Shown piece after piece: positions 1 through 64,000 of a DNA stretch of 64,000 nucleotides. Under the pieces are notes generated by a model. It searched no databases. It saw nothing but the letters and a program-made list of their open reading frames with translations, and was not told where the DNA came from. The stretch spans positions 62,001 to 126,000 of the forward strand of contig JAJFLA010000049.1 in the NCBI GenBank assembly GCA_021772935.1. Direction: 5' to 3'. The translations under genes were made by a program, and so were the position numbers. Position 1 is the stretch's first letter. The number at the start of each line of letters is the position of its first letter. The stretch is from Gammaproteobacteria bacterium (GTDB lineage Bacteria; Pseudomonadota; Gammaproteobacteria; Xanthomonadales; SZUA-36).

Positions 1-2
1 CG

Positions 3-875
3 GTTAAACATGGCGACCTGGACGAAAGCTTGTATTTCCCCACGGTCGACATTGATGTCCACATGGGGCGTTACAACTTTCAGTGTGTGGATTGCCATCA
101 AACTAAGGATCATGTTATCGGTGGCCGTTCTATCAGCGTAAGTGTAGACAACAAGAATCAAATTGCCTGTACCGATTGTCACAACCCAAAACTGCATTCA
201 GATGAGCGTATTAATTCGCACACGGACACACTTGCCTGCCAGACCTGTCACATTCCGGAAGTGGCAGTCAAGCAAGCGACCAAGACACACTGGGATTGGT
301 CAGCAGCCGGTGATGACTCCAAAGAAGAAGATGCACATCACTATATGAAGATCAAAGGCAGTTTCGTTTATGAGAAGAACCTGAGACCCGAATACCGCTG
401 GTACAACGGCTTGACGGAACGTTACCTGGTGGGTGACAAGATCAATAACAACGGCAGCACTTTGATGAACCCTCCCAAGGGGGATATCCGTGACGCTGGT
501 GCCCGAATTTGGCCGTTCAAGATTCACCGGGCCAAACAGCCATATGATGTTGATAACGGGCATTTGATGATACCGGTCACTTCTGGACAAGGGGGTTATT
601 GGAAAAAATTTGACTGGGACCAGGCACTTCGTCTCGGTTCTGAAATTACCGGGCTTGACTACAGCGGCAATTACGATTTCGCAGCGACAGAAATGTTCTG
701 GCCACAGACACATATGGTGGCAACCAAGGACAGGGCGCTGCAGTGTCAGGCTTGTCACGCTGAGAATGGCAGAATGGATTGGCAGGCGCTGGGATATGAC
801 GGCGACCCCATCAAACAAGGCAGTCAGACGCGTAGAAGGGTTGCAGATGAGCAAACAGGTGCAGATCATGAATAA
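3..875 (+). CDS. Octaheme tetrathionate-reductase-type cytochrome c, C-terminal part
   Basis: The reading frame is open to the left edge of the window, so only the C-terminal ~290 residues are present. Four CxxCH haem-binding motifs are visible (CVDCH, CTDCH, CQTCH, CQACH), three clustered early and one near the C-terminus. Their spacing and surroundings resemble the octaheme tetrathionate reductase (OTR) family of periplasmic cytochromes. Family members reduce tetrathionate, nitrite or hydroxylamine in vitro; the physiological substrate is often unknown. The stop overlaps the next gene, a membrane-anchored multihaem cytochrome, and two sulfur transporters follow, so a role in sulfur-compound electron transfer is inferred. 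The missing N-terminus should carry a signal peptide and the remaining four haems. OTR family assignment is likely; substrate is not established. Confidence 0.82.
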   Translation, partial: VKHGDLDESLYFPTVDIDVHMGRYNFQCVDCHQTKDHVIGGRSISVSVDNKNQIACTDCHNPKLHSDERINSHTDTLACQTCHIPEVAVKQATKTHWDWSAAGDDSKEEDAHHYMKIKGSFVYEKNLRPEYRWYNGLTERYLVGDKINNNGSTLMNPPKGDIRDAGARIWPFKIHRAKQPYDVDNGHLMIPVTSGQGGYWKKFDWDQALRLGSEITGLDYSGNYDFAATEMFWPQTHMVATKDRALQCQACHAENGRMDWQALGYDGDPIKQGSQTRRRVADEQTGADHE

Positions 876-3453
876 TCAGCGCAGACACCTGACCGCTTTT
901 TTCTTGAATGGGCTCCTGATGACAGTATTCAGCACCTTATCAGTAGCTAACGGGCTGCACCCGGATGTAGCGATCATGGATGCACAAGGTAATCCTGTCG
1001 TTGAAAGTGGTTTGCCCATGTCAACGATGACCAGTTGTGGTGGGGATTGTCACGAGACGACATACATCATGTCCAACAGCGATCATGCGGATGCCGGTGC
1101 GAGCCAGTTGGGTCATGGTGAAAACACACATGGATGGCAACAGGGGCCCGGTTATTTTGGTGGCTGGGATCCAGTGGCTTACGATACCGATGGTCTGTCA
1201 GCATCCGCTGGTATGGACATAAAGGCCTGGTTGAAACGCTATGGGCCAAGACATGTCGGTGGCGGCCCTGTTGCAGGTCTTGTCGAAATGGATTGTCTGC
1301 TCTGCCATACCGATATAGATCATTCAGCGCGTGAAGCTGCACTTCGATCCGGTGATTTTGCCTGGGCAAACTCAGCTTCACTCGCCTCGCTGGGGATTCT
1401 CGTTCAGGAACAGGGTCAGTGGTTATGGGATCGTTCGAAATTCCAGGCTGGCGGTGTGCTTGACGATGGTTTGCTCGATATTCGCAAACCCCGCGATGAA
1501 AACTGTGCACAGTGCCATGGTCTGGCTGAGAACAATCTTGAGGAACCACTGACGATATCAGCGGATCAATACTCGCGCCACAATACGGATCGCACAGGGC
1601 AAATCATTTCACCGCAGAAGCTACTTAATAGTGGCTTGAATATCTCCGGAAAAGAGAGTTTGAACTATCCGTTTGATGTCCACACCGACCGCGTAGTTGG
1701 CTGTGTGAATTGTCACTATTCCCTCAATAATCCGGTGTATTTCAGGCAACGCGAAAAAAGCCGCCCATTACACCTTGATTTTGATCCGCGTCGCATGAGC
1801 AGTGCGGATTACCTGGTTCGCCCTTTACACCAATTCGCCAAGGGCCAGTCCACCTTGGGGTTGGCGGCAAGCAACACAGAAAACAGTCTGCGACGTTGTG
1901 AATCTTGTCACAATGCTGAAAAGGTACATGAGTGGCTACCCTTCAAGCAGCAACATTTCACCTCGCTGGCTTGTGAGTCCTGCCACATACCCCGGTTATT
2001 TGGTCCGGGCCTGCAAGCAGTGGACTGGACCCTGCTTGATAGTGAAGCGCAGCCGTTGAGGCACTACCGTAATGTGAAGGGCGACCCGGTGGCTGTCGAC
2101 AGTCTTATCGAAGGTTTCAGACCACTGATTTTACCCAGGGTAAACGCTGCCGGTGAATTCAGGTTGGCACCCTTTAACCTGGTGACGACCTGGTACTGGA
2201 CTGCTGGTGACCCGGCCACGCCCGTATCCAGATCGCAGCTTGAAAAAGCACTATTTACGGGCGCCGTTTATCATCCGGATCTTGTTGCTGAATTGGATGA
2301 TAACAATGATGGCCAATTGAGCGGAGAGGAACTGCGCCTGGATGACGTGACTCGTGCCAATGTGGTCAGAAACCGTCTTGAAGCAATCGGACTGACCGGT
2401 CTGCAGATAAAAAGCGATGTTACACCGTTTTCTATTAGCCATAATGTAGTCAATGGTCAAAGAGCTACCAGAGATTGTTCTTATTGTCATGACCGTGATT
2501 CCATACTGGCAGCACCTTTTTTACTTTCAGACTACTTGCCAGGCGGCCTGCTGCCACAAATTGTTTCTTATACAAACGTCAAGTTTTCTGGTGAAGTGAA
2601 AGTTGACCCGGCAGGCAGCGCAAGTTTCGTTCCCGATAGCTACAGCGCAGGGTTTGAAATCATCGGCCTGCACGCACAGCGCTGGGCAGACCTGCTGGGT
2701 TTGCTGATGTTTATGGGCGTGACACTGGGTGTTGCTGGCCACCTAACAGCTCGTTATGTTTCAGCCAGTCGTCGGGCGCCTGTCGAACGGCAATATGAGC
2801 GTGTCCACATGTATGATGCTTATGAGCGCCTATGGCATTGGTTGCAGGCCAGCGCCATCATGATATTGCTGTTCACTGGATTGGTCATACACAAGCCGCA
2901 TTTCTTCGGTATGTTTAGCTTTCCTTACATGGTGAGCGTGCATAACGTGCTTGGCTTTGTTCTGCTGATCAATGCTGCCCTGGCTTTGTTTTATAACCTC
3001 GCCAGTGGTGAGATACGTCAGTACCTACCCGAGCCTAAAGGGTTTGTCGCTCGCTCCATGGCCCAGGCCATGTACTACAGTCAGGGCATTTTTGCCGGCA
3101 AACCCCATCCGCTGCAAAAAACCAAGGACAACAAGCTTAACCCGTTGCAACAGGTTATCTATCTGGCGATCTTGAATATTCTGCTGCCAGCCCAGGTGAT
3201 CACCGGTGTCTTGATCTGGGGCTTGCAACGTTGGCCTGTTCTTGCCGCAGAGTTGGGCGGGTTGCCGGGTTTGGCATTGGTGCACACGCTGCTTGCGTGG
3301 GTATTTGCGTCTTTCATCGTTATGCATATTTATTTGACGACGACCGGTCACTCCCCAACTGCGGGCATCAAGTCCATGATTGGCGGCTGGGATAATGTAG
3401 AGAAGCACACCGGCGGTTCGCTTTCGGAAGAGCCACAAGGAGAGTCAAGATGA
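847..3453 (+). CDS. Heptahaem cytochrome c with EF-hand loop fused to cytochrome b561-like membrane domain
   Basis: About 868 residues. ATG 847 is chosen because AGAAGG lies just upstream and a signal peptide follows; ATG 868 is an alternative. The start lies inside the end of the upstream cytochrome gene. Haem motifs begin near residues 64 (CGGDCH, an unusual CX3CH), 150, 220, 286, 351, 376 and 544, the last six being CxxCH. Residues 484-495 form a canonical EF-hand loop (D1, N3, D5, G6, L8, S9, E12). From about residue 615 onward there are several membrane helices with His residues typical of b561/thiosulfate-reductase cytochrome b (WHWLQ, VHNVLGF, HTLLAW, MHIYL). It probably passes electrons between the quinone pool and the adjacent octaheme cytochrome. 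Direction of flow and substrate are not visible. The stop overlaps the next start. Confidence 0.85.
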   Translation: MSKQVQIMNNQRRHLTAFFLNGLLMTVFSTLSVANGLHPDVAIMDAQGNPVVESGLPMSTMTSCGGDCHETTYIMSNSDHADAGASQLGHGENTHGWQQGPGYFGGWDPVAYDTDGLSASAGMDIKAWLKRYGPRHVGGGPVAGLVEMDCLLCHTDIDHSAREAALRSGDFAWANSASLASLGILVQEQGQWLWDRSKFQAGGVLDDGLLDIRKPRDENCAQCHGLAENNLEEPLTISADQYSRHNTDRTGQIISPQKLLNSGLNISGKESLNYPFDVHTDRVVGCVNCHYSLNNPVYFRQREKSRPLHLDFDPRRMSSADYLVRPLHQFAKGQSTLGLAASNTENSLRRCESCHNAEKVHEWLPFKQQHFTSLACESCHIPRLFGPGLQAVDWTLLDSEAQPLRHYRNVKGDPVAVDSLIEGFRPLILPRVNAAGEFRLAPFNLVTTWYWTAGDPATPVSRSQLEKALFTGAVYHPDLVAELDDNNDGQLSGEELRLDDVTRANVVRNRLEAIGLTGLQIKSDVTPFSISHNVVNGQRATRDCSYCHDRDSILAAPFLLSDYLPGGLLPQIVSYTNVKFSGEVKVDPAGSASFVPDSYSAGFEIIGLHAQRWADLLGLLMFMGVTLGVAGHLTARYVSASRRAPVERQYERVHMYDAYERLWHWLQASAIMILLFTGLVIHKPHFFGMFSFPYMVSVHNVLGFVLLINAALALFYNLASGEIRQYLPEPKGFVARSMAQAMYYSQGIFAGKPHPLQKTKDNKLNPLQQVIYLAILNILLPAQVITGVLIWGLQRWPVLAAELGGLPGLALVHTLLAWVFASFIVMHIYLTTTGHSPTAGIKSMIGGWDNVEKHTGGSLSEEPQGESR

Positions 3454-3974
3454 GTCAACAATCAAGCGCCAGGCCCTATATGAATCCTTACCTGGCTGGC
3501 ACGGTGTTGGGGCTTGTGCTGTTCCTGGCATTTTTTATTACGGGCTCCGGTCTGGGCGCATCAGGCGGTCTGAACCGCTTGCTTGTTTATGTACAAAACC
3601 TGATCAACCCGGAGCACGTTGACCAGGTGGCCTATTTGTTGAAAATGGCCGGTGGTAATGCCAACCCCCTGGATAGCTGGATCGTGTTCCTGACCGTAGG
3701 AACGGTTTTTGGTGGGCTGATTTCCGGTTTAATGGGCAGACGGGTCAAATTCGAAACCAACAAGGGGCCTCAAATTAGTAATGGTACCCGTTGGTTTATG
3801 GCCTTTATCGGTGGAGCCTTGATGGGTTACGGTGCCCGCCTGGCCAGGGGTTGTACTTCGGGTCAGGGCCTGTCAGGTGGCGCAGGACTGTCGGTTGGCA
3901 GTTGGGCCTTCATGTTTGCGGTATTCGCGGGTGCTTATGCGCTGGCTTACTTCTTCCGTAAGTTCTGGAATTAA
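3450..3974 (+). CDS. YeeE/YedE-family sulfur transporter, first half-protein
   Basis: A 174-residue membrane protein whose ATG overlaps the stop of the cytochrome gene, preceded by AGGAG. It has about four hydrophobic helices and the family signature ARLARGCTSGQGLSGGA, with Cys135 in it. In the characterised thiosulfate transporter TsuA, conserved cysteines in such motifs line the substrate path. Here the family is split: this gene carries one Cys motif and the next carries the other, so the two products probably assemble as one transporter. Cargo is presumably thiosulfate or a related sulfur species, given the neighbouring tetrathionate-type cytochromes. Family is clear; substrate is inferred. 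Confidence 0.85.
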   Translation: MSQQSSARPYMNPYLAGTVLGLVLFLAFFITGSGLGASGGLNRLLVYVQNLINPEHVDQVAYLLKMAGGNANPLDSWIVFLTVGTVFGGLISGLMGRRVKFETNKGPQISNGTRWFMAFIGGALMGYGARLARGCTSGQGLSGGAGLSVGSWAFMFAVFAGAYALAYFFRKFWN

Positions 3975-3985
3975 GGAGGCGCATC

Positions 3986-5218
3986 ATGGCAACTTTTCCT
4001 CTTCCCCTCGCTGATTTATTGGGCCACTGGAGTTCTTACGTAGTTTACGCGCTGATTGGTATTGCCTTTGGCATGACACTTGAAAGTGCTGGTTTTGGTA
4101 ACTCAAAACTGCTGGCCGCACAATTTTACTTTAAAGATATGCGGGTTTTCAAAGTGATGTTTACGGCAATTATTGTCGCAATGACCCTGATATTCCTGTC
4201 CTCTGCGCTGGGTATATTGGACTACAACCTGATCTGGGTTCCACCCACTTACCTATGGCCCGGTATCGTCGGTGGTCTGGTTATGGGTGTCGGCTTTATC
4301 ATCGGTGGGTTTTGTCCTGGTACTTCGCTGGTAGGTCTGGCCACCGGTAAGCTTGATGCCATTATGTTTGTCTTTGGCGTTTTGTTTGGTATTTACCTGT
4401 TTGGTGAAAGCGTCAGTGCTTACGCCGTATTCTTCGATAGCTCCTACATGGGTCGATTTACATTACCGGAACTGTTTAATGCCAGTTACGGCACCGTGGT
4501 ATTCATCATTGTAGTCGCCGCACTTGCGCTTTTTGTGGTATCGGAAAAGGTTGAAGCCAAGGTCAATAACAGACCGCAACAGAAGTTGCCAGCCTGGAGT
4601 AAACCGGCAGCAGGCGCGTTGATTGTATTGGCAATTGTTGCCCTTGTGATTGGTCAGCCCAGCAACGAGGATCGCTGGCAGGCGATAGCAGGTGAAAGCC
4701 AGGCCAAACTGGATCAGCGCGAAGTGCAAATTGCGCCTGCTGAGTTGTTGAAGTACATGAATGATTCAAAAATCAAGATCATGCCACTGGATGTCCGTGA
4801 GGAGCGCTACTTCAATCAATTTCACCTGCGGGGCGCGCTGAATGTACCACTACGCAGTGTTCAGGAAAAAGCTGAGGAACTGCAGTTTGAACTCGCCAAT
4901 ACCGTTTTTGTCACGATGAGTAATGATGAAGTCGGGGCCACAGAGGCCTGGAAAATTCTGAAGGCTGAGAGTCTGCCAAATATTTACGTTCTTGAAGGCG
5001 GGATCAATGCCTGGTTGGAAACCTATGCGGCGGACAGTTTCGCTGAGCAGGATCGGATTTCCGGGCGGCAACCTGATCAGTTGGCTTACAAGTTCAAGGC
5101 AGCGACCGGTTCCCGCCACCCGGCGGCAGAACCCAACCCGAACTTTCTGGACTTAAAGTTTGAGCCCAAGGTGATTCTGGAATTAAAACGTGCGCCTGTC
5201 AGCGGTGGCTGTGGCTGA
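3986..5218 (+). CDS. YeeE/YedE transporter half fused to a Cys-less rhodanese-like domain with C-terminal GGCG tail
   Basis: A 410-residue fusion, 11 bases after the previous gene, with GGAGG before the start. Residues 1-190 are a YeeE/YedE membrane domain with the second Cys motif (GGFCPGTSLVGLATG, Cys110). A further helix lies at about 207-224. Residues about 247-347 have the rhodanese fold signature (LDVREERYF, LRGALNVPL, NIYVLEGGINAW). The active-site loop reads VFVTMSNDEVG, so Met311 stands where the catalytic Cys should be. The only cysteine outside the transporter is in the final residues SGGCG. SoxY carries sulfur on a Cys in a C-terminal GGCGG tail, so this end may be a sulfur-carrying arm; that is inference. 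The rhodanese part would be periplasmic if the topology is as drawn. Confidence 0.83.
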   Translation: MATFPLPLADLLGHWSSYVVYALIGIAFGMTLESAGFGNSKLLAAQFYFKDMRVFKVMFTAIIVAMTLIFLSSALGILDYNLIWVPPTYLWPGIVGGLVMGVGFIIGGFCPGTSLVGLATGKLDAIMFVFGVLFGIYLFGESVSAYAVFFDSSYMGRFTLPELFNASYGTVVFIIVVAALALFVVSEKVEAKVNNRPQQKLPAWSKPAAGALIVLAIVALVIGQPSNEDRWQAIAGESQAKLDQREVQIAPAELLKYMNDSKIKIMPLDVREERYFNQFHLRGALNVPLRSVQEKAEELQFELANTVFVTMSNDEVGATEAWKILKAESLPNIYVLEGGINAWLETYAADSFAEQDRISGRQPDQLAYKFKAATGSRHPAAEPNPNFLDLKFEPKVILELKRAPVSGGCG

Positions 5219-5247
5219 AGCTTTGACTCCGACCCCATTTCCTCCCT

Positions 5248-5868
5248 TTACTCCAGCCCTATTTCTTGCGAATCCATTTCTTCCAGCTGGGCTTGTGTAT
5301 CCAGATCAAAGGCGGCATTTTTGACCAGTACTGGAGTGAGTTGATCAGAATAGGTTTTAAGCAAACTGCGTGCGCCCTGGTCGCCCTTCAGCTGCGATAA
5401 TTGACTGAAATACTTTGATGGGAAAATCACCGGTGGCATGTAATGTCCCTCAGCTTGTGCGACCACGATACGCTGCGGGTCAGATCGCCATGTTTCTGCC
5501 AACCTATGTAGGTCTTTTGCCCGTATGCGCCATTGATCGCAGAGAAGAATCAGCAGGCCGGTTGATTTCGGGTTGACCCCGGCGGCACCCAGCGCGATGG
5601 AGCCACCCATGCCTGTGGCCCAGTGAGGGTTATGTAGGTAACGAACTGAGGCTTGTTGAACCGCATCCATTACAGCCTTTGAGTCGGCACCCGTGACCAC
5701 GATAATTTCTCTGGGCTGGATTGATTGTGCGCTGACCACTGCATTTTGGAGCAGTGATTTTCCCTTGTACTTCACCAGTTGTTTAGCTTGTCCCAGGCGC
5801 TCACTGGCACCTGCAGCGGGAATCAGGACACTAAGTTCGGCACGCTTCATACATCCGCTCTCAGCCAC
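5248..5868 (-). CDS. MocA-like molybdenum cofactor nucleotidyltransferase
   Basis: A 206-residue MobA-like NTP transferase. The N-terminal nucleotide-binding signature LIPAAGASERLGQAKQLVKY and later LLCDQW motif fit MocA, which attaches CMP to molybdopterin to give the cytosine dinucleotide form used by xanthine-dehydrogenase-family enzymes. Its start overlaps the end of xdhC, and the molybdenum hydroxylase structural genes lie just upstream in the same direction. That supports a maturation role. A general MobA-like sugar nucleotidyltransferase is the alternative, but context argues against it. Confidence 0.85.
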   Translation of the reverse strand: MAESGCMKRAELSVLIPAAGASERLGQAKQLVKYKGKSLLQNAVVSAQSIQPREIIVVTGADSKAVMDAVQQASVRYLHNPHWATGMGGSIALGAAGVNPKSTGLLILLCDQWRIRAKDLHRLAETWRSDPQRIVVAQAEGHYMPPVIFPSKYFSQLSQLKGDQGARSLLKTYSDQLTPVLVKNAAFDLDTQAQLEEMDSQEIGLE

Positions 5869-6949
5869 CTGATTGGGTTAGCATGCTGCCATCACGCCGA
5901 TTTAAAAAGGCATGGATTTCAGCGATGATCGCCAGGGCAATGGACTCGGGCATCTCAGCACCGATATCCAGACCAGCCGGTCCGTGCACGTGGACACCTT
6001 TTGCGCCTATCTCGTCAAGCAGGCGATCTCGTCGTGCACGCGGACCTAACAACCCGATATATGAAACGGTAGCTTCAACGACCTGTGACAGGTATGAGCG
6101 ATCATGCCCAAGATGGTGGGTCATCAGCACCGCTGCATCGATGTGATCCAATTGAATATGTTTGCTAAGTTCATCCGGTTGCAGCACCCGGATTTCACAG
6201 CTGTTTGGAAACCGGTCTGTACGGGCGAATCCAGGTCGGTGGTCGACGATGGTGCAGCGCCAACCCATTTCAACCGCCAGCCGGGCAACGGGCAGGGCAT
6301 CATGGCCTGCGCCGCAGATCAGGATTGCGGGTGGTGGCATGATGGGGATTAGCAACAGGTCTATATTGCCTTGGCTGGTATCGATGGTGTCCTGCCAATA
6401 ACGTCGGGACATATCATGTCCTTCGGAAAACAATGATCCTTCAGGTGAGTGCATACTACTCATCAAGCTCAGATCACCGTTGCTGAATTCAGCACCACAA
6501 TGCAGGGCGTAGTTACCGGCTGAATAGTTGGGGTCACCGCTTGCTGTGATGAGGCTTAACAGACCGTTTTTATTAGCCTTCCAGGCTTGATCCAGTGTTT
6601 CGAAAAAGCCGAATCCCGTGTTGCCTTCCAGCCGCTGCAACATCAGGTGAATGACACCATCACAGCCCAGACCAAGCCCCCAGGCAAAGTCATCACCCTG
6701 GCTCATGTCATAACAGACGTTGCGGGTCTTTCCATCCGCAAATACCTCTTTGGCATGCGAGGCAAGGTCGGCTTCAAGACAGCCACCTGAGATGAGGCCA
6801 TGATAGCTACTGTCATGGGTGATTAACATCATGGCGCCGGGTTTGCGGTATGTAGAGCCTGCCGTGGCAATGACCGTACCCAATACCAGCGCATCATCGG
6901 TTTGATGTGTGCGATAAAACTCCAATAATGCCGTTAGCCCCAGATGCAT
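5861..6949 (-). CDS. XdhC/CoxI-family molybdenum hydroxylase maturation protein
   Basis: A 362-residue protein with the N-terminal XdhC/CoxI domain (GTVIATAGSTYRKPGAMML, SGGCLEADL) and the C-terminal XdhC Rossmann domain (ILICGAGHDALPVARLA, GLLGPRARRDRLL). XdhC proteins bind and sulfurate molybdenum cofactor and deliver it to xanthine-dehydrogenase-type enzymes. It sits between the hydroxylase genes and mocA, overlapping mocA by 8 bases, in one minus-strand operon. No obvious anomaly in length or motifs. Confidence 0.9.
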   Translation of the reverse strand: MHLGLTALLEFYRTHQTDDALVLGTVIATAGSTYRKPGAMMLITHDSSYHGLISGGCLEADLASHAKEVFADGKTRNVCYDMSQGDDFAWGLGLGCDGVIHLMLQRLEGNTGFGFFETLDQAWKANKNGLLSLITASGDPNYSAGNYALHCGAEFSNGDLSLMSSMHSPEGSLFSEGHDMSRRYWQDTIDTSQGNIDLLLIPIMPPPAILICGAGHDALPVARLAVEMGWRCTIVDHRPGFARTDRFPNSCEIRVLQPDELSKHIQLDHIDAAVLMTHHLGHDRSYLSQVVEATVSYIGLLGPRARRDRLLDEIGAKGVHVHGPAGLDIGAEMPESIALAIIAEIHAFLNRRDGSMLTQSGG

Positions 6950-6991
6950 GGTTTCAGCCTACCAACATGTGTGGCTGAATTCTACTGGCAT

Positions 6992-9262
6992 TCAGGCTGT
7001 CATTTTTTTCCGTAGCTGATCCTTAACAGGCAGCCTGCGAATACGGATTCCCGTTGCATTGAAAATAGCATTGGTCAGGGCTGGCGCCGCTGATGGAATA
7101 CCGATTTCTCCGACCCCCGTCGGGGTATCGTCATAATTCATAACGTGGGCTTCAAACCGAGCCGGAACCCGGGAGATTTTCAGCAAAGGATAGTCATTAA
7201 AGTTATTTTGCATGACCTGGCCGTCACGCAATGTTATTTCGAGACCAAGCGCGGTACTGATGCCGTCTATGGTTGAGCCTTGTAGTTGGGCTTCAACGGC
7301 ATTCGGGTTGACCGCAAAACCACAATCAATGGCCGCTACGATGCGTTCTATACTCAACTCACCGGCGGGGGTTACAGACACTTCGATGGCATGGGCGGCA
7401 TAGCCGCCGAAGGTGAAGTGCGCGGCAATACCAACGCCACGGCCTTTTTCCCTTGCTGCAGCATAATCAATTCGTTTGGCGACAAACTTTAACAGCCTTG
7501 AAAGACGGCCTGGTGTCATCACGGGGCCACCGTGACCACTGTATGCCTGTTGCTCAACCCGGCCAAGCAGGTTCAGTCTCAAGGCCAGTGGGTCCTGACC
7601 AGTTTCATGGGCAATTTCATCGAGGAAGCTCTGGATCACAAAGGCGTTGGCCGTGTGTGCTGGTGCCCGCCATGAGCCTCGTGGCATTCCAATGTCGTTA
7701 TGAAAATACTCGAGTCGGTAGTTCTCCACCATCGCCTGTGGAAAATCATCAGGGTACAGTTCAGCCTGCCACAAGTCTTCGGTCTTTACTCCGGCACGAC
7801 GGTAATGTTTACTGGCGCTTGCAAGTCTTTGACTCCACGCCACAGGTAAATCATTTTTATCCAGCCCGGCCACTAACTCATGGGTCCCACCAGGGCGATA
7901 GAAATCATTTTTGATATCGTCTTCACGGGTCCATTGCAACTTGATGGGCCAACCGGTTTTTTGAGAAATGATACAAGCCTCGGCGACGTAATCATTGCTT
8001 AACCTACGTCCGAAGCCACCACCGACGCGGGACATTTCTACCTTGATATGTTCCCGTTCCAGACCAGTGACCGCAGCAGCAGCACGTGAGGCCCCGCTGG
8101 GCATCTGTGTTGGAGCAATAACATGGGCTTTGTTTTTTTGCACCCAGGCATAACAATTCTGGGGTTCCAGTGGTGCATGCGATACAAATGGAATTTCATA
8201 ATGGTGACGGATCACCCGGGCGGCGGTTTTCAATGTGGCCGGAAAATCCCCTTGATCATGCACAATTTGCCCTTGACCAGACATCATTTTGTGGTTCTGT
8301 TGCCAGAATTTTTCACTACTATCTTTGTGATTGGGGCTTCCCTTCCATTCCACCTTTAGTGCTTCACGGCCTTTTAAGGCCGCCCAGGTGGATGTTGCGA
8401 CGACGGCAACGCCATGGGCGAGTATGACGTAAGGGGCACCAACTGCCGGACCTTCGATGGAAAAAACATCCAGCACGCCTTTAACGGTTCTGGTTACCGT
8501 ATCGTCAAAGCTTGCCACGCTGCCGTTGATTACCGGTGATCGGGAAATTACGGCATAACGCATATCCGGTGTTCGGGTGTCGATACCGTATTGCGACTTA
8601 CCGGTGATGATATCGATGACTTCCTTATTGTGTTGCGGTTTGCCAACGATGCGGTAGTCAGCCATGGCCTTGAGTGTGGGCGCCTCAGGCGTGGGCAGTG
8701 CGGAAGCCAGCTTGACCAGTTCGCCATAACTGGCTTGTTTGCCAGCTGACGCGCATATCACCTGGCCGGGTGCGGTGCTGCACTGCTGCAAAGGCACATT
8801 CCACAGCTGTGCGGCAGCTTGCATTAGCATCAGGCGAGCCGTTGCCCCAATTTCGCGCATGAAGGTCCAGTTGTCGGTCAACCCGGTGCTACCACCCACA
8901 CCCTGACCACCGTATTTCCAGGTATAGCCATCCATTGTTTTGAGCAGACCCAAAGGCATGGATTCAATCCTCACCTTAAGCCATTCAACGTCCAGTTCTT
9001 CCGCTACCAGCATGGGTAGGGTAGTACGTAAGCCCTGGCCAATTTCGGGCTGGTTATTGCCAATGATGACATCACCATTTTCAAGGATGTTGATGAAAAA
9101 CCCGAGACGGGATGATCCGGTGTTGCTGCTTTGTGGTCCGGCTGGACTGATGATCGGCACGCCCAACAAAAAGCTACCCGAAATTGTGGCGCCGGCGATC
9201 AATAGTTTACGACGGGACCGATCCACCTCAGGCTCTGCGGTTGTGTGTTGGTTCTTGCTCAT
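6992..9262 (-). CDS. Molybdopterin-binding large subunit of an IorB/aldehyde-oxidase-type hydroxylase
   Basis: About 756 residues when started at ATG 9262, directly after the small-subunit stop; a longer frame to 9331 would overlap that gene and is rejected. The N-terminus has a twin-arginine motif (SRRKLLIAG) followed by a hydrophobic stretch, so the folded holoenzyme is probably exported by Tat. Molybdopterin-binding signatures include VGGGFGRR near the middle and GVGEIGIPSAAPALTNAI near the C-terminus, which holds the likely catalytic Glu. The single-chain architecture and Tat signal match isoquinoline 1-oxidoreductase/aldehyde dehydrogenase (IorB-like) enzymes. The substrate could be an aldehyde or an N-heterocycle and cannot be decided here. 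Confidence 0.88.
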   Translation of the reverse strand: MSKNQHTTAEPEVDRSRRKLLIAGATISGSFLLGVPIISPAGPQSSNTGSSRLGFFINILENGDVIIGNNQPEIGQGLRTTLPMLVAEELDVEWLKVRIESMPLGLLKTMDGYTWKYGGQGVGGSTGLTDNWTFMREIGATARLMLMQAAAQLWNVPLQQCSTAPGQVICASAGKQASYGELVKLASALPTPEAPTLKAMADYRIVGKPQHNKEVIDIITGKSQYGIDTRTPDMRYAVISRSPVINGSVASFDDTVTRTVKGVLDVFSIEGPAVGAPYVILAHGVAVVATSTWAALKGREALKVEWKGSPNHKDSSEKFWQQNHKMMSGQGQIVHDQGDFPATLKTAARVIRHHYEIPFVSHAPLEPQNCYAWVQKNKAHVIAPTQMPSGASRAAAAVTGLEREHIKVEMSRVGGGFGRRLSNDYVAEACIISQKTGWPIKLQWTREDDIKNDFYRPGGTHELVAGLDKNDLPVAWSQRLASASKHYRRAGVKTEDLWQAELYPDDFPQAMVENYRLEYFHNDIGMPRGSWRAPAHTANAFVIQSFLDEIAHETGQDPLALRLNLLGRVEQQAYSGHGGPVMTPGRLSRLLKFVAKRIDYAAAREKGRGVGIAAHFTFGGYAAHAIEVSVTPAGELSIERIVAAIDCGFAVNPNAVEAQLQGSTIDGISTALGLEITLRDGQVMQNNFNDYPLLKISRVPARFEAHVMNYDDTPTGVGEIGIPSAAPALTNAIFNATGIRIRRLPVKDQLRKKMTA

Positions 9263-9263
9263 C

Positions 9264-9731
9264 CTATTTCGCCTGCGCTGACAATCGGGCCGCACGATGG
9301 ATGGCCTTGCGAATTCGGACATAAGTGCCACAGCGGCAAAGATTGGTCAGGTTTTTATTGATATCCTCATCACTGGGTTTGGGATGGCGTTGCAGGAATT
9401 CTACCGTGGCCATGATTTGCCCGGCCTGACAATAGCCGCACTGCGGTACGTCCTCGTCTAGCCAGGCTTGTTGTACCGGATGTAGTTGCTCATCAGGGGG
9501 TGTCAGTCCCTCAATAGTGACAATTGATTTTCCTTCCGCGCTCGAAACCGGCATGACACAACTGCGCCTCGCCTTACCGTTGACATGCACGGTGCAGGCT
9601 CCGCATTGACCAATACCGCAGCCAAATTTTGTGCCGGTGAGTTGAAAATGGTCTCTGAGCACCCACAGCAAGGGCGTGTCTGGTGCATCATTAAACTGAA
9701 CGGCTTGTTTGTTTACCCGGAAAGAAATCAT
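9264..9731 (-). CDS. [2Fe-2S] small subunit of IorA-type molybdenum hydroxylase
   Basis: About 155 residues from ATG 9731, chosen because AGGAAC sits 7 bases upstream; the alternative TTG at 9749 lacks a better site. It contains the plant-type [2Fe-2S] motif [15 protein letters not shown] and the all-helical second-cluster motif with CGYCQAGQ and LCRCGTY. This two-cluster subunit passes electrons from the molybdenum centre of the partner encoded immediately downstream. There is no FAD subunit in the cluster, as is usual for IorAB-type enzymes, which donate to cytochrome c or another periplasmic acceptor. It is the first gene of the iorAB-like, xdhC, mocA operon. Confidence 0.9.
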
Positions 9732-9904
9732 TCTGATGTTCCTGTGCAAATGAGCTTCATGCCTGCCTGCCCGGCATGATTTTTATATCCTAACAAGTTT
9801 TTAGCTAGAAAAAATTGCTGCTGCTCTCGGTATGTCCAAGCTTTAGCTCACTTCATCTCATGTCGGGTTTTCAGACCGTTTTGTTGTGTAGTGTTTTTGA
9901 GGCG

Positions 9905-10363
9905 CTACGGATCTACATGCCAGCCCAGTCGGGCGAAATTGGTTTTGGATAGTATTTCGGTCGGGACATCCGCGAGGGTAATAGTGCCTTCGCAGGCGAT
10001 TTTTCCATCTGGCAGGATAATCTCACCCCTGGCCTTTCCGAGTCTGCCGCGCAAACGAATAATCCGGCCCCTGATTTTGAGGGCTGTCTCGATTGGAACG
10101 GGGTGGCGATAGAGAACCTGTAACCTGACCGACACCATGAAATGATGATGATCACCAATCATCGCAACTCGTCCGATAACCTCATCAAGTATAGACGCTA
10201 GTATGCCGCCATGGACGATGCCGGGATAGCTTTGGTAGCGTGCAGCTACGGTGTAATCACTGCAAACTTCATCCTCGCCGTTATCATAAAACTGCATGTA
10301 TAGTCCGGCGGGATTTTCTCTGCCGCAGACAAAGCACAGGTCTGAGTTGGGTTGTTTGATCAT
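9905..10363 (-). CDS. PaaI-type hotdog-fold thioesterase
   Basis: About 152 residues from ATG 10363; the longer open frame upstream runs through the glycine-rich end of the DUF2207 gene and is a shadow. The segment YPGIVHGGILASILDEVIG is the hotdog-fold signature with HGG and a likely catalytic Asp or Glu. An N-terminal CxxC (CFVCGREN) is common in a subgroup of PaaI-like thioesterases. It would hydrolyse an acyl-CoA of unknown identity. It follows the LemA/DUF2207 pair by 13 bases, so it may be co-transcribed with them, though no functional link is evident. Confidence 0.8.
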   Translation of the reverse strand: MIKQPNSDLCFVCGRENPAGLYMQFYDNGEDEVCSDYTVAARYQSYPGIVHGGILASILDEVIGRVAMIGDHHHFMVSVRLQVLYRHPVPIETALKIRGRIIRLRGRLGKARGEIILPDGKIACEGTITLADVPTEILSKTNFARLGWHVDP

Positions 10364-10376
10364 GACAGTATCAGCC

Positions 10377-12089
10377 CTACCAGCCGCCGCCACCGCCGCC
10401 ACCACCACCGCCGCCGGAGAAGCCCCCGCCACCGGAACCGGATGAGGACCCAGGTGGGGAAGAGGCAGAGGAAATAGAGGTGGAAAAACTGCTACTGAAA
10501 TTATTGCCGAGGTGGTGCAGCCCGCCAAGCCCATGGTGACTACCAATATACCAGGCCGGGTGGTAACCACCTTTCGTGGCTACTTCCTCGGGAAAACTGC
10601 GGCCAAATCGATCACACCAGTTGTTTTCTACGCCGAGCGCAAAAGCATAGGGCAAAAATGTTTCAAACACCTCGGGTGTCAGTTGTGGTGACTTCATCCG
10701 GTCCAGGCGGTCTTGCTCGGCGGTATCGAGGTACATCTTAAAGCCCTCGATTTCATCCATTACACGTCTGCCAGCGGGTGTCGGTGCGCGCATCAGGAAC
10801 AGGAATACAAGGTGTAAAATTATTGTGAGTATGACAAAGACACCCCAAATCACCGGGCCACCGGCAAGACCTGCTGCAATGATGGCTGCGATGATGGTCA
10901 TAACGATGGCCGGCAAGGCATAAATGGAGTTGAGATTGAAAACCCGACCAAGGTGTTCATTCTTTAGAGCCTTTAGCAAGTCACTGTGTGCTTTTGCAAA
11001 AACTGCGTGATTTTCCTGTTCAAGCACAACTTCCATTTTGCCACCTTTGAACAGGGCATCAAGCACGGCTTGTTCACCTTTGCTTGCATTTCCGGCTGCG
11101 GGCGTTGTTTTAGGACGCAATGTGTAGTTGTCATCATCCTCATGTATTTCCAGATATCCTTTGACACCCAGATTAACCACCGCGGAGGAAAAGGCCTGTT
11201 TGTCAAAGGACATTTTACGTATGTAATTGCAAGCTGCGGGCGTCAAGCCTTTAGGTGGTTTAAAACGAGGAATAATGACGCCCTTTTGAGGATCACGTCC
11301 AATGTTGTTCCAGGCCCACAGGTACCAGCCCAGTGGCATGATCAATCCCAGTAGAAGGACAAATGCTGCACCGTTATCATTCAAAAAATACTTCAGACGC
11401 TCATAGTTTGTGGGTTCATGGGCGATACCTTTAGGAAACGAAACGGCCACAGTCAAGCCTTCGTGTGGCAGCAATCCTCGACTGGTTTGAAATTCAATTT
11501 TTCGTTCGCCGGTGATTTGAAAGCTGGCATCCTTGCCAGCCTTGCCCGCGTAGCCGGTATAATAATCTGGCCCCAGGCTCTCTGCCGCGACCGCCTCAGG
11601 TAGTTCGATTCGCGCGCTGGCACGGTCGATTGGGAACATCCAGCCATTGCCGGTGACGTTCCAGTACAATTCATCGTAATCGTCAAAAAAGCCCAATTGC
11701 CGGGTGGTGTGGTAGCGCAGTTGGTATTCGTGCACACCCTGACGGAGCATACGGGATGAGCTTCCCATGTAAATTCGGACACCATTGAAGCGGTCTTCGC
11801 TGTGGTAGGCCTCGCGACTGTTGTCACGCTGCACGTCCAGCACTGTCAAGGCCACCCGATAACGGTTACCGTGCCGGTCTTGGTAAGTGGTCGGGAAATC
11901 CCGGTAAATGCCACGACGAATATTGTTTCCTTCGGCACGGACTTTGATGGTCTCAGTGACTATCAGACTGCCGTCGGCATGAATCAAAATATCTGAGTGG
12001 TAGTCGAGAATCCGTTCATCTGCAGTGGCAATTCCACTCAACAACAAGATCGTGCTGGCTAACAGGCCTCTCAATTCAGAGATCGACAT
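10377..12089 (-). CDS. DUF2207 membrane protein with glycine-rich C-terminus
   Basis: About 570 residues from ATG 12089, the first start giving a signal peptide ([15 protein letters not shown]); the longer frame overlaps lemA. The extracytoplasmic N-terminal half fits DUF2207 ([30 protein letters not shown]). Membrane helices lie around residues 255-275 and 385-430. The C-terminus is a low-complexity Gly/Ser tail ending GGGGW. DUF2207 proteins are regularly encoded next to LemA, as here, where the two genes overlap by 14 bases. Function is unknown; a role in envelope homeostasis is often assumed. Confidence 0.85.
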
Positions 12090-12639
12090 CAGGTGCGCTC
12101 CGTTGGCTGGCCAGTTCGATTTCAAAGAACTCAGCCAATGAAAAATTGAACATGTTCGCAACCATATTGGCGGGGAAGCTTTCAACCAGATTGTTATTGT
12201 CCCGCACAGCACCGTTGTAATAGCGCCGCGCGTATTGGAGCTGGTCTTCGATTTCCACCAGGCTGCTATGTAACTGCTGGAAGCCTTCGCTGGCTTTGAG
12301 GTCCGGATAATCCTCAGCCAATGCAAACAGACGTCCCAATGATCTGGATAATGCTGTTTCCTGTTTGGCTCGGGCATCAACACCTTGTAATTCCGCCCCT
12401 GGCTGGGCACCACTTCGGATTTGTGCAACCCCTTCCAGTACTGCTGATTCGTGTGCTGCGTAGCCCTTCACCGTTTGCACCAGGTTGGGGACCAGCTCAA
12501 AGCGTTTTTGCAACTGTACATCGATACCTGCCCAGGCTTCGCTGACCAGGTTGCGGTTGCGCACCAGGCGGTTATATACCCAGATGCTTGCCACCATCAG
12601 CAGTAAAACGAGTGTGATTAGAATGCCTGTGATATCCAT
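12076..12639 (-). CDS. lemA: LemA family protein
   Basis: A 187-residue protein with one N-terminal membrane helix ([19 protein letters not shown]) and a helical cytoplasmic or periplasmic domain typical of Lem[24 protein letters not shown] split across the helix junction, then [23 protein letters not shown] and [13 protein letters not shown]. LemA proteins are widespread, with no firm biochemical role. The 3' end overlaps the DUF2207 gene, an arrangement seen in many bacteria. It is the promoter-proximal gene of this minus-strand group. Confidence 0.92.
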
Positions 12640-12945
12640 CCCTGAGAACTCCGGTCAATCAGTTCGTTACACTGCGTTAGTGTCCCGGTATTTGTTTCAC
12701 GCTATCAAAGCCTGACGAAAGTACGTGTAAACAAGTATAGGAAATCAAGTCATCATTGCAATCAGTTAATTCTTATTGAGCAAGTCGGTAGCAATTTTTA
12801 TTTTTTAAGGTATTTCATTCCGAAATAGCACAGGCACTGATGAAGAAGGTCAACAGCAGTGATACCCTGTCGCATTATGGATACTCCAACCAGGTTTGCG
12901 CTCAGCATTCAATGATGGTCCAGGGGAAATACCGGGCAGGACACA
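12640..12945. other. Divergent intergenic region between lemA and the glycosyltransferase
   Basis: This 306-base gap separates two divergently transcribed genes and must hold both promoters. It is AT-rich around 12780-12830 with T-runs. On the minus strand TTTACA near 12729 is 17 bases from TTGATA, a weak promoter-like pair for lemA. No clear operator, hairpin or small gene was found. Confidence 0.4.
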
Positions 12946-15444
12946 GTGATTGGTAAAAAAAATAAAATAGCCACGGTGGTGAAAGCCTCCAACAATGGAG
13001 AAAGGGAGCAGACGCTGTTGTTTGTCGATTACAGCGTGCCCCAATATGATTTGTATGCCGGGTCCCGGACAAACTTCATGTATCTTGAAATGCTCGTGGG
13101 AATGGGGTTGGTGGTGAAATTCATAGCCGCAGATTTCGAGCGAGTGGAACCCTATTCAAGTGAGCTCAACCAGCTTGGTATCGAGACCCTTGACGGTGCC
13201 TGGTATCGCGACAACTGGGAAAACTGGTTGCAGGAAAATGGTCAGGGAATCGACTATGTGTTTTTTAATAAACCTGATCCCACAAACATTTTTTTATCTA
13301 CCGTCAAGCGTTGTACAAATGCCGCGATTATCTACCAGTGCCATGATTTGAATTTCCTCAGGTTAAGACGCAAAGCTAGTGTAGAAAACGACAAAACTGT
13401 ACTTGCTGAAGCGAAGCTGTACGAAGAGAAAGAAAATTTCATATTCGCTAACAGTGATGTTCTTTTGACCTTCAGTGATGTCGAAGCGACGGTTATCAAG
13501 AAAAAGTTTCCAAACAAGAAGGTCTTTACTGTACCGCTGTTTTTCTACCAGGACGTCTGTGAGCCAAAGCGGGACTTCGGTCAGCGACATGGTTTGCTTT
13601 ACATTGGCGCCTGTGCCCATAGCCCCAACCGCGATGCAGTTTCCTGGTTTTGTAAGGAAATATTTCCACTGATCCAGCAAAAAGTTCCTGATATCGCCCT
13701 CAATGTGGTTGGTGCTGACCCGCCAAAGGACATTTTATCGCTGCACTCAGAAAGTGTCAGAATTCTTGGCAGGGTGAGTGAGGATGAACTGAAGAGCCTG
13801 TACCAGAATGTCAGAATGATGGTGGTGCCGCTGCGGTTCGGTGCTGGGGTCAAGGGAAAGATCATCGAAGCACTGTACAACGGGATTCCGATCGTCTCAA
13901 CGGCGATAGGTCTGGAGGGAATCAAGGGGATAGATCAACTGGCCGCGCCACAGGATAGTCCTGCAGACTTTGCGGCAGAGCTCGTTGCTCTGTATACGGC
14001 CGAGGAAAAATTGGCGCAGCTTAGCCAACAGGGATCCAGGTTTGTCGCTGACCATTTTACTTCGCAAAAAACTGCAGAGTTGATGCGTGAAATATTGTCT
14101 ACCAGCAAAGACGAGGCAAGCTTGCGGCTTGCACAAGCGCTTGGGCAGGCGACACGGCAAGAGCCTCCCCGGCTCATCGCTTTTTATTTGCCGCAGTACC
14201 ACCCTATTCCGGAGAACGATGAGTGGTGGGGGCAGGGGTTTACTGAATGGCACAACGTGTCTAAGACAAAGCCTCTATTTACCGGACACTATCAACCGCA
14301 CGTTCCAGCAGATCTGGGTTTCTACGATCTGCGCCAGGAACAGACACGGATAGACCAGGCTAAACTTGCTCAAAAATACGGGATTGAGGGCTTTTGTTAT
14401 TACCACTACTGGTTTAATGGACGAAGGTTGTTGGAGCGACCACTGGAGGATCTGCTCAAGTCTGGAAAACCGGACTTCCCTTTCTGTCTATGTTGGGCCA
14501 ATGAAAATTGGACACGGCGCTGGGATGGTGAAGATCAGCAGGTGTTAATGAGGCAGGAATACAGCGAACAGGATGACCGTTCTCACATCCAATCGCTGTT
14601 ACCGGTCTTTAAAGACGAGAGATATATTCGAGTCAATGGAAAACCATTTATTTTAATTTATCGCACTGAAAACCTCCCAGAACCTGCTCGTACAGCAGAG
14701 ATTTGGCGTGAAGAGGCACGCAAAGCCGGGATTGGAGAACTTTATCTGTGCCGGGTCGAGAGTGTCGGTATGTGTGATCCGAAGGCTATCAATTTTGATG
14801 CTGCCCTGGAGTTTGCTCCTGACTGGCAGAACAAGGGACCCCGGCTTCAGGCTGATTCGGAATTACTTGGTGATACTGAAGATAATCTTTCGCAAGTTTG
14901 CGCTGACAATTACGTTCATTCATATCCGGCAATGGCTGAGACGATGATGGCCAAACAAATACCCGCCTATACGTGGTTCCGGTGCGTGATCCCATCCTGG
15001 GACAACTGGGCACGGCGTCAACAGGGTGCGAGCATTTTTCTTGGGTCAACGCCGGAGAAATACAAAGCCTGGCTTGCTCAGGCGGTGGCCAATACCAATG
15101 GCCGCTTACTTGGGGAAGAGCGTATAGTCTTCGTTAACGCTTGGAACGAATGGGCCGAAGGGAATCATCTTGAACCCGACGAAAAATTCGGTCACGCCTA
15201 CCTCGAGGCAACCAAACAGGGTCTGGAACAAGGTCAGCTTGCGACCGATTCACGTCGAGTGGGTGCTTCAGACGTAGTCAGAATAGCCCAGTTGATGAGT
15301 CAGTTGGTCAGCCACAAGTACCAGCTTAACGAACTGGAACAACAGATGAAGGACCTGTTGAATTCAACCAGTTGGCGCGTAACTGCCCCATTGCGGTGGA
15401 TGATGTATCGCTTGCGTGATTTGAAAAAGTTTTTTTCCAGGTAA
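12946..15444 (+). CDS. GT4 glycosyltransferase fused to a WbsX (GH99-like) domain
   Basis: An 832-residue protein from GTG 12946, preceded by an AGGA. Residues about 20-385 form a family-4-type glycosyltransferase (LLYIGACAHSPNRDAVSWF, VPLRFGAGVKGKIIEAL, the last a typical nucleotide-sugar site). Residues about 405-775 match the WbsX/GH99-like domain found in O-antigen and rhamnan synthesis clusters (FYLPQYHPIPENDEWWGQGF, FCYYHYWFNGRRLLE, WANENWTRRWDG, FVNAWNEWAEGNHLEPD). The C-terminus has a short coiled coil and the STSWRVTAPLRW motif that often closes multidomain polysaccharide glycosyltransferases. No signal peptide, so probably cytoplasmic. It stands alone rather than in a polysaccharide locus. 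Domain calls are good; the sugar product is unknown. Confidence 0.88.
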   Translation: MIGKKNKIATVVKASNNGEREQTLLFVDYSVPQYDLYAGSRTNFMYLEMLVGMGLVVKFIAADFERVEPYSSELNQLGIETLDGAWYRDNWENWLQENGQGIDYVFFNKPDPTNIFLSTVKRCTNAAIIYQCHDLNFLRLRRKASVENDKTVLAEAKLYEEKENFIFANSDVLLTFSDVEATVIKKKFPNKKVFTVPLFFYQDVCEPKRDFGQRHGLLYIGACAHSPNRDAVSWFCKEIFPLIQQKVPDIALNVVGADPPKDILSLHSESVRILGRVSEDELKSLYQNVRMMVVPLRFGAGVKGKIIEALYNGIPIVSTAIGLEGIKGIDQLAAPQDSPADFAAELVALYTAEEKLAQLSQQGSRFVADHFTSQKTAELMREILSTSKDEASLRLAQALGQATRQEPPRLIAFYLPQYHPIPENDEWWGQGFTEWHNVSKTKPLFTGHYQPHVPADLGFYDLRQEQTRIDQAKLAQKYGIEGFCYYHYWFNGRRLLERPLEDLLKSGKPDFPFCLCWANENWTRRWDGEDQQVLMRQEYSEQDDRSHIQSLLPVFKDERYIRVNGKPFILIYRTENLPEPARTAEIWREEARKAGIGELYLCRVESVGMCDPKAINFDAALEFAPDWQNKGPRLQADSELLGDTEDNLSQVCADNYVHSYPAMAETMMAKQIPAYTWFRCVIPSWDNWARRQQGASIFLGSTPEKYKAWLAQAVANTNGRLLGEERIVFVNAWNEWAEGNHLEPDEKFGHAYLEATKQGLEQGQLATDSRRVGASDVVRIAQLMSQLVSHKYQLNELEQQMKDLLNSTSWRVTAPLRWMMYRLRDLKKFFSR

Positions 15445-15498
15445 GCTCAAAGGATCCGCTTGTGTGCCCCGTTGTTGTTTACCTCAGTCGAGAATGAT

Positions 15499-15744
15499 AT
15501 GCAGGCCTGGTATGTTTATATCATCGAAGCCAGCGACGGTCGTTTATATACGGGCGTGACGACCGATGTGGCGCGGCGTTTTAAGGAACACTGTGGTTCT
15601 GACAAGGGCGCACGTTTTTTTCGGGGTAGATATCCATTGGAAGTGGTCTATACAGAGAGCCACCCTGATCGCAGCAGCGCCCAGCAGCGTGAGGCGGCTA
15701 TCAAGAAACTTACAAGGGAACGAAAGTTGGAACTGATAGGGTAG
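15499..15744 (+). CDS. GIY-YIG nuclease superfamily protein
   Basis: About 81 residues from ATG 15499; the longer frame from 15460 lacks family similarity in its first 13 codons. The GIY-YIG core is clear: WYVYIIEASDGRLYTGVT, then RRFKEH and a conserved Glu region (REAAIKKLTRERKLELI). It matches the small UPF0213/YhbQ-type family, whose members are suspected DNA-repair or nucleolytic proteins with no firm role. It lies just after the glycosyltransferase and may be read with it, without a functional connection. Confidence 0.87.
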   Translation: MQAWYVYIIEASDGRLYTGVTTDVARRFKEHCGSDKGARFFRGRYPLEVVYTESHPDRSSAQQREAAIKKLTRERKLELIG

Positions 15745-16104
15745 ATCGTAAAAAACCACCAAGGCGCCCGTGTTGAGAAGTGACACTCCATGTCTCGCAG
15801 CAAGACGGATATTTAGCTGGTTCAACTGCGCCAAGGCTGTGCCAAGAGTAAACCATAATAATTTAAAGTACAAGTACTTATATGATTAAAGTAAAGTTGT
15901 ACTATAGGTAATATATAGCTGTTTGGAAAAACTGTTATGTCCGCATTAGCCCTGTCAGGGTATGCACGAAAATTTAATCGCGTTTAGCATCGCGTGGCTT
16001 CAGCTTAGTGTCTGGGTTCAATGCATAATAATTTGTTGCATTGTGGTTTAAATCAATTTATTCTCTGCACTAACGTATTAACACACTATTACATTAGTAC
16101 AAAT
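15745..16104. other. Intergenic region upstream of the trpR-like/his operon
   Basis: A 360-base gap with no convincing gene. It should carry the his operon promoter. The frame from 16021 into the regulator gene has no good ribosome site or conserved residues. Several GTAC-centred repeats are listed separately. TTGCAT near 16034 is 17 bases from TATTCT and could be a weak promoter. No histidine-rich leader peptide was seen. Confidence 0.4.
15866..15904. promoter_or_regulatory. Candidate TrpR/HisR-like operator: GTAC inverted repeats
   Basis: AAGTAC and GTACTT form a perfect 6-base inverted repeat with a 2-base spacer at 15866-15879. TTGTACTA follows at 15897-15904, and its reverse complement TAGTACAA occurs at 16095-16102, just before the regulator start. 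The E. coli TrpR operator is built on GTACTAG half-sites, and the adjacent gene encodes a TrpR-fold protein, so these may be its binding sites. This is inference from similarity of half-sites only. Confidence 0.4.
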
Positions 16105-16419
16105 ATGAAACAACATAATCAACAGCAAAAGAAAGCACTAAAAGCAGCGGCGGAATCGTTGTACCAGGCTTTTTTGACCTTGGAAAATCCAGTTGAAGTA
16201 CGTCAGTTTCTACTGGATTTGTGTACTCCCTCTGAAGTAGAAGCCATTGTTGACCGTTGGTGGACAGCATCTTTACTTAAGGAAGAACGAAGTTATCGGG
16301 AAATCAGCGAAATCACCGGGGTCAGCGTAACCACGATTGGTCGCGTGGCCCGGTTTCTGACAATGGGTGAAGGTGGCTATCGTTTGGCGATGCGTCGCGA
16401 AAAGGCAGGAAAAACATGA
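16105..16419 (+). CDS. TrpR/YerC/YecD-family repressor, probable his regulator
   Basis: About 104 residues from ATG 16105. It has the TrpR-fold arrangement: N-terminal helices, FLLDLCTPSEVEAIVDRWW, then a helix-turn-helix (SYREISEITGVSVTTIGRVA). The YerC/YecD branch lacks proof of tryptophan binding. Its stop overlaps the hisG start (ATGA), so it is the first gene of the his operon. TrpR-family regulators named HisR have been predicted in other Gammaproteobacteria next to his genes, so a histidine-responsive autoregulated repressor is plausible. Effector and operator are not demonstrated here. Confidence 0.82.
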   Translation: MKQHNQQQKKALKAAAESLYQAFLTLENPVEVRQFLLDLCTPSEVEAIVDRWWTASLLKEERSYREISEITGVSVTTIGRVARFLTMGEGGYRLAMRREKAGKT

Positions 16420-17294
16420 ATAGAATAAGAATAGCAATTCAGAAATCAGGGCGGCTCTCAGAGCGTTCATTGGCATTGTTGCAAAGTTGTGGCCTGCGTT
16501 TTGCCCGTAGCAAAGACAAGCTGTATTGGTATGGGCAGGATTTTCCTGTTGATCTGTTGCTCGTGCGTGATGACGACATACCGCGCATATTACTTGACGG
16601 TGTTTGTGATCTTGGCATCGTCGGACAAAACATTGCCCTGGAAGTGGTGCGGGAATGCGATGGAACAGGGCTTGAGGAACTCCGTGGCCTTGGTTTTGGC
16701 CGTTGTCGGCTTTCCATTGCTGTGCCTGAACAAACGCAGATAAGCAGTATTGCAGATCTGGATGGTTGTCGCATCGCCACCAGCTATCCGGCCCTGACCA
16801 GCAGCTTGCTTGAAAAACGTGGTGTCAGTGCGCAGATGGTCAAGCTCTCCGGTTCGGTTGAGATTGCACCTGGATTGGGTACGGCCGATGCGATATCAGA
16901 TCTCGTATCGACTGGCACAACCCTGCGTGCCAATCACCTGGTTGAACTGGAGGTTCTGTTTGAAAGTACGGCCGCGCTTTATGGGCAGAAAGTCAGTTTG
17001 CCGGATGAAAAACAGGCCTTGCTCAATCGCCTGCTGGCACGTCTGGATGGTGTTTTACAAGCCGCTGAAAGTAAGTACGTCATGCTGCACGCGCCCCGTG
17101 ATGCAGTGGAAGAGATAACCCGTTTGTTGCCAGGTGCTGAAAATCCAAGCTTAATGAACCTTGAAGGTGATCCGACTCGTGTGGCACTGCACGCTGTGTG
17201 CCGGGAAGCGTTGTTCTGGGAACACCTCGAAGCCCTCAAGGGAGCTGGGGCATCGGCAATTCTGGTATTGCCCGTTGAAAAAATGCTGGGCTAG
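16416..17294 (+). CDS. hisG: ATP phosphoribosyltransferase, long form
   Basis: A 292-residue long-form HisG, the first enzyme of histidine synthesis (ATP plus PRPP to phosphoribosyl-ATP). It shows IAIQKSGRLSERS at the N-terminus, LGIVGQN, and the PRPP-binding segment DAISDLVSTGTTLRAN. The C-terminal ~80 residues form the histidine-binding regulatory domain, so feedback inhibition by histidine is expected without HisZ. The start overlaps the regulator stop. Confidence 0.95.
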   Translation: MNRIRIAIQKSGRLSERSLALLQSCGLRFARSKDKLYWYGQDFPVDLLLVRDDDIPRILLDGVCDLGIVGQNIALEVVRECDGTGLEELRGLGFGRCRLSIAVPEQTQISSIADLDGCRIATSYPALTSSLLEKRGVSAQMVKLSGSVEIAPGLGTADAISDLVSTGTTLRANHLVELEVLFESTAALYGQKVSLPDEKQALLNRLLARLDGVLQAAESKYVMLHAPRDAVEEITRLLPGAENPSLMNLEGDPTRVALHAVCREALFWEHLEALKGAGASAILVLPVEKMLG

Positions 17295-17307
17295 TTGGAG
17301 CCAGGAA

Positions 17308-18627
17308 ATGAAAATTGATATCCCACAACTGACCGACTGGTCTATGACAAGCGAGGTGGAGCGTGAGACCGTTCTACAGCGCCCCGCGCTTGTGGACCCT
17401 GATCTTGTAGAGGCGGTTACCGATATTATCTCCCAGGTGCGTAAAAATGGGGATGAGGCTCTATACCAGCTAAGTAAAACATATGACGCAGTGGTGCTGG
17501 CACAGCTTGAAGTCGGTGCTGATGAATGGGCGACGGCTGAAGCGTCTGTCGAAACCGAATTACTGCAGGCCATGGATGACGCTATTGCACGCATAGACGC
17601 TTTCCATCAAGCAAGTAAGCCTAAGCCCGTGAGCATGGAGACAGCGCCCGGCTTGCGTTGTGAAGCACGCTACCTACCCATATCCCCGGTGGGTTTGTAT
17701 GTCCCCGGTGGCACTGCACCTTTGATCTCAACGGTTCTTATGTTGGCGCTACCGGCCCGCATTGCCGGATGTGAAACAACCATTCTATGTACGCCGCCAG
17801 ACAGGGACGGCCGTGTGCCACCTGCAATTCTCGTTGCAGCTGCGCGCTGTGGCATCACGCGGGTGTTCAAGGCAGGTGGTGCGCAGGCCATTGCTGCCAT
17901 GGGTATGGGTACGGAAAGTATCCCGGCCTGTGCCAAGTTATTCGGACCTGGGAATGCCTGGGTTACCGAAGCCAAGCAACAAATTTCAGTTTTGCCTGGT
18001 GGGGCTGCACGCGACATGCCAGCAGGGCCATCAGAAGTGCTGGTCATTGCTGACCGCCACGCTGACGCTATTGCCGTTTGCTGGGATTTGCTGTCCCAGG
18101 CCGAGCATGGCCCGGATTCACAGGCTATCGTTATCAGTGATGACTTGGAGTTCTTGCATGAGGTTGGTCGAATGCTACCGGCCATGGCCGCGGAATTGCC
18201 CCGAAGTGCTATTCTCGCTCAATCTTTGCAATACCTCAGGCGGATACGGGTGAGTTCAATCGCTGAAGCGCTTGAAATCAGCAACTGTTACGCACCTGAG
18301 CACCTGATATTAAATTGTCAGGATGCAGATCAAGTGGCTGACAGCGTCACCACTGCCGGCTCGGTGTTTATCGGCCCCTGCACACCGGAATCGCTGGGGG
18401 ATTATTGCTCTGGCACCAATCACGTTCTGCCAACCTACGGTTATGCACGTGCCTATGGTGGTCTTTCCGTTAATGATTTTATGCGACGTATGACCTTGCA
18501 ACGTGCCAACAACTGTGGGCTTCGTGCTGTTGGGCCGTGTGCTATTACACTGGCCCAGGCAGAAGGTTTGCATGCCCACCGCATGGCAGTGGAATACCGC
18601 CTTAATAATGAAAGTGAATCCCAGTGA
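17308..18627 (+). CDS. hisD: Histidinol dehydrogenase
   Basis: About 439 residues from ATG 17308, with CAGGAAA immediately upstream; the longer frame runs back into hisG. It catalyses the last two NAD-dependent steps, histidinol to histidine. Family signatures include YVPGGTAPLISTVLMLALPA, KLFGPGNAWVTEAKQ, DMPAGPSEVLVIAD, LLSQAEHGPDSQAI and the zinc/catalytic region NCYAPEHL. It lies 13 bases after hisG and its stop overlaps hisC by one base. Confidence 0.96.
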   Translation: MKIDIPQLTDWSMTSEVERETVLQRPALVDPDLVEAVTDIISQVRKNGDEALYQLSKTYDAVVLAQLEVGADEWATAEASVETELLQAMDDAIARIDAFHQASKPKPVSMETAPGLRCEARYLPISPVGLYVPGGTAPLISTVLMLALPARIAGCETTILCTPPDRDGRVPPAILVAAARCGITRVFKAGGAQAIAAMGMGTESIPACAKLFGPGNAWVTEAKQQISVLPGGAARDMPAGPSEVLVIADRHADAIAVCWDLLSQAEHGPDSQAIVISDDLEFLHEVGRMLPAMAAELPRSAILAQSLQYLRRIRVSSIAEALEISNCYAPEHLILNCQDADQVADSVTTAGSVFIGPCTPESLGDYCSGTNHVLPTYGYARAYGGLSVNDFMRRMTLQRANNCGLRAVGPCAITLAQAEGLHAHRMAVEYRLNNESESQ

Positions 18628-19715
18628 TGGACATTAATAGCATCGCTCGACCAGAAATTGTTGCCATGAAACCATATCAATCGGCACGTAATAGCGCGGC
18701 TGCCGATGGAATCCTGTTAAACGCCAATGAAGCACCGTTCTCGCTTGTTGATGACCCCGACTGGCAACGTCTGTGTCTGAATCGCTACCCATCCCCCCAA
18801 CCGGTTTTGCTTAGGTCCCGGCTTGCAGAAATATACGCTGTCGATGAATCTAATCTGTTGCTTACTCGCGGCAGTGATGAAGGCATCGACTTGCTCACAC
18901 GGGTTTTTTGCCGCCCTTACAAAGATGCCATTATTGAATGTACACCTTGTTTTGGGATGTATCGCATTGCTGCAACCATTCAAGCAGCGCAAGTGATTGA
19001 TGTTCCCAGGCAGGCCAAAAATGGTTTTCAAATTGATTTTTTAAAACTGCAAAGGGCGATAGAAGCACAGCCATATGTACGATTGGTTTTTCTCACTTCA
19101 CCTAATAACCCCAGTGGCGACCTGATCAGTCGTGTTCAGTTGGAAGCGGTGTTAAAGGTCTGTGAAGGTAAGGCATTGGTCGTCATGGATGAAGCCTATA
19201 TTGAGTTTTGCACAGCCACTTCTGCCAGCGAACTGATCAATCAATGGCCACAACTGGTCGTATTACGTACCTTATCCAAAGCCTGGGCAGCCGCTGGTGT
19301 GCGTTGTGGTGCAGTGATTGCAGATGCTGCGGTCATCGAGCTGTTACAACGTGTGATCGCACCATACCCGTTGGCTGCCACGACCGTTGATGCCGCACTG
19401 CTAGCCATCTCCGGGGATGCGATAAGTCGGCAACAGCAATTTATGGAGATGGTCAGACAAGGCAAGACAGCCATGGTCGAGTTCCTGTCGAAACAAGAGT
19501 GGGTGCGGGAAATCTGGCAGGGTGAGGCCAATTTCATCTTGCTGCGGGTTGCTGACGCAGTCGATGTGGTGAATTGGTGTGCCGATAACGGGATTCAGAT
19601 TCGTGATTTCAGTTCTCAGCCGCAGCTTGAGGGCTGTGTTCGACTGACGATCGGTAGTACAGATGAATTGCATGCACTGAGATTAGCATTGCAGGCTTAT
19701 GGAGAGCGGGCATGA
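18627..19715 (+). CDS. hisC: Histidinol-phosphate aminotransferase
   Basis: About 362 residues, starting at ATG 18627 within the hisD stop (TGATG); GTG 18624 is an adjacent alternative. A class I/II PLP-dependent aminotransferase: LNANEAPFSL, TRGSDEGIDLL, TSPNNPSGDL, the VVMDEAYIEF motif, and RTLSKAWAAAGVRCG containing the PLP-binding Lys. It converts imidazole acetol phosphate to histidinol phosphate. Its stop overlaps hisB. Confidence 0.95.
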   Translation: MDINSIARPEIVAMKPYQSARNSAAADGILLNANEAPFSLVDDPDWQRLCLNRYPSPQPVLLRSRLAEIYAVDESNLLLTRGSDEGIDLLTRVFCRPYKDAIIECTPCFGMYRIAATIQAAQVIDVPRQAKNGFQIDFLKLQRAIEAQPYVRLVFLTSPNNPSGDLISRVQLEAVLKVCEGKALVVMDEAYIEFCTATSASELINQWPQLVVLRTLSKAWAAAGVRCGAVIADAAVIELLQRVIAPYPLAATTVDAALLAISGDAISRQQQFMEMVRQGKTAMVEFLSKQEWVREIWQGEANFILLRVADAVDVVNWCADNGIQIRDFSSQPQLEGCVRLTIGSTDELHALRLALQAYGERA

Positions 19716-20788
19716 ACAAGCTTAAACGCCGGATCTTATTTCTGGACCGTGACGGAACTTTGATTGTCGAACCAGAGGATTTTCAGATCGACAGCCTGGA
19801 GAAACTGGAACTGGTCGACGCTGTGATTCCGGCCTTGTTGAAACTGAAAGCCGCCGGTTACGAATTTGTGATCGTAAGTAACCAGGATGGACTCGGTACC
19901 GCTTCCAACCCGGTGGAAAAATTCCAGCCCCCACACGATAAGATGTTGTCGCTATTTGCTTCTCAAGGCATAGACTTTGTGGCAGAACATATTGATCCGC
20001 ATTTTGAAAGTGATGGTTCCCAAAACCGTAAACCGGGTATTGGCATGGTGCTGGCTTATCTGAAATCAGGCGAATTGAATCTTGCCGATTGCTGGGTTAT
20101 CGGAGATCGTGAGACCGACATGCAACTTGCAAAGAATATGGGTATTGGTGGCATTCTTTGCGGATCTGGTGGACAGGACTGGCAAAGCATAACCCATCAG
20201 CTGTGCAATCGTCCAAGACAAGCCTCGGTACAACGGGATACCAACGAGACTCAAATCAGAGTGACAGTGGATCTGGATGCCAGTGGTGGCAATGAAATCA
20301 ACACCGGAATTGGTTTTTTTGATCACATGCTGGATCAGATCGCGGCCCATGGCGGGTTTAGCTTGAAATTGAACTGCAAAGGCGATCTCGAAATCGATGA
20401 GCACCATACCGTGGAAGATTGCGCATTGGCACTGGGTCAGGCACTGGACCAGGCATTGGGTGAGCGCCGGGGTATTGGCCGCTATGGTTTTGTTTTACCC
20501 ATGGATGAATCGCTGGCCGAGGTCGCAATAGATCTTTCTGGCCGCCCGGCATTTGAATTTCTGGCCGATTTTCCTCGTGACATAGTGGGTGGTTTGTCGA
20601 CTGAAATGGTGCGCCACTTTTTTGCATCGTTAAGCCAATCTCTACGTTGCGCTATGCACCTGAAAGTCAGTGGTGAGAATACCCACCACATGGTTGAAGG
20701 TCTGTTCAAAGCTGTTGGCAGGGCTTTACGACCAGCATTGGCCAGACAAGGCACAGATTTACCCAGCACCAAGGGTGTACTTACATGA
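19712..20788 (+). CDS. hisB: Bifunctional histidinol phosphatase / imidazoleglycerol-phosphate dehydratase
   Basis: A 358-residue fusion. Residues 1-165 form the HAD-type phosphatase (FLDRDGTLI with the nucleophile Asp, VSNQDGLGT, CWVIGDRETDMQLA). The dehydratase domain starts near residue 170 and has DHMLDQIAAHG, the metal-binding DEHHTVEDCALALG, and ENTHHMVEGLFKAVGRALR. The bifunctional form is typical of Gammaproteobacteria. The overlaps with hisC and hisH indicate tight translational coupling. Confidence 0.96.
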   Translation: MNKLKRRILFLDRDGTLIVEPEDFQIDSLEKLELVDAVIPALLKLKAAGYEFVIVSNQDGLGTASNPVEKFQPPHDKMLSLFASQGIDFVAEHIDPHFESDGSQNRKPGIGMVLAYLKSGELNLADCWVIGDRETDMQLAKNMGIGGILCGSGGQDWQSITHQLCNRPRQASVQRDTNETQIRVTVDLDASGGNEINTGIGFFDHMLDQIAAHGGFSLKLNCKGDLEIDEHHTVEDCALALGQALDQALGERRGIGRYGFVLPMDESLAEVAIDLSGRPAFEFLADFPRDIVGGLSTEMVRHFFASLSQSLRCAMHLKVSGENTHHMVEGLFKAVGRALRPALARQGTDLPSTKGVLT

Positions 20789-21393
20789 CGCTGGCCATCA
20801 TCGACAGTGGTGGGGCCAACATCAGTTCTGTCATTCACGCGCTTAAAAGGTTGGGTGCCGATCCAGTATTCACAGCGGATGCGGATACCATACGTTCTGC
20901 AACGCACGTCATACTACCGGGTGTGGGCGCAGCCGCGGCGGCCATGTCCCATTTACGCACAACAGGTTTGCTCGACTGTATCCGGGAATTGCGCCAGCCG
21001 GTGCTGGGCATTTGCCTGGGTATGCAATTGTTATTTGAAAAGTCGGACGAAACCGATGCTGATTCAGAAGCGGTTCAGTGTTTGGGTATCATTCCTGGAA
21101 GCCTGCAGAAGCTACAAGCTTCACCGGCCGTACGGGTGCCTCACATGGGTTGGAATAGCACCACGATGATGAATCATGATCCATTACTCACGGGTTTGCC
21201 TGAACAGCCATGGTTTTATTTTATTCACAGTTTTTGTGCACCCATCGGGGTCAATACGGTCGCGACCTGTCAACACGGTGATGCATTTGCCGCGATTGTG
21301 CGTAAAGAAAATTTCTGTGGTGTGCAGTTCCACCCTGAACGTTCAGCAAGAAGCGGAGCCAGGCTGCTGGCAAACTTTTTGGAACTGCAATGA
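20785..21393 (+). CDS. hisH: Imidazole glycerol phosphate synthase, glutamine amidotransferase subunit
   Basis: A 202-residue class I glutamine amidotransferase that supplies ammonia to HisF. The catalytic triad is visible as the nucleophile Cys in GICLGMQLLFEKS and the HPE motif in VQFHPERS. The N-terminal ATLAIIDSG-type strand (here LAIIDSGGANISSV) and ILPGVGA are typical. It overlaps hisB and hisA by four bases each. Confidence 0.96.
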   Translation: MTLAIIDSGGANISSVIHALKRLGADPVFTADADTIRSATHVILPGVGAAAAAMSHLRTTGLLDCIRELRQPVLGICLGMQLLFEKSDETDADSEAVQCLGIIPGSLQKLQASPAVRVPHMGWNSTTMMNHDPLLTGLPEQPWFYFIHSFCAPIGVNTVATCQHGDAFAAIVRKENFCGVQFHPERSARSGARLLANFLELQ

Positions 21394-22124
21394 AACTGAT
21401 TCCAGCCATTGACCTGTTAGACGGGCGTTGTGTGCGTCTGTTACATGGGGATTTCAAACAGGTCACGCGTTATTTAACAAATCCTGGAACGTTGGCAAAC
21501 CACTATGCAGATGCAGGTGCTGAATGGTTGCATGTCGTAGATCTGGCAGCTTCCAGAGATGGCGTCGACGCTGACACGTCAGCATTGTTTGAGCTTCTTG
21601 GCCAGGCCCCACAGCGTGTGCAAACGGGTGGTGGCGTACGCAATGGCAAGGACATCACAGCAAGGTTAAACGCCGGTGCAACGCGGGTCGTAATTGGTAG
21701 CTTGAGTGTTACTGCCAGCCAGAGATTTGTTATCTGGCTGGAACAATTCGGCGCTGAGCAACTGGTTGCTGCACTGGATGTCCGTATTGATGACAAGGGC
21801 GTGCCCTGGCCGCGGGTGCATGGCTGGACCGATCAGGCTGACAGGGACATGTGGCAGGTACTTGACGAACTGGCAAACGGTGGGTTGGTACATCTCCTGT
21901 GTACTGACATCAGCAGGGATGGGGCGTTAAGTGGACCCAACCTTGATTTGTACAGTGAAATCACAAAAAGGTATCCAAACTTGCAATTACAAGCTTCCGG
22001 CGGTGTTAGCAGTCTCCAGGATCTGCAACAGCTCAAACCCACAGGTGCGGCGGGCGTCATCACGGGAAAAGCATTGCTGGAAAAACGATTTAGCATTGTC
22101 GAGGCGCTGGATGTTTTACGATGA
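21390..22124 (+). CDS. hisA: Phosphoribosylformimino-5-aminoimidazole carboxamide ribotide isomerase
   Basis: A 244-residue TIM barrel that performs the Amadori rearrangement of ProFAR to PRFAR. It has the N-terminal [41 protein letters not shown] and [11 protein letters not shown] phosphate-binding loops. Overlaps hisH and hisF by four bases each. Confidence 0.95.
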
Positions 22125-22906
22125 CGATGTCCGTCTCAAATCTTGCCCGTCGTATCATCCCCTGTCTTGATGTCCGTGATGGGCAGGTCGTCAAGGGTGT
22201 GCAGTTTCGTAATCATCGTGTAATGGGTGGCATTGTTGAACTGGCTACACGCTACAGCGCGGAGGGTGCTGATGAACTGGTGTTTTATGACATCACCGCC
22301 AGTCCTGAAGGAAGGTGTGTCGACAATGAGTGGGTTTCACGTGTGAATGAGGTCATAGATATCCCGTTTTGTGTTGCCGGCGGTATCCGCTCTGTAGAAG
22401 ACGCGCGCAAGGTACTTCGACGTGGCGCTGATAAGATTTCTATCAACACCCCAGCGGTGCAACGCCCGCAGTTGATCTCTGAGCTTGTATCCGCTTTTGG
22501 CAGCCAGTGTGTCGTGGTTGGTGTTGACTCGGTACTTCATGACGGCGTGTGGGCGACACGGCAAATGACCGGTATCCCGGATCAAATGCAACAAACCGGC
22601 CGCACTACACTGGATTGGATGAGCGAAGTAGTTGAACGTGGTGCTGGCGAAATCGTACTTAATTGCATGGCCAGTGATGGCACCCGGCAGGGGTTCGATA
22701 TCCAACAACTCAAAGCTGCGAGAAAAAAGGTTTCCATACCACTGATTGCTTCTGGCGGTGCAGGTAGCGTCAGTCATTTTGTCGAAGTGTTCAAGCAGGC
22801 AGACGTAGATGGGGCCTTGGCAGCCACTGTTTTTCATAATAACAAGGTGCCGATACCCCTATTGAAACAAATGTTATCGGCGGCCGGTATAGGAGTGAGA
22901 TTATGA
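22121..22906 (+). CDS. hisF: Imidazole glycerol phosphate synthase, cyclase subunit
   Basis: A 261-residue TIM barrel: [19 protein letters not shown] with the catalytic Asp, [32 protein letters not shown], and [13 protein letters not shown]. With HisH it forms imidazole glycerol phosphate and AICAR. ATG 22121 overlaps hisA; a second ATG two codons later could also be used. Overlaps hisIE. Confidence 0.96.
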
Positions 22907-23514
22907 ATATCGATCAATTGGCATGGGAAAAGATGGGTCAGCTAATTCCCGCCATCGTGCAGGACTCTCTTGATGGCCGCGTACTCATGCAGGGTTTCAT
23001 GAACAAGCCTGCGCTTGAGGCCACGATTGAAATGGGCAAGGTAACATTTTGGAGTCGGAGCCGAGAGCAACTCTGGACCAAGGGTGAGACATCCGGTCAT
23101 ACGCTTAAGCTGGTTGATATCAATATGGACTGTGACCGGGATTGCTTGTTGGTGCGCGCACGTCCGCAAGGTCCTACCTGCCACCTCGGTACCAATACCT
23201 GTTTTGACGGCGAGGGCAAGGTACTACCGGAACTTGCTTTTCTGGCTGAATTGGAGCGTGTAATCGTGACACGGGATGTCAATCGCCCAGCGGATAGTTA
23301 CACCACCAGGCTGTTGGAGTCAGGCATCAAACGTATCGCCCAAAAAGTGGGTGAGGAAGGTGTGGAGACGGCGCTTGCGGCAGTCGCAGGTGATGATGAG
23401 GAACTACTCAATGAGTCTGCCGATCTGGTCTACCATCTGCTGGTGTTGTTACGTAGCCGAAAATTGGATCTGGGATCGCTGCTTGCCGTGCTGCAAGCAA
23501 GACATGGGGGCTGA
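22903..23514 (+). CDS. hisI: Bifunctional phosphoribosyl-AMP cyclohydrolase / phosphoribosyl-ATP pyrophosphatase
   Basis: A 203-residue HisIE fusion. The HisI half holds [30 protein letters not shown] and the zinc site [11 protein letters not shown] with nearby CHLGTNTCF. The HisE half has the MazG-like helices with [13 protein letters not shown] and [11 protein letters not shown]. It carries out the second and third steps of the pathway. This is the last gene of the operon; no terminator hairpin was seen after it. Confidence 0.95.
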
Positions 23515-23563
23515 AACCAGATGGTGCAAGAATCTAACGCAACATCCGACAGCTTCGTTTCTG

Positions 23564-23636
23564 AACCCAAAAATTTATGCTAAGCCCAGCTCCTGGTGAA
23601 GTGAGTCAGGTATGAAGCGGGCAAGACTCCATCATC
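23564..23636. repeat. Direct repeat copy A, beside the radical SAM gene
   Basis: About 73 bases very similar to 25253-25326. The strongest shared blocks are TCCTGGTGAAGTGAG and TATGAAGCGGGCAAGACTC, followed by ATCATC. Copy B covers the ribosome site and first codons (MKRAR) of the gene at 25302, while copy A has the same start with no gene behind it. The two copies bracket the radical SAM gene, whose stop lies 1 base from copy A. Confidence 0.8.
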
Positions 23637-23637
23637 T

Positions 23638-24990
23638 TCAGGAGACCGTGGCTTGGGACTGCTGCTTGTTTCTGCGTGGCACCGCGTGCACAAAGCAGCC
23701 GTAGCGTTTGATCTCCTCCAGACGACAACTCCAGTAGAGTTGGCCTTCGTGAACCGTCATGTCGGGACAGCCGTCGCACATGTTTACGCGACCATCTGCC
23801 ATCATGTCGGCCGGTTGAATGATGGTAAATGTCTGCAAGTGCAACGCGTTCCGTATCGATTTGAGGTCGCCCCACAAGGAACGAAGATAGCGTTTGCCAA
23901 TAGCCCTCACGCTGGGGTCGAGCAGAGAAAATATCGCAGTTGTCGACCTGCCACTTGCAGTGAGTTTGGGTGTGGAATAACTCAACCAGGTACCCCTGAA
24001 CAGGTGATGCACATGCTGTACGTATTCCATGAATTTTGGACCCACATAACCGAAACCACGCAACTTATTGGCGATACGGGCAGCGATAAGCCATTTGGTC
24101 GTATCCGGGTCGACGGTACCACTTAGGTAGGCACTCGGCGCAAAGGCAGGATCGACCTCGCGGATTTTGGCAACGATGTCTTTGGCGTGTAAGAGGCTGT
24201 TACCACCCCAGGCGCTGTCGTCATAGTTTGATTCGATGGAGACCTTGTCGCCATTTGCGTAATAATCGAAATCCCCTCCCAGCGAAGGACTGCGAAAGAG
24301 AATAAACACCACTGTATGTACGATGTCCGGGTGTTTTTGTGCCCATAGGACAGTGTCCTTGACTTGTTCCAGCGTGTCGATACCCACAGTTTGATTGAAC
24401 GAGCACAACATGCCACCTTCCGCCGCCACCATCCTGGCAAACTTTGTGCGCAATTCGTTGTGGCCTTTTTCTGTGTCCGATTTCGAATCCGTCCTGGTCT
24501 GCGTTGTGTCAATGTGAAAGGTGAATCCGGCGGCTCCGGCTTGCTTGAGTTTTGCAAGTAAGCGGGGACCAAGGGCCAGCCCATTGGTATTTATAACTGG
24601 TTTCCATCCACCCTCACGCACCATGCGCACAATTTCTACGATTTCTGGATGGACCAGGGGATCACCGCCAGCCAGGCTCATGCAATCGCTTTTACGATGC
24701 TGTTTAAACACCTTTAGCTCTTCTGCAATTTTCTCGAGTGACTTGTGATTATCCTGATGTGGACGGTAACAACCTTCGCAGGTCAGATTGCAGGCATCTG
24801 TTACCTCCAGCCAGGAAATGCCATTGTCGGTTAGCGACCAGGGCAATCGATAGTATTCTCTTGGTGTGAGCTCTCTCACCGCTATATCAGCGATAGTAGT
24901 TTCGTGTCCTGGCCCAGCCTGTTCTTTTTCGTTTGCTAGATTCATGCTAATCAACATTTTACGTGCAATAGAAGGTTGTTCATTATCCAC
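23638..24990 (-). CDS. Radical SAM protein with C-terminal cysteine cluster
   Basis: Up to 450 residues from GTG 24990; ATG starts 11-15 codons further in are possible. The radical SAM cluster motif CNLTCEGC (Cys67, Cys71, Cys74) is followed by SLAGGDPLVHPE and VINTNGLAL. The C-terminus has further cysteines in CDGCPDM, SCRLEE and GCFVH, which may bind an auxiliary iron-sulfur cluster as in SPASM proteins. I do not recognise the subfamily and will not assign a substrate. It sits alone, on the opposite strand to its neighbours, between direct repeats. An FNR-like box upstream suggests expression under low oxygen. Confidence 0.82.
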   Translation of the reverse strand: MDNEQPSIARKMLISMNLANEKEQAGPGHETTIADIAVRELTPREYYRLPWSLTDNGISWLEVTDACNLTCEGCYRPHQDNHKSLEKIAEELKVFKQHRKSDCMSLAGGDPLVHPEIVEIVRMVREGGWKPVINTNGLALGPRLLAKLKQAGAAGFTFHIDTTQTRTDSKSDTEKGHNELRTKFARMVAAEGGMLCSFNQTVGIDTLEQVKDTVLWAQKHPDIVHTVVFILFRSPSLGGDFDYYANGDKVSIESNYDDSAWGGNSLLHAKDIVAKIREVDPAFAPSAYLSGTVDPDTTKWLIAARIANKLRGFGYVGPKFMEYVQHVHHLFRGTWLSYSTPKLTASGRSTTAIFSLLDPSVRAIGKRYLRSLWGDLKSIRNALHLQTFTIIQPADMMADGRVNMCDGCPDMTVHEGQLYWSCRLEEIKRYGCFVHAVPRRNKQQSQATVS

Positions 24991-25008
24991 AAAAAAAACT
25001 AAACCTCA

Positions 25009-25022
25009 TTGACATGGATCAT
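25009..25022 (-). promoter_or_regulatory. Candidate FNR/Anr-like box upstream of the radical SAM gene
   Basis: Read on the minus strand this is ATGAT-CCAT-GTCAA, matching 8 of 10 positions of the FNR consensus TTGAT-N4-ATCAA. It lies 19 bases before the GTG start and further from the internal ATG starts. Radical SAM enzymes are oxygen-sensitive, so such control is reasonable. Single sites of this quality occur by chance. Confidence 0.4.
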
Positions 25023-25035
25023 TCATCAGCCTCAT

Positions 25036-25058
25036 GTTTACCTTTGTCACAGGTAAAC
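25036..25058. promoter_or_regulatory. Perfect 8-base inverted repeat between divergent genes
   Basis: GTTTACCT and AGGTAAAC are separated by 7 bases (TTGTCAC). It lies in the 311-base gap between the radical SAM gene and the gene at 25302. It has no T-tract, so an operator is more likely than a terminator. The rest of the gap holds the FNR-like box, repeat copy B, and otherwise nothing recognised. Confidence 0.45.
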
Positions 25059-25252
25059 ACCTGCTTCCCACTCAATACGCCAGGCCTGTTACAAACACTC
25101 CCTGGATACCAGCAATAGCATCAAATTACATGGCTTAAGCGTGGATTGTTCCGGGTGATTTTCCAGAGCTTTCTGATAGTTTTGACAGCTTTAATCCAAC
25201 CCTGTGCGGGCTACACTGTATTTGTTAGTAAAGGGGGCAGGGCCGTTTTCCA

Positions 25253-25326
25253 AACCCCAAAATTTATCATAGACCCTGCATCCTGGTGAAGTGAGACAGA
25301 TATGAAGCGGGCAAGACTCAATCATC
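25253..25326. repeat. Direct repeat copy B, overlapping the start of the gene at 25302
   Basis: Counterpart of 23564-23636, same orientation, 1.69 kb away. It includes the ribosome-binding region and the first eight codons of the exported protein gene. It is probably the original copy because it is the one attached to an intact gene. Confidence 0.8.
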
Positions 25327-25760
25327 GACCTCTAATTGCTGTTGCAGTGATAGCACTGGCCAGCAGTTTGGTGTCGTCATTGGCCATTTCCGCTGATCAA
25401 GACCAACAAGTGTCAAATGGCCAGATTCTTTTAACTGTTAACAGTTTTTTGCCTGACGAATTGATTACGCCACCCAGGTATACGCAACTGAAAATGGTTC
25501 GATGGTCGCATTTGATCGGTCAGGAAACATTTTTGGGCGTCGGGCAAGAGCCAATGATTTGCCACAATCAGGAAAGTTACGATCAGGTTGAGTCATGTCG
25601 TCTAAATAGGCATCAGCGCAAGGATTTATTTACGTCACGCAAACACCTCGCAAGTTTTTCCTTCCAGGCAAACCGACGCCTTGGCAATAACCGGGCTAAT
25701 TATCTGGAGTTGGAATTCAGCCTAAGCCCGGAAGTACGTCTTCGTTACAACTTTGATTGA
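25302..25760 (+). CDS. Small exported protein of unknown function
   Basis: A 152-residue protein with a signal peptide (LIAVAVIALASSLVSSLAISA, cleavage near residue 31). The mature part is about 120 residues, hydrophilic, with two cysteines (ICHNQ, SCRLN) that could form a disulfide. The end is rich in alternating residues (YLELEFSLSPEVRLRYNFD) suggesting beta strands. I do not recognise a family. GTGAAGTGAG upstream is in the repeated segment. No clear operon partner. Confidence 0.65.
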   Translation: MKRARLNHRPLIAVAVIALASSLVSSLAISADQDQQVSNGQILLTVNSFLPDELITPPRYTQLKMVRWSHLIGQETFLGVGQEPMICHNQESYDQVESCRLNRHQRKDLFTSRKHLASFSFQANRRLGNNRANYLELEFSLSPEVRLRYNFD

Positions 25761-25818
25761 GCGCAAAATGTAACGTGTATTAGGGATTTTCTTTTCTACG
25801 TGACCCAACTCTGATGTC

Positions 25819-27273
25819 TTAGAATTTCCTGCGCATGAACAAATAATAGAAAACAGCCGAAGTAAAAGCACCAACAAACCAGGCATAGTTGTAGATTTCG
25901 ACCAGAAATGCGGGTGCATTGTTGACTACGCCGATGGCAGTCAGAAAGCCCGCAATACTGGGTGCAATACCTAGTATCAGAGCCAGTAAAGCATATATAT
26001 TCCAGCCATTTTGGTATTCATAGTCACCACCGCGCTGATAAAATGCATCGGTATTGAGATGGCAACGACGAACGAAAAAGTAATCGGCGATCAAAATGCC
26101 AGCGATTGGGCCCAACAGGGATGAGTAGCCGACCAGCCACACAAACAGATATGAGCCGGCGGATTCCAGCAGTTTCCAGGGCATGATGGCAATGCCGAGT
26201 CCGGCGGTGATGTAACCACCCATCTTGAAAGAAATCCGTTTTGGAGCAATGTTGCTAAAACCATTGGCCGGTGCCACCACGTTTGCCGCCAGGTTGGTCG
26301 TCAATGTGGCAAGCAAAAGGAATACCAGGCCGAGGATAGCGGCCGCACCACCCATTCGACCAGCGAGCGCCACCGGGTCCCAAATGGTCTCACCAAATAC
26401 CACCGCTGTTGCTGATGTCACCGCAACACTGACGAAGGCCAGCAAAGCCATCGGTATGGGTAAGCCGATAGCCTGACCGAGAATCTGGTCCTTTTGGCTG
26501 CGGGCAAAGCGTGTGAAGTCAGGAATATTCAGTGACAGCGTGGACCAAAAGCCCACCATGGCAGTGAGGCCGGGCCAGAACACTTTCCAGAACTGTCCCT
26601 CGCGCTGACCCCCGGCCACGAACTCGGAGGGTTGATTCAACAATGCACCAAAACCACCGCCGTTCACATATGCCCATGCCAACAAGCCAAGTGCGGCCAG
26701 GATCAGGAATGGCGCAGCCAGTGTTTCAAGCCAGCGTATGGATTCGATGCCTTTAGCGATAAAGTAAACCTGGATAACCCAAAAAACCAGGAAGCAAACA
26801 ACCTGAGCGGCATCAATACCAACAAAGGCTAATGGTTCGCCTATGAATGCCTGGCCGGAGATGGCGTTGAGTATTTGATAAATCGCGAAGCCGCCTACCC
26901 AGGTCTGAATACCGAACCAACCGCAAGCCACCAGCCCACGCAACAGACCGGGTAAACGAGCACCGATGGTTCCAAACGATGCCCGCAGAAGAACCGGAAA
27001 AGGTACACCGTATCGGGTACCGGCATGACCAATCAATACCATTGGTATCAGTACGATCAGATTGCCTAATAACACGGTTGACATCGCTTGCCAGCCGGAC
27101 ATGCCTTGTGCGATCAACCCGGATGCCAGCAGGTAAGCGGGAACGCAGACAGCCATTCCGACCCACAGAGCACTGATGTTCACCCAGGTCCAGTTTCGTT
27201 CTGATTCAGCTGTTGGTGCGAGATCTGGGTTCCACAGCTGCGCGTTGTCGTTGGGGCTATTGTTTGTCTTCAT
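25819..27273 (-). CDS. NCS1-family nucleobase:cation symporter
   Basis: A 484-residue membrane protein with about 12 helices. NCS1 features include NPDLAPTAESERNWTWVNISALWVGM split at the first helix, a GTRYGVPFPVLLRASFG loop and NIPDFTRFARSQKDQ. NCS1 permeases import cytosine, uracil, allantoin, hydantoins or thiamine. The gene diverges from a TonB receptor across a RutR-like operator, and the downstream plus-strand genes degrade pyrimidines. Uracil, cytosine or a hydantoin is therefore the likely substrate, with the inner membrane as its site. It would hand the base to cytosine deaminase and PreTA. Confidence 0.9.
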   Translation of the reverse strand: MKTNNSPNDNAQLWNPDLAPTAESERNWTWVNISALWVGMAVCVPAYLLASGLIAQGMSGWQAMSTVLLGNLIVLIPMVLIGHAGTRYGVPFPVLLRASFGTIGARLPGLLRGLVACGWFGIQTWVGGFAIYQILNAISGQAFIGEPLAFVGIDAAQVVCFLVFWVIQVYFIAKGIESIRWLETLAAPFLILAALGLLAWAYVNGGGFGALLNQPSEFVAGGQREGQFWKVFWPGLTAMVGFWSTLSLNIPDFTRFARSQKDQILGQAIGLPIPMALLAFVSVAVTSATAVVFGETIWDPVALAGRMGGAAAILGLVFLLLATLTTNLAANVVAPANGFSNIAPKRISFKMGGYITAGLGIAIMPWKLLESAGSYLFVWLVGYSSLLGPIAGILIADYFFVRRCHLNTDAFYQRGGDYEYQNGWNIYALLALILGIAPSIAGFLTAIGVVNNAPAFLVEIYNYAWFVGAFTSAVFYYLFMRRKF

Positions 27274-27290
27274 GATGGGTGACGCTATCG

Positions 27291-27314
27291 TATCTTGACC
27301 GTTGGGTCAAGATA
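27291..27314. promoter_or_regulatory. RutR-like operator between the NCS1 permease and the TonB receptor
   Basis: Perfect inverted repeat with 10-base arms, TATCTTGACC and GGTCAAGATA, around a 4-base GTTG. The 16-base core (TTGACC, 4 bases, GGTCAA) matches the RutR site TTGACCA-NN-TGGTCAA except for one base on each side of the centre. The site is 17 bases from the permease start and 51 from the receptor start, so one regulator could control both. A RutR-type gene lies at 33292 in the same cluster. Confidence 0.8.
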
Positions 27315-27365
27315 CAATAGTCTATTGTTGCCGATAATCAATACCACTTAATGAGGGAAACGCAT

Positions 27366-29684
27366 ATGACCCACTTTACACGATTGGGAGTAGTCCTGGT
27401 TGCTATTCTGTTTAGCACAGGTATCTGGGCACAGTCCACGGTACTTGAGGAAATAACTGTCACAGCCCAAAAACGCGAACAACTTGCCAAAGATGTTGGC
27501 ATATCCATCACTACATTCAGTGCCAATCAAATGGACGCGCTTGGTTTTGAATCAAGCACCGATCTGATTGCTTACACACCGGGTGTTTCAATGGCTGGTG
27601 ATATCGGTGGTCAGCGAGCGATTTTTAATATTCGCGGCGTGGTGCAAAATGATTATGCCGATCTGGCAGAGGCACCGGTCGCTGTTTATGTTGATGGTGG
27701 CTACCTTGCCAGCACCCAGGCACAAACATTTGGTCTTTATGACATTGACCGTGTAGAAATACTTAAGGGTCCACAGGGAACATTGTTTGGGCGTAACGCG
27801 ACCGGCGGCTTGGTGAATACCGTAACAGCCCGACCCACTGAAGAGCTTGAAGGTTATTTTGAGCTTACCGGTGCCAGTTTTCAGCAGATTCGTCTGGAGG
27901 GTGCACTTAGCGGACCGTTATCAGAATCCGCAAGGGCACGGTTTTCATTCATGAGCAATCAACAGGATGAAATTTATAACAACATTTATAACGGCTCTGA
28001 TGCCCAGGGCTTTGCTGGTACCCCGGGTGGTGGCGAAGATACCTACAACGACGACACCATCGCGGTACGCGCCCAGATTGATTTTGATATTGGTGACAAG
28101 GGCAACCTGTTAGTCATAGCAAACATTGCTGACACCACAAAAAGTGAGGGACCCTACCAGGTTACATCAACGACTGAGGTGCGTAATGCAAATGGGGAAG
28201 CTATTGATGTCATTCCGTCCTCCGATGATCCAATGAACTGTGACATCATCCAGGCCGGTGCGTGTATTGATGGAAACGGTGATGGAAGCGCTACCCGACC
28301 TGTTGTTGGTGGCAGTTTCTGGGGTGATGTTGATCCCGATGGTAGCGGTCCGAACGTCAACAAGGATTTCGCTTTTGATGATCAGAACCGGATTAAGTCA
28401 AAAGGTATTTTGATCGAGTTCAACTATGAAATCGAAGACATCCTTTTTACCTCGGTTACCGATTTCAAAAATTTCACCCGCGTCATCGGACTGGATTCAG
28501 ATCAAACGGCACGTGCGGGCCTGATCTTTCAGTCTGACGGTGATACCGATCAAATCAGTCAGGAATTTCGCTTTAGCGGAAAGACGGATCGAATCAATTG
28601 GGTAGCAGGTGCTTATTATCTGAACATTGATATTGATTTCACCCAGGGGCTGGCCGAGTCTAAGGCAGGCGTAGTAGATGACTTTGCACTGCTTGGTCTG
28701 GAAGCCAATACCATCACTAACCTGGCCACTGAGTCCTATTCGATATTCGGGCAGATGGATTATGCGCTGAGTGACACCTGGACCCTGGTGGCCGGATTAC
28801 GCGGGACCCAGGAGAATAAGGATTTCGAAGGTACGGTTGATTTCTTTCTGAATAATGATGACCGCAAGATTGAAACCGACACATTTTTGTTCAGCATCGA
28901 TCAATTGACGGCTGATAACGACGAGTTTCTCTGGTCAGGTAAGGCTCAGTTGGAGTACAGCCCGGATGATGCCAGTCTGTATTATTTTGGTATCAACCGC
29001 GGAGTCAAGGCGGGTAGTTTTAATGCACCCCTGTTCGGTGGCCTCTCACCCTACGATGAGGAGGTTTTATACTCATTCGAGGCCGGTAGCAAGTTGACTT
29101 TGATGGAAGGACGAGCACGTCTGGATGTTTCAGCCTATTACTATGACTACAATGATTACCAGTCCTTCAGCTTCAGAAATAACAGCAGTGTAGTAACCAA
29201 CGAAGATGCCACTTATAAAGGTATTGACATCGCGCTTTTTGCTAACCCGACTGACAGTCTGGATCTGCAGTTTGGTGTTTCCTACATTGATGCAAAGGTC
29301 AAAGGTCTGCAAATTGCATCCGATATTTTCGAGGACACAACACCACCTTTCACACCGGAATGGCAGTTCTCAGGCTTGGCCCGTTACAATTGGAATGCAT
29401 TTGGCGGCAATCTCGCAGCACAGGTGAATGGTTCCTGGAAATCGGAATACTATTTCTCTGCAAAGAATTTCACCGCGCACCTTTATGACGACTCTTATAC
29501 GTTTGATGCCCGGCTGACCTGGTCGGATGCTGATAATAGTTGGAACGTTGTCGGTTTCGTAGATAATTTTACCGATGAAATTCAGCCGCTGATCGGCTTT
29601 GATGTTTCCGGTTTCTATGGCACCAGCCAGATTTCGTATACAAGACCGAGAACTTATGGTGTGTTGTTACGACGCCATTTCTGA
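27366..29684 (+). CDS. TonB-dependent outer-membrane receptor, probably for pyrimidines
   Basis: About 772 residues from ATG 27366, with GAGGGA 7 bases before; the ATG at 27351 is less well placed. A signal peptide ending near IWAQS is followed by EEITVTAQKRE, a TonB-box/plug start. The plug has VEILKGPQGTLFGRNATGGLVN. The rest is beta-barrel ending in YGVLLRRHF, a typical terminal Phe for outer-membrane insertion. Sequence alone suggests only a general TonB receptor. Its divergence from an NCS1 permease across a RutR-like operator, and the downstream pyrimidine catabolic genes, point to nucleobase or nucleoside uptake. That substrate is inference. Confidence 0.88.
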   Translation: MTHFTRLGVVLVAILFSTGIWAQSTVLEEITVTAQKREQLAKDVGISITTFSANQMDALGFESSTDLIAYTPGVSMAGDIGGQRAIFNIRGVVQNDYADLAEAPVAVYVDGGYLASTQAQTFGLYDIDRVEILKGPQGTLFGRNATGGLVNTVTARPTEELEGYFELTGASFQQIRLEGALSGPLSESARARFSFMSNQQDEIYNNIYNGSDAQGFAGTPGGGEDTYNDDTIAVRAQIDFDIGDKGNLLVIANIADTTKSEGPYQVTSTTEVRNANGEAIDVIPSSDDPMNCDIIQAGACIDGNGDGSATRPVVGGSFWGDVDPDGSGPNVNKDFAFDDQNRIKSKGILIEFNYEIEDILFTSVTDFKNFTRVIGLDSDQTARAGLIFQSDGDTDQISQEFRFSGKTDRINWVAGAYYLNIDIDFTQGLAESKAGVVDDFALLGLEANTITNLATESYSIFGQMDYALSDTWTLVAGLRGTQENKDFEGTVDFFLNNDDRKIETDTFLFSIDQLTADNDEFLWSGKAQLEYSPDDASLYYFGINRGVKAGSFNAPLFGGLSPYDEEVLYSFEAGSKLTLMEGRARLDVSAYYYDYNDYQSFSFRNNSSVVTNEDATYKGIDIALFANPTDSLDLQFGVSYIDAKVKGLQIASDIFEDTTPPFTPEWQFSGLARYNWNAFGGNLAAQVNGSWKSEYYFSAKNFTAHLYDDSYTFDARLTWSDADNSWNVVGFVDNFTDEIQPLIGFDVSGFYGTSQISYTRPRTYGVLLRRHF

Positions 29685-29742
29685 AACCATCAATCTCAAT
29701 AGTTGATGTAGAGAAAAATATTTTTTGAAGATGAGGTAAATC

Positions 29743-30615
29743 ATGGCTAAGTTGAAATGCGGTTTAATACAGATGGGACTCAAGGGTGATACCAGCATGG
29801 AGCCCAAACAGATCAGGGACCTGATGTTGGAAGCCCATCATCCAATGATTGAAGACGCGGCCGCCCAGGGTGTGCAGGTGTTGTGTTTCCAGGAAGTGTT
29901 TACACAGCCTTATTTTTGCCCAGGACAGGATCGCAAGTGGTATGCAGCCGCCGAGGCGATTCCTGCGGGTTATACCACGAGTCTGATGCAGGAATACGCA
30001 AAGAAGCACAACATGGTGATTGTGGTGCCCATTTATGAGGAAGCCATGCCAGGTGTTTACTACAACACCGCAGCGGTCATTGATGCGGACGGAACCTTTC
30101 TTGGTAAATACCGTAAAACGCATATCCCGCAAGTCGACCCAGGCTTTTATGAGAAGTTTTTCTTTAAACCTGGAAACCTCGGTTACCCCGTATTCGAAAC
30201 CGCCTACTGCAAATTGGGTGTCTACATATGTTATGACAGGCATTTCCCGGAAGGTTGGCGTGCGTTGGCCCTGAATGGGGCAGAATACATCGTCAATCCG
30301 TCGGCGACTGTAGCGGGACTGAGCAAATACCTCTGGGAACTTGAGCAGCCTGCGTCGGCAGCCGCCAACGGTGTATTTATCGGCGCCATCAACCGGGTCG
30401 GTAAAGAGGAACCGTGGGCCAGCGAAATGGGTGAGTTCTATGGCTCCACTTATATCGTCAACCCACGTGGTGAAATTGAAGCCCAGGCCAGTTATGGCGA
30501 TGACGAGTTGCTGGTACATGAGATCGATCTGGATATGATTCGCCAGGTGCGCGATACATGGCAGTTTTTCAGAGACAGGCGGCCAGAGTTGTACGGACCG
30601 TTGGTGGAGGGTTGA
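29743..30615 (+). CDS. Beta-ureidopropionase (N-carbamoyl-beta-alanine amidohydrolase)
   Basis: A 290-residue nitrilase-superfamily enzyme with the catalytic triad visible: Glu51 in CFQEVF, Lys125 in KYRKTHIP and Cys163 in YICYDRHFPEGW. The length and HIPQVDPGFYEKFFF segment fit the beta-ureidopropionase/N-carbamoylputrescine branch. It would hydrolyse N-carbamoyl-beta-alanine to beta-alanine, CO2 and ammonia, the third step of reductive pyrimidine degradation. The neighbouring preT and preA genes and a dihydropyrimidinase further on settle the choice between the branches. GAGG precedes the start by 7 bases. Confidence 0.9.
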   Translation: MAKLKCGLIQMGLKGDTSMEPKQIRDLMLEAHHPMIEDAAAQGVQVLCFQEVFTQPYFCPGQDRKWYAAAEAIPAGYTTSLMQEYAKKHNMVIVVPIYEEAMPGVYYNTAAVIDADGTFLGKYRKTHIPQVDPGFYEKFFFKPGNLGYPVFETAYCKLGVYICYDRHFPEGWRALALNGAEYIVNPSATVAGLSKYLWELEQPASAAANGVFIGAINRVGKEEPWASEMGEFYGSTYIVNPRGEIEAQASYGDDELLVHEIDLDMIRQVRDTWQFFRDRRPELYGPLVEG

Positions 30616-30622
30616 TCCTGGT

Positions 30623-31993
30623 ATGACTGACATGTTGCAAGCCGATATCAAGCCTGGCAGGCTCAGTGACGCTGAGATTGAAATCAATTTCAGCGATATG
30701 CATCCACCACTCAGGCGACCGGAAGCACTGGTCGAGGCAGATCGTTGTTATTTCTGTTTCGATGCGCCGTGTACCACAGCCTGTCCAACGGGTATCGATA
30801 TCCCGGGCTTTATTCAGAAGATTCGCAGCAATAACCTCAAAGGATCGGCGTATACCATTTTGAGTGAAAACATCATGGGTGGCATGTGCTCGCGGGTGTG
30901 TCCCACAGAGGTGTTGTGCGAAGAAGTCTGTGTACGCAATACACTTGAAGATAAACCAGTCCGGATTGGTTTGTTACAACGTTATGCGACCCAAGCCACG
31001 GTTGAAGACAATCAACAATTGTTTCAACGTCAACAAGAAAGCGGCAAGTCCGTTGCGGTCGTCGGCGGAGGGCCAGCGTCACTGTCCTGCGCACACCGGC
31101 TGGCAAGCCTTGGGCACCGCGTAACCGTGCTTGACGCTGCGGACAAACTGGGTGGTTTGAATGAGTACGGTATCGCGGCGTATAAAGCGACCCAGGGTTT
31201 CGCGCAACGGGAAGTGAACTACATTTTGGGTATTGGTGGCATTGACGTGCGCAACGGGGTTGCTTTGGGAACTAATTTTTCACTTACTGAAGTGCGTGAA
31301 GAATATGATGCGGTATTCCTTGGTTTCGGTTTGGGTGGTGTCAACGAACTGGGGCTGGAAAACGACCAGGCTGAAGGTATCGTTGATGCAGTCGAATATA
31401 TTTCGCAGTTGCGACAGGCCAGTCACAAATCAACACTGCCTGTGGGCCGTAAAGTGCTGGTTATTGGGGGTGGCATGACCGCGATCGACGTGGCGGTTCA
31501 GAGCAAGCGGCTGGGCGCCGAGCAGGTCATCATTGCCTACCGCAGAGGTCAGCAACAAATGGGTGCCAGTGAGCATGAGCAGGATTTCGCCCAGACATCG
31601 GGTGTCAGCATCCGGTATTGGCTGGCACCGAGTCGTGTGCTGCTGAACGAAGGCAGGGTCAGTGGTGTTTGCTTTGACTACACCCGGCTAGATGATAATG
31701 GCAAGCTTGAGCGCAGCGGTGACAGCTGTGAACTGGAAGCGGATATCGTCTTCAAAGCCATTGGTCAGAAAGTGCTATGGGGTGCCCTGGGTGACAGCGC
31801 AGAAGTTCTGGAGACCAAAGCGGGTCGAATCGAGGTGGACGAGCATCGAAAAACTTCGCTGGCGGATGTCTGGGCTGGTGGGGATTGCATATTTGGCGGT
31901 GAGGACTTGACGGTTTCTGCAGTGCAGGACGGTAAGTTGGCCGCGATGAACATGGATCGGTTTCTACGCCAAAGAAACGGTTCCGGGGAGTAG
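30623..31993 (+). CDS. preT: NAD(P)-dependent dihydropyrimidine dehydrogenase subunit PreT
   Basis: A 456-residue flavoprotein. The N-terminal Fe-S region has CYFCFDAPCTTACPTGIDIP and CSRVCPTEVLCEEVCV. An FAD-binding motif (VAVVGGGPASLSCAHRLAS) and an NAD(P)-binding motif (VLVIGGGMTAIDVAVQSKRL) follow, as in the small subunit of glutamate synthase. Paired with PreA 3 bases downstream, it passes electrons between NAD(P)H and the FMN subunit in reduction of uracil or thymine. GltD-like oxidoreductases are the only real alternative. Confidence 0.9.
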   Translation: MTDMLQADIKPGRLSDAEIEINFSDMHPPLRRPEALVEADRCYFCFDAPCTTACPTGIDIPGFIQKIRSNNLKGSAYTILSENIMGGMCSRVCPTEVLCEEVCVRNTLEDKPVRIGLLQRYATQATVEDNQQLFQRQQESGKSVAVVGGGPASLSCAHRLASLGHRVTVLDAADKLGGLNEYGIAAYKATQGFAQREVNYILGIGGIDVRNGVALGTNFSLTEVREEYDAVFLGFGLGGVNELGLENDQAEGIVDAVEYISQLRQASHKSTLPVGRKVLVIGGGMTAIDVAVQSKRLGAEQVIIAYRRGQQQMGASEHEQDFAQTSGVSIRYWLAPSRVLLNEGRVSGVCFDYTRLDDNGKLERSGDSCELEADIVFKAIGQKVLWGALGDSAEVLETKAGRIEVDEHRKTSLADVWAGGDCIFGGEDLTVSAVQDGKLAAMNMDRFLRQRNGSGE

Positions 31994-31996
31994 CAA

Positions 31997-33295
31997 ATGG
32001 CAGATCTTACGAGTGAATTCCTTGGTATTAAGTCGCCAAATCCGTTCTGGCTGGCATCTGCGCCACCGACCGACAAGGCCTATAACGTCAATCGTGCTTT
32101 TGAAGCTGGCTGGGGTGGGGCTGTGTGGAAAACACTCGGCGAAGATCCACCTGTCGTAAACGTCAACGGGCCACGTTATGCGGTGAGTTACGGCAACGAC
32201 CGGCGTGTGATCGGTTTTAACAATATTGAACTGATCACCGATCGCCCCCTGAGTGTCAATCTCGAAGAAATGCGCCAAATCAAAAGGGACTGGCCGGACC
32301 GGGCGCTTGTCGCTTCGGTCATGTTGCCGATGGAAGAAGCGGTATGGGCCAGGTTGGTACCTATGATCGAAGATACCGGTGTTGACGCGTTTGAGCTTAA
32401 CTTCGGCTGCCCGCATGGTATGTCCGAGCGTGGCATGGGTGCTGCCGTGGGGCAAGTGCCCGAGTACATTCAAATGGCGGCCGAGTGGTGTAAGAAGTAC
32501 GCCAGTATCCCGGTAATTGTCAAACTCACACCTAATGTGACCAGTATTCTGCCGCCAGCGCGCGCTGCCAAAGCGGCGGGTGCTGATGGTGTGTCGCTGA
32601 TCAATACCATCAACTCCATTATGCGGGTTGATTATGACACCTTGTCGATGTACCCGAGTACTGATGGCATGGGTTCTCATGGTGGATATTGCGGGCCAGG
32701 GGCCAAACCCATTGCGCTACATATGATTGCTGAAATTGCACGTACAGCGGATACGGCGGATATCCCGATTTCGGGTATCGGTGGTATTACCGATTGGCGA
32801 GATGCGGTGGATCATCTCGCACTTGGTGCCCAAAATGTTCAGGTATGCACAGCCGCTATGGTCTACGGTTTTAAGATTATTGATGACCTTACTGACGGCT
32901 TGAGTAACTTTCTTGATGAAAAGGGTATGACCCGTGTTAGTGATCTGGTTGGCAAAGCCGTGCCGAGTGTGACCGACTGGCAATACCTGAATCTGAATTA
33001 TATCGAAAAGGCAAGTATCGACCAGGACCTGTGTATTTCCTGTGGCCGCTGTCATGTGGTTTGCGAAGATGTTTCTCACCAGGCCATTACCCATACCGTC
33101 AATGGGAAGCGTCACTTTGAGGTGATTGATGAAGAGTGTGTAGGCTGCAATCTTTGTGTCAGCATTTGCCCGGTTGATGCTTGCATCACTATGAAACAGT
33201 TGAGCAGTGGAACCGACCCACGTACCGGACAAGCGATCGTCAGTGAAAAGGCCGACTGGACAACACACCCGAATAACCCTATGCGGGTGAGATGA
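31997..33295 (+). CDS. preA: NAD(P)-dependent dihydropyrimidine dehydrogenase subunit PreA
   Basis: A 432-residue protein: a dihydroorotate-dehydrogenase-like FMN barrel (residues 1-320) followed by two [4Fe-4S] motifs, CISCGRCHVVCED and CVGCNLCVSICPVD. Barrel motifs include NPFWLASAPPTDKAYNVNRA, ELNFGCPHGMSERGMGAAVG with the likely catalytic Cys, and ISGIGGITDWRDA. It reduces uracil and thymine to dihydro forms, with PreT as electron entry. The stop overlaps the start of the RutR-type regulator, which supports co-regulation. Confidence 0.93.
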   Translation: MADLTSEFLGIKSPNPFWLASAPPTDKAYNVNRAFEAGWGGAVWKTLGEDPPVVNVNGPRYAVSYGNDRRVIGFNNIELITDRPLSVNLEEMRQIKRDWPDRALVASVMLPMEEAVWARLVPMIEDTGVDAFELNFGCPHGMSERGMGAAVGQVPEYIQMAAEWCKKYASIPVIVKLTPNVTSILPPARAAKAAGADGVSLINTINSIMRVDYDTLSMYPSTDGMGSHGGYCGPGAKPIALHMIAEIARTADTADIPISGIGGITDWRDAVDHLALGAQNVQVCTAAMVYGFKIIDDLTDGLSNFLDEKGMTRVSDLVGKAVPSVTDWQYLNLNYIEKASIDQDLCISCGRCHVVCEDVSHQAITHTVNGKRHFEVIDEECVGCNLCVSICPVDACITMKQLSSGTDPRTGQAIVSEKADWTTHPNNPMRVR

Positions 33296-33933
33296 CACTG
33301 TCGACGCCCACACCAGTGCGCAAAATTGAGATCCGGGAGGCAAATGAGGCCCGGATTCTTGAAGCGGCAGAGAAGGTTTTTGCCCTGAATGGCTACAAAG
33401 GCGCAGCAACGGGTGATATTGCGCGTGAGGCGGGTTTACCCAAAGCCAATGTGCACTACTATTTCAAAACCAAGTCGGATCTTTACCGCGAGGTATTAAC
33501 ACATGTTCTGAATGACTGGATGTCAGCGGCATCAACTTTTGAGGCCCTGGATGACCCGGCAGAGGCGTTGCGTACGTACGTCAGTGCCAAAATGGAGTTC
33601 TCCCGTAAACGGCCCTACGGATCAAGAGTGTGGGCGCGTGAAATCATGAGCGGTGCGCCGGTACTGGATAATTTTCTAAGCACAACCTTGAAAACCTGGC
33701 TCAAACAACGGACACGCATTATCCGGCGTTGGATCCGTGAGGGGAAAATAAAGGCGGTTGATCCCCATGCTTTGCTGTATATGATCTGGGCAACCACTCA
33801 GCACTATGCCGATTTTGAGCAACAAATTATTATTCTCAACGGTGGTAAAGCCTTGAGTGACCGTAGCTATCGCCAGAAAACGGAACAGGTTGTTGAACTG
33901 ATTCTCGGTAGCGTTGGACTCAATGGTAGCTAA
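33292..33933 (+). CDS. TetR-family regulator of the RutR type
   Basis: A 213-residue TetR regulator. The N-terminal helix-turn-helix is at about residues 35-65 (GDIAREAGLPKANVHYYFKTK). The C-terminal ligand domain holds the RutR-like segment MIWATTQHYADF, nearly identical to E. coli RutR, which senses uracil and thymine. It overlaps preA by four bases. The RutR-like palindrome between the permease and receptor is the obvious target. It therefore probably represses pyrimidine uptake and degradation until uracil is present. In E. coli RutR controls the unrelated oxidative rut pathway, so use of it here on a reductive pathway is a notable contrast. Confidence 0.88.
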   Translation: MTLSTPTPVRKIEIREANEARILEAAEKVFALNGYKGAATGDIAREAGLPKANVHYYFKTKSDLYREVLTHVLNDWMSAASTFEALDDPAEALRTYVSAKMEFSRKRPYGSRVWAREIMSGAPVLDNFLSTTLKTWLKQRTRIIRRWIREGKIKAVDPHALLYMIWATTQHYADFEQQIIILNGGKALSDRSYRQKTEQVVELILGSVGLNGS

Positions 33934-34090
33934 GAAAATTCTGTTCCCGAGGTGCTCGCTGGAAAATACAGCATTCGTTACAACCCGGCTTAAGTACATA
34001 ATGCTATTCACTCCACCGCAAAACTCCTCACTCCATAATCCGGCTTAGATAAGGCCTGCTCGACGCTGATGCGCTGACGCTCGTGTATTG

Positions 34091-35008
34091 TTAATGTGAG
34101 TGTGTCGCAGTCCGTCGCGGTGAATCAATCAGACTCACCAACGCATCGACATTTCTTTTGCAGACAGTGTTTGTATTGGATTGGTAATATGCATCGGCAT
34201 AACTGGTGTAGCCTAGCCATTTACAGACGTCGTCAAAATCTGTCCCAAGACATTCATGCATCGCGGGGGTGTAGCTCTTTTGGTATTCAAACGCGATGCC
34301 GGCATAGTTAAACCTGCGTTTTAATTGTGCATTCTTTTCCATTTGATCTTCAACGCGCTTTATCGCGGCAAATTCGGAACTCACGAGCGCATGGTTAACC
34401 TGATTATCTTCAATCTCTAAATCCAGAAATTTGAGTACCCTGCTCAGAGTTTGCCTGGCATTATTTCTGTAATCTTCAAAACGAATGATCAGGTGATTAG
34501 ATTCACTTAAATAATTTTTCCACAGTTGAAGGAAAAGAAGCAGGTATTCACGAAAACTAAATGGGTGATGGAAATAACGGGAGTGAACAAAATTCTCAAA
34601 GGACAAACTAAATTTTGTCTCATTATGTGTTGTTCTGCGCCATTGGGAAAAAAGAGCATCTCGTGGATCACGTACAAAGAAAATCAAACGACGCTTTTTT
34701 TCATATGAAATTGGCCATTGATGACGAAAACAAGCTGCATACCCTGGGTTGAACTGATATTCGCGCAAGTACTGCAGGGCAGGTAGAGTTTGTTTCCATG
34801 GTTGTTGACTGTCTGTATATTGATAGTGAAATGGTGCCAGACGTTTCCATTCATTATCAGTTTCGATTTCCCAGGGGCGCCAAACTGGAATATTTAGTTC
34901 TAAAAAGCAGTTTGCCAACCAGGCGACGCCACAGGGCAACTCTGGGGAGACAACATCAAATGTGAAATGAGGATAATCTTCTACGCAATTCGACGGCACT
35001 TTTCCCAT
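34091..35008 (-). CDS. Sulfotransferase-domain protein
   Basis: A 305-residue protein with PAPS-dependent sulfotransferase features: a degenerate 5'-phosphosulfate-binding segment SPELPCGVAWLANCFLEL, and the 3'-phosphate-binding motif RLIFFVRDPRDALFSQWRR. Later segments (IIRFEDYRNNARQTLSRVLKFLDL) are also typical. The loop lacks the usual SxPRSGTTW, so activity is uncertain. It is more AT-rich than its neighbours and lies within an accessory block splitting the pyrimidine cluster, which suggests recent acquisition. Acceptor (polysaccharide, lipid or small molecule) cannot be predicted. Confidence 0.75.
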   Translation of the reverse strand: MGKVPSNCVEDYPHFTFDVVSPELPCGVAWLANCFLELNIPVWRPWEIETDNEWKRLAPFHYQYTDSQQPWKQTLPALQYLREYQFNPGYAACFRHQWPISYEKKRRLIFFVRDPRDALFSQWRRTTHNETKFSLSFENFVHSRYFHHPFSFREYLLLFLQLWKNYLSESNHLIIRFEDYRNNARQTLSRVLKFLDLEIEDNQVNHALVSSEFAAIKRVEDQMEKNAQLKRRFNYAGIAFEYQKSYTPAMHECLGTDFDDVCKWLGYTSYADAYYQSNTNTVCKRNVDALVSLIDSPRRTATHSH

Positions 35009-35130
35009 GATTTACATTACCCTTCTATCCGTAGAAAGTGAAAATTGCTTCACCAGACAACATTATGGAGCCTACAAGCTGAACCAAATGTGAACGTTTA
35101 TGATGAATTTTCAAAACAGCATAAGCAAAA

Positions 35131-35172
35131 AGTAGAGGCATCCATCTGAATGGGTGTCGTTACTCCCTCCTT
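35131..35172. repeat. Direct repeat copy 1 with hairpin, upstream of the membrane protein gene
   Basis: About 41 bases matching 36023-36063 at all but three positions, same orientation. It holds an imperfect hairpin (CCAT, CTGA loop, ATGGGTGTC) and ends TACTCCCTCCT. It lies 45 bases before the ATG at 35217. Confidence 0.8.
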
Positions 35173-35216
35173 TTGTTTTAGAATAATGGATGTCCGTGCT
35201 ATCACAGGAGTACAAA

Positions 35217-35891
35217 ATGTCAGAGAACAATCAGCTAATTTACAGGTGGGTAAAATTTGGTATTGTCTGCGGCATTTTTGCTGATCTTTGTTATGGCTTG
35301 GCCATCGGACTTCCAATGCCGGAGCGTTTAACAAACATAATCTTTTTTGCGTTCGGGCCGTTATTGATGGCTGGTGCGCCAGGGACATACTTTTTTATCA
35401 AACAGCATCGCAACAGTATTACTCTTCAAGTAGGTACTTTGTTCATGATTGCAGCCGGTATGTCAGTTACAGTCATGGCGGTTGTTCAAAGAGCGGTGTT
35501 TTTGACCTTTTTCCCGATTAAGCCCGAAGCGACCAATGAAGTTGCGTATGAAGCCTGGAGAATGGGATTAGAGAGTGGCAACGCTATACAGCTTGGACTA
35601 GACATAGTCTGGGACATCTTCATCATGACGAGCATGGTGCTGCTGGCAATCTCGATGTACAGCCATCCCCGCCTGGGGAAAATCATTTCGATTTTTGGGA
35701 TTACAATTGGTCTGCTTGGACTCTACTTCAATCTTGCTACTTTCCCCGCGCCGCCGGGCCAAGCGGGTTCTTTTGATATTGGTCCCTTTGTAGGTCTTTG
35801 GTTTCTGGTGGTTACGATTATGGTTATTGCCAATCTAAAGTGGTTGAGGCGTTCATTGGAGAATCAGTCGGCAAATCAGGGGTCCAATTGA
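35217..35891 (+). CDS. Six-helix membrane protein of unknown function
   Basis: About 224 residues from ATG 35217, preceded by AGGAG; the frame from 35190 has no such site. About six hydrophobic helices and no clear catalytic residues, resembling DUF4386-type integral membrane proteins, an assignment of low certainty. It is bracketed by 41-base direct repeats, so it may have moved as a unit or the repeats may be paired regulatory hairpins. Its neighbours are functionally unrelated. Confidence 0.65.
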   Translation: MSENNQLIYRWVKFGIVCGIFADLCYGLAIGLPMPERLTNIIFFAFGPLLMAGAPGTYFFIKQHRNSITLQVGTLFMIAAGMSVTVMAVVQRAVFLTFFPIKPEATNEVAYEAWRMGLESGNAIQLGLDIVWDIFIMTSMVLLAISMYSHPRLGKIISIFGITIGLLGLYFNLATFPAPPGQAGSFDIGPFVGLWFLVVTIMVIANLKWLRRSLENQSANQGSN

Positions 35892-36022
35892 ATCGAAACA
35901 CCTGGTTTATCGCTTTGATTTGCTCCATTCGTCGCGGGTTTCCGAACGAAAGAATCAAAAACAAAGACAACCAAAGAACGAAAAGAACGCAAACACCCAA
36001 CGCTTTAAGGCGAAAGTAGGAA

Positions 36023-36063
36023 AGTAGAGACACCCATCTGAATGGGTGTCTTTACTCCCTCCT
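36023..36063. repeat. Direct repeat copy 2 with strong hairpin
   Basis: Counterpart of 35131-35172. Here the hairpin is strong: GACACCCAT and ATGGGTGTC around CTGA, and the arms extend to 14 bases with one mismatch. The following TTTACT is short of a full T-tract, so it may still end transcripts from either side. It is 132 bases after the membrane protein gene and 44 bases before the end of the minus-strand gene. Confidence 0.75.
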
Positions 36064-36106
36064 GACGAGCTGTAATTTGCAGCCCGCCAGCAATGTATTA
36101 AGGAAA

Positions 36107-36577
36107 TTATTTGCAGACCTCTCCGCTGTAACGGATAAGCCCCTGAAGTTTTGCAAGATCGACAAGACCATAACTGTTAAATTGTCCCTTATAACCCTTG
36201 AGTACGCCGGATGTTGATGCTTCCTGAATATCGTAGGTTATTTCGATCATGTAGCGATCATTTTTACCTGCAACATTGCTAAGAATGGCAAGGTCTCTGG
36301 TGTGCATGAAGCCACCTTTTTCTGTCATGAAATAATGTTCCATATCCATTTCCAGGCCAGTGCTTGTTTTTCTTTGTGCAGTGATTTTGCCCGATGCAAT
36401 TGCCGCACTGCCTGTGAGTGGTGCGACGATAGTAATGGTGCCGTCATCCTGTGGTACGAAATTAGGCATGCCGGTGCCACCGATTGGCATACAGCTTCCA
36501 TCTGCCTGGGCGATTGACGGGGTTACACTGGAAATGGCTGTAGTGATGATGAGTGCTGTTATAAATTTTATTAACAT
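36107..36577 (-). CDS. Small exported protein of unknown function
   Basis: A 156-residue protein with a signal peptide (LIKFITALIITTAISSVTPSIAQA, cleavage near residue 25). The mature region has two cysteines, at CMPIGG near its start and CK at its very end, that could pair. No family is recognised. It diverges from a TetR regulator whose tandem operators lie 220 bases upstream, so it may be a target, perhaps with the 18-codon frame between them. Confidence 0.6.
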   Translation of the reverse strand: MLIKFITALIITTAISSVTPSIAQADGSCMPIGGTGMPNFVPQDDGTITIVAPLTGSAAIASGKITAQRKTSTGLEMDMEHYFMTEKGGFMHTRDLAILSNVAGKNDRYMIEITYDIQEASTSGVLKGYKGQFNSYGLVDLAKLQGLIRYSGEVCK

Positions 36578-36639
36578 GATTGGTTCCTCTACTTTTCGAA
36601 TAATGTATTTATGAATATTGTGAATGATTGAAGTGAGAT

Positions 36640-36696
36640 TCAGACAACCTTGGTGTTCATAGCCACCTGGGGTGTTGTGATGTGAATTAATGGCAT
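36640..36696 (-). CDS. Possible 18-residue peptide gene
   Basis: ATG 36696 has GAGGAATACAAC immediately upstream, a good ribosome site, and the frame reads MPLIHITTPQVAMNTKVV before TGA. The beginning (MPLIHITT) resembles the N-terminus of 4-oxalocrotonate tautomerase-family proteins, whose Pro2 is catalytic, so this could be a remnant. It could also be a small leader or peptide. It lies between the TetR operators and the exported protein gene, in the same direction as the latter. The 306-base gap around it otherwise holds only the TetR operators. Confidence 0.35.
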   Translation of the reverse strand: MPLIHITTPQVAMNTKVV

Positions 36697-36799
36697 GTTG
36701 TATTCCTCGTATTCATGGTTGTTTTGCTGACTCCATATAGGGTGTTGCTATGTTTGTATTGCCAGATGGCAATCTGATCTAACTGAGGTTATTATAATT

Positions 36800-36867
36800 A
36801 TAACGACCGTTATAAAACTGTAATATAACGATCGTTATGTTGTCAAGATAAATATAGTGATCGTTAT
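36800..36867. promoter_or_regulatory. Three tandem TetR operators
   Basis: Three copies of one 14-base palindrome: ATAACGACCGTTAT (36800-36813), the perfect ATAACGATCGTTAT (36825-36838) and ATAGTGATCGTTAT (36854-36867). Centres are 25 and 29 bases apart. The last lies 16 bases before the start of the TetR gene at 36884, as expected for autorepression. Confidence 0.8.
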
Positions 36868-36883
36868 AATTCAGGAGAAAACT

Positions 36884-37483
36884 ATGAGTGACATGCCGAC
36901 TAAAAAGCAGCAAACCCACATGCGAGTGCTGGACGCAGCCGGCCAGGGCTTCAGGAGCCATGGTTATGCAGGCATCGGCGTAGACGGCATAGCGAAGGCG
37001 GCCGGGGTCACATCGGGTGCTTTTTATGCCCACCTGGGTTCCAAAGACAAGGCCTTCAGTGCGGTACTGGATGCCAGCCTTGATGAGGTGATTGAGGCCA
37101 TACCCAAAATACAGAATGAATCAGGAGTGGAATGGGTTCAAGCCTTCGCGGATTATTATCTTGGACGGGCACACCGCGAAAATCTTGCCCGTGGTTGCGC
37201 GATGACAACGCTGTCTCCCGAGGTGGTGCGAGCAGCACCGGAGCTGCATGCTGCCTATGAAAGTAAAATGAAGAAAATCGCAAACCTTGTTGCTGATGGT
37301 TTAAAAGGAGGTTCACGAGATGATCGGCTTCCAAGGGCCTGGGCAATGCTGGGTGTTTTGATTGGCGGTCTTACCATGGCCAGGGCAGTGAAGACCGATA
37401 AGTTAGCTGAGGAAATTGCATCATCAATTTGTGCAGCGGCTACCAGCGTAGCAGAGGGTACGAGTCAGAAACCAGAAGCCTGA
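36884..37483 (+). CDS. TetR-family transcriptional regulator
   Basis: About 199 residues from ATG 36884 with CAGGAGAAAACT before it; the GTG at 36857 lies inside the operator. The helix-turn-helix is VDGIAKAAGVTSGAFYAHLGSK, typical of the AcrR/TetR group. The ligand domain contains RGCAMTTLSPE, seen in TetR proteins of the TetR_C_11/LmrA-like type. It probably represses itself through three upstream palindromes and may control the exported protein to its left. Ligand unknown. Confidence 0.88.
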   Translation: MSDMPTKKQQTHMRVLDAAGQGFRSHGYAGIGVDGIAKAAGVTSGAFYAHLGSKDKAFSAVLDASLDEVIEAIPKIQNESGVEWVQAFADYYLGRAHRENLARGCAMTTLSPEVVRAAPELHAAYESKMKKIANLVADGLKGGSRDDRLPRAWAMLGVLIGGLTMARAVKTDKLAEEIASSICAAATSVAEGTSQKPEA

Positions 37484-37538
37484 ATCAATTCACCTAGATC
37501 ACCTTGCTTCGTCATTGCGAGGTCTGACTCCGAGGCAG

Positions 37539-38927
37539 CTACGCCAGGGAGTTAAAAGGAGGGCGCTTCAGGTATTTACCAAAGCCCTCACCCACCAGTG
37601 CTTCACCGTTATCAACGGCGATTGTGCCACGCAGGATGGTCGTGCGGGTTTTGCCCTGAACTTCCCAGCCCTCATAGGCGTTGTAGTCCACATTCATGTG
37701 GTGGGTGTCGGCAGAAATGGTATGTTGGGTTTTAGGATCAAAAATGATGATATCGGCATCGGAGCCAACTGCGATAGTGCCTTTGCGCGGAAACAGGCCA
37801 AAAATTTTGGCGGCCCCGGTCGAAGACATTTCGACGAATTTATTCAGTCCGATACGACCCTTGGCAACACCTTCGCTATACAACAATTCAAAACGGTTCT
37901 CAATGCCAGGTGCACCATTTGGGATTTTTGAGAAATTGTCTTTGCCCATGGCTTTCTGGTCCATGCAAAACGGGCAGTGATCGGTGGCAACGTGATGTAT
38001 CAGGTTCTGGTTAATACCAGCCCACAGGGCCTGCTGGTCTTTTTTCTTGCGCAGGGGTGGACTCATAACCACCTTGGCGCCTTCAAAACCATCTTTGAAA
38101 TAGTAGGAGTCATCCAGTAACAGGTACTGGATACAGGTTTCGACGTGCACCTTTTGGTTGCGAAGGGTGGCTGTTTTTACTCTGGCGAGCGTTTCTTCAC
38201 AAGTAGCGTGTACGATATAAAACGGGCAACCGGTTTCATTGGCGAGATCAATGGCACGGCCAGCGGCTTCTGCTTCGCAAATGGCCGGGCGGGATAGCAC
38301 GTGGTACCTGGGTTCGGTGTTTCCCGCCTCGAGGTTTTTCTGGATATTGCTATCCACCATGTCGCCATTTTCGGTGTGTGCAGTCATGATACCGCCATGT
38401 ACGACCAACTCTTGCATGAGTTCGTACATCTGGCGATCGTCGATCATCAACGCACCCTTGTAAGCCATAAATATCTTAAAGGAATTGATCCCGTGCTCAT
38501 TAATAACAGCAGGAACTTCCTTGCGCGTATCATTGTTGAAGTCGGTTACGGCACAATGGAAGGCATAATCGCCAACCGCGTGGCCATCAGCCTTCTTATG
38601 CCATTCCTCGATTGCCGATTGTATCGATTTACCCTGGGTTTGGATGGCAAAATCAATGATGGTTGTGGTACCGCCGTGCAAACCGGCCAAGGTGCCGGTT
38701 TCGAAGGTATCACTGGCGTGTGTTCCCATGAATGGTAATTCCATATGTGTATGGGCATCGATTCCGCCTGGGAACAGATAGCAGCCGTCAGCATCGATTT
38801 CCCGGTCAGCGTTCACATCCAACTGAGCTCCAATCATCGATACAGTTTCGCCTTCGATAAAAACATCGGCCTGATAGTGATCGGTCGCAGTAACGACGGT
38901 ACCGTTCCTGATTAATAAAGAACCCAT
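37539..38927 (-). CDS. hydA: Dihydropyrimidinase (D-hydantoinase)
   Basis: About 462 residues from ATG 38927, with AGAGG 8 bases before; the frame to 38966 lacks it. An amidohydrolase-superfamily enzyme: GGIDAHTHMELPF supplies the metal-binding His59 and His61, FKIFMAYKGALM the carboxylated Lys, and later VHATCEETLA and ATDHCPF the remaining ligands. It opens dihydrouracil to N-carbamoyl-beta-alanine, the step between PreTA and beta-ureidopropionase. It is separated from those genes by a 3.6-kb accessory block and diverges from the cytosine deaminase gene. Confidence 0.92.
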   Translation of the reverse strand: MGSLLIRNGTVVTATDHYQADVFIEGETVSMIGAQLDVNADREIDADGCYLFPGGIDAHTHMELPFMGTHASDTFETGTLAGLHGGTTTIIDFAIQTQGKSIQSAIEEWHKKADGHAVGDYAFHCAVTDFNNDTRKEVPAVINEHGINSFKIFMAYKGALMIDDRQMYELMQELVVHGGIMTAHTENGDMVDSNIQKNLEAGNTEPRYHVLSRPAICEAEAAGRAIDLANETGCPFYIVHATCEETLARVKTATLRNQKVHVETCIQYLLLDDSYYFKDGFEGAKVVMSPPLRKKKDQQALWAGINQNLIHHVATDHCPFCMDQKAMGKDNFSKIPNGAPGIENRFELLYSEGVAKGRIGLNKFVEMSSTGAAKIFGLFPRKGTIAVGSDADIIIFDPKTQHTISADTHHMNVDYNAYEGWEVQGKTRTTILRGTIAVDNGEALVGEGFGKYLKRPPFNSLA

Positions 38928-39040
38928 GTGATTGCCTCTTGCGAAATGTAAATAGGAACGGAACATTTTATGGCTATTTAAGGGTAATATCTACCTGAGC
39001 AATTTGTGGGATCAGCCTGATGATGTGGACACTGAGCTAA

Positions 39041-39478
39041 ATGGATAAATTTCTGCAAGCAGCACTTGATGAGGCCAGCAAGGGCTTGGAAGAGGGTGGA
39101 ATACCTATCGGCTCAGTCATTGTTCACCAGGAACGGATAATCGGCAGAGGACACAACCGACGGGTCCAGCGGGACAGTACCGTATTACATGCTGAAATGG
39201 ATGCTTTTGAAAATGCTGGCCGACAAAAGGCCAGTGTTTATCGGGATTGTGTGTTGTACACGACGCTGTCTCCATGTGTGATGTGCACTGGTGCCATCCT
39301 GCTTTACGGTATTCCACGGGTTGTCATCGGTGAAAACCACACTTTTATGGGCGAAGAAGCGCTGCTCAAGTCCCGCGGTGTGAAGATTGAGGTGATGCAG
39401 GATCAAACCTGCATAGAGATGATGCGAATATTCACCGATGAGCGACCACAGCTCTGGAATGAAGACATCGGTATTTAA
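39041..39478 (+). CDS. Cytosine deaminase, fungal (Fcy1) type
   Basis: A 145-residue zinc-dependent deaminase with the motif HAEMDAFE (His50, catalytic Glu52) and PCVMC (Cys79, Cys82). Several stretches (GGIPIG, GRGHN, LYTTLSPC, CTGAI, YGIPR, ERPQ, EDIG) correspond closely to yeast cytosine deaminase Fcy1 and differ from tRNA adenosine deaminase TadA and from the amidohydrolase-type bacterial CodA. It would convert cytosine to uracil for PreTA. Divergence from dihydropyrimidinase across 113 bases supports the pathway role. Guanine or other base deaminase activity is the alternative. Confidence 0.82.
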   Translation: MDKFLQAALDEASKGLEEGGIPIGSVIVHQERIIGRGHNRRVQRDSTVLHAEMDAFENAGRQKASVYRDCVLYTTLSPCVMCTGAILLYGIPRVVIGENHTFMGEEALLKSRGVKIEVMQDQTCIEMMRIFTDERPQLWNEDIGI

Positions 39479-39541
39479 TGCGAGGCAGCGAACTTGTTCA
39501 GAGGCCCCCTGGTGTAGGGTCACATTATATAGGACACTACA

Positions 39542-39967
39542 CTACTTACATGCGCCGATCCGCTTTCCTTCCCAGGTCATATCGAAAGCCATTTTCTGGC
39601 CATTGAAATCCGCCGCCATTGAACCACTTCCCTTGACCGAGCTGCCGTTGGAAGTGAATTCCCATTGTCCTTTCATCACCGATCCACCTTGAAAGGGGCA
39701 ACTAATTGACCAACTGGCTGAATCGCCATCGATTTTCACGTCAGTAATGTCACAGGGGTTTTCTTCATCCATATTGAAGCTATCCGGGCTGAGCTCGGTT
39801 TCTTCAACACACTCTGTGATCGTAGTGGTTTGAGGCTGGGGCATCATGGTCATTTTCATGGTCGATGTCATTTCCCATTGTCCGGGATTAATTGGTACGC
39901 CTTCAGCATTGGCTGTGGCAGCAAACAACAAGGTGGAAAGACAGGTCAGAGCAATACGTAAGTTCAT
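39542..39967 (-). CDS. DUF3617 exported protein
   Basis: About 141 residues from ATG 39967, which has GAGGGTAG upstream and a signal peptide (LRIALTCLSTLLFAATANA). The mature region begins with the family hallmark NPGQWEMTSTMKM and has paired cysteines (ECVEE, NPCDI, ISCPF) and WEGKRIGACK at the end. DUF3617 is a common proteobacterial periplasmic domain of unknown function. No clear link to the neighbours. Confidence 0.78.
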   Translation of the reverse strand: MNLRIALTCLSTLLFAATANAEGVPINPGQWEMTSTMKMTMMPQPQTTTITECVEETELSPDSFNMDEENPCDITDVKIDGDSASWSISCPFQGGSVMKGQWEFTSNGSSVKGSGSMAADFNGQKMAFDMTWEGKRIGACK

Positions 39968-40155
39968 AATAGCTACCCTCATATCAGTCACAATTAAACA
40001 GTCTGAATTATAGAGAATCCAGCATGTTATTGTTATCTAAACAAGTAAATAAGCAAACGTGTGAAGATAAACAACTTTTTATTATGTTCTGATAATTCAG
40101 CGTTGACACCATGCGGTCAGGCCGGTAGTTTGCGAAGCTGGTCTGTCGAAAAATT

Positions 40156-40277
40156 TTAGGGAACCTCTGATCTGTTCATGAACTCATATCTCGCGTCCAA
40201 AATACCCAACTTCTTCGTGAAGCTGAACATTTTGAATCACAATCTAACTCACTCAGAATAAACCAGAGGCTCCTTAG
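40156..40277. mobile_element. IS5-like MITE with TTAG target duplication, immediately before the HCO gene
   Basis: A 114-base element at 40160-40273 begins GGAACCTCTG and ends CAGAGGCTCC; over ~20 bases the ends are imperfect inverted repeats (about 16 of 21 matching). It is flanked by TTAG on both sides (40156-40159, 40274-40277), a 4-base YTAR duplication as made by IS5-group transposases. There is no room for a transposase, hence a MITE. The right end contains AGAGG at 40265-40269, which lies 9 bases before the HCO start at 40279 and may serve as its ribosome site. The rest of the 311-base gap shows nothing else clear. Confidence 0.72.
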
Positions 40278-40278
40278 C

Positions 40279-41643
40279 ATGTCATCCGCCAAATATGATT
40301 TACATATTAGTAGCAATGCTGTCAGGCGTACCGCCACTGCCTGGCTGATACTGGGTTTGGCTTCCTTGGTTGGTGCGGGCTTGTTTTCCTTGCTATTGGT
40401 GTTGGCACGTACACCGGCAATTCAGGAGTGGCTTCCCTTCATTGATTTTTTCCGTGTGGCGCTGGTCGTGCATGTGGATCTTTCTGCGCTGATCTGGTTG
40501 TTGTCAATGGCCGGTGTTCTATGGGCGCTAAGTACTGATCGTGATTTACCTGCCTGGGACAGGGTTTCATTCTGGTTGGCAGCAGGTGGTACGGCAATGG
40601 TGGTGATTTCACCATTTGTTGGTGCCGGTGACCCCTTAATGAATAATTACGTGCCGGTTTTGCGTCATCCTGTTTTTTACACTGGCCTTGGCCTGTTCAT
40701 GGTGGGTGTGTTGTCTCACCTGATGCGCTCGGCGGTGACTTTTAGTGGCCTTTCCACACATCTGGATGGCCCTTCCGCTCTACAGGTGGGCACCAAGCTG
40801 GCTGCGTTGACTGCAGCTATTGCCATCGGTGCCTTTATTACGTCACTGGTAAGCATGCCAGGGAATATCGAGGGGCAGGCTTATTTTGAGTTCCTGTTCT
40901 GGGGTAGTGGTCATGTCATCCAGTTTACGCATACCTTGCTGATGATGGTCGCGTGGGTGGTTTTAGCGAGCAACAGCGGCTGCCGGTTTAACTTGACACC
41001 GCGACTGACGCTAACGTTTTTTATACTCATGACACTACCGGTGATCACAGTGCCATTCCTGTACATCGCACATGACGTTATCTCACCCGGTCACCGGCTT
41101 GCATTTACTGAATTAATGAAATACGGCGGCTTGTCGAGTTTGCCATTGGGTCTGGCTGTTGTCGCCAGTCTTTGGAAGGCAGTCAAGCCACAAGGGGAAG
41201 CTCGTTATTTGCGTTCTGCATTGGTTTCCTCACTGGTGCTTTTCCTTGCAGGCGGGGTGTTGGGTTTTATGATCGCCGGGCTGGATATTGTCATTCCAGC
41301 ACACTATCACGGTTCAACGGTTGGGGTGACGATAGCTTTTATGGGCTTGTGCTACTACCTGTTGCCACGCCTGGGGTTTGGTGAATTGTCGCCCCGCCTG
41401 GCTTTCTGGCAACCCATCATGTACAGCGGCGGGCAGCTTCTACACATTCTGGGTCTGGCCTGGACTGGTGGTTACGGTGTACAACGTAAGACCGCTGGCT
41501 TGGCGCAAGGTCTGGAGCACTTCAGTGAGATTGCCGGAATGGGCCTGATGGGCCTGGGTGGCTTGATCTCGGTAGTTGGTGGTTTATTATTTTTGGTGGT
41601 AGCCTACCAGTCGATACGCGGTCGAAAACTAGGAATATCCTGA
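40279..41643 (+). CDS. Divergent heme-copper oxidase subunit I (CcoN/NorB-like) with altered metal ligands
   Basis: A 454-residue protein with about 12 membrane helices. HCO landmarks: His65 in VVHVDLSALIW (helix II), His212 in GSGHVIQFTH (helix VI), and the helix-X pair His342/His344 in PAHYHGSTVG. At helix VII the usual adjacent His-His pair (GPHH in cbb3 enzymes) appears as PGHR, so Arg273 replaces one CuB ligand; His265 and His218 lie nearby. Residue +4 from His212 is Phe216, not Tyr. It therefore is unlikely to be an ordinary oxygen reductase; a NO reductase-like or other role is inferred. The 3' end overlaps a small membrane subunit gene. Confidence 0.83.
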   Translation: MSSAKYDLHISSNAVRRTATAWLILGLASLVGAGLFSLLLVLARTPAIQEWLPFIDFFRVALVVHVDLSALIWLLSMAGVLWALSTDRDLPAWDRVSFWLAAGGTAMVVISPFVGAGDPLMNNYVPVLRHPVFYTGLGLFMVGVLSHLMRSAVTFSGLSTHLDGPSALQVGTKLAALTAAIAIGAFITSLVSMPGNIEGQAYFEFLFWGSGHVIQFTHTLLMMVAWVVLASNSGCRFNLTPRLTLTFFILMTLPVITVPFLYIAHDVISPGHRLAFTELMKYGGLSSLPLGLAVVASLWKAVKPQGEARYLRSALVSSLVLFLAGGVLGFMIAGLDIVIPAHYHGSTVGVTIAFMGLCYYLLPRLGFGELSPRLAFWQPIMYSGGQLLHILGLAWTGGYGVQRKTAGLAQGLEHFSEIAGMGLMGLGGLISVVGGLLFLVVAYQSIRGRKLGIS

Positions 41644-41831
41644 TGTCAGACTTAGTTCTTTTTACTTTAAATGCAATCGTGGTTTACTTGCTGGCAGACT
41701 GGTTGGTCAGGGTGATCGAGCGGCGTCGTGGCAGCATACTGAAACAGCGTCAGGTGGTATTTTTTATCATTTTCCTGGTGTTGGTGATGACAAGTTTCCA
41801 GATTCTTCGCGGTCTGGTTGGGCCAGGTTGA
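41643..41831 (+). CDS. Small two-helix membrane protein paired with the HCO subunit
   Basis: A 62-residue protein with two hydrophobic helices (residues 4-24 and 40-58) separated by a basic loop (RVIERRRGSILKQRQ). Its ATG overlaps the HCO stop by one base (TGATG), so the two are translated together. It probably is an accessory subunit of that membrane complex. No family is recognised. Confidence 0.65.
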   Translation: MSDLVLFTLNAIVVYLLADWLVRVIERRRGSILKQRQVVFFIIFLVLVMTSFQILRGLVGPG

Positions 41832-41858
41832 AAATAATTTGATATGCGGCGCTGTGGC

Positions 41859-42251
41859 CTAACCCAGTTCGCGGTGTAAACGCGCGTCGAAACTGGCGAA
41901 ATGGCGGCCAAACCAGTCTGAAAGTTTATTCTCCAGCAGTTTTCTACCAATATCCGGGTTCTCGGAAAAACTAAACATCAGCTCGTGAATCTGATCCAGT
42001 AAGTCTTCGTGGTCGTCCTTGTGGTTTTCGTATTCAGCATAGCCCGCAGTGCGCATCAGACGTTCTTCCAATGCAAAGTGTGCAGAAATATAGGCATGGA
42101 TATCGCCCAGTACTGCTTCTATGGTTACAGCAGTCGTTGGCTGACCAAGTAGTTCATATAGCTGATTGATTTGCTCGATCATTTGCTTGTGCTCATGATC
42201 CACAGACGCATTACCGACAGAAAATGCCTGTTTCCACTCAAGCAATGCCAT
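41859..42251 (-). CDS. Bacteriohemerythrin
   Basis: A 130-residue four-helix protein with the hemerythrin di-iron ligands: HEHKQM near the start, HISAHFALEERLM-like segment (AHFALEERLM), and HKDDHEDLL. Bacteriohemerythrins bind oxygen and in some bacteria nitric oxide, and they can reduce or shuttle it. It follows the cytochrome b fusion gene by 8 bases in the same operon and meets the HCO gene end-to-end. That context suggests oxygen or NO delivery or scavenging for the respiratory module. Confidence 0.88.
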   Translation of the reverse strand: MALLEWKQAFSVGNASVDHEHKQMIEQINQLYELLGQPTTAVTIEAVLGDIHAYISAHFALEERLMRTAGYAEYENHKDDHEDLLDQIHELMFSFSENPDIGRKLLENKLSDWFGRHFASFDARLHRELG

Positions 42252-42259
42252 ATCTCCTC

Positions 42260-44311
42260 CTATTTGAAGACAAATGTTTTTTGCTGGTGATCAAACTCGA
42301 CCACAAGATGTTGACCCTGAGCCAGGGTGACACTGGTCCTGTTGCTAAAGTCAAAACCTTCCGTGCGGCCAGAATCACTCATTCCGATAAACAATTCGTG
42401 GCTGCCAGCAGCTAGCTCGATACGATTGTAGACAGTGGATTCCCCGTCCTTCCAGAAACCACTTGGCAGCAGGGTTTGATCATACATAAGCACATTATCA
42501 GCACGGAACGAAACCTTTATCGGGTAACGCTCACGCGGGCAATCGGATGGCTTACGCATATTTGGTGGCAGTTCATTGAGTTCTTTTTGTGAGAGTCTGC
42601 GGCATTGTTTTACTCGCTGGCTCGCGTGTGAAAAGGTAAGAGAAATAATGGCGTTACCAGTTTCCAGTTGGCTAAAGGGGGGCCATAGCGTGAACACGCC
42701 TGCAGCAAAAGCAAACAAACTCCAGGCCAGTGCGACCCCAACAGGTCGTAGTAACACTTTGTGGCCTTTCGGCGCCACCGATGGTTCCTTCGCCGCAACG
42801 AGGGTGTTTCGGAATGCGGTTACGGCGGCGCCTGGATTCAGAAAGTCAGACCAGGGCTCTGTCCATAATAGCGCCAGTTTCTCAATATCCACTCGCTTGC
42901 GTAGTCGTGGGTCGCGTTCACGGTCTATACGTTGTTGGGTCCATTGAGTACCGAGACGATACTGGCAGTCGCCGTTGGCACAACCGGCTAACACCACGCC
43001 ATCGGCAAGCTCACGACTGAGTATGTAATCTATAAATGATGGTGGTAGCTGTGCCATGCAGGTGAGTTTGATCACGGCGGTTGCAGCGTCATTGACGTCA
43101 TATAGCTTAGTGCTACTGTCGCAGCCAAATATTAACAAGCGCTGCTTTCCTTTCAAACCCTGGGCTGCGTCAGTGACCAATTCACGAATCATGGCAACTG
43201 ATTGATCTGGAAGATCTATCCCGGGTGACAGCACTGAACGGGTGCGGAATGGTGTTGCGGTGGGGCAGGAACCCACACAAATACCGCAACTCAGACATAA
43301 ATTAGTCAGAACAATGGCTTCTGCGGCATATTTCTGTCCATCACTGCGTGGTGCCATCTCAAGAGCCCCGAAAGGGCAGTCTTCCACGCAACGTTCACAG
43401 CCGTTGCAATTTTCAAGGTCTATACGGGCGACTGCTGGTTTTCGCCCGGGGGGCAGCCATGGCGCGAGGCACAACAGCAGACTTATAGCGATCAGCAACA
43501 GCCAGACCGCACCGGCTGGCCATGTCTTCATCAATGGGTAAACCAGCAGGTAATACCAATCCAGAGCCAGACTTTCTGGTACTGCAGCTGGGTCTGCTTT
43601 GCCTTGGCTCAGCGCCGGATAAACCAGTGATAACAATAACATCGACAATAATGCCCCGGCCATAATTGTACGTGGTGGATTAATTATAGGTCGGGTGATT
43701 CGAAATACATGAAGCCAGATACCGAATACCAGAAATATTGGCAAGCCGATAATATGTGTAAAGGCCATCAGGGTGAAAAAGCGATTACTTAATGATTCTA
43801 CGCTGAGGAAATTTCGTGCCATCGAATCGGTAAAAATTGGCAAAGCATCCAGCATTTCAGATGAAATCAGCGCGACATATAAGGCCAGTTGGTCCCACAC
43901 CAGCCAATAACCGGTGATACCCAGTGGAATGATCAGCCAAAGCAATGGTACACCGGTCATCCAGCTGAACCAGCGTGCGCTGCGATAGCGATTGAAAACA
44001 AACTCTTTGAGCAAGTGAAGAACCAGGGTGACGATGGCTGCGTCGGACGCATAACGGTGCAAACTTCGCATCACGCCACCCAGGTACCATTGATCGTTGC
44101 TCAGGTACTCAACTGATTCGTAGGCACCGTCGACGCTGGTGTGAAAAAAAATGGTAATCCAGATACCACTGACCAGCACCAGCCAAAGAAAGAAAATTGT
44201 CAACGAACCCAGATGACGCAGAGGGTTTAGTGAATTGCCAAAGACTTCGTCCAGCCACTTGTGGGGCCATTTGAAAACAAGACGACCAGTTTTTTGAATC
44301 AGCCCCAGCAT
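42260..44311 (-). CDS. Cytochrome b / two-[4Fe-4S] ferredoxin / MvhD fusion protein
   Basis: A 683-residue multidomain membrane protein. Residues 1-210 match the N-terminal half of bc1-type cytochrome b, with haem His pairs in SLHRYASDAAIVTLVLHLL and FTHIIGLPIFLVFGIWLHVF. Further helices lie at 218-285. Around 295-350 are two [4Fe-4S] motifs, CNGCERCVEDCP and CLSCGICVGSCP. Residues about 385-500 are an MvhD-like domain (LLIFGCDSS, LAGCANGDCQYRLG). Another helix near 530-555 precedes a ~120-residue beta-rich C-terminal domain. MvhD normally passes electrons between hydrogenase or dehydrogenase and heterodisulfide-type flavoproteins. Here it may link cytoplasmic ferredoxin or thiol carriers to quinone or haem. 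Partner unknown. Confidence 0.85.
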   Translation of the reverse strand: MLGLIQKTGRLVFKWPHKWLDEVFGNSLNPLRHLGSLTIFFLWLVLVSGIWITIFFHTSVDGAYESVEYLSNDQWYLGGVMRSLHRYASDAAIVTLVLHLLKEFVFNRYRSARWFSWMTGVPLLWLIIPLGITGYWLVWDQLALYVALISSEMLDALPIFTDSMARNFLSVESLSNRFFTLMAFTHIIGLPIFLVFGIWLHVFRITRPIINPPRTIMAGALLSMLLLSLVYPALSQGKADPAAVPESLALDWYYLLVYPLMKTWPAGAVWLLLIAISLLLCLAPWLPPGRKPAVARIDLENCNGCERCVEDCPFGALEMAPRSDGQKYAAEAIVLTNLCLSCGICVGSCPTATPFRTRSVLSPGIDLPDQSVAMIRELVTDAAQGLKGKQRLLIFGCDSSTKLYDVNDAATAVIKLTCMAQLPPSFIDYILSRELADGVVLAGCANGDCQYRLGTQWTQQRIDRERDPRLRKRVDIEKLALLWTEPWSDFLNPGAAVTAFRNTLVAAKEPSVAPKGHKVLLRPVGVALAWSLFAFAAGVFTLWPPFSQLETGNAIISLTFSHASQRVKQCRRLSQKELNELPPNMRKPSDCPRERYPIKVSFRADNVLMYDQTLLPSGFWKDGESTVYNRIELAAGSHELFIGMSDSGRTEGFDFSNRTSVTLAQGQHLVVEFDHQQKTFVFK

Positions 44312-44314
44312 GAT

Positions 44315-45139
44315 TCAGACGTCCTTTTTCCTTCGGCGTGCCCGGCGAATTTCTACCAATAAGTAGGTCATGACAGCAAAGATGACCAGTGCACCGATGG
44401 CGATCTGAATGAACAATGAATAGTCAAAACGGTAACGGCCAGTATTGGGGTCGTAAACGGTGCAGAATAGTCTAACCTTGTCGACAACAGCCGATAGAAA
44501 GCTATGTTCGGACTGTGGCCGATTTAACACCAGATCTTTCAGTGGTTCCATCAGCCAGGGCAATTCAAATGCGCCACCATACACCTGTTCGTAGATGACT
44601 CCGTGGCGGCCCACGATCGTCACCTGGGTGATATGGTCAAACCCGCGTGGCGTGGAAAAGTAAATAAAGCCAACGTTTTCCACCAGTTTTGCCATGTTTT
44701 CGGAGGTGCTGCTGAGAAAGCTCCAGTTTGGTTCGTCGATTCCTTGTTTGCGAGCGAAGTCGCGCATCCTCTCGGGTGTGTCGTTGGCCGTGTCAAAGCC
44801 GATGGTTACGACCTGAAAACTGGTGTCGCCAAGAGCTTCACGAGCTGCCTTAACGGAGATTTTCAGATGCTGCGTCAGGGCTGGGCATACATGGTGGCAG
44901 GATGTGAATATAAGGCTGATAAGCAAAGGTTGACCACTATAGTCACCCAGTTTGACTGAATTACCAAAGCTGTCTGTGAATTGCAGCCCGGCAAGCTGTC
45001 TACCTAAAGCAGCCTGTGATATATCGAGGGCCTGATCCTCGGTGTAGGAACCATCACTTAACTGAGCATATGCAGGTTGGCAGGTCATTGCTGTCAGCAG
45101 AATGGATATTCCAAATACTAGATTATGGAGACGACTCAC
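44315..45139 (-). CDS. SCO1/SenC-family copper chaperone
   Basis: About 274 residues. GTG 45139 is preferred because AGGTG sits 9 bases upstream; GTG 45151 is the alternative. A signal segment (FGISILLTAMTC) is followed by the thioredoxin-fold SCO domain with CHHVC (the copper-binding CxxxC) and a downstream DH in GFDHITQV. A membrane helix is near the C-terminus (IQIAIGALVIFAVMTYLLV). SCO proteins insert or reduce the CuA site, consistent with the CuA subunit encoded upstream. It precedes the cytochrome b fusion by 3 bases and has its own promoter region behind a terminator. Confidence 0.9.
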   Translation of the reverse strand: MSRLHNLVFGISILLTAMTCQPAYAQLSDGSYTEDQALDISQAALGRQLAGLQFTDSFGNSVKLGDYSGQPLLISLIFTSCHHVCPALTQHLKISVKAAREALGDTSFQVVTIGFDTANDTPERMRDFARKQGIDEPNWSFLSSTSENMAKLVENVGFIYFSTPRGFDHITQVTIVGRHGVIYEQVYGGAFELPWLMEPLKDLVLNRPQSEHSFLSAVVDKVRLFCTVYDPNTGRYRFDYSLFIQIAIGALVIFAVMTYLLVEIRRARRRKKDV

Positions 45140-45194
45140 TATGGTGATCACCTATGTTTTATGCAGTGAAATTCGGACGTCAAGTATACTCAAT

Positions 45195-45227
45195 AAAAAA
45201 CGCCGAGCATTGATGCCCGGCGTTTTT
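45195..45227. terminator. Bidirectional rho-independent terminator
   Basis: AACGCCG (45199-45205) pairs with CGGCGTT (45218-45224) and the inner GC with GC, around a short loop; A-runs before and T-runs after make it work on both strands. It ends the minus-strand HCO operon 32 bases past its last gene and separates it from the senC operon. Confidence 0.85.
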
Positions 45228-45258
45228 CGTGACCTGAGTCAGGTCTGCTACGTGCTAT

Positions 45259-46971
45259 TCAAGACATTGGCCAAACAGAGGCCAGGTACTTCCAGTTGAT
45301 CGCGTAGTAGACAACGAAAACCGCCAGGAAAAATATCGCCATGGCGAAAGTTCCCGGTGCTGCAAAGCCCCACTTGCCGGCAGCAGCGTGACCACCCTGT
45401 GGCGTTATTGTAGGCTCAGCTTTCATCAAGCGAGTGGTCTCGGTGCCATAGCTGGATTCTGATTCGACGCGTTTGCCGAAAAATACCGAAACAACAGTGA
45501 TCAGAATAAAGATCCCGCCACCCAGGATGGCCGCACTACCACTGATACCAACCAGTCCCATCAAGGTGTAAGCACTAGCTGGATAGTCGAAGCCGATGGC
45601 AGCATCGGTAAATGCCATATCCCAATGACGACGCTCTACACCCAGGGTGCCTGCCCCCATCATCATCAGTGAAAATACCATCATGCCAATGCCAAAAATA
45701 TATGGCTGCCATTTGGCCAGACCGGGTAAGAATACCTGACGCCTGAACAATACCGGGATCAGGAAGTAGGTCAGCGACATGAATGCCAGTGTGGTACCAA
45801 TTACGACCGTGGCATGAAAATGCCCTGGAACATAGATGGTGTTATGGATGATGATGTTGATCTGTTCGGTACCCATCACAACACCGGAAATTCCACCGAG
45901 AAAACCGAATCCGATCAATGACAGGAACATGCCAGAGAATACAGGGTTACCCCAGGGTGCTTTGCGTAGCCATTCGAACATGCCTTTGGTATAGCCCTTT
46001 GCGCGTTGAGCGACCTCAATAGAACCGGGTACCGTCAGGCCATGGATCATACTGGCAAGTACCGCCAGGTACATGGCGTAGGACGTGTTGAATATCTTCC
46101 AGCTGGAACTGAGTCCTGGGTCCACCAACAGGTGATGTGCGGAAGCGAGTTGCAGGAAGGCAATATACAGTACAAATGCTGTGCGACTGACCTTTTCTGA
46201 CAAGGGTTTGGCACCGAATACGATCGCAGCGATGGCATACCAGACTGACACATGCGCAGCGACGTTGATCTGTTGTGACGAGTGACCAAACGCCCACCAG
46301 ATCAGACGATACAGGGCAGCATCAATGTGGCTGATCCAACCCATCGACCACATATAGGTCGGGATCAGGATTACAGCACCCATGGCAATGGTGAAAATCG
46401 CGATGATACAGGCTGTTAATGCACCAAAAGTTACCAGTGGTATCGAGCCTTCATAGGTTTTTTCTTCTTTGGCTATAACCAGGGTGCCAAGGAAAATGAA
46501 GCAACCGATCAAAGCACCCACTGCGAACAGGATCAAGCCAAGATAAAAATTAGGATTAGCTGGCATGGGCACATAGCTGGTCATCATGACGGTTGCCTGA
46601 CCACCAAAAACCGCGAGGTTGTTGACTACAGCACCGGCAACCATCAAAAAGAAAGCAAGCCAGGCCAATCGAGGTGTTGCCAAACGGCATTTCAACAGTG
46701 TGGAGCTACAGAAATACAGCACAGCGATTTCAAAAAAGATGATCCAGAAGATCAGCATATTGATGCCATGGAAAGTCAGTAGCTGGTAAAACCGGTCAGC
46801 AGGAAGCAGGTGTACTGCGGGCCAGCGGGTCAAGGTAACAGCCAACGCGGACAATCCACCGATGAGTAGCATAACCACCGCGACCACCGCATTCATACGC
46901 ATCAACGTTTCCGCTGGCTTGTGGAATTGAAGTCCCGATTCCGGGCAGGTTCTGAATGTTTCTGTTGTCAT
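45259..46971 (-). CDS. sNOR/NorY-like heme-copper reductase subunit I (lacks cross-link Tyr)
   Basis: A 570-residue membrane protein with about 13 helices. Metal ligands: His68 (helix II, FHGINM), His230 (helix VI, WAFGHSSQQI), His279/His280 (helix VII, SAHHLL), and His384/His386 (helix X, PGHFHATVV). In A- and B-type oxygen reductases helix VI reads GHPEVY, with the Tyr four residues after His cross-linked to it. Here that position is Gln234. Loss of the tyrosine is the usual mark of NO reductases in this superfamily. The four-gene set of subunit II, subunit I, SenC and a small ORF matches norSY-senC-orf1 of ammonia oxidisers. Function as NO reductase is likely but not proven. Confidence 0.85.
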   Translation of the reverse strand: MTTETFRTCPESGLQFHKPAETLMRMNAVVAVVMLLIGGLSALAVTLTRWPAVHLLPADRFYQLLTFHGINMLIFWIIFFEIAVLYFCSSTLLKCRLATPRLAWLAFFLMVAGAVVNNLAVFGGQATVMMTSYVPMPANPNFYLGLILFAVGALIGCFIFLGTLVIAKEEKTYEGSIPLVTFGALTACIIAIFTIAMGAVILIPTYMWSMGWISHIDAALYRLIWWAFGHSSQQINVAAHVSVWYAIAAIVFGAKPLSEKVSRTAFVLYIAFLQLASAHHLLVDPGLSSSWKIFNTSYAMYLAVLASMIHGLTVPGSIEVAQRAKGYTKGMFEWLRKAPWGNPVFSGMFLSLIGFGFLGGISGVVMGTEQINIIIHNTIYVPGHFHATVVIGTTLAFMSLTYFLIPVLFRRQVFLPGLAKWQPYIFGIGMMVFSLMMMGAGTLGVERRHWDMAFTDAAIGFDYPASAYTLMGLVGISGSAAILGGGIFILITVVSVFFGKRVESESSYGTETTRLMKAEPTITPQGGHAAAGKWGFAAPGTFAMAIFFLAVFVVYYAINWKYLASVWPMS

Positions 46972-47519
46972 GATCCGCCCTCGGTGATGAAGATTTTACC
47001 TACCATGTTATGGTGACCTATGCCGCAAAACTCGTTGCAGATGATTGTCTGATCACCGCTGGTGTCCGGAGTAATGGTCAGTACCATTTCGTAACCCGGC
47101 AAGATTTGTAGATTGATGTTTTGTGGTTGCAGTGAAAAGCCATGCTGCCAGTCCATGGATGCAATATGCAGTCGGTAGGTCTGACCTTTTTCAAGCTCAA
47201 GGATCGGCCACCATTGCCACAGACGTCCAAGTAGATAGACATCGCTGCCGGGCGGTGGCTTGACGACCGGGATTTGTTGGTCAGTCTCGGTACGTACCGT
47301 GTATTGATCAACCATTGCCTGGGTCTTGGCCATGTAGGCCGCCGGGGTTGTTCTGTAAGCCTCATTTGAGAGGTTTTGTTTTCCGTAAATATGCCAGACG
47401 GGCATCATCACAAACATAATAAGGGACCATACGAGCGCGATAGCGATCCAGGTTCCTTCGACACGATCAAGTGGTTGTTTCCACCAGATTGTTTCTGCGG
47501 GTGGTTGAATAGAAGTCAC
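46968..47519 (-). CDS. CuA-containing subunit II of the sNOR-like complex
   Basis: A 183-residue protein with one N-terminal membrane helix (GTWIAIALVWSLIMFVMMPVW) and a periplasmic cupredoxin domain. All CuA ligands are present: His126 in DWQHGFSLQP, and Cys161, Glu163, Cys165, His169, Met172 in CNEFCGIGHHNM. It would accept electrons from a c-type cytochrome and pass them to subunit I. Its stop overlaps the subunit I start. No cytochrome c domain is fused. Confidence 0.9.
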   Translation of the reverse strand: MTSIQPPAETIWWKQPLDRVEGTWIAIALVWSLIMFVMMPVWHIYGKQNLSNEAYRTTPAAYMAKTQAMVDQYTVRTETDQQIPVVKPPPGSDVYLLGRLWQWWPILELEKGQTYRLHIASMDWQHGFSLQPQNINLQILPGYEMVLTITPDTSGDQTIICNEFCGIGHHNMVGKIFITEGGS

Positions 47520-47540
47520 ATTTTCACCTATTGATAATTG

Positions 47541-47705
47541 TTAATTGGCCAGAGGAATAGTTACCAGCTCCATGATGCCCCAGACCACGTAAAAAACGGT
47601 TGGGAATACGACTCCGATGAACAATAATAAGAAAGGATTATCTATGATGCGTTGCATGACTGGAACACGTTCTGTTGGTTGCGTATCCGGTGTTTCCTGG
47701 CTCAT
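47541..47705 (-). CDS. Small membrane subunit of the sNOR-like operon
   Basis: About 54 residues from ATG 47705, with GGGAG about 10 bases upstream; a frame to 47723 is less likely. Hydrophilic N-terminus, then one membrane helix (FLLLFIGVVFPTVFYVVWGI). It is the first gene of the operon, 21 bases before subunit II. Small helix subunits of this kind are common in HCO operons. No family is recognised. Confidence 0.72.
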   Translation of the reverse strand: MSQETPDTQPTERVPVMQRIIDNPFLLLFIGVVFPTVFYVVWGIMELVTIPLAN

Positions 47706-47755
47706 TAATACTAACTCCCACATAATTGTTTATGTTTAAACTAAAAAGATGCTCT

Positions 47756-47804
47756 CAGCATAACATTAGCATGGTAATTTTTGCCAGTGAATGACGTAGG
47801 TCAA
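47756..47804 (-). promoter_or_regulatory. DNR/NnrR-like box and promoter of the sNOR-like operon
   Basis: On the minus strand TTGAC-CTAC-GTCAT occupies 47804-47791, matching the Crp/Fnr-type NO-sensor consensus (TTGAY-N4-RTCAA) at all but the last base. TAATGT at 47768-47763 is a plausible -10. The transcript start it implies (about 47756) places the box centre at -41.5, the class II activator position of FNR and DNR. The divergent lipoprotein gene shares this region. Confidence 0.65.
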
Positions 47805-47871
47805 TTACAATTGTCTTATTGTTGGTTTAGTCTTCGCCGGGAAGTCTGGAAACTTGGAAAGTTGAGAATAT

Positions 47872-48537
47872 ATGAAGTATAAAAAATTATTGGGGGCAAA
47901 TTATCTAAGGTTATTGCCAGTGGTTGTGGCCTTAATTTTATTATATGGCTGTAATAAGGATAGTGGTCCCGGACCGGGAATCCATGATACAAAATACTTA
48001 CTTATCGGTCCTGATGGACAGCCGGTTGAAGGCATGCCGGGTGAAAATGACTGTGTGCTCGACCAGTTTTTTGGCCTGGTATGGGAGATCAAATCCGACC
48101 AACCCGGTTTGCGGAACTGGCGACATACCTATAGTTGGTACAACCCGGACGAGTCCTTTGATGGCGAGCTGGATTATCGCGGCGTGAAAAATGGCGGTAG
48201 TTGTATTAGCGACGATTGTGATACGACGGCGTACGTGCAGGCGGTCAATGCGACTGGTTACTGCGGACACAGTGATTGGCGCATGCCGACACGTGATGAA
48301 CTGGGTTCTATCAGTGACCCGCGCAAGATTGAAAACCCACCAACTGCCAATCTGGCTATTTTCCCTTACACCCAGGCTGAAGAATACTGGTCCAGCAATG
48401 ATTATCAATTCCAATATGATACTGCCTGGCGTTGGAATTTTAAGTTCGGCCATGACCGGGTCGACTGGAAGGCCAGTCCGGCGCGGGTGCGTTTGGTCAG
48501 GGGCAAGGCAGCAATGTTGCCAAGGATCAAGGAGTAG
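47872..48537 (+). CDS. DUF1566-domain lipoprotein
   Basis: A 221-residue protein with a lipoprotein signal (VVALILLYGC, acylated Cys near residue 26). The body has FGLVWEIKSD, DWRMPTRDELGSI and YWSSNDYQ, the hallmarks of DUF1566/Lcl C-terminal-type domains. Such domains are found in many surface lipoproteins of unknown role. It diverges from the sNOR-like operon and is followed by ctaA 6 bases on, so it may share their control. Confidence 0.8.
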   Translation: MKYKKLLGANYLRLLPVVVALILLYGCNKDSGPGPGIHDTKYLLIGPDGQPVEGMPGENDCVLDQFFGLVWEIKSDQPGLRNWRHTYSWYNPDESFDGELDYRGVKNGGSCISDDCDTTAYVQAVNATGYCGHSDWRMPTRDELGSISDPRKIENPPTANLAIFPYTQAEEYWSSNDYQFQYDTAWRWNFKFGHDRVDWKASPARVRLVRGKAAMLPRIKE

Positions 48538-48543
48538 GCAGAG

Positions 48544-49530
48544 GTGAAGGCGCTGGTTCGAATTTCATTGTTATTTGTCATCGTACTCGTGTCTTTGAGT
48601 GCTTACCTCCGTTTGGCCCATTCCGGTATTGGCTGTGCTGACTGGCCAGCTTGTTATGGCCGCATTGGTGAACCACAGGCTGTGACTCAACTGGTTTCCA
48701 GCGAGAATGCTTACCAGCGTATTTTAGCTGAAGCCAGTCAACCACTGGCTTGGGCTACGCCTTTGCACCGGTTCGTAGCCAGCGTTTTGGGTCTGTTGAT
48801 TGTGTTTCTGGCGATGTTGTCAATCAAGCGCAATAAGCATTGGTTGATTTCGTTGGTGCTGTTAGGTCTTACCGTCTTTTTGGCACTACTCGGGCTGAAG
48901 TCAGGTGGTCTTCATAGCCCGGCCGTTGTGATGGGTAATCTCTGCGGCGGTTTTCTGATGTTGGGTCTTTTGGGCTGGATGTTGTTTAAGCAAAGCGATG
49001 GCAAAAGAGAAGATGAAACCAGCCCACCCAAAAGTATATTGCCTGGCAGGTTTGTTTCAGCAGCTGTTGTTCTTCTGATCGCGCAAATACTGATCGGTGG
49101 TTTGACCAGTGCTAATTTTGCCGCCACTTCGTGCCAGACCTTACCTGACTGTCACGGTCGCTGGTTGCCTGGTAAAGCGGTCTGGAAAGCTATGGATTTA
49201 TCAATAAATCATCAAGTTACACCGGCGGGACAGGTCATTGGTGGCCAGGAACGGACTGACATCCACATAACACATCGCCTGCTCGGGTTTGTAACTACCT
49301 TGGCTTTGTTGCTTATCGGGCTAATGGCCTGGAGGGCTAATGGCAGACTTCGAGTTGCAGGCACGATGGTGTTTTTGCTCGTATTGATGGAGTTTTTGAT
49401 CGGAATTGCTGCCGTTGCGTCAGATTTGCCCATCGGCTTGGCTGTAGCTCACAATTGGCTGGCGGCTTTGTTGCTACTGACCATGTTGAAAATTGTAGTT
49501 CTTAATCGCAAACCCCCAGCGGTCAGATAA
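48544..49530 (+). CDS. ctaA: COX15/CtaA-family heme A synthase
   Basis: A 328-residue membrane protein with about eight helices in two halves. Family features: YLRLAHSGIGCADWPACYGR, the histidines ATPLHRFVASVLG and DIHITHRLLGF, and a second GLTSANFAATSCQTLPDCHGRW segment with paired cysteines. It oxidises heme O to heme A in the inner membrane. The start is GTG 48544. Its position beside the sNOR-like HCO suggests that complex may carry heme A-type cofactors; no ctaB is visible in the window. Confidence 0.88.
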   Translation: MKALVRISLLFVIVLVSLSAYLRLAHSGIGCADWPACYGRIGEPQAVTQLVSSENAYQRILAEASQPLAWATPLHRFVASVLGLLIVFLAMLSIKRNKHWLISLVLLGLTVFLALLGLKSGGLHSPAVVMGNLCGGFLMLGLLGWMLFKQSDGKREDETSPPKSILPGRFVSAAVVLLIAQILIGGLTSANFAATSCQTLPDCHGRWLPGKAVWKAMDLSINHQVTPAGQVIGGQERTDIHITHRLLGFVTTLALLLIGLMAWRANGRLRVAGTMVFLLVLMEFLIGIAAVASDLPIGLAVAHNWLAALLLLTMLKIVVLNRKPPAVR

Positions 49531-49727
49531 ACCACCATCAGGCTCTTCGTTGTTTAGCCGGCCGAGTTAAATAGCCGATAGCAGATACAAAATTAGAGAC
49601 TTTGAATTCAAACAACCACAAGGGTGTTTTAAGCAAAAATTACATAGGTTAATTAGCATATGTACTAGGTGGTTCATTACTGATATGATGCGCCTCCTAA
49701 TTTGGTCAAATTTACGTGGAGATTGTT

Positions 49728-50204
49728 ATGAAGTCCGTTTTTTTTGCGGTGTGTGTCTTGCTGTTTGTTGTGCTGCATGCACCCACAGTGTTGGCAAATG
49801 AGGTACAGCAATACAGGGATGAAGCTGATAAGCATTATTTGGAGCGTGATTTCAAAAAAGCTTACAAAATTTATTACAAACTGGCAAAAGTAGGCGATCA
49901 TTATTCTCAGGACCGGGTTTCACAGATATATGCTAATGGTGATGGAATAACAAGCAATCTGATAGAAGCCTACGCATGGTCGGTATTGGCCGCGGAAGGT
50001 GGCGAAGAAGTGATGTTGAATAATAGCCAGAAGCTTCTACAACTGACCGATGACAAAAATCAGGCACAAAACAGAGCCACAAAACTCAAGAAAAAATATG
50101 GCAAACAGGCTTTAAAAAAGAAAGAGGTAAAGCTGTCCAAAAAGGATGGTCTTAAAAGGTCTGGTCGATGCACCGGTTCACGTCTGGCATGTTCACGTGG
50201 CTAA
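49728..50204 (+). CDS. Sel1-like repeat exported protein
   Basis: About 158 residues from ATG 49728, with GGAG 8 bases upstream. Signal peptide: KSVFFAVCVLLFVVLHAPTVLA. One or two Sel1/TPR-like helical repeats follow (KAYKIYYKLAKVGDHYSQDR, IYANGDGITSNLIEAYAWSV), then a Lys-rich tail. The repeats suggest protein-protein binding in the periplasm. No partner is evident; neighbours are unrelated. Confidence 0.78.
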   Translation: MKSVFFAVCVLLFVVLHAPTVLANEVQQYRDEADKHYLERDFKKAYKIYYKLAKVGDHYSQDRVSQIYANGDGITSNLIEAYAWSVLAAEGGEEVMLNNSQKLLQLTDDKNQAQNRATKLKKKYGKQALKKKEVKLSKKDGLKRSGRCTGSRLACSRG

Positions 50205-50247
50205 ACATGCCATTATGACGTTTGCCTCTTAAAAATTCAGGCTTAGC

Positions 50248-52500
50248 TTAGTCACTGGCAACTTCGATCCGGGTTACACGTTGGAAGCCTCGTGGTAATT
50301 TATGACCGCGTTTGGCTCTTTCGCCTCTGAAGTGTGCCAGGTCTTTTTTTCCGATTCTCATGTAGCGCTGGCCTGCCCAGACCAGGATTTCCTGGCCCTC
50401 AGCAATTACCACCATACCGATCATGTATTCTTCACCCGCCTTTAGACGTTTGGGCGGGATATTGATCAGTTTGTTGCCCTTACCTTTGGAAAGCGCTGGT
50501 AAATCAGTCAACGGGAAAGCCAGCAGATAACCATCCGATGTGACACACACAACCGTACCCACATCACCGGGCGCAATGATTGCGGGTGCGACCGGGCTTG
50601 AATCTCCCGGCAGCGAAAGCATGGCTTTGCCTGCTTTCATTTTGCTATGCAGATTGACCGTTTCGGTGACAAAGCCATAACCATATGAACTGGCCAGCAC
50701 TAATTTTTGCTGACCTTCGCCGGTGATGGCATACAGGAATTGCCCACCGTCGGAAAGTGTGAACCGGCTTGTCAGTGGCTCACCAAGGCTACGTGCTGAG
50801 GGTAGTGTGTGTGCCGGTAGTGAGTAGGCTCTGCCGGATGAATCCAGGAACACAGCCTGTTGGTTACTACGACCCTTGGCCGAGTGCTGAAATTCGTCGC
50901 CGGCTTTGTAATTAATTGTTGTTGCATCGATTTCGTGACCCTTTGCGGCCCTGACCCAGCCGGACCTGGATAAGACAATGGTACAGGGCTCTGACGGAAT
51001 CAGATCTTCCTCTTTCAAAGCTTGCGCTGCTTTGCGCTCGGTCAACTGTGAACGCCTGTCGTCACCATATTTTTCAGCATCAGCAAGCAATCCAGTTTTG
51101 ACCAGCGTTTTCATGCGCTGTTTTGAGCCCAATGTGGTTTCCAGCTGTTGACGTTCTTCATCAAGCTCAGCTTGCTGACTACGGATTCTCATTTCCTCTA
51201 GTTTGGCGAGGTTGCGCAGCTTCAGTTCAAGGATGGCTTCCGCCTGGGTGCCGGTAATGTCGAAGTGGCTCATCAGCACCGGCTTTGGTTTGTCCTCCGT
51301 ACGGATAATGTGGATAACTTCGTCGATATTCAGAAATGCAATCAGCAGGCCTTCAAGTATATGCAGGCGATCCACCACCTGGTCGAGACGAAACTCCAGT
51401 TTCCGTGTGACTGTCTCCAACCTGAACGTCAGCCATTGTTTCAACAGACTACGCAGATCCAGCACTTGTGGTTTACCACTGTTGCCAATGATGTTCATGT
51501 TGACTCGGTAGTTGCGCTCAAGATCGGTAGTCGCGAACAGGTGGTCTAATAATTGTTCAACATCCACGCGGTTTGAGCGTGGTACGATCACCAGTCGTGT
51601 TGGGTACTCGTGATTCGATTCGTCCCTCAGGTCTTCGACCATCGGTAGTTTTTTAGCCTGCATTTGCGCGGCGATTTGTTCAAGTACCTTGGCAGGAGAA
51701 ACCTGATGCGGTAAGGCTGTGACCACAATATCGCCATTTTCTTTTTCCCAGATCGCACGCATCTTGACCGAGCCATGACCGGTCTCATACATTTTCAGCA
51801 GGTCTTCACGTGCTGTGATGATCTCGGCATCGGTCGGAAAGTCAGGGCCCGGAATGTGCTCACATAATTCAGTCACTGTTGACTTGGGTTCATCCAGTAA
51901 ACGAATACAGGCGCTGACGACTTCCCGTAAGTTATGCGGTGGAATGTCGGTGGCCATACCCACGGCAATACCGGTAGTGCCATTGAGAAGAATATTTGGC
52001 AGACGCGCCGGCAACAATGCAGGCTCTTTCAGAGTGCCATCAAAATTGGGTGTCCATTCGACGGTTCCCATCCCCAGTTCAGCCAGCAGCGTCTTTGCAT
52101 AGGGCGACATGCGGGATTCGGTATAACGCATGGCTGCAAACGATTTTGGATCATCGGGTGAACCAAAATTACCTTGTCCATCAATCAGTGGATAACGATA
52201 GGAAAATGGCTGCGCCATCAAAACCATGGCTTCGTAGCAGGCAGAATCACCATGTGGATGGAATTTACCCAGCACATCGCCCACCGTCCGGGCGGACTTT
52301 TTGTGTCTCGAGCTAGCACTTAAGCCCAGTTCGCTCATGGCGTAAATGATACGTCGTTGAACTGGTTTGAGGCCGTCGCCGATGTGCGGCAGGGCACGAT
52401 CCAACACCACGTACATGGAATAATCCAAGTAGGCCTTTTCGGCGTACTTCCGCAGTGGAATCTGTTCGTGTTCGGAAAAGCTTTGTGTGATTTCGTTCAT
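50248..52500 (-). CDS. parC: DNA topoisomerase IV subunit A
   Basis: About 750 residues from ATG 52500, the start that gives the conserved MNEITQSF beginning; the longer frame has no family similarity. The catalytic tyrosine lies in [12 protein letters not shown] and the quinolone-resistance region in [17 protein letters not shown]. The C-terminal beta-pinwheel is shorter than in GyrA. It decatenates chromosomes with ParE, encoded 90 bases upstream on the same strand. Confidence 0.96.
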
Positions 52501-52590
52501 TGAATAATCCCTGGAGGATTCTTTCGACGGGCTATGAGTTGGGTGGTCACCCATACCAGGCCTTTATACGTGCTCAGGAGGTCGCGGACT

Positions 52591-54474
52591 CTACGCATTT
52601 GCCAGATCCCCTTTGTCTTCCAGCCATGATTTCCGGTCTGAAGCACGTTTTTTACCTAGTAACATGTCCATGGTTTTGGTGGTCTTTGTCTCGCTGTCGA
52701 TCGTCAGTTGTATCAAGCGACGGGTATCGGGGTCGATAGTGCTCTCGCGTAACTGTAATGGGTTCATCTCACCGAGTCCCTTGAACCGGGTTTCCGAAAT
52801 TTTGCCTTTCTTTTTCTCAGCAGCGATGACATCCAGGACAGCCTGTCGTTCTTCGGCATCCAGCGCGTAATGGGTTTCTTTACCGACATCGATACGGTAC
52901 AGCGGCGGCATCGCAACAAAGATATGCCCTGTTTCAACCAGTGCATGAAAATGTTTCAGGAACAAAGCACATAGCAGTGTTGCAATGTGCAGACCATCCG
53001 AATCTGCATCCGCCAGGATAATGACCTTGCCGTAACGTAATTCTGAAATAATGTCGGAGCCGGGATCTACACCGATCGCGACTGAAATATCGTGGACTTC
53101 CTGGTTAGAAAGTACGGCGTCAGATTCGACCTCCCAAGTATTTAAGATCTTGCCACGTAATGGCAGAATAGCCTGGTATTCCCGGTTTCTGGCCTGCTTT
53201 GCTGAGCCACCAGCTGAGTCGCCTTCGACCAGAAACAATTCAGTCAGCGATAAATCCTGGGAGGTGCAATCGGACAGTTTGCCAGGTAGCGCCGGGCCGG
53301 ACGTGACCTTCTTGCGCACCACCTGGCGGTTTTTCTTCATACGTTTTTGCGCATTACTTATCGCCAATGCCGCAATCATTTCACCATCGGCTACATTCTG
53401 GTTCAGCCACAAACTGAAAGAATCTTTCACGACACCTGAAACAAAGGTAGCACTGGCACGAGATGAAAGCCGTTCCTTGGTTTGGCCACTAAACTGTGGG
53501 TCGGACATTTTTACCGACAGGATGTAGGCAATGCGATCCCAAATGTCATCCGGGGCTAGTCGTACACCTCGTGGTAACAGGTTGTGCATTTCACAAAATT
53601 CACGTAGCGCATCGACCAGACCGGTACGCAGACCGTTGACATGTGTGCCACCTTGTGTGGTCGGGATCAGATTGACATAACTTTCCTGCAACTGACCCCC
53701 TTCTGGCAACCAGCACAGGGCCCAACTGACCTCTGAATCGGTGCCTTTCAAATCACCAATGAACGCTTGTTCAGGTAGTTGTGCGATGCCCAACAGTGCA
53801 TTTTTTAGGTAATCTTCAAGCCCTTGGTTGAATTGCCACTCTTCTATTGCACCGCTTTTAGCGTCACATAGCGTGACGTGCAAGCCAGGGCACAGTACGG
53901 CTTTGGCACGTAACAGATGGCGTAACTGTTTATAGGCGATCTTTGCGCTGTCAAAGTACTTCGGGTCAGGCCAGAAACGGATACGTGTCCCGGTATTGCG
54001 CTGGCCTACGGAGCCAACCGCTTTTAACTCACTGGTTTTTTCACCATTTTGCAAACCCATGTGGTATTCATGGCCATCACGCTTGATCCAGATTTCAAAA
54101 TCTGTAGAAAGGGCGTTGACTACCGAAACACCCACGCCATGCAAGCCGCCGGCGAACTGATAATTTTCGCTGTTGAACTTACCGCCAGCGTGCAAACGCG
54201 TGAGAATCAACTCAACACCAGGAATACCGTGTTCCGGGTGCAGGTCTACCGGCATGCCACGACCGTTGTCCGTGACCTCAACAGAGGCATCTTCGTGCAA
54301 GGTGACTTCGATGTCTTTGCAATAGCCAGCCAGGGCTTCGTCAACACTATTGTCGATGACTTCCTGAATAAGGTGGTTGGGTTGGCTTGTGTCGGTGTAC
54401 ATGCCCGGGCGGCGTTGTACGGGTTCTAGCCCGGTCAGGACTTCAATATCCCGGGCCTGGTACTGTTTGCTCAT
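52591..54474 (-). CDS. parE: DNA topoisomerase IV subunit B
   Basis: About 627 residues from ATG 54474 (MSKQYQARDIEVLTGLEPV). GHKL ATPase motifs are VIDNSVDEALAG, VTDNGRGMP and GGLHGVGVSVVNALS. The TOPRIM region has ELFLVEGDSAGGSAKQ, ADADSDGLHIATLL and FKGLGEMNPLQL. The shorter length and lack of the GyrB insertion fit ParE of Gammaproteobacteria. Partner of ParC. Confidence 0.96.
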   Translation of the reverse strand: MSKQYQARDIEVLTGLEPVQRRPGMYTDTSQPNHLIQEVIDNSVDEALAGYCKDIEVTLHEDASVEVTDNGRGMPVDLHPEHGIPGVELILTRLHAGGKFNSENYQFAGGLHGVGVSVVNALSTDFEIWIKRDGHEYHMGLQNGEKTSELKAVGSVGQRNTGTRIRFWPDPKYFDSAKIAYKQLRHLLRAKAVLCPGLHVTLCDAKSGAIEEWQFNQGLEDYLKNALLGIAQLPEQAFIGDLKGTDSEVSWALCWLPEGGQLQESYVNLIPTTQGGTHVNGLRTGLVDALREFCEMHNLLPRGVRLAPDDIWDRIAYILSVKMSDPQFSGQTKERLSSRASATFVSGVVKDSFSLWLNQNVADGEMIAALAISNAQKRMKKNRQVVRKKVTSGPALPGKLSDCTSQDLSLTELFLVEGDSAGGSAKQARNREYQAILPLRGKILNTWEVESDAVLSNQEVHDISVAIGVDPGSDIISELRYGKVIILADADSDGLHIATLLCALFLKHFHALVETGHIFVAMPPLYRIDVGKETHYALDAEERQAVLDVIAAEKKKGKISETRFKGLGEMNPLQLRESTIDPDTRRLIQLTIDSETKTTKTMDMLLGKKRASDRKSWLEDKGDLANA

Positions 54475-54592
54475 GTGGTTCCGCTTTTTGGTGAATTGAT
54501 CGTACGCGAGCTGCGCACACAATGGGAGTTTTTTTCAGGGCAGGTGTTAACCGGCCCCCAAGTGTTTATCATCCTGAATTATGCGCTGAATT

Positions 54593-55132
54593 TCAATCTG
54601 ATTTATGCCCAAAACTGAAACCGGCTGTCACGGTGATGGCTGAGTTGCCGAGAATCTGGAGTTCGGTGAGAAAACGTTTATGCTTCAAACCGAATGTAGG
54701 AACCAGTCCGGGTGCGACACCGAGATCATTCAGCGGGATCTTGTCTTTGAATCGCCCTTTGTAGCCATGCAGAAAACCACCGGTCAACTTGAAATAGGCC
54801 CAATCCTGGTGGAATAAAGGCCATGAACGACCGGTATACAGGTATTGGCTGGGTTGACCAAAAGAATTATCAAAATGGGCGAAGCCATATATCCATCCGG
54901 AAGTTGTCTCGAAAGCAATGTTAAGTAATTTTGAATGGTTGACGTGCTCAGGGTCCGGGTCCCAGTGTCTTGTGTATAGAGACGTCTGAAAACGCCATTC
55001 GGCGATTTCAAAAGCGGTTACATTTCCAGCCATTACCAACAACAGCAAGACTAGCGAGATAAGCCCAGGTAATTTCAAGGGCGTTACTTTGAGGCGTAGC
55101 GGATTGCTTGCGTAATTATTTTTTGGATTCAT
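54593..55132 (-). CDS. Outer-membrane beta-barrel-like exported protein
   Basis: About 179 residues from the second ATG (55132), with a signal peptide (GLISLVLLLLVMAGNVTA). The mature region, with alternating aromatic/hydrophilic residues (RFQTSLYTRHWDPDPEHVNH, YGFAHFDNSFGQPSQYLYTG), looks like a small beta-barrel and ends VTAGFSFGHKSD. Similar proteins are annotated loosely as glycerol-phosphate transporters, but nothing here supports transport. Function unknown. Confidence 0.65.
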   Translation of the reverse strand: MNPKNNYASNPLRLKVTPLKLPGLISLVLLLLVMAGNVTAFEIAEWRFQTSLYTRHWDPDPEHVNHSKLLNIAFETTSGWIYGFAHFDNSFGQPSQYLYTGRSWPLFHQDWAYFKLTGGFLHGYKGRFKDKIPLNDLGVAPGLVPTFGLKHKRFLTELQILGNSAITVTAGFSFGHKSD

Positions 55133-55160
55133 TTGAGTTTTACACAAAGGCGCGAATTAG

Positions 55161-57754
<2,594 letters not shown>

Positions 57755-57799
57755 GCACGCCTAAGTTTCAAATAAGTTTGACCCAACAAGAGAACCTAA

Positions 57800-59089
<1,290 letters not shown>

Positions 59090-59096
59090 ATAGAAA

Positions 59097-59414
59097 ATGC
59101 GTGTAGTCACCCTGATACTGTTTATTTTATTGATATTGCTACAGTTTAAGTTGTGGTTGGGAGAGGGTGGCTTCGCCGAAGTGTCACGGCTTGAGACACG
59201 GGTTGAGGATCAACAGCAACAGAATGAGGAGCTATTGCAGCGAAATGCTGAGCTACAGGCTGAAGTGGAAGATTTGCGTGAGCGTCTGGATGCGGTGGAA
59301 GAACGAGCACGCAGCGAACTGGGGTTGATCAAACCAGCCGAGCAGTTTTATCAGGTAGTGCCGCCACCACCCGGTAATCATCAAACCAGCAGTGATGACG
59401 GAGAAGACAAGTGA
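59097..59414 (+). CDS. ftsB: Cell division protein FtsB
   Basis: A 105-residue bitopic protein with one N-terminal membrane helix (VVTLILFILLILLQFKLWL) and a coiled coil (ETRVEDQQQQNEELLQRN, then ELQAEVEDLRERLDAVEERA). The RSELGLIKPAEQFYQVV ending is typical. It forms the FtsBLQ divisome complex. Position between eno and ispD confirms it. Confidence 0.93.
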   Translation: MRVVTLILFILLILLQFKLWLGEGGFAEVSRLETRVEDQQQQNEELLQRNAELQAEVEDLRERLDAVEERARSELGLIKPAEQFYQVVPPPPGNHQTSSDDGEDK

Positions 59415-60109
59415 GTACAGGCCATGTTCACGCCCTGATACCTGCCGCCGGCCGTGGTACACGTTATGGTGGCGCAGTGTTGAAACAATATCTGCCGGTT
59501 GCTGGTAAAGCCGTACTGGCGCATGCCATCAGGGCATTCCAGTTCCACCCCCTGATCACCGACATCACAGTTGTTTTGGCTGAAGATGATCAATGGTTTG
59601 AGTCGGCCCTTGGGTCATTGTCTGCTGCCGTACAGACGGTTACCGGTGGCACTACACGCGCGCAATCTGTACGAAACGGTTTACGCTCCATTGCAGAAAA
59701 CCACCCTGGATCGAACTGGGTTCTTATTCATGATGCAGCACGACCGTGTCTGTCACCGGACAGTCTGGATAGGTTGCTGGAGCAAGGCTTGTCGTCTGCT
59801 GATGGCGCGATACTTGCGATGCCCGTTGGTGATACGCTAAAACGCGCAGGGGAAGCACAGGAGATTGTCGCTACGGTGGACAGAAGTGGTTTATGGGCAG
59901 CCCAAACACCCCAGCTATTCCGACTGGATGCACTCGCAGCGGCTATTGACTCTGCCCACGAGCAAGGTCGTGAATTGACTGATGAAGCATCGGCGATGGA
60001 GTTTGTCGGCGCGCGGCCAAAACTTGTGATGGGTTCTTCTGAGAATATCAAGGTTACGCATTCGAGTGACCTGGCAATCGTCGAAGCCTGGTTACAGCGC
60101 AGCGGCTGA
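59411..60109 (+). CDS. ispD: 2-C-methyl-D-erythritol 4-phosphate cytidylyltransferase
   Basis: A 232-residue cytidylyltransferase: LIPAAGRGTRYGG, LKQYLPVAGK, SVRNGL and LIHDAARPCLS, followed by DTLKRA and AQTPQLFRLDAL. It makes CDP-ME in the MEP isoprenoid pathway. GTG start overlapping ftsB; ispF follows after about 77 bases. Confidence 0.95.
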   Translation: MSTGHVHALIPAAGRGTRYGGAVLKQYLPVAGKAVLAHAIRAFQFHPLITDITVVLAEDDQWFESALGSLSAAVQTVTGGTTRAQSVRNGLRSIAENHPGSNWVLIHDAARPCLSPDSLDRLLEQGLSSADGAILAMPVGDTLKRAGEAQEIVATVDRSGLWAAQTPQLFRLDALAAAIDSAHEQGRELTDEASAMEFVGARPKLVMGSSENIKVTHSSDLAIVEAWLQRSG

Positions 60110-60186
60110 TCTCTCGGTATTTTGATAATGTCATGTGACTATGGTGAACTTGTCAGGTTTAATCTGAATAAAAGTAGGCATTGGAA

Positions 60187-60666
60187 ATGAAAACGCGTAT
60201 CGGACAGGGTATTGATGTGCATGCTTTTTGCGATGGTAATCAGCTGGTGCTGGGTGGTGTTCACATACCTTACGAAAAGGCCCTGGCAGCCCATTCGGAT
60301 GGTGACGTTGCGTTGCATGCCCTATGCGACGCGATGCTGGGTGCCGCAGCGTTAGGGGATATTGGTCGACATTTCCCGCCTTCTGATCCGCGATGGGCGG
60401 GTGTGGACAGCCGCGAGTTACTCCGCAAGGTCAATGTGCTGCTAAAACAAGAAGGCTGGTCGGTAAGCAATGCAGATATTACCCTGGTTTGTGAGCAGCC
60501 CAAAATCACCCCCTTTGCCAAACAAATGCAGGCTAATATCGCCGTGGACCTTGGCCTGGATACGCAGGACATATCGATCAAAGCGACAACCACCGAAGGA
60601 TTGGGTTTTTGTGGTCGCGGTGAGGGCATCACCGCGCTCGCCATCGTGCAGATAAAGAGCTGGTAA
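60187..60666 (+). CDS. ispF: 2-C-methyl-D-erythritol 2,4-cyclodiphosphate synthase
   Basis: About 159 residues from ATG 60187. It has IGQGIDVHAF and LGGVHIPYEK, the metal-binding HSDGDVALHALCDA, and IGRHFPPSDP. The C-terminal KATTTEGLGFCGRGEGI is typical. Next step but one after IspD in the MEP pathway. Its stop directly adjoins the truD start. Confidence 0.95.
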   Translation: MKTRIGQGIDVHAFCDGNQLVLGGVHIPYEKALAAHSDGDVALHALCDAMLGAAALGDIGRHFPPSDPRWAGVDSRELLRKVNVLLKQEGWSVSNADITLVCEQPKITPFAKQMQANIAVDLGLDTQDISIKATTTEGLGFCGRGEGITALAIVQIKSW

Positions 60667-61713
60667 GTGTTTGAGATTCCAGAGTGGCCGTATTCCCTGG
60701 ATGCGCCTGAGGCCAGCGGCGTCATTCGCAGTTACCCTGAAGATTTTATCGTTGAAGAAATTCCAAGAGTGGTTCCTGAAGGTGAAGGCGGCCATCTGTG
60801 GCTGTGGCTGGAAAAACGTTGTGCCAATACGGATTGGGTTGCAAGTGAATTAGCAAAAGCGGCCAGGTGTCCATTGCGTGACGTTGGCTATGCTGGTCTC
60901 AAGGACCGCCATGCAGTAACTCGTCAATGGTTCTCTGTTCCGTTGAGTGATGCAACCGCGGATGGTCTTGAAAAGCTGGAGATCGAAGATGTGCGAATCC
61001 TTGAAAGCCAGAAACATACACGGAAACTGAAGCGTGGCACACTCAATGGCAACCGATTTTGTCTCAAAATCCGTGACTTCAAAGGCGATGTTGCTCAAAC
61101 AGTTCAGCGTCTACAGCAAATCCGTGTTACCGGCGTGCCAAATTATTTTGGACCGCAGCGCTTTGGCCACAACGGTCGCAACATAGAGCAGGGGTTCCAC
61201 CTGTTGAAAAAGAGGGCCCGTCTCAAGCGCAATAAACGTGGGATTTACCTGTCTGCCATACGTAGTTTCCTGTTTAACCATGTATTGGCCGAACGGGTTC
61301 GTAGAGGCGATTGGAATGTCATGATTGATGGTGACCTGGCCATGCTGGATGGTACACAGTCGATTTTCCCCTGTGAAAAAGCCGATACAGATATTGAAGA
61401 TCGTTGCAGACGCCTTGATATACATCCCAGTGGGCCAATGCCGGGTGAGGCTGGCACCCAGCCGGGTGGAGATGTGGCGGAAATGGAGCAGCGTGTGCTG
61501 CAGAACTGGCCAGAACTGACGGGCGTGTTGGTGTCACAGCGAGTGCAAGCCAGCCGAAGGTCTTTGCGCTTGTACCCAGCAGAGTTTGTCTGGGAGTTTG
61601 AAGGCAAGGAACTGGAATTGGCCTTTGTATTGCCGCCCGGTGCCTACGCCACCACGGTTTTAAGGGAAATCCTCCTCTTTAGCGAGGCTAAACGAATGTC
61701 AAAGCGGAAATGA
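60667..61713 (+). CDS. truD: tRNA pseudouridine(13) synthase
   Basis: A 348-residue TruD with the catalytic motif VGYAGLKDRHAVTRQWFSV (Asp in KDR) and the TruD insertion domain (VPNYFGPQRFGHNGRN). It isomerises U13 in tRNA-Glu. GTG start immediately after the ispF stop. TruD following ispF is a common gammaproteobacterial order. Confidence 0.94.
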   Translation: MFEIPEWPYSLDAPEASGVIRSYPEDFIVEEIPRVVPEGEGGHLWLWLEKRCANTDWVASELAKAARCPLRDVGYAGLKDRHAVTRQWFSVPLSDATADGLEKLEIEDVRILESQKHTRKLKRGTLNGNRFCLKIRDFKGDVAQTVQRLQQIRVTGVPNYFGPQRFGHNGRNIEQGFHLLKKRARLKRNKRGIYLSAIRSFLFNHVLAERVRRGDWNVMIDGDLAMLDGTQSIFPCEKADTDIEDRCRRLDIHPSGPMPGEAGTQPGGDVAEMEQRVLQNWPELTGVLVSQRVQASRRSLRLYPAEFVWEFEGKELELAFVLPPGAYATTVLREILLFSEAKRMSKRK

Positions 61714-61720
61714 TATTAAA

Positions 61721-62170
61721 TTGGGAAGCATAAGTCTTTATCAATTGAAAGGCACTGCAGGCAGTGTCATCAACCAGTCGTTCCCGTTCAGGGAGTCAAT
61801 TGTGCTGGGATCATCTTCAAACTGTGATGTACAGCTCGATGAGGCGGGTGTCGCAGCGCGGCATGCTGAAATTCGCCTGATCGACGGTAAGTCATTGCTG
61901 TTGAAAGACCTGGGTTCTGAGGCCGGCACCTTGCGCAATGGTGAGCGGGTCGTGGAAACACTGCTGGCGTCTGGTGACGAAATCCGCATCGGCACCTGTC
62001 GCTGGATGTTACAGGCACCGGGTCTCCGGCCAGGGCGTGTCCTGACCGCTGATGTGCTTAGAAAGTCAACACGTCGCTGGCCGCGTGTATTGGTTTGGAC
62101 CCTTTTGTTTACATCAGCCGCTGCTGTGGCTGTGCTCAAGTGGAAACCGGAGTGGTTGAATATCTTTTAA
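61721..62170 (+). CDS. FHA-domain protein with C-terminal membrane helix
   Basis: About 149 residues from an apparent TTG 61721; no ATG or GTG is available in frame, so the start is uncertain. The FHA core is visible (IVLGSSSNCDVQLDEAGVAARHAEI split over two lines, DLGSEAGTLRNGERV). FHA domains bind phosphothreonine. A helix near the end (VLVWTLLFTSAAAVAVLKW) anchors it to the membrane. No partner kinase is seen nearby. Confidence 0.75.
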   Translation: MGSISLYQLKGTAGSVINQSFPFRESIVLGSSSNCDVQLDEAGVAARHAEIRLIDGKSLLLKDLGSEAGTLRNGERVVETLLASGDEIRIGTCRWMLQAPGLRPGRVLTADVLRKSTRRWPRVLVWTLLFTSAAAVAVLKWKPEWLNIF

Positions 62171-62245
62171 TCGGTATCGTGTTGATGTGGAAAGTATCTT
62201 TGCTCTTGCTTTTATGCGTGGGAGTGTCGAAGTAACCCGTGAAAG

Positions 62246-62791
62246 CTATTCTGAATTAAGCAAACCAAGCATCACGCTGTGTTGCCATTCACCATAGACA
62301 TACCAGCGGTCGCGGAACAGGCCTTCGCGCTGAAACCCCAGCTTTTCAAGAAGACCGAGGCTGGCAGCGTTTTCCATATCGACATCGGCTTCGATACGGT
62401 GCAATTTGAGGGTCTTGAATGCAAATTCAATGATGGCTTCAAGAGCCTGTTGCATCAGCCCTTGCCGCCAATAATTGTGATTCAGGATAAAGCCGATCTC
62501 TGCCCGGCGATTTTGCTGGCTGAATTGAAACAGGATACATTTCCCAATCATTGAGTCCTGACCATTGGGGATAAGTGACCAGCACATACTGTTGCCTTGC
62601 GCATCCGATTCGAGGTCTTCTTTTAATATGATAAGTGCATCATCTATGTTCGAGATCGGTTGGTTACTCCAGTATTTCATGCTTTGAGGGTCTGAAAGCA
62701 TGGCGAACATTCCTTCTGCGTCTGCCAGAGTTGACGGACGTAAGTAGAGGTCATTGGTGTTTAGTTCACGCGGAATATTGCATAAATCCAT
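62246..62791 (-). CDS. GNAT-family acetyltransferase (RimJ/RimL type)
   Basis: About 181 residues from ATG 62791, with AAAGGA 7 bases before. RimJ/RimL-like features: LYLRPSTLADAEGMFAML, EIGFILNHNYWRQGLMQQAL (acetyl-CoA loop) and HRIEADVDMENAASLGLLEK. It would acetylate an amino group on a protein or small molecule. It follows the HEACH protein gene by a few bases, so the two are probably co-transcribed. Confidence 0.85.
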   Translation of the reverse strand: MDLCNIPRELNTNDLYLRPSTLADAEGMFAMLSDPQSMKYWSNQPISNIDDALIILKEDLESDAQGNSMCWSLIPNGQDSMIGKCILFQFSQQNRRAEIGFILNHNYWRQGLMQQALEAIIEFAFKTLKLHRIEADVDMENAASLGLLEKLGFQREGLFRDRWYVYGEWQHSVMLGLLNSE

Positions 62792-62793
62792 GT

Positions 62794-63330
62794 TTAATCC
62801 TTTCTCAGCGTCCAGCAAGGTTGGCGTTGCTGATTGATCAATTTTTGTTGTAGTAACCAGCCCCGGGCTTCTTCAGCGTCGTGTTCAAACCAGGCCTGTG
62901 CCGAACCAAGTCTGAAGGTATATCCCCAGCGATCCATATCCTTGAACATGCGTTGTTGGCCAAGTTGTTCAATATGATCCGCCAGCAAGATCTGCAGGTA
63001 ACAGACTGCATTTTCCTCATCATAATCACCACCGGCATTGGTATGCAGGCCGTCACGCCTGGTTTCATCCATACAAATATAATGACAGGCCTCATGCAGG
63101 ATGGAATGTAAGGGTGTATCGGCCCTCACCAGCAATTCATTACCAATAAGGCCAGCTTCTTCATCGCCCCAGAAACTGCCGGGTATTTGCTGGCCGTTTG
63201 TGATGGTCTTAATTGACAATCCGTAGCTTGACAGCATATTGGCAATTGAGGTCAGTTCGACATCGGCCAGGCGTAATACGTCATTATTGTCGCCAGTCTT
63301 GTGCAGGGGTTGTAGAATTGTTTCGTTCAT
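62794..63330 (-). CDS. Zinc-metallopeptidase-like protein (HEACH motif)
   Basis: A 178-residue soluble protein containing HSILHEACHYICMDETR, an HExxH-type zinc motif near residue 82, with a downstream EENAVCYLQ segment that may supply the third ligand. No signal peptide. I do not recognise a named family; it resembles uncharacterised proteobacterial putative peptidases. It lies just upstream of the acetyltransferase in one operon. Confidence 0.65.
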   Translation of the reverse strand: MNETILQPLHKTGDNNDVLRLADVELTSIANMLSSYGLSIKTITNGQQIPGSFWGDEEAGLIGNELLVRADTPLHSILHEACHYICMDETRRDGLHTNAGGDYDEENAVCYLQILLADHIEQLGQQRMFKDMDRWGYTFRLGSAQAWFEHDAEEARGWLLQQKLINQQRQPCWTLRKD

Positions 63331-63452
63331 GGCGCTTTGTAATTAATGTGACTATTAGAACATAGGAATATGACCCGTCTGCGCTATTATGCGTATGCGG
63401 ACTACTGCCGCAAGTTATTTAGTGGCTCATTAGAGGTTTCACAAGATTCAGC

Positions 63453-64000
63453 ATGGACATACTCCAGGGTAAATACCGGCCGATTGAATTGCTCCGTTAT
63501 GCGGGTTTGTTTTTGTGGTTTTGTGCCGGTATTCCGATGTTGTTGATGCGAGTGATCTACCCGCAACCATTGCCCCTGGAGCTGTACATTGGCTGGTTCA
63601 TGCTGCACGGTTTATTCGGCTTGATGTACTGGAACCTGATGCAGTACCTGCCGGAACGCACAGCCATCAGCCATCGTTTACTATACCTGAGCGTGTTAAC
63701 TGGAAGTGCACTGGGTATTAGTGCAGTCTCACAGTCTTTGATGGGCGGGATATTGCTACTGATCGTATCTGTTGTGCTGCCGTGGATGTTAACGGTTGTG
63801 CCTGCAGTTACCTGGCTCATTGCACAAAATGTGGTGCTTGCAGTTACTTTGAGTCGCATACCGGAAGTAAGTCTGAGTGATGCTTCAATGGAGGCTGCTT
63901 TGTTTCTTGGTATTTCTCTGTTCGCATTTATGAGTTCGGTGGTTGTTTTGCGTCAAAATGCGGTCCGTGATGAGTTGCGCAAAGTTAATTCGGAACTACG
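63453..64000 (+). CDS. N-terminal membrane part of a probable sensor histidine kinase (cut by window edge)
   Basis: The frame from ATG 63453 stays open to the right edge, giving 182 residues. It has about five to six hydrophobic helices (YAGLFLWFCAGIPMLLM, GGILLLIVSVVLPWML, AALFLGISLFAFMSSVVV) followed by QNAVRDELRKVNSELR. A membrane sensor leading into a helix of this kind is typical of histidine kinases or diguanylate cyclases. The catalytic domain is not in the window, so the class is uncertain. Confidence 0.6.
   Translation, partial: MDILQGKYRPIELLRYAGLFLWFCAGIPMLLMRVIYPQPLPLELYIGWFMLHGLFGLMYWNLMQYLPERTAISHRLLYLSVLTGSALGISAVSQSLMGGILLLIVSVVLPWMLTVVPAVTWLIAQNVVLAVTLSRIPEVSLSDASMEAALFLGISLFAFMSSVVVLRQNAVRDELRKVNSEL

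Follow-up and report, generated by a model that had tools for sequence, protein, structure and literature searches.

The locus and its genes

The window analysed is a 64,000 nt stretch of contig JAJFLA010000049.1 (GCA_021772935.1), from 62,001 to 126,000, and the module occupies positions 40156-49530 within it. Every gene that an earlier, sequence-only reading had named there is present in its place as an intact ORF. On the plus strand lies HCO1 (40279..41643), a 454-aa protein of the heme-copper fold, followed by a 62-aa small membrane protein that is kept in close relatives (41643..41831). The minus strand then carries a bacteriohemerythrin (41859..42251), a fusion of cytochrome b, 2[4Fe-4S] ferredoxin and FlpD/MvhD with a C-terminal beta-rich domain (42260..44311), an SCO1/SenC copper chaperone with its CxxxC motif (44315..45151), HCO2 (570 aa; 45259..46971), subunit II or SII (46968..47519) and a 60-aa small membrane subunit (47541..47723), the first gene of the operon. 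Divergent from this operon, on the plus strand, are an Lcl_C-domain protein (47872..48537), also kept in close relatives, and a CtaA/Cox15 heme A synthase (48544..49530). The divergent intergenic region contains a DNR/FNR-type box (47791..47804), to which no strand is assigned.

Pfam matches above curated cut-offs were obtained for COX1 twice (55.7 bits for HCO1 and 227.9 bits for HCO2) and for Hemerythrin, Cytochrome_B with Fer4 and FlpD, SCO1-SenC and COX15-CtaA. SII has no Pfam match, and matches NCBIfam CoxB and the CuA part of NosZ only below the curated cut-offs. The 60-aa and 62-aa membrane proteins match no Pfam or NCBIfam family but are nonetheless conserved among relatives.

HCO2, its operon and its likely electron donor

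The six histidines of HCO2 for the low-spin heme, the active heme and CuB (H68, H230, H279, H280, H384 and H386) are found in 81/81 sequences, and the same 81 all have Gln at position 234, where it replaces the cross-link Tyr. The gene for SII is upstream of HCO2 in each of the 76 loci having at least 1 kb of upstream sequence, and the CuA motif of SII, C...C...H..M, is kept in 80/80 sequences. In the tree, from which five sequences were left out because wrong reading frames had been picked, HCO2 is placed inside the B-family lineage. There it belongs to a 19-sequence clade with Gln-type homologues from Thermus, Thermomicrobium and Defluviimonas (UFB 100); the tree as a whole contains no sequence to which its authors gave the name eNOR.

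According to Table A4 of PMC8756737, the Tyr position is occupied by Gln in eNOR, by Asn in sNOR and by Glu in cNOR and qNOR. HCO2 is thus not an sNOR, since it has Gln where sNOR has Asn (HCO1, mostly with Phe, lacks the Asn too), and the parallel with norSY-senC-orf1 drawn in the sequence-only reading has to be given up. The cNOR/qNOR families are also rejected, as Glu is absent from this position, HCO2 having Gln and HCO1 mostly Phe. Judged by sequence, HCO2 and its CuA subunit II form an NO reductase of the eNOR type. The characterised eNOR member is that of Rhodothermus marinus.

The HCO2 homologue on a Thermus plasmid is near nirS, a cytochrome c552 gene and an Rrf2 regulator. A Thermus homologue outside the 81-sequence set has Lys in place of the second helix X His (position 386). 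In the plasmid records, the best-matching subunits among the matches listed are annotated as cytochrome oxidases.

Strong HCO2 matches occur in 34 genomes, a count that leaves out G419 (2.5e-61). Cytochrom_D1 genes (NirS and relatives) are present in 31 of these, against 43/335 other genomes (Fisher test, kinship uncorrected), a d1 match not always being NirS because PF02239 also takes NirN and NirF. As read from coordinates, at least 13/34 genomes have a d1 gene on the HCO2 contig no more than 20 kb from HCO2. Three HCO2 genomes (G170, G179 and G286) have no d1 match; G170 and G286 have NirK-like matches far below the cut-off. The window genome has NirS. Its four COX1 genes are read by motif as aa3, cbb3, HCO2 and HCO1, so HCO2 is the only NOR candidate found in that genome.

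The cytochrome b/2[4Fe-4S]/FlpD fusion is also tied to HCO2. It is found in 33/34 HCO2 genomes and in 1/335 others (Fisher test, kinship uncorrected); these 34 fusion genomes leave out G158, which has the C-terminal domain only. The four b-heme His, the eight ferredoxin Cys and the four FlpD Cys are invariant in 11/11 sequences. In G016, G026 and many named loci, the C-terminal beta-rich domain is encoded by a gene of its own. The fusion is likely to be a dedicated electron-entry protein of the eNOR module, much as had been suggested. A further cytochrome b, fused to Fer2-FAD-NAD domains, is carried by 41/80 loci and points to NAD(P)H-fed entry. No FlpD partner gene was found within the cluster, and no description of MvhD together with a NOR was found among the open-licence PMC papers listed.

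The box at 47791-47804 has one mismatch to TTGAYN4RTCAA. Such matches are no commoner in the window than chance allows (16 against 9.9 expected, with 16 reached in 6/100 shuffles), and the box gains its significance from its conservation across orthologous operons: a box with at most one mismatch lies upstream of 47/76 orthologous eNOR operons, against 0/54 HCO1 upstreams. This conservation favours the DNR-like control proposed earlier, for a box sequence that fits DNR and FNR alike.

HCO1 and the probable loss of CuB

HCO1 is, on sequence grounds, a sister of eNOR subunit I that has kept its heme ligands and has no conserved CuB His pair. The ligands of the two hemes (H65, H342 and H344) are present in 91/91 sequences, a set that counts the window copy twice (window and L135). 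The helix VI His (H212) is likewise invariant, the only one of the three CuB/FeB His to be so. No conserved His pair was found in the helix VII-VIII segment of the 91 sequences; HH occurs anywhere in this segment in 7/91, and positions 265 and 266 are both His in L127 alone. The Tyr position (216) is Phe in 87/91, Tyr in 3 and Leu in 1, never Gln, and an invariant Gln, 215, stands one residue before it. The AF2 model has a pLDDT of 89.9 and its best PDB structure match is a ba3 oxidase (TM 0.71); the HCO1 profile, searched against PDB sequences, gave no match. L169, a more divergent copy outside the 91-sequence set, is without the helix II His.

HCO1 is thus rejected as a second normal catalytic subunit, the conserved CuB His pair being missing; of the two catalytic subunits originally envisaged, only HCO2 has a conserved heme-CuB site. 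Close relatives had suggested that a His-Asp arrangement replaces the CuB His pair in HCO1. That idea had to be abandoned: both positions vary across the wider set, and HCO1 and HCO2 cannot be aligned unambiguously in this region. No description of CuB-less HCO homologues was found among the open-licence PMC papers listed.

HCO1 is present in 28/34 HCO2 genomes and in a further 19 genomes without a strong HCO2 match. As 19/47 HCO1 genomes are of the latter kind, it is rejected as an obligate eNOR subunit. Six of the 34 HCO2 genomes lack it, as does the Defluviimonas plasmid, and tblastn of HCO1 against the plasmids gave no match. Outside HCO2 genomes, HCO1 sometimes adjoins aa3 oxidase or CtaA genes. 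The idea of a single module, advanced in the sequence-only reading along with co-occurrence of its genes across genomes, holds for HCO2, SII, SCO and the cytochrome b fusion, with HCO2 and the fusion together far beyond chance; HCO1 and CtaA often go with it but can be parted from it.

HCO1 might act as a second reductase in its own right, its non-heme metal site rebuilt from the helix VI His, Asp/Glu266 and His272; an iron-containing NO reductase would be one example, an NO-binding protein another. These residues are present in the window HCO1 and its close relatives, and across the set H272 is kept in 79/91 and D/E266 in 66/91, but position 266 may also be A, P, S, T, G, H or a gap and position 272 F, Y, Q, S, N or A. 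Even without HCO2, HCO1 remains tied to d1 genes (11/19 against 32/316; Fisher test, kinship uncorrected), yet no CuA or cytochrome c subunit of its own was seen beside it, and a reductase of this kind seems unlikely. Somewhat less doubtful is a role in which HCO1, together with CtaA and SCO, helps to assemble the heme-A enzymes (eNOR, aa3) or handles their heme. In several loci, some with eNOR and some lacking it, CtaA adjoins HCO1, and some HCO1 genes are beside caa3-type clusters with ctaB-, surf1- and cox11-like genes. Other HCO1 genes, however, have a sigma-factor gene or genes of TPR/thioredoxin-like type nearby instead. Of 54 named loci, 9 have CtaA no more than 1 kb from HCO1 and 23 have it farther away in the locus, while in 22 it was not seen; with many contigs truncated and a profile based on close relatives, this is a lower bound.

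For HCO2, the alternative is a high-affinity B-family oxygen reductase that tolerates NO or protects against it. Such an enzyme would fit the tree position of HCO2, the PDB sequences that match it best (a cytochrome c oxidase subunit I, 7deg, and the ba3 oxidases) and the argument in PMC6967387 that the sNOR of Nitrosomonas europaea is a possible terminal oxidase. The absence of the cross-link Tyr throughout, the strong link to d1 genes, the nirS neighbourhood of the Thermus plasmid copy, the aa3- and cbb3-type oxidases already in the window genome and the listing of eNOR, in a passage of PMC11388526, among biochemically characterised NO reductases make it quite improbable.

The module and its known relatives

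The locus probably encodes an eNOR-type reductase fed by a cytochrome b/Fe-S donor, with HCO1 as a CuB-less diheme companion; the NO-reducing heme-copper module first recognised here is borne out by sequence and context. A DNR/FNR-type regulator would switch the eNOR operon on, SCO would aid copper loading and CtaA heme making. HCO2, SII and the 60-aa subunit would form the CuA-containing reductase, forming N2O from the NO that the cell's cytochrome cd1 nitrite reductase produces. In the fusion, as the dedicated donor, the cytochrome b fold would place the Fe-S and FlpD domains on the cytoplasmic side and the two b hemes across the membrane; with this topology, electrons taken from quinol or a cytoplasmic flavoprotein could reach the periplasmic side.

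HCO1 would be an eNOR subunit paralogue that lost CuB. Rather than being a second reductase, it most likely accompanies heme-A-type enzymes as a diheme protein serving electron transfer or assembly. A bolder and only tentative proposal sees in HCO1 the founding member of a widespread class whose members have the heme-copper fold, gave CuB up and turned to diheme electron transfer or heme/NO handling. HCO1 might then join both fusions, cytochrome b/Fd/FlpD and cytochrome b/Fer2/FAD/NAD, in an eNOR supercomplex that draws on cytoplasmic reductant and has no need of bc1 or cytochrome c.

Among the biological sources of N2O, NO reductases rank as a main one, and the module bears on how bacteria make this gas. 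eNOR is among the least studied of these enzymes; the module offers a likely electron donor and regulation for it, and links it, in Beta- and Gammaproteobacteria, with nitrite reduction by cytochrome cd1. HCO1 also poses the question of what role a heme-copper fold has after loss of its copper site.

The module resembles eNOR, as family statements in PMC8756737 and PMC11388526 describe it, in the six His and Gln of subunit I, the cupredoxin-type subunit II and the B-family placement; to what those statements describe it adds the cytochrome b/Fd/FlpD protein, the hemerythrin, the DNR-type box and, usually, HCO1. It shares with sNOR (norSY-senC-orf1) a cupredoxin subunit II, a B-family subunit I and an SCO/SenC gene, but sNOR has Asn at the active site (PMC8756737, Table A4) and a cytochrome b/Fd/FlpD fusion is not among the parts described for it in the passages cited. 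The ba3 (B-family) oxygen reductases are alike in fold and lineage and differ in their Tyr and oxygen chemistry, whereas HCO2 has Gln and HCO1 is without the conserved CuB His pair. The domains and ligands of the fusion are those of FlpD/MvhD electron-transfer proteins and of bc1/b6f cytochrome b; here, in contrast, a PetB-like cytochrome b, 2[4Fe-4S] and FlpD are fused in one protein beside an NO reductase.

The eNOR-type module and its gene order

Sequence and context strongly support the assignment of the HCO2 module as an eNOR-type NO reductase module. Six His, an Arg pair and the Gln that stands where the cross-link Tyr would be are invariant across 81 HCO2 sequences, that of the window (45259-46971, minus strand) and those of 80 named loci, and the CuA motif is found in all 80 of 80 subunit II proteins (SII; 46968-47519, minus strand, in the window). 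PMC8756737 gives the residue at the Tyr position as Gln in eNOR, Asn in sNOR and CuANOR, Asp in gNOR, and Glu in cNOR and qNOR. In an IQ-TREE phylogeny of 70 sequences, HCO2 forms one clade with Gln-bearing homologues from Thermus, Thermomicrobium and Defluviimonas (UFB 100), and this clade is nested in the B-family lineage (UFB 100). The Gln-type protein of a Thermus plasmid (L186:11983-13668) has Lys in place of the expected second helix X His.

The eNOR operon lies on the minus strand in the order 60-residue membrane protein, SII, HCO2, the copper chaperone SCO (44315-45151), a cytochrome b/ferredoxin/FlpD fusion (42260-44311) and bacteriohemerythrin. HCO1 (40279-41643) and a 62-residue protein are on the plus strand, facing the operon, and genes for an Lcl_C-domain protein and CtaA diverge from it. 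The Lcl_C-domain gene (47872-48537) shares the operon's intergenic box and is kept in close relatives.

Of 369 genomes from the class, counting the window's own, 34 have strong HCO2 matches; G419, at 2.5e-61, is excluded from this number. Among the window's own genome (3.96 Mb, probably gammaproteobacterial by its nearest named HCO2 matches) and 60 relatives, HCO2 is present in 11 of 61, at 100% identity in its own and 70-94% in the others, and the FlpD fusion is present in the same 11. Of the named loci, 52 extend 8.9 kb or more past HCO2 on its downstream side, and these loci contain SCO (51), the C-terminal domain (51), the FlpD fusion (50), HCO1 (47), CtaA (33) and hemerythrin (12). The FlpD fusion is two separate genes in two genomes (G016, G026), with HCO1 directly next on the same strand. 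A UbiA-type heme O synthase gene sits between HCO2 and SCO at two loci scanned (L068 and Defluviimonas L185), and its cluster is found at 34 of 80 loci; no UbiA-type gene lies between HCO2 and SCO in the window. At L052, in a genome of the same genus (G003), HCO1, hemerythrin and CtaA lie next to parC with no eNOR operon at that place, a case of separable sub-modules.

HCO1, a divergent heme-copper-fold protein

No description of HCO1 or of the cytochrome b fusions turned up in the literature covered (the primary eNOR paper not among it), and in this sense both are new. Of the 369 genomes, 47 carry HCO1, G120 with a weak match: 28 of the 34 HCO2 genomes and 19 without strong HCO2. A match to Cytochrom_D1 (PF02239) was found in 11 of these 19, against 32 of 316 others; G158 and G273, both among the 19, are incomplete and retain parts of the eNOR cluster. 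In Pfam scans of single representatives, HCO1 loci without eNOR adjoin caa3-type clusters (L165, L173, L175, L181), another ctaD (L172, L178), CtaA (L171, L173, L178, L179, L181), a sigma-70-family gene (L167, L170), or TPR and thioredoxin-like genes (L174, L180), which may be cytochrome c maturation genes.

In the IQ-TREE phylogeny the 39 HCO1 tips are monophyletic (UFB 100), and eNOR is their sister group (UFB 99); the HCO1 stem is long, so that long-branch effects are possible. Profile comparison of HCO1 with HCO2 gives 99.5% probability, and the best match of the HCO1 AF2 model (pLDDT 89.9) is ba3 oxidase. Across 91 HCO1 sequences, H65, H212, Q215, H342, H344, H389, R403 and K404 are invariant, and the helix VII-VIII segment has no position at which every sequence carries His: 79 have H272, seven have an HH pair at some point of the segment, and in a single sequence (L127) residues 265 and 266 are both His. 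Thus the heme ligands look kept and the three-His CuB site is not conserved. In a divergent HCO1 relative (L169:1592-3007) the helix II heme His is lost as well.

Cytochrome b fusions and proposed electron entry

In 11 sequences of the FlpD fusion (alignment A3), the four His of the cytochrome b part, the eight Cys of the ferredoxin part and the four Cys of the FlpD part are all invariant, and the AF2 model of the fusion (pLDDT 88.5) matches the cytochrome b of bc1 and b6f. Cytochrome b topology puts the Fe-S and FlpD parts on the cytoplasmic side; the C-terminal beta-rich domain, which follows one further helix, would be periplasmic. The fusion occurs in 33 of the 34 HCO2 genomes, compared with 1 of 335 without HCO2. 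A second fusion joins a PetB-like cytochrome b to Fer2 (2Fe-2S), FAD and NAD(P)H-binding domains, as seen in two examples (L078:16954-18843 and L115:13194-15236), and could be an NAD(P)H-fed membrane reductase. It is present in at least 41 of the 80 named eNOR loci, and together with the FlpD fusion in at least 37, these counts being lower bounds because contigs are cut.

The DNR/FNR-type box and the NO context

Allowing at most one mismatch to TTGAYN4RTCAA (DNR consensus from PMC1274295), a DNR/FNR-type box, at 47791-47804 in the window, lies upstream of 47 of 76 eNOR operons. For other genes, the counts are HCO1 0/54, SCO 0/41, HCO2 2/80, FUSct 3/60, SII 5/79, CtaA 6/32 and cytochrome b fusions 21/107.

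The Cytochrom_D1 model, which takes NirN and NirF as well as NirS, has matches in 31 of the 34 HCO2 genomes against 43 of 335 others (Fisher 2e-21, kinship ignored). Read from coordinates, a d1 gene lies within 20 kb of HCO2 in at least 13 of the 34, and nirS is 3.6 kb from the Thermus plasmid copy. Both cNOR and qNOR are expected to match the COX1 Pfam model; by motif reading, the COX1 genes of the window's genome other than HCO1 and HCO2 are aa3- and cbb3-type. The sole match to the clade II NosZ model was the CuA part of SII. The NirS of the window's genome (L197:6887-8998; G000:C37) is of an extended type in which two cytochrome c domains precede d1, an arrangement of a similar kind to the one that PMC8756737 reports for Chloroflexi.
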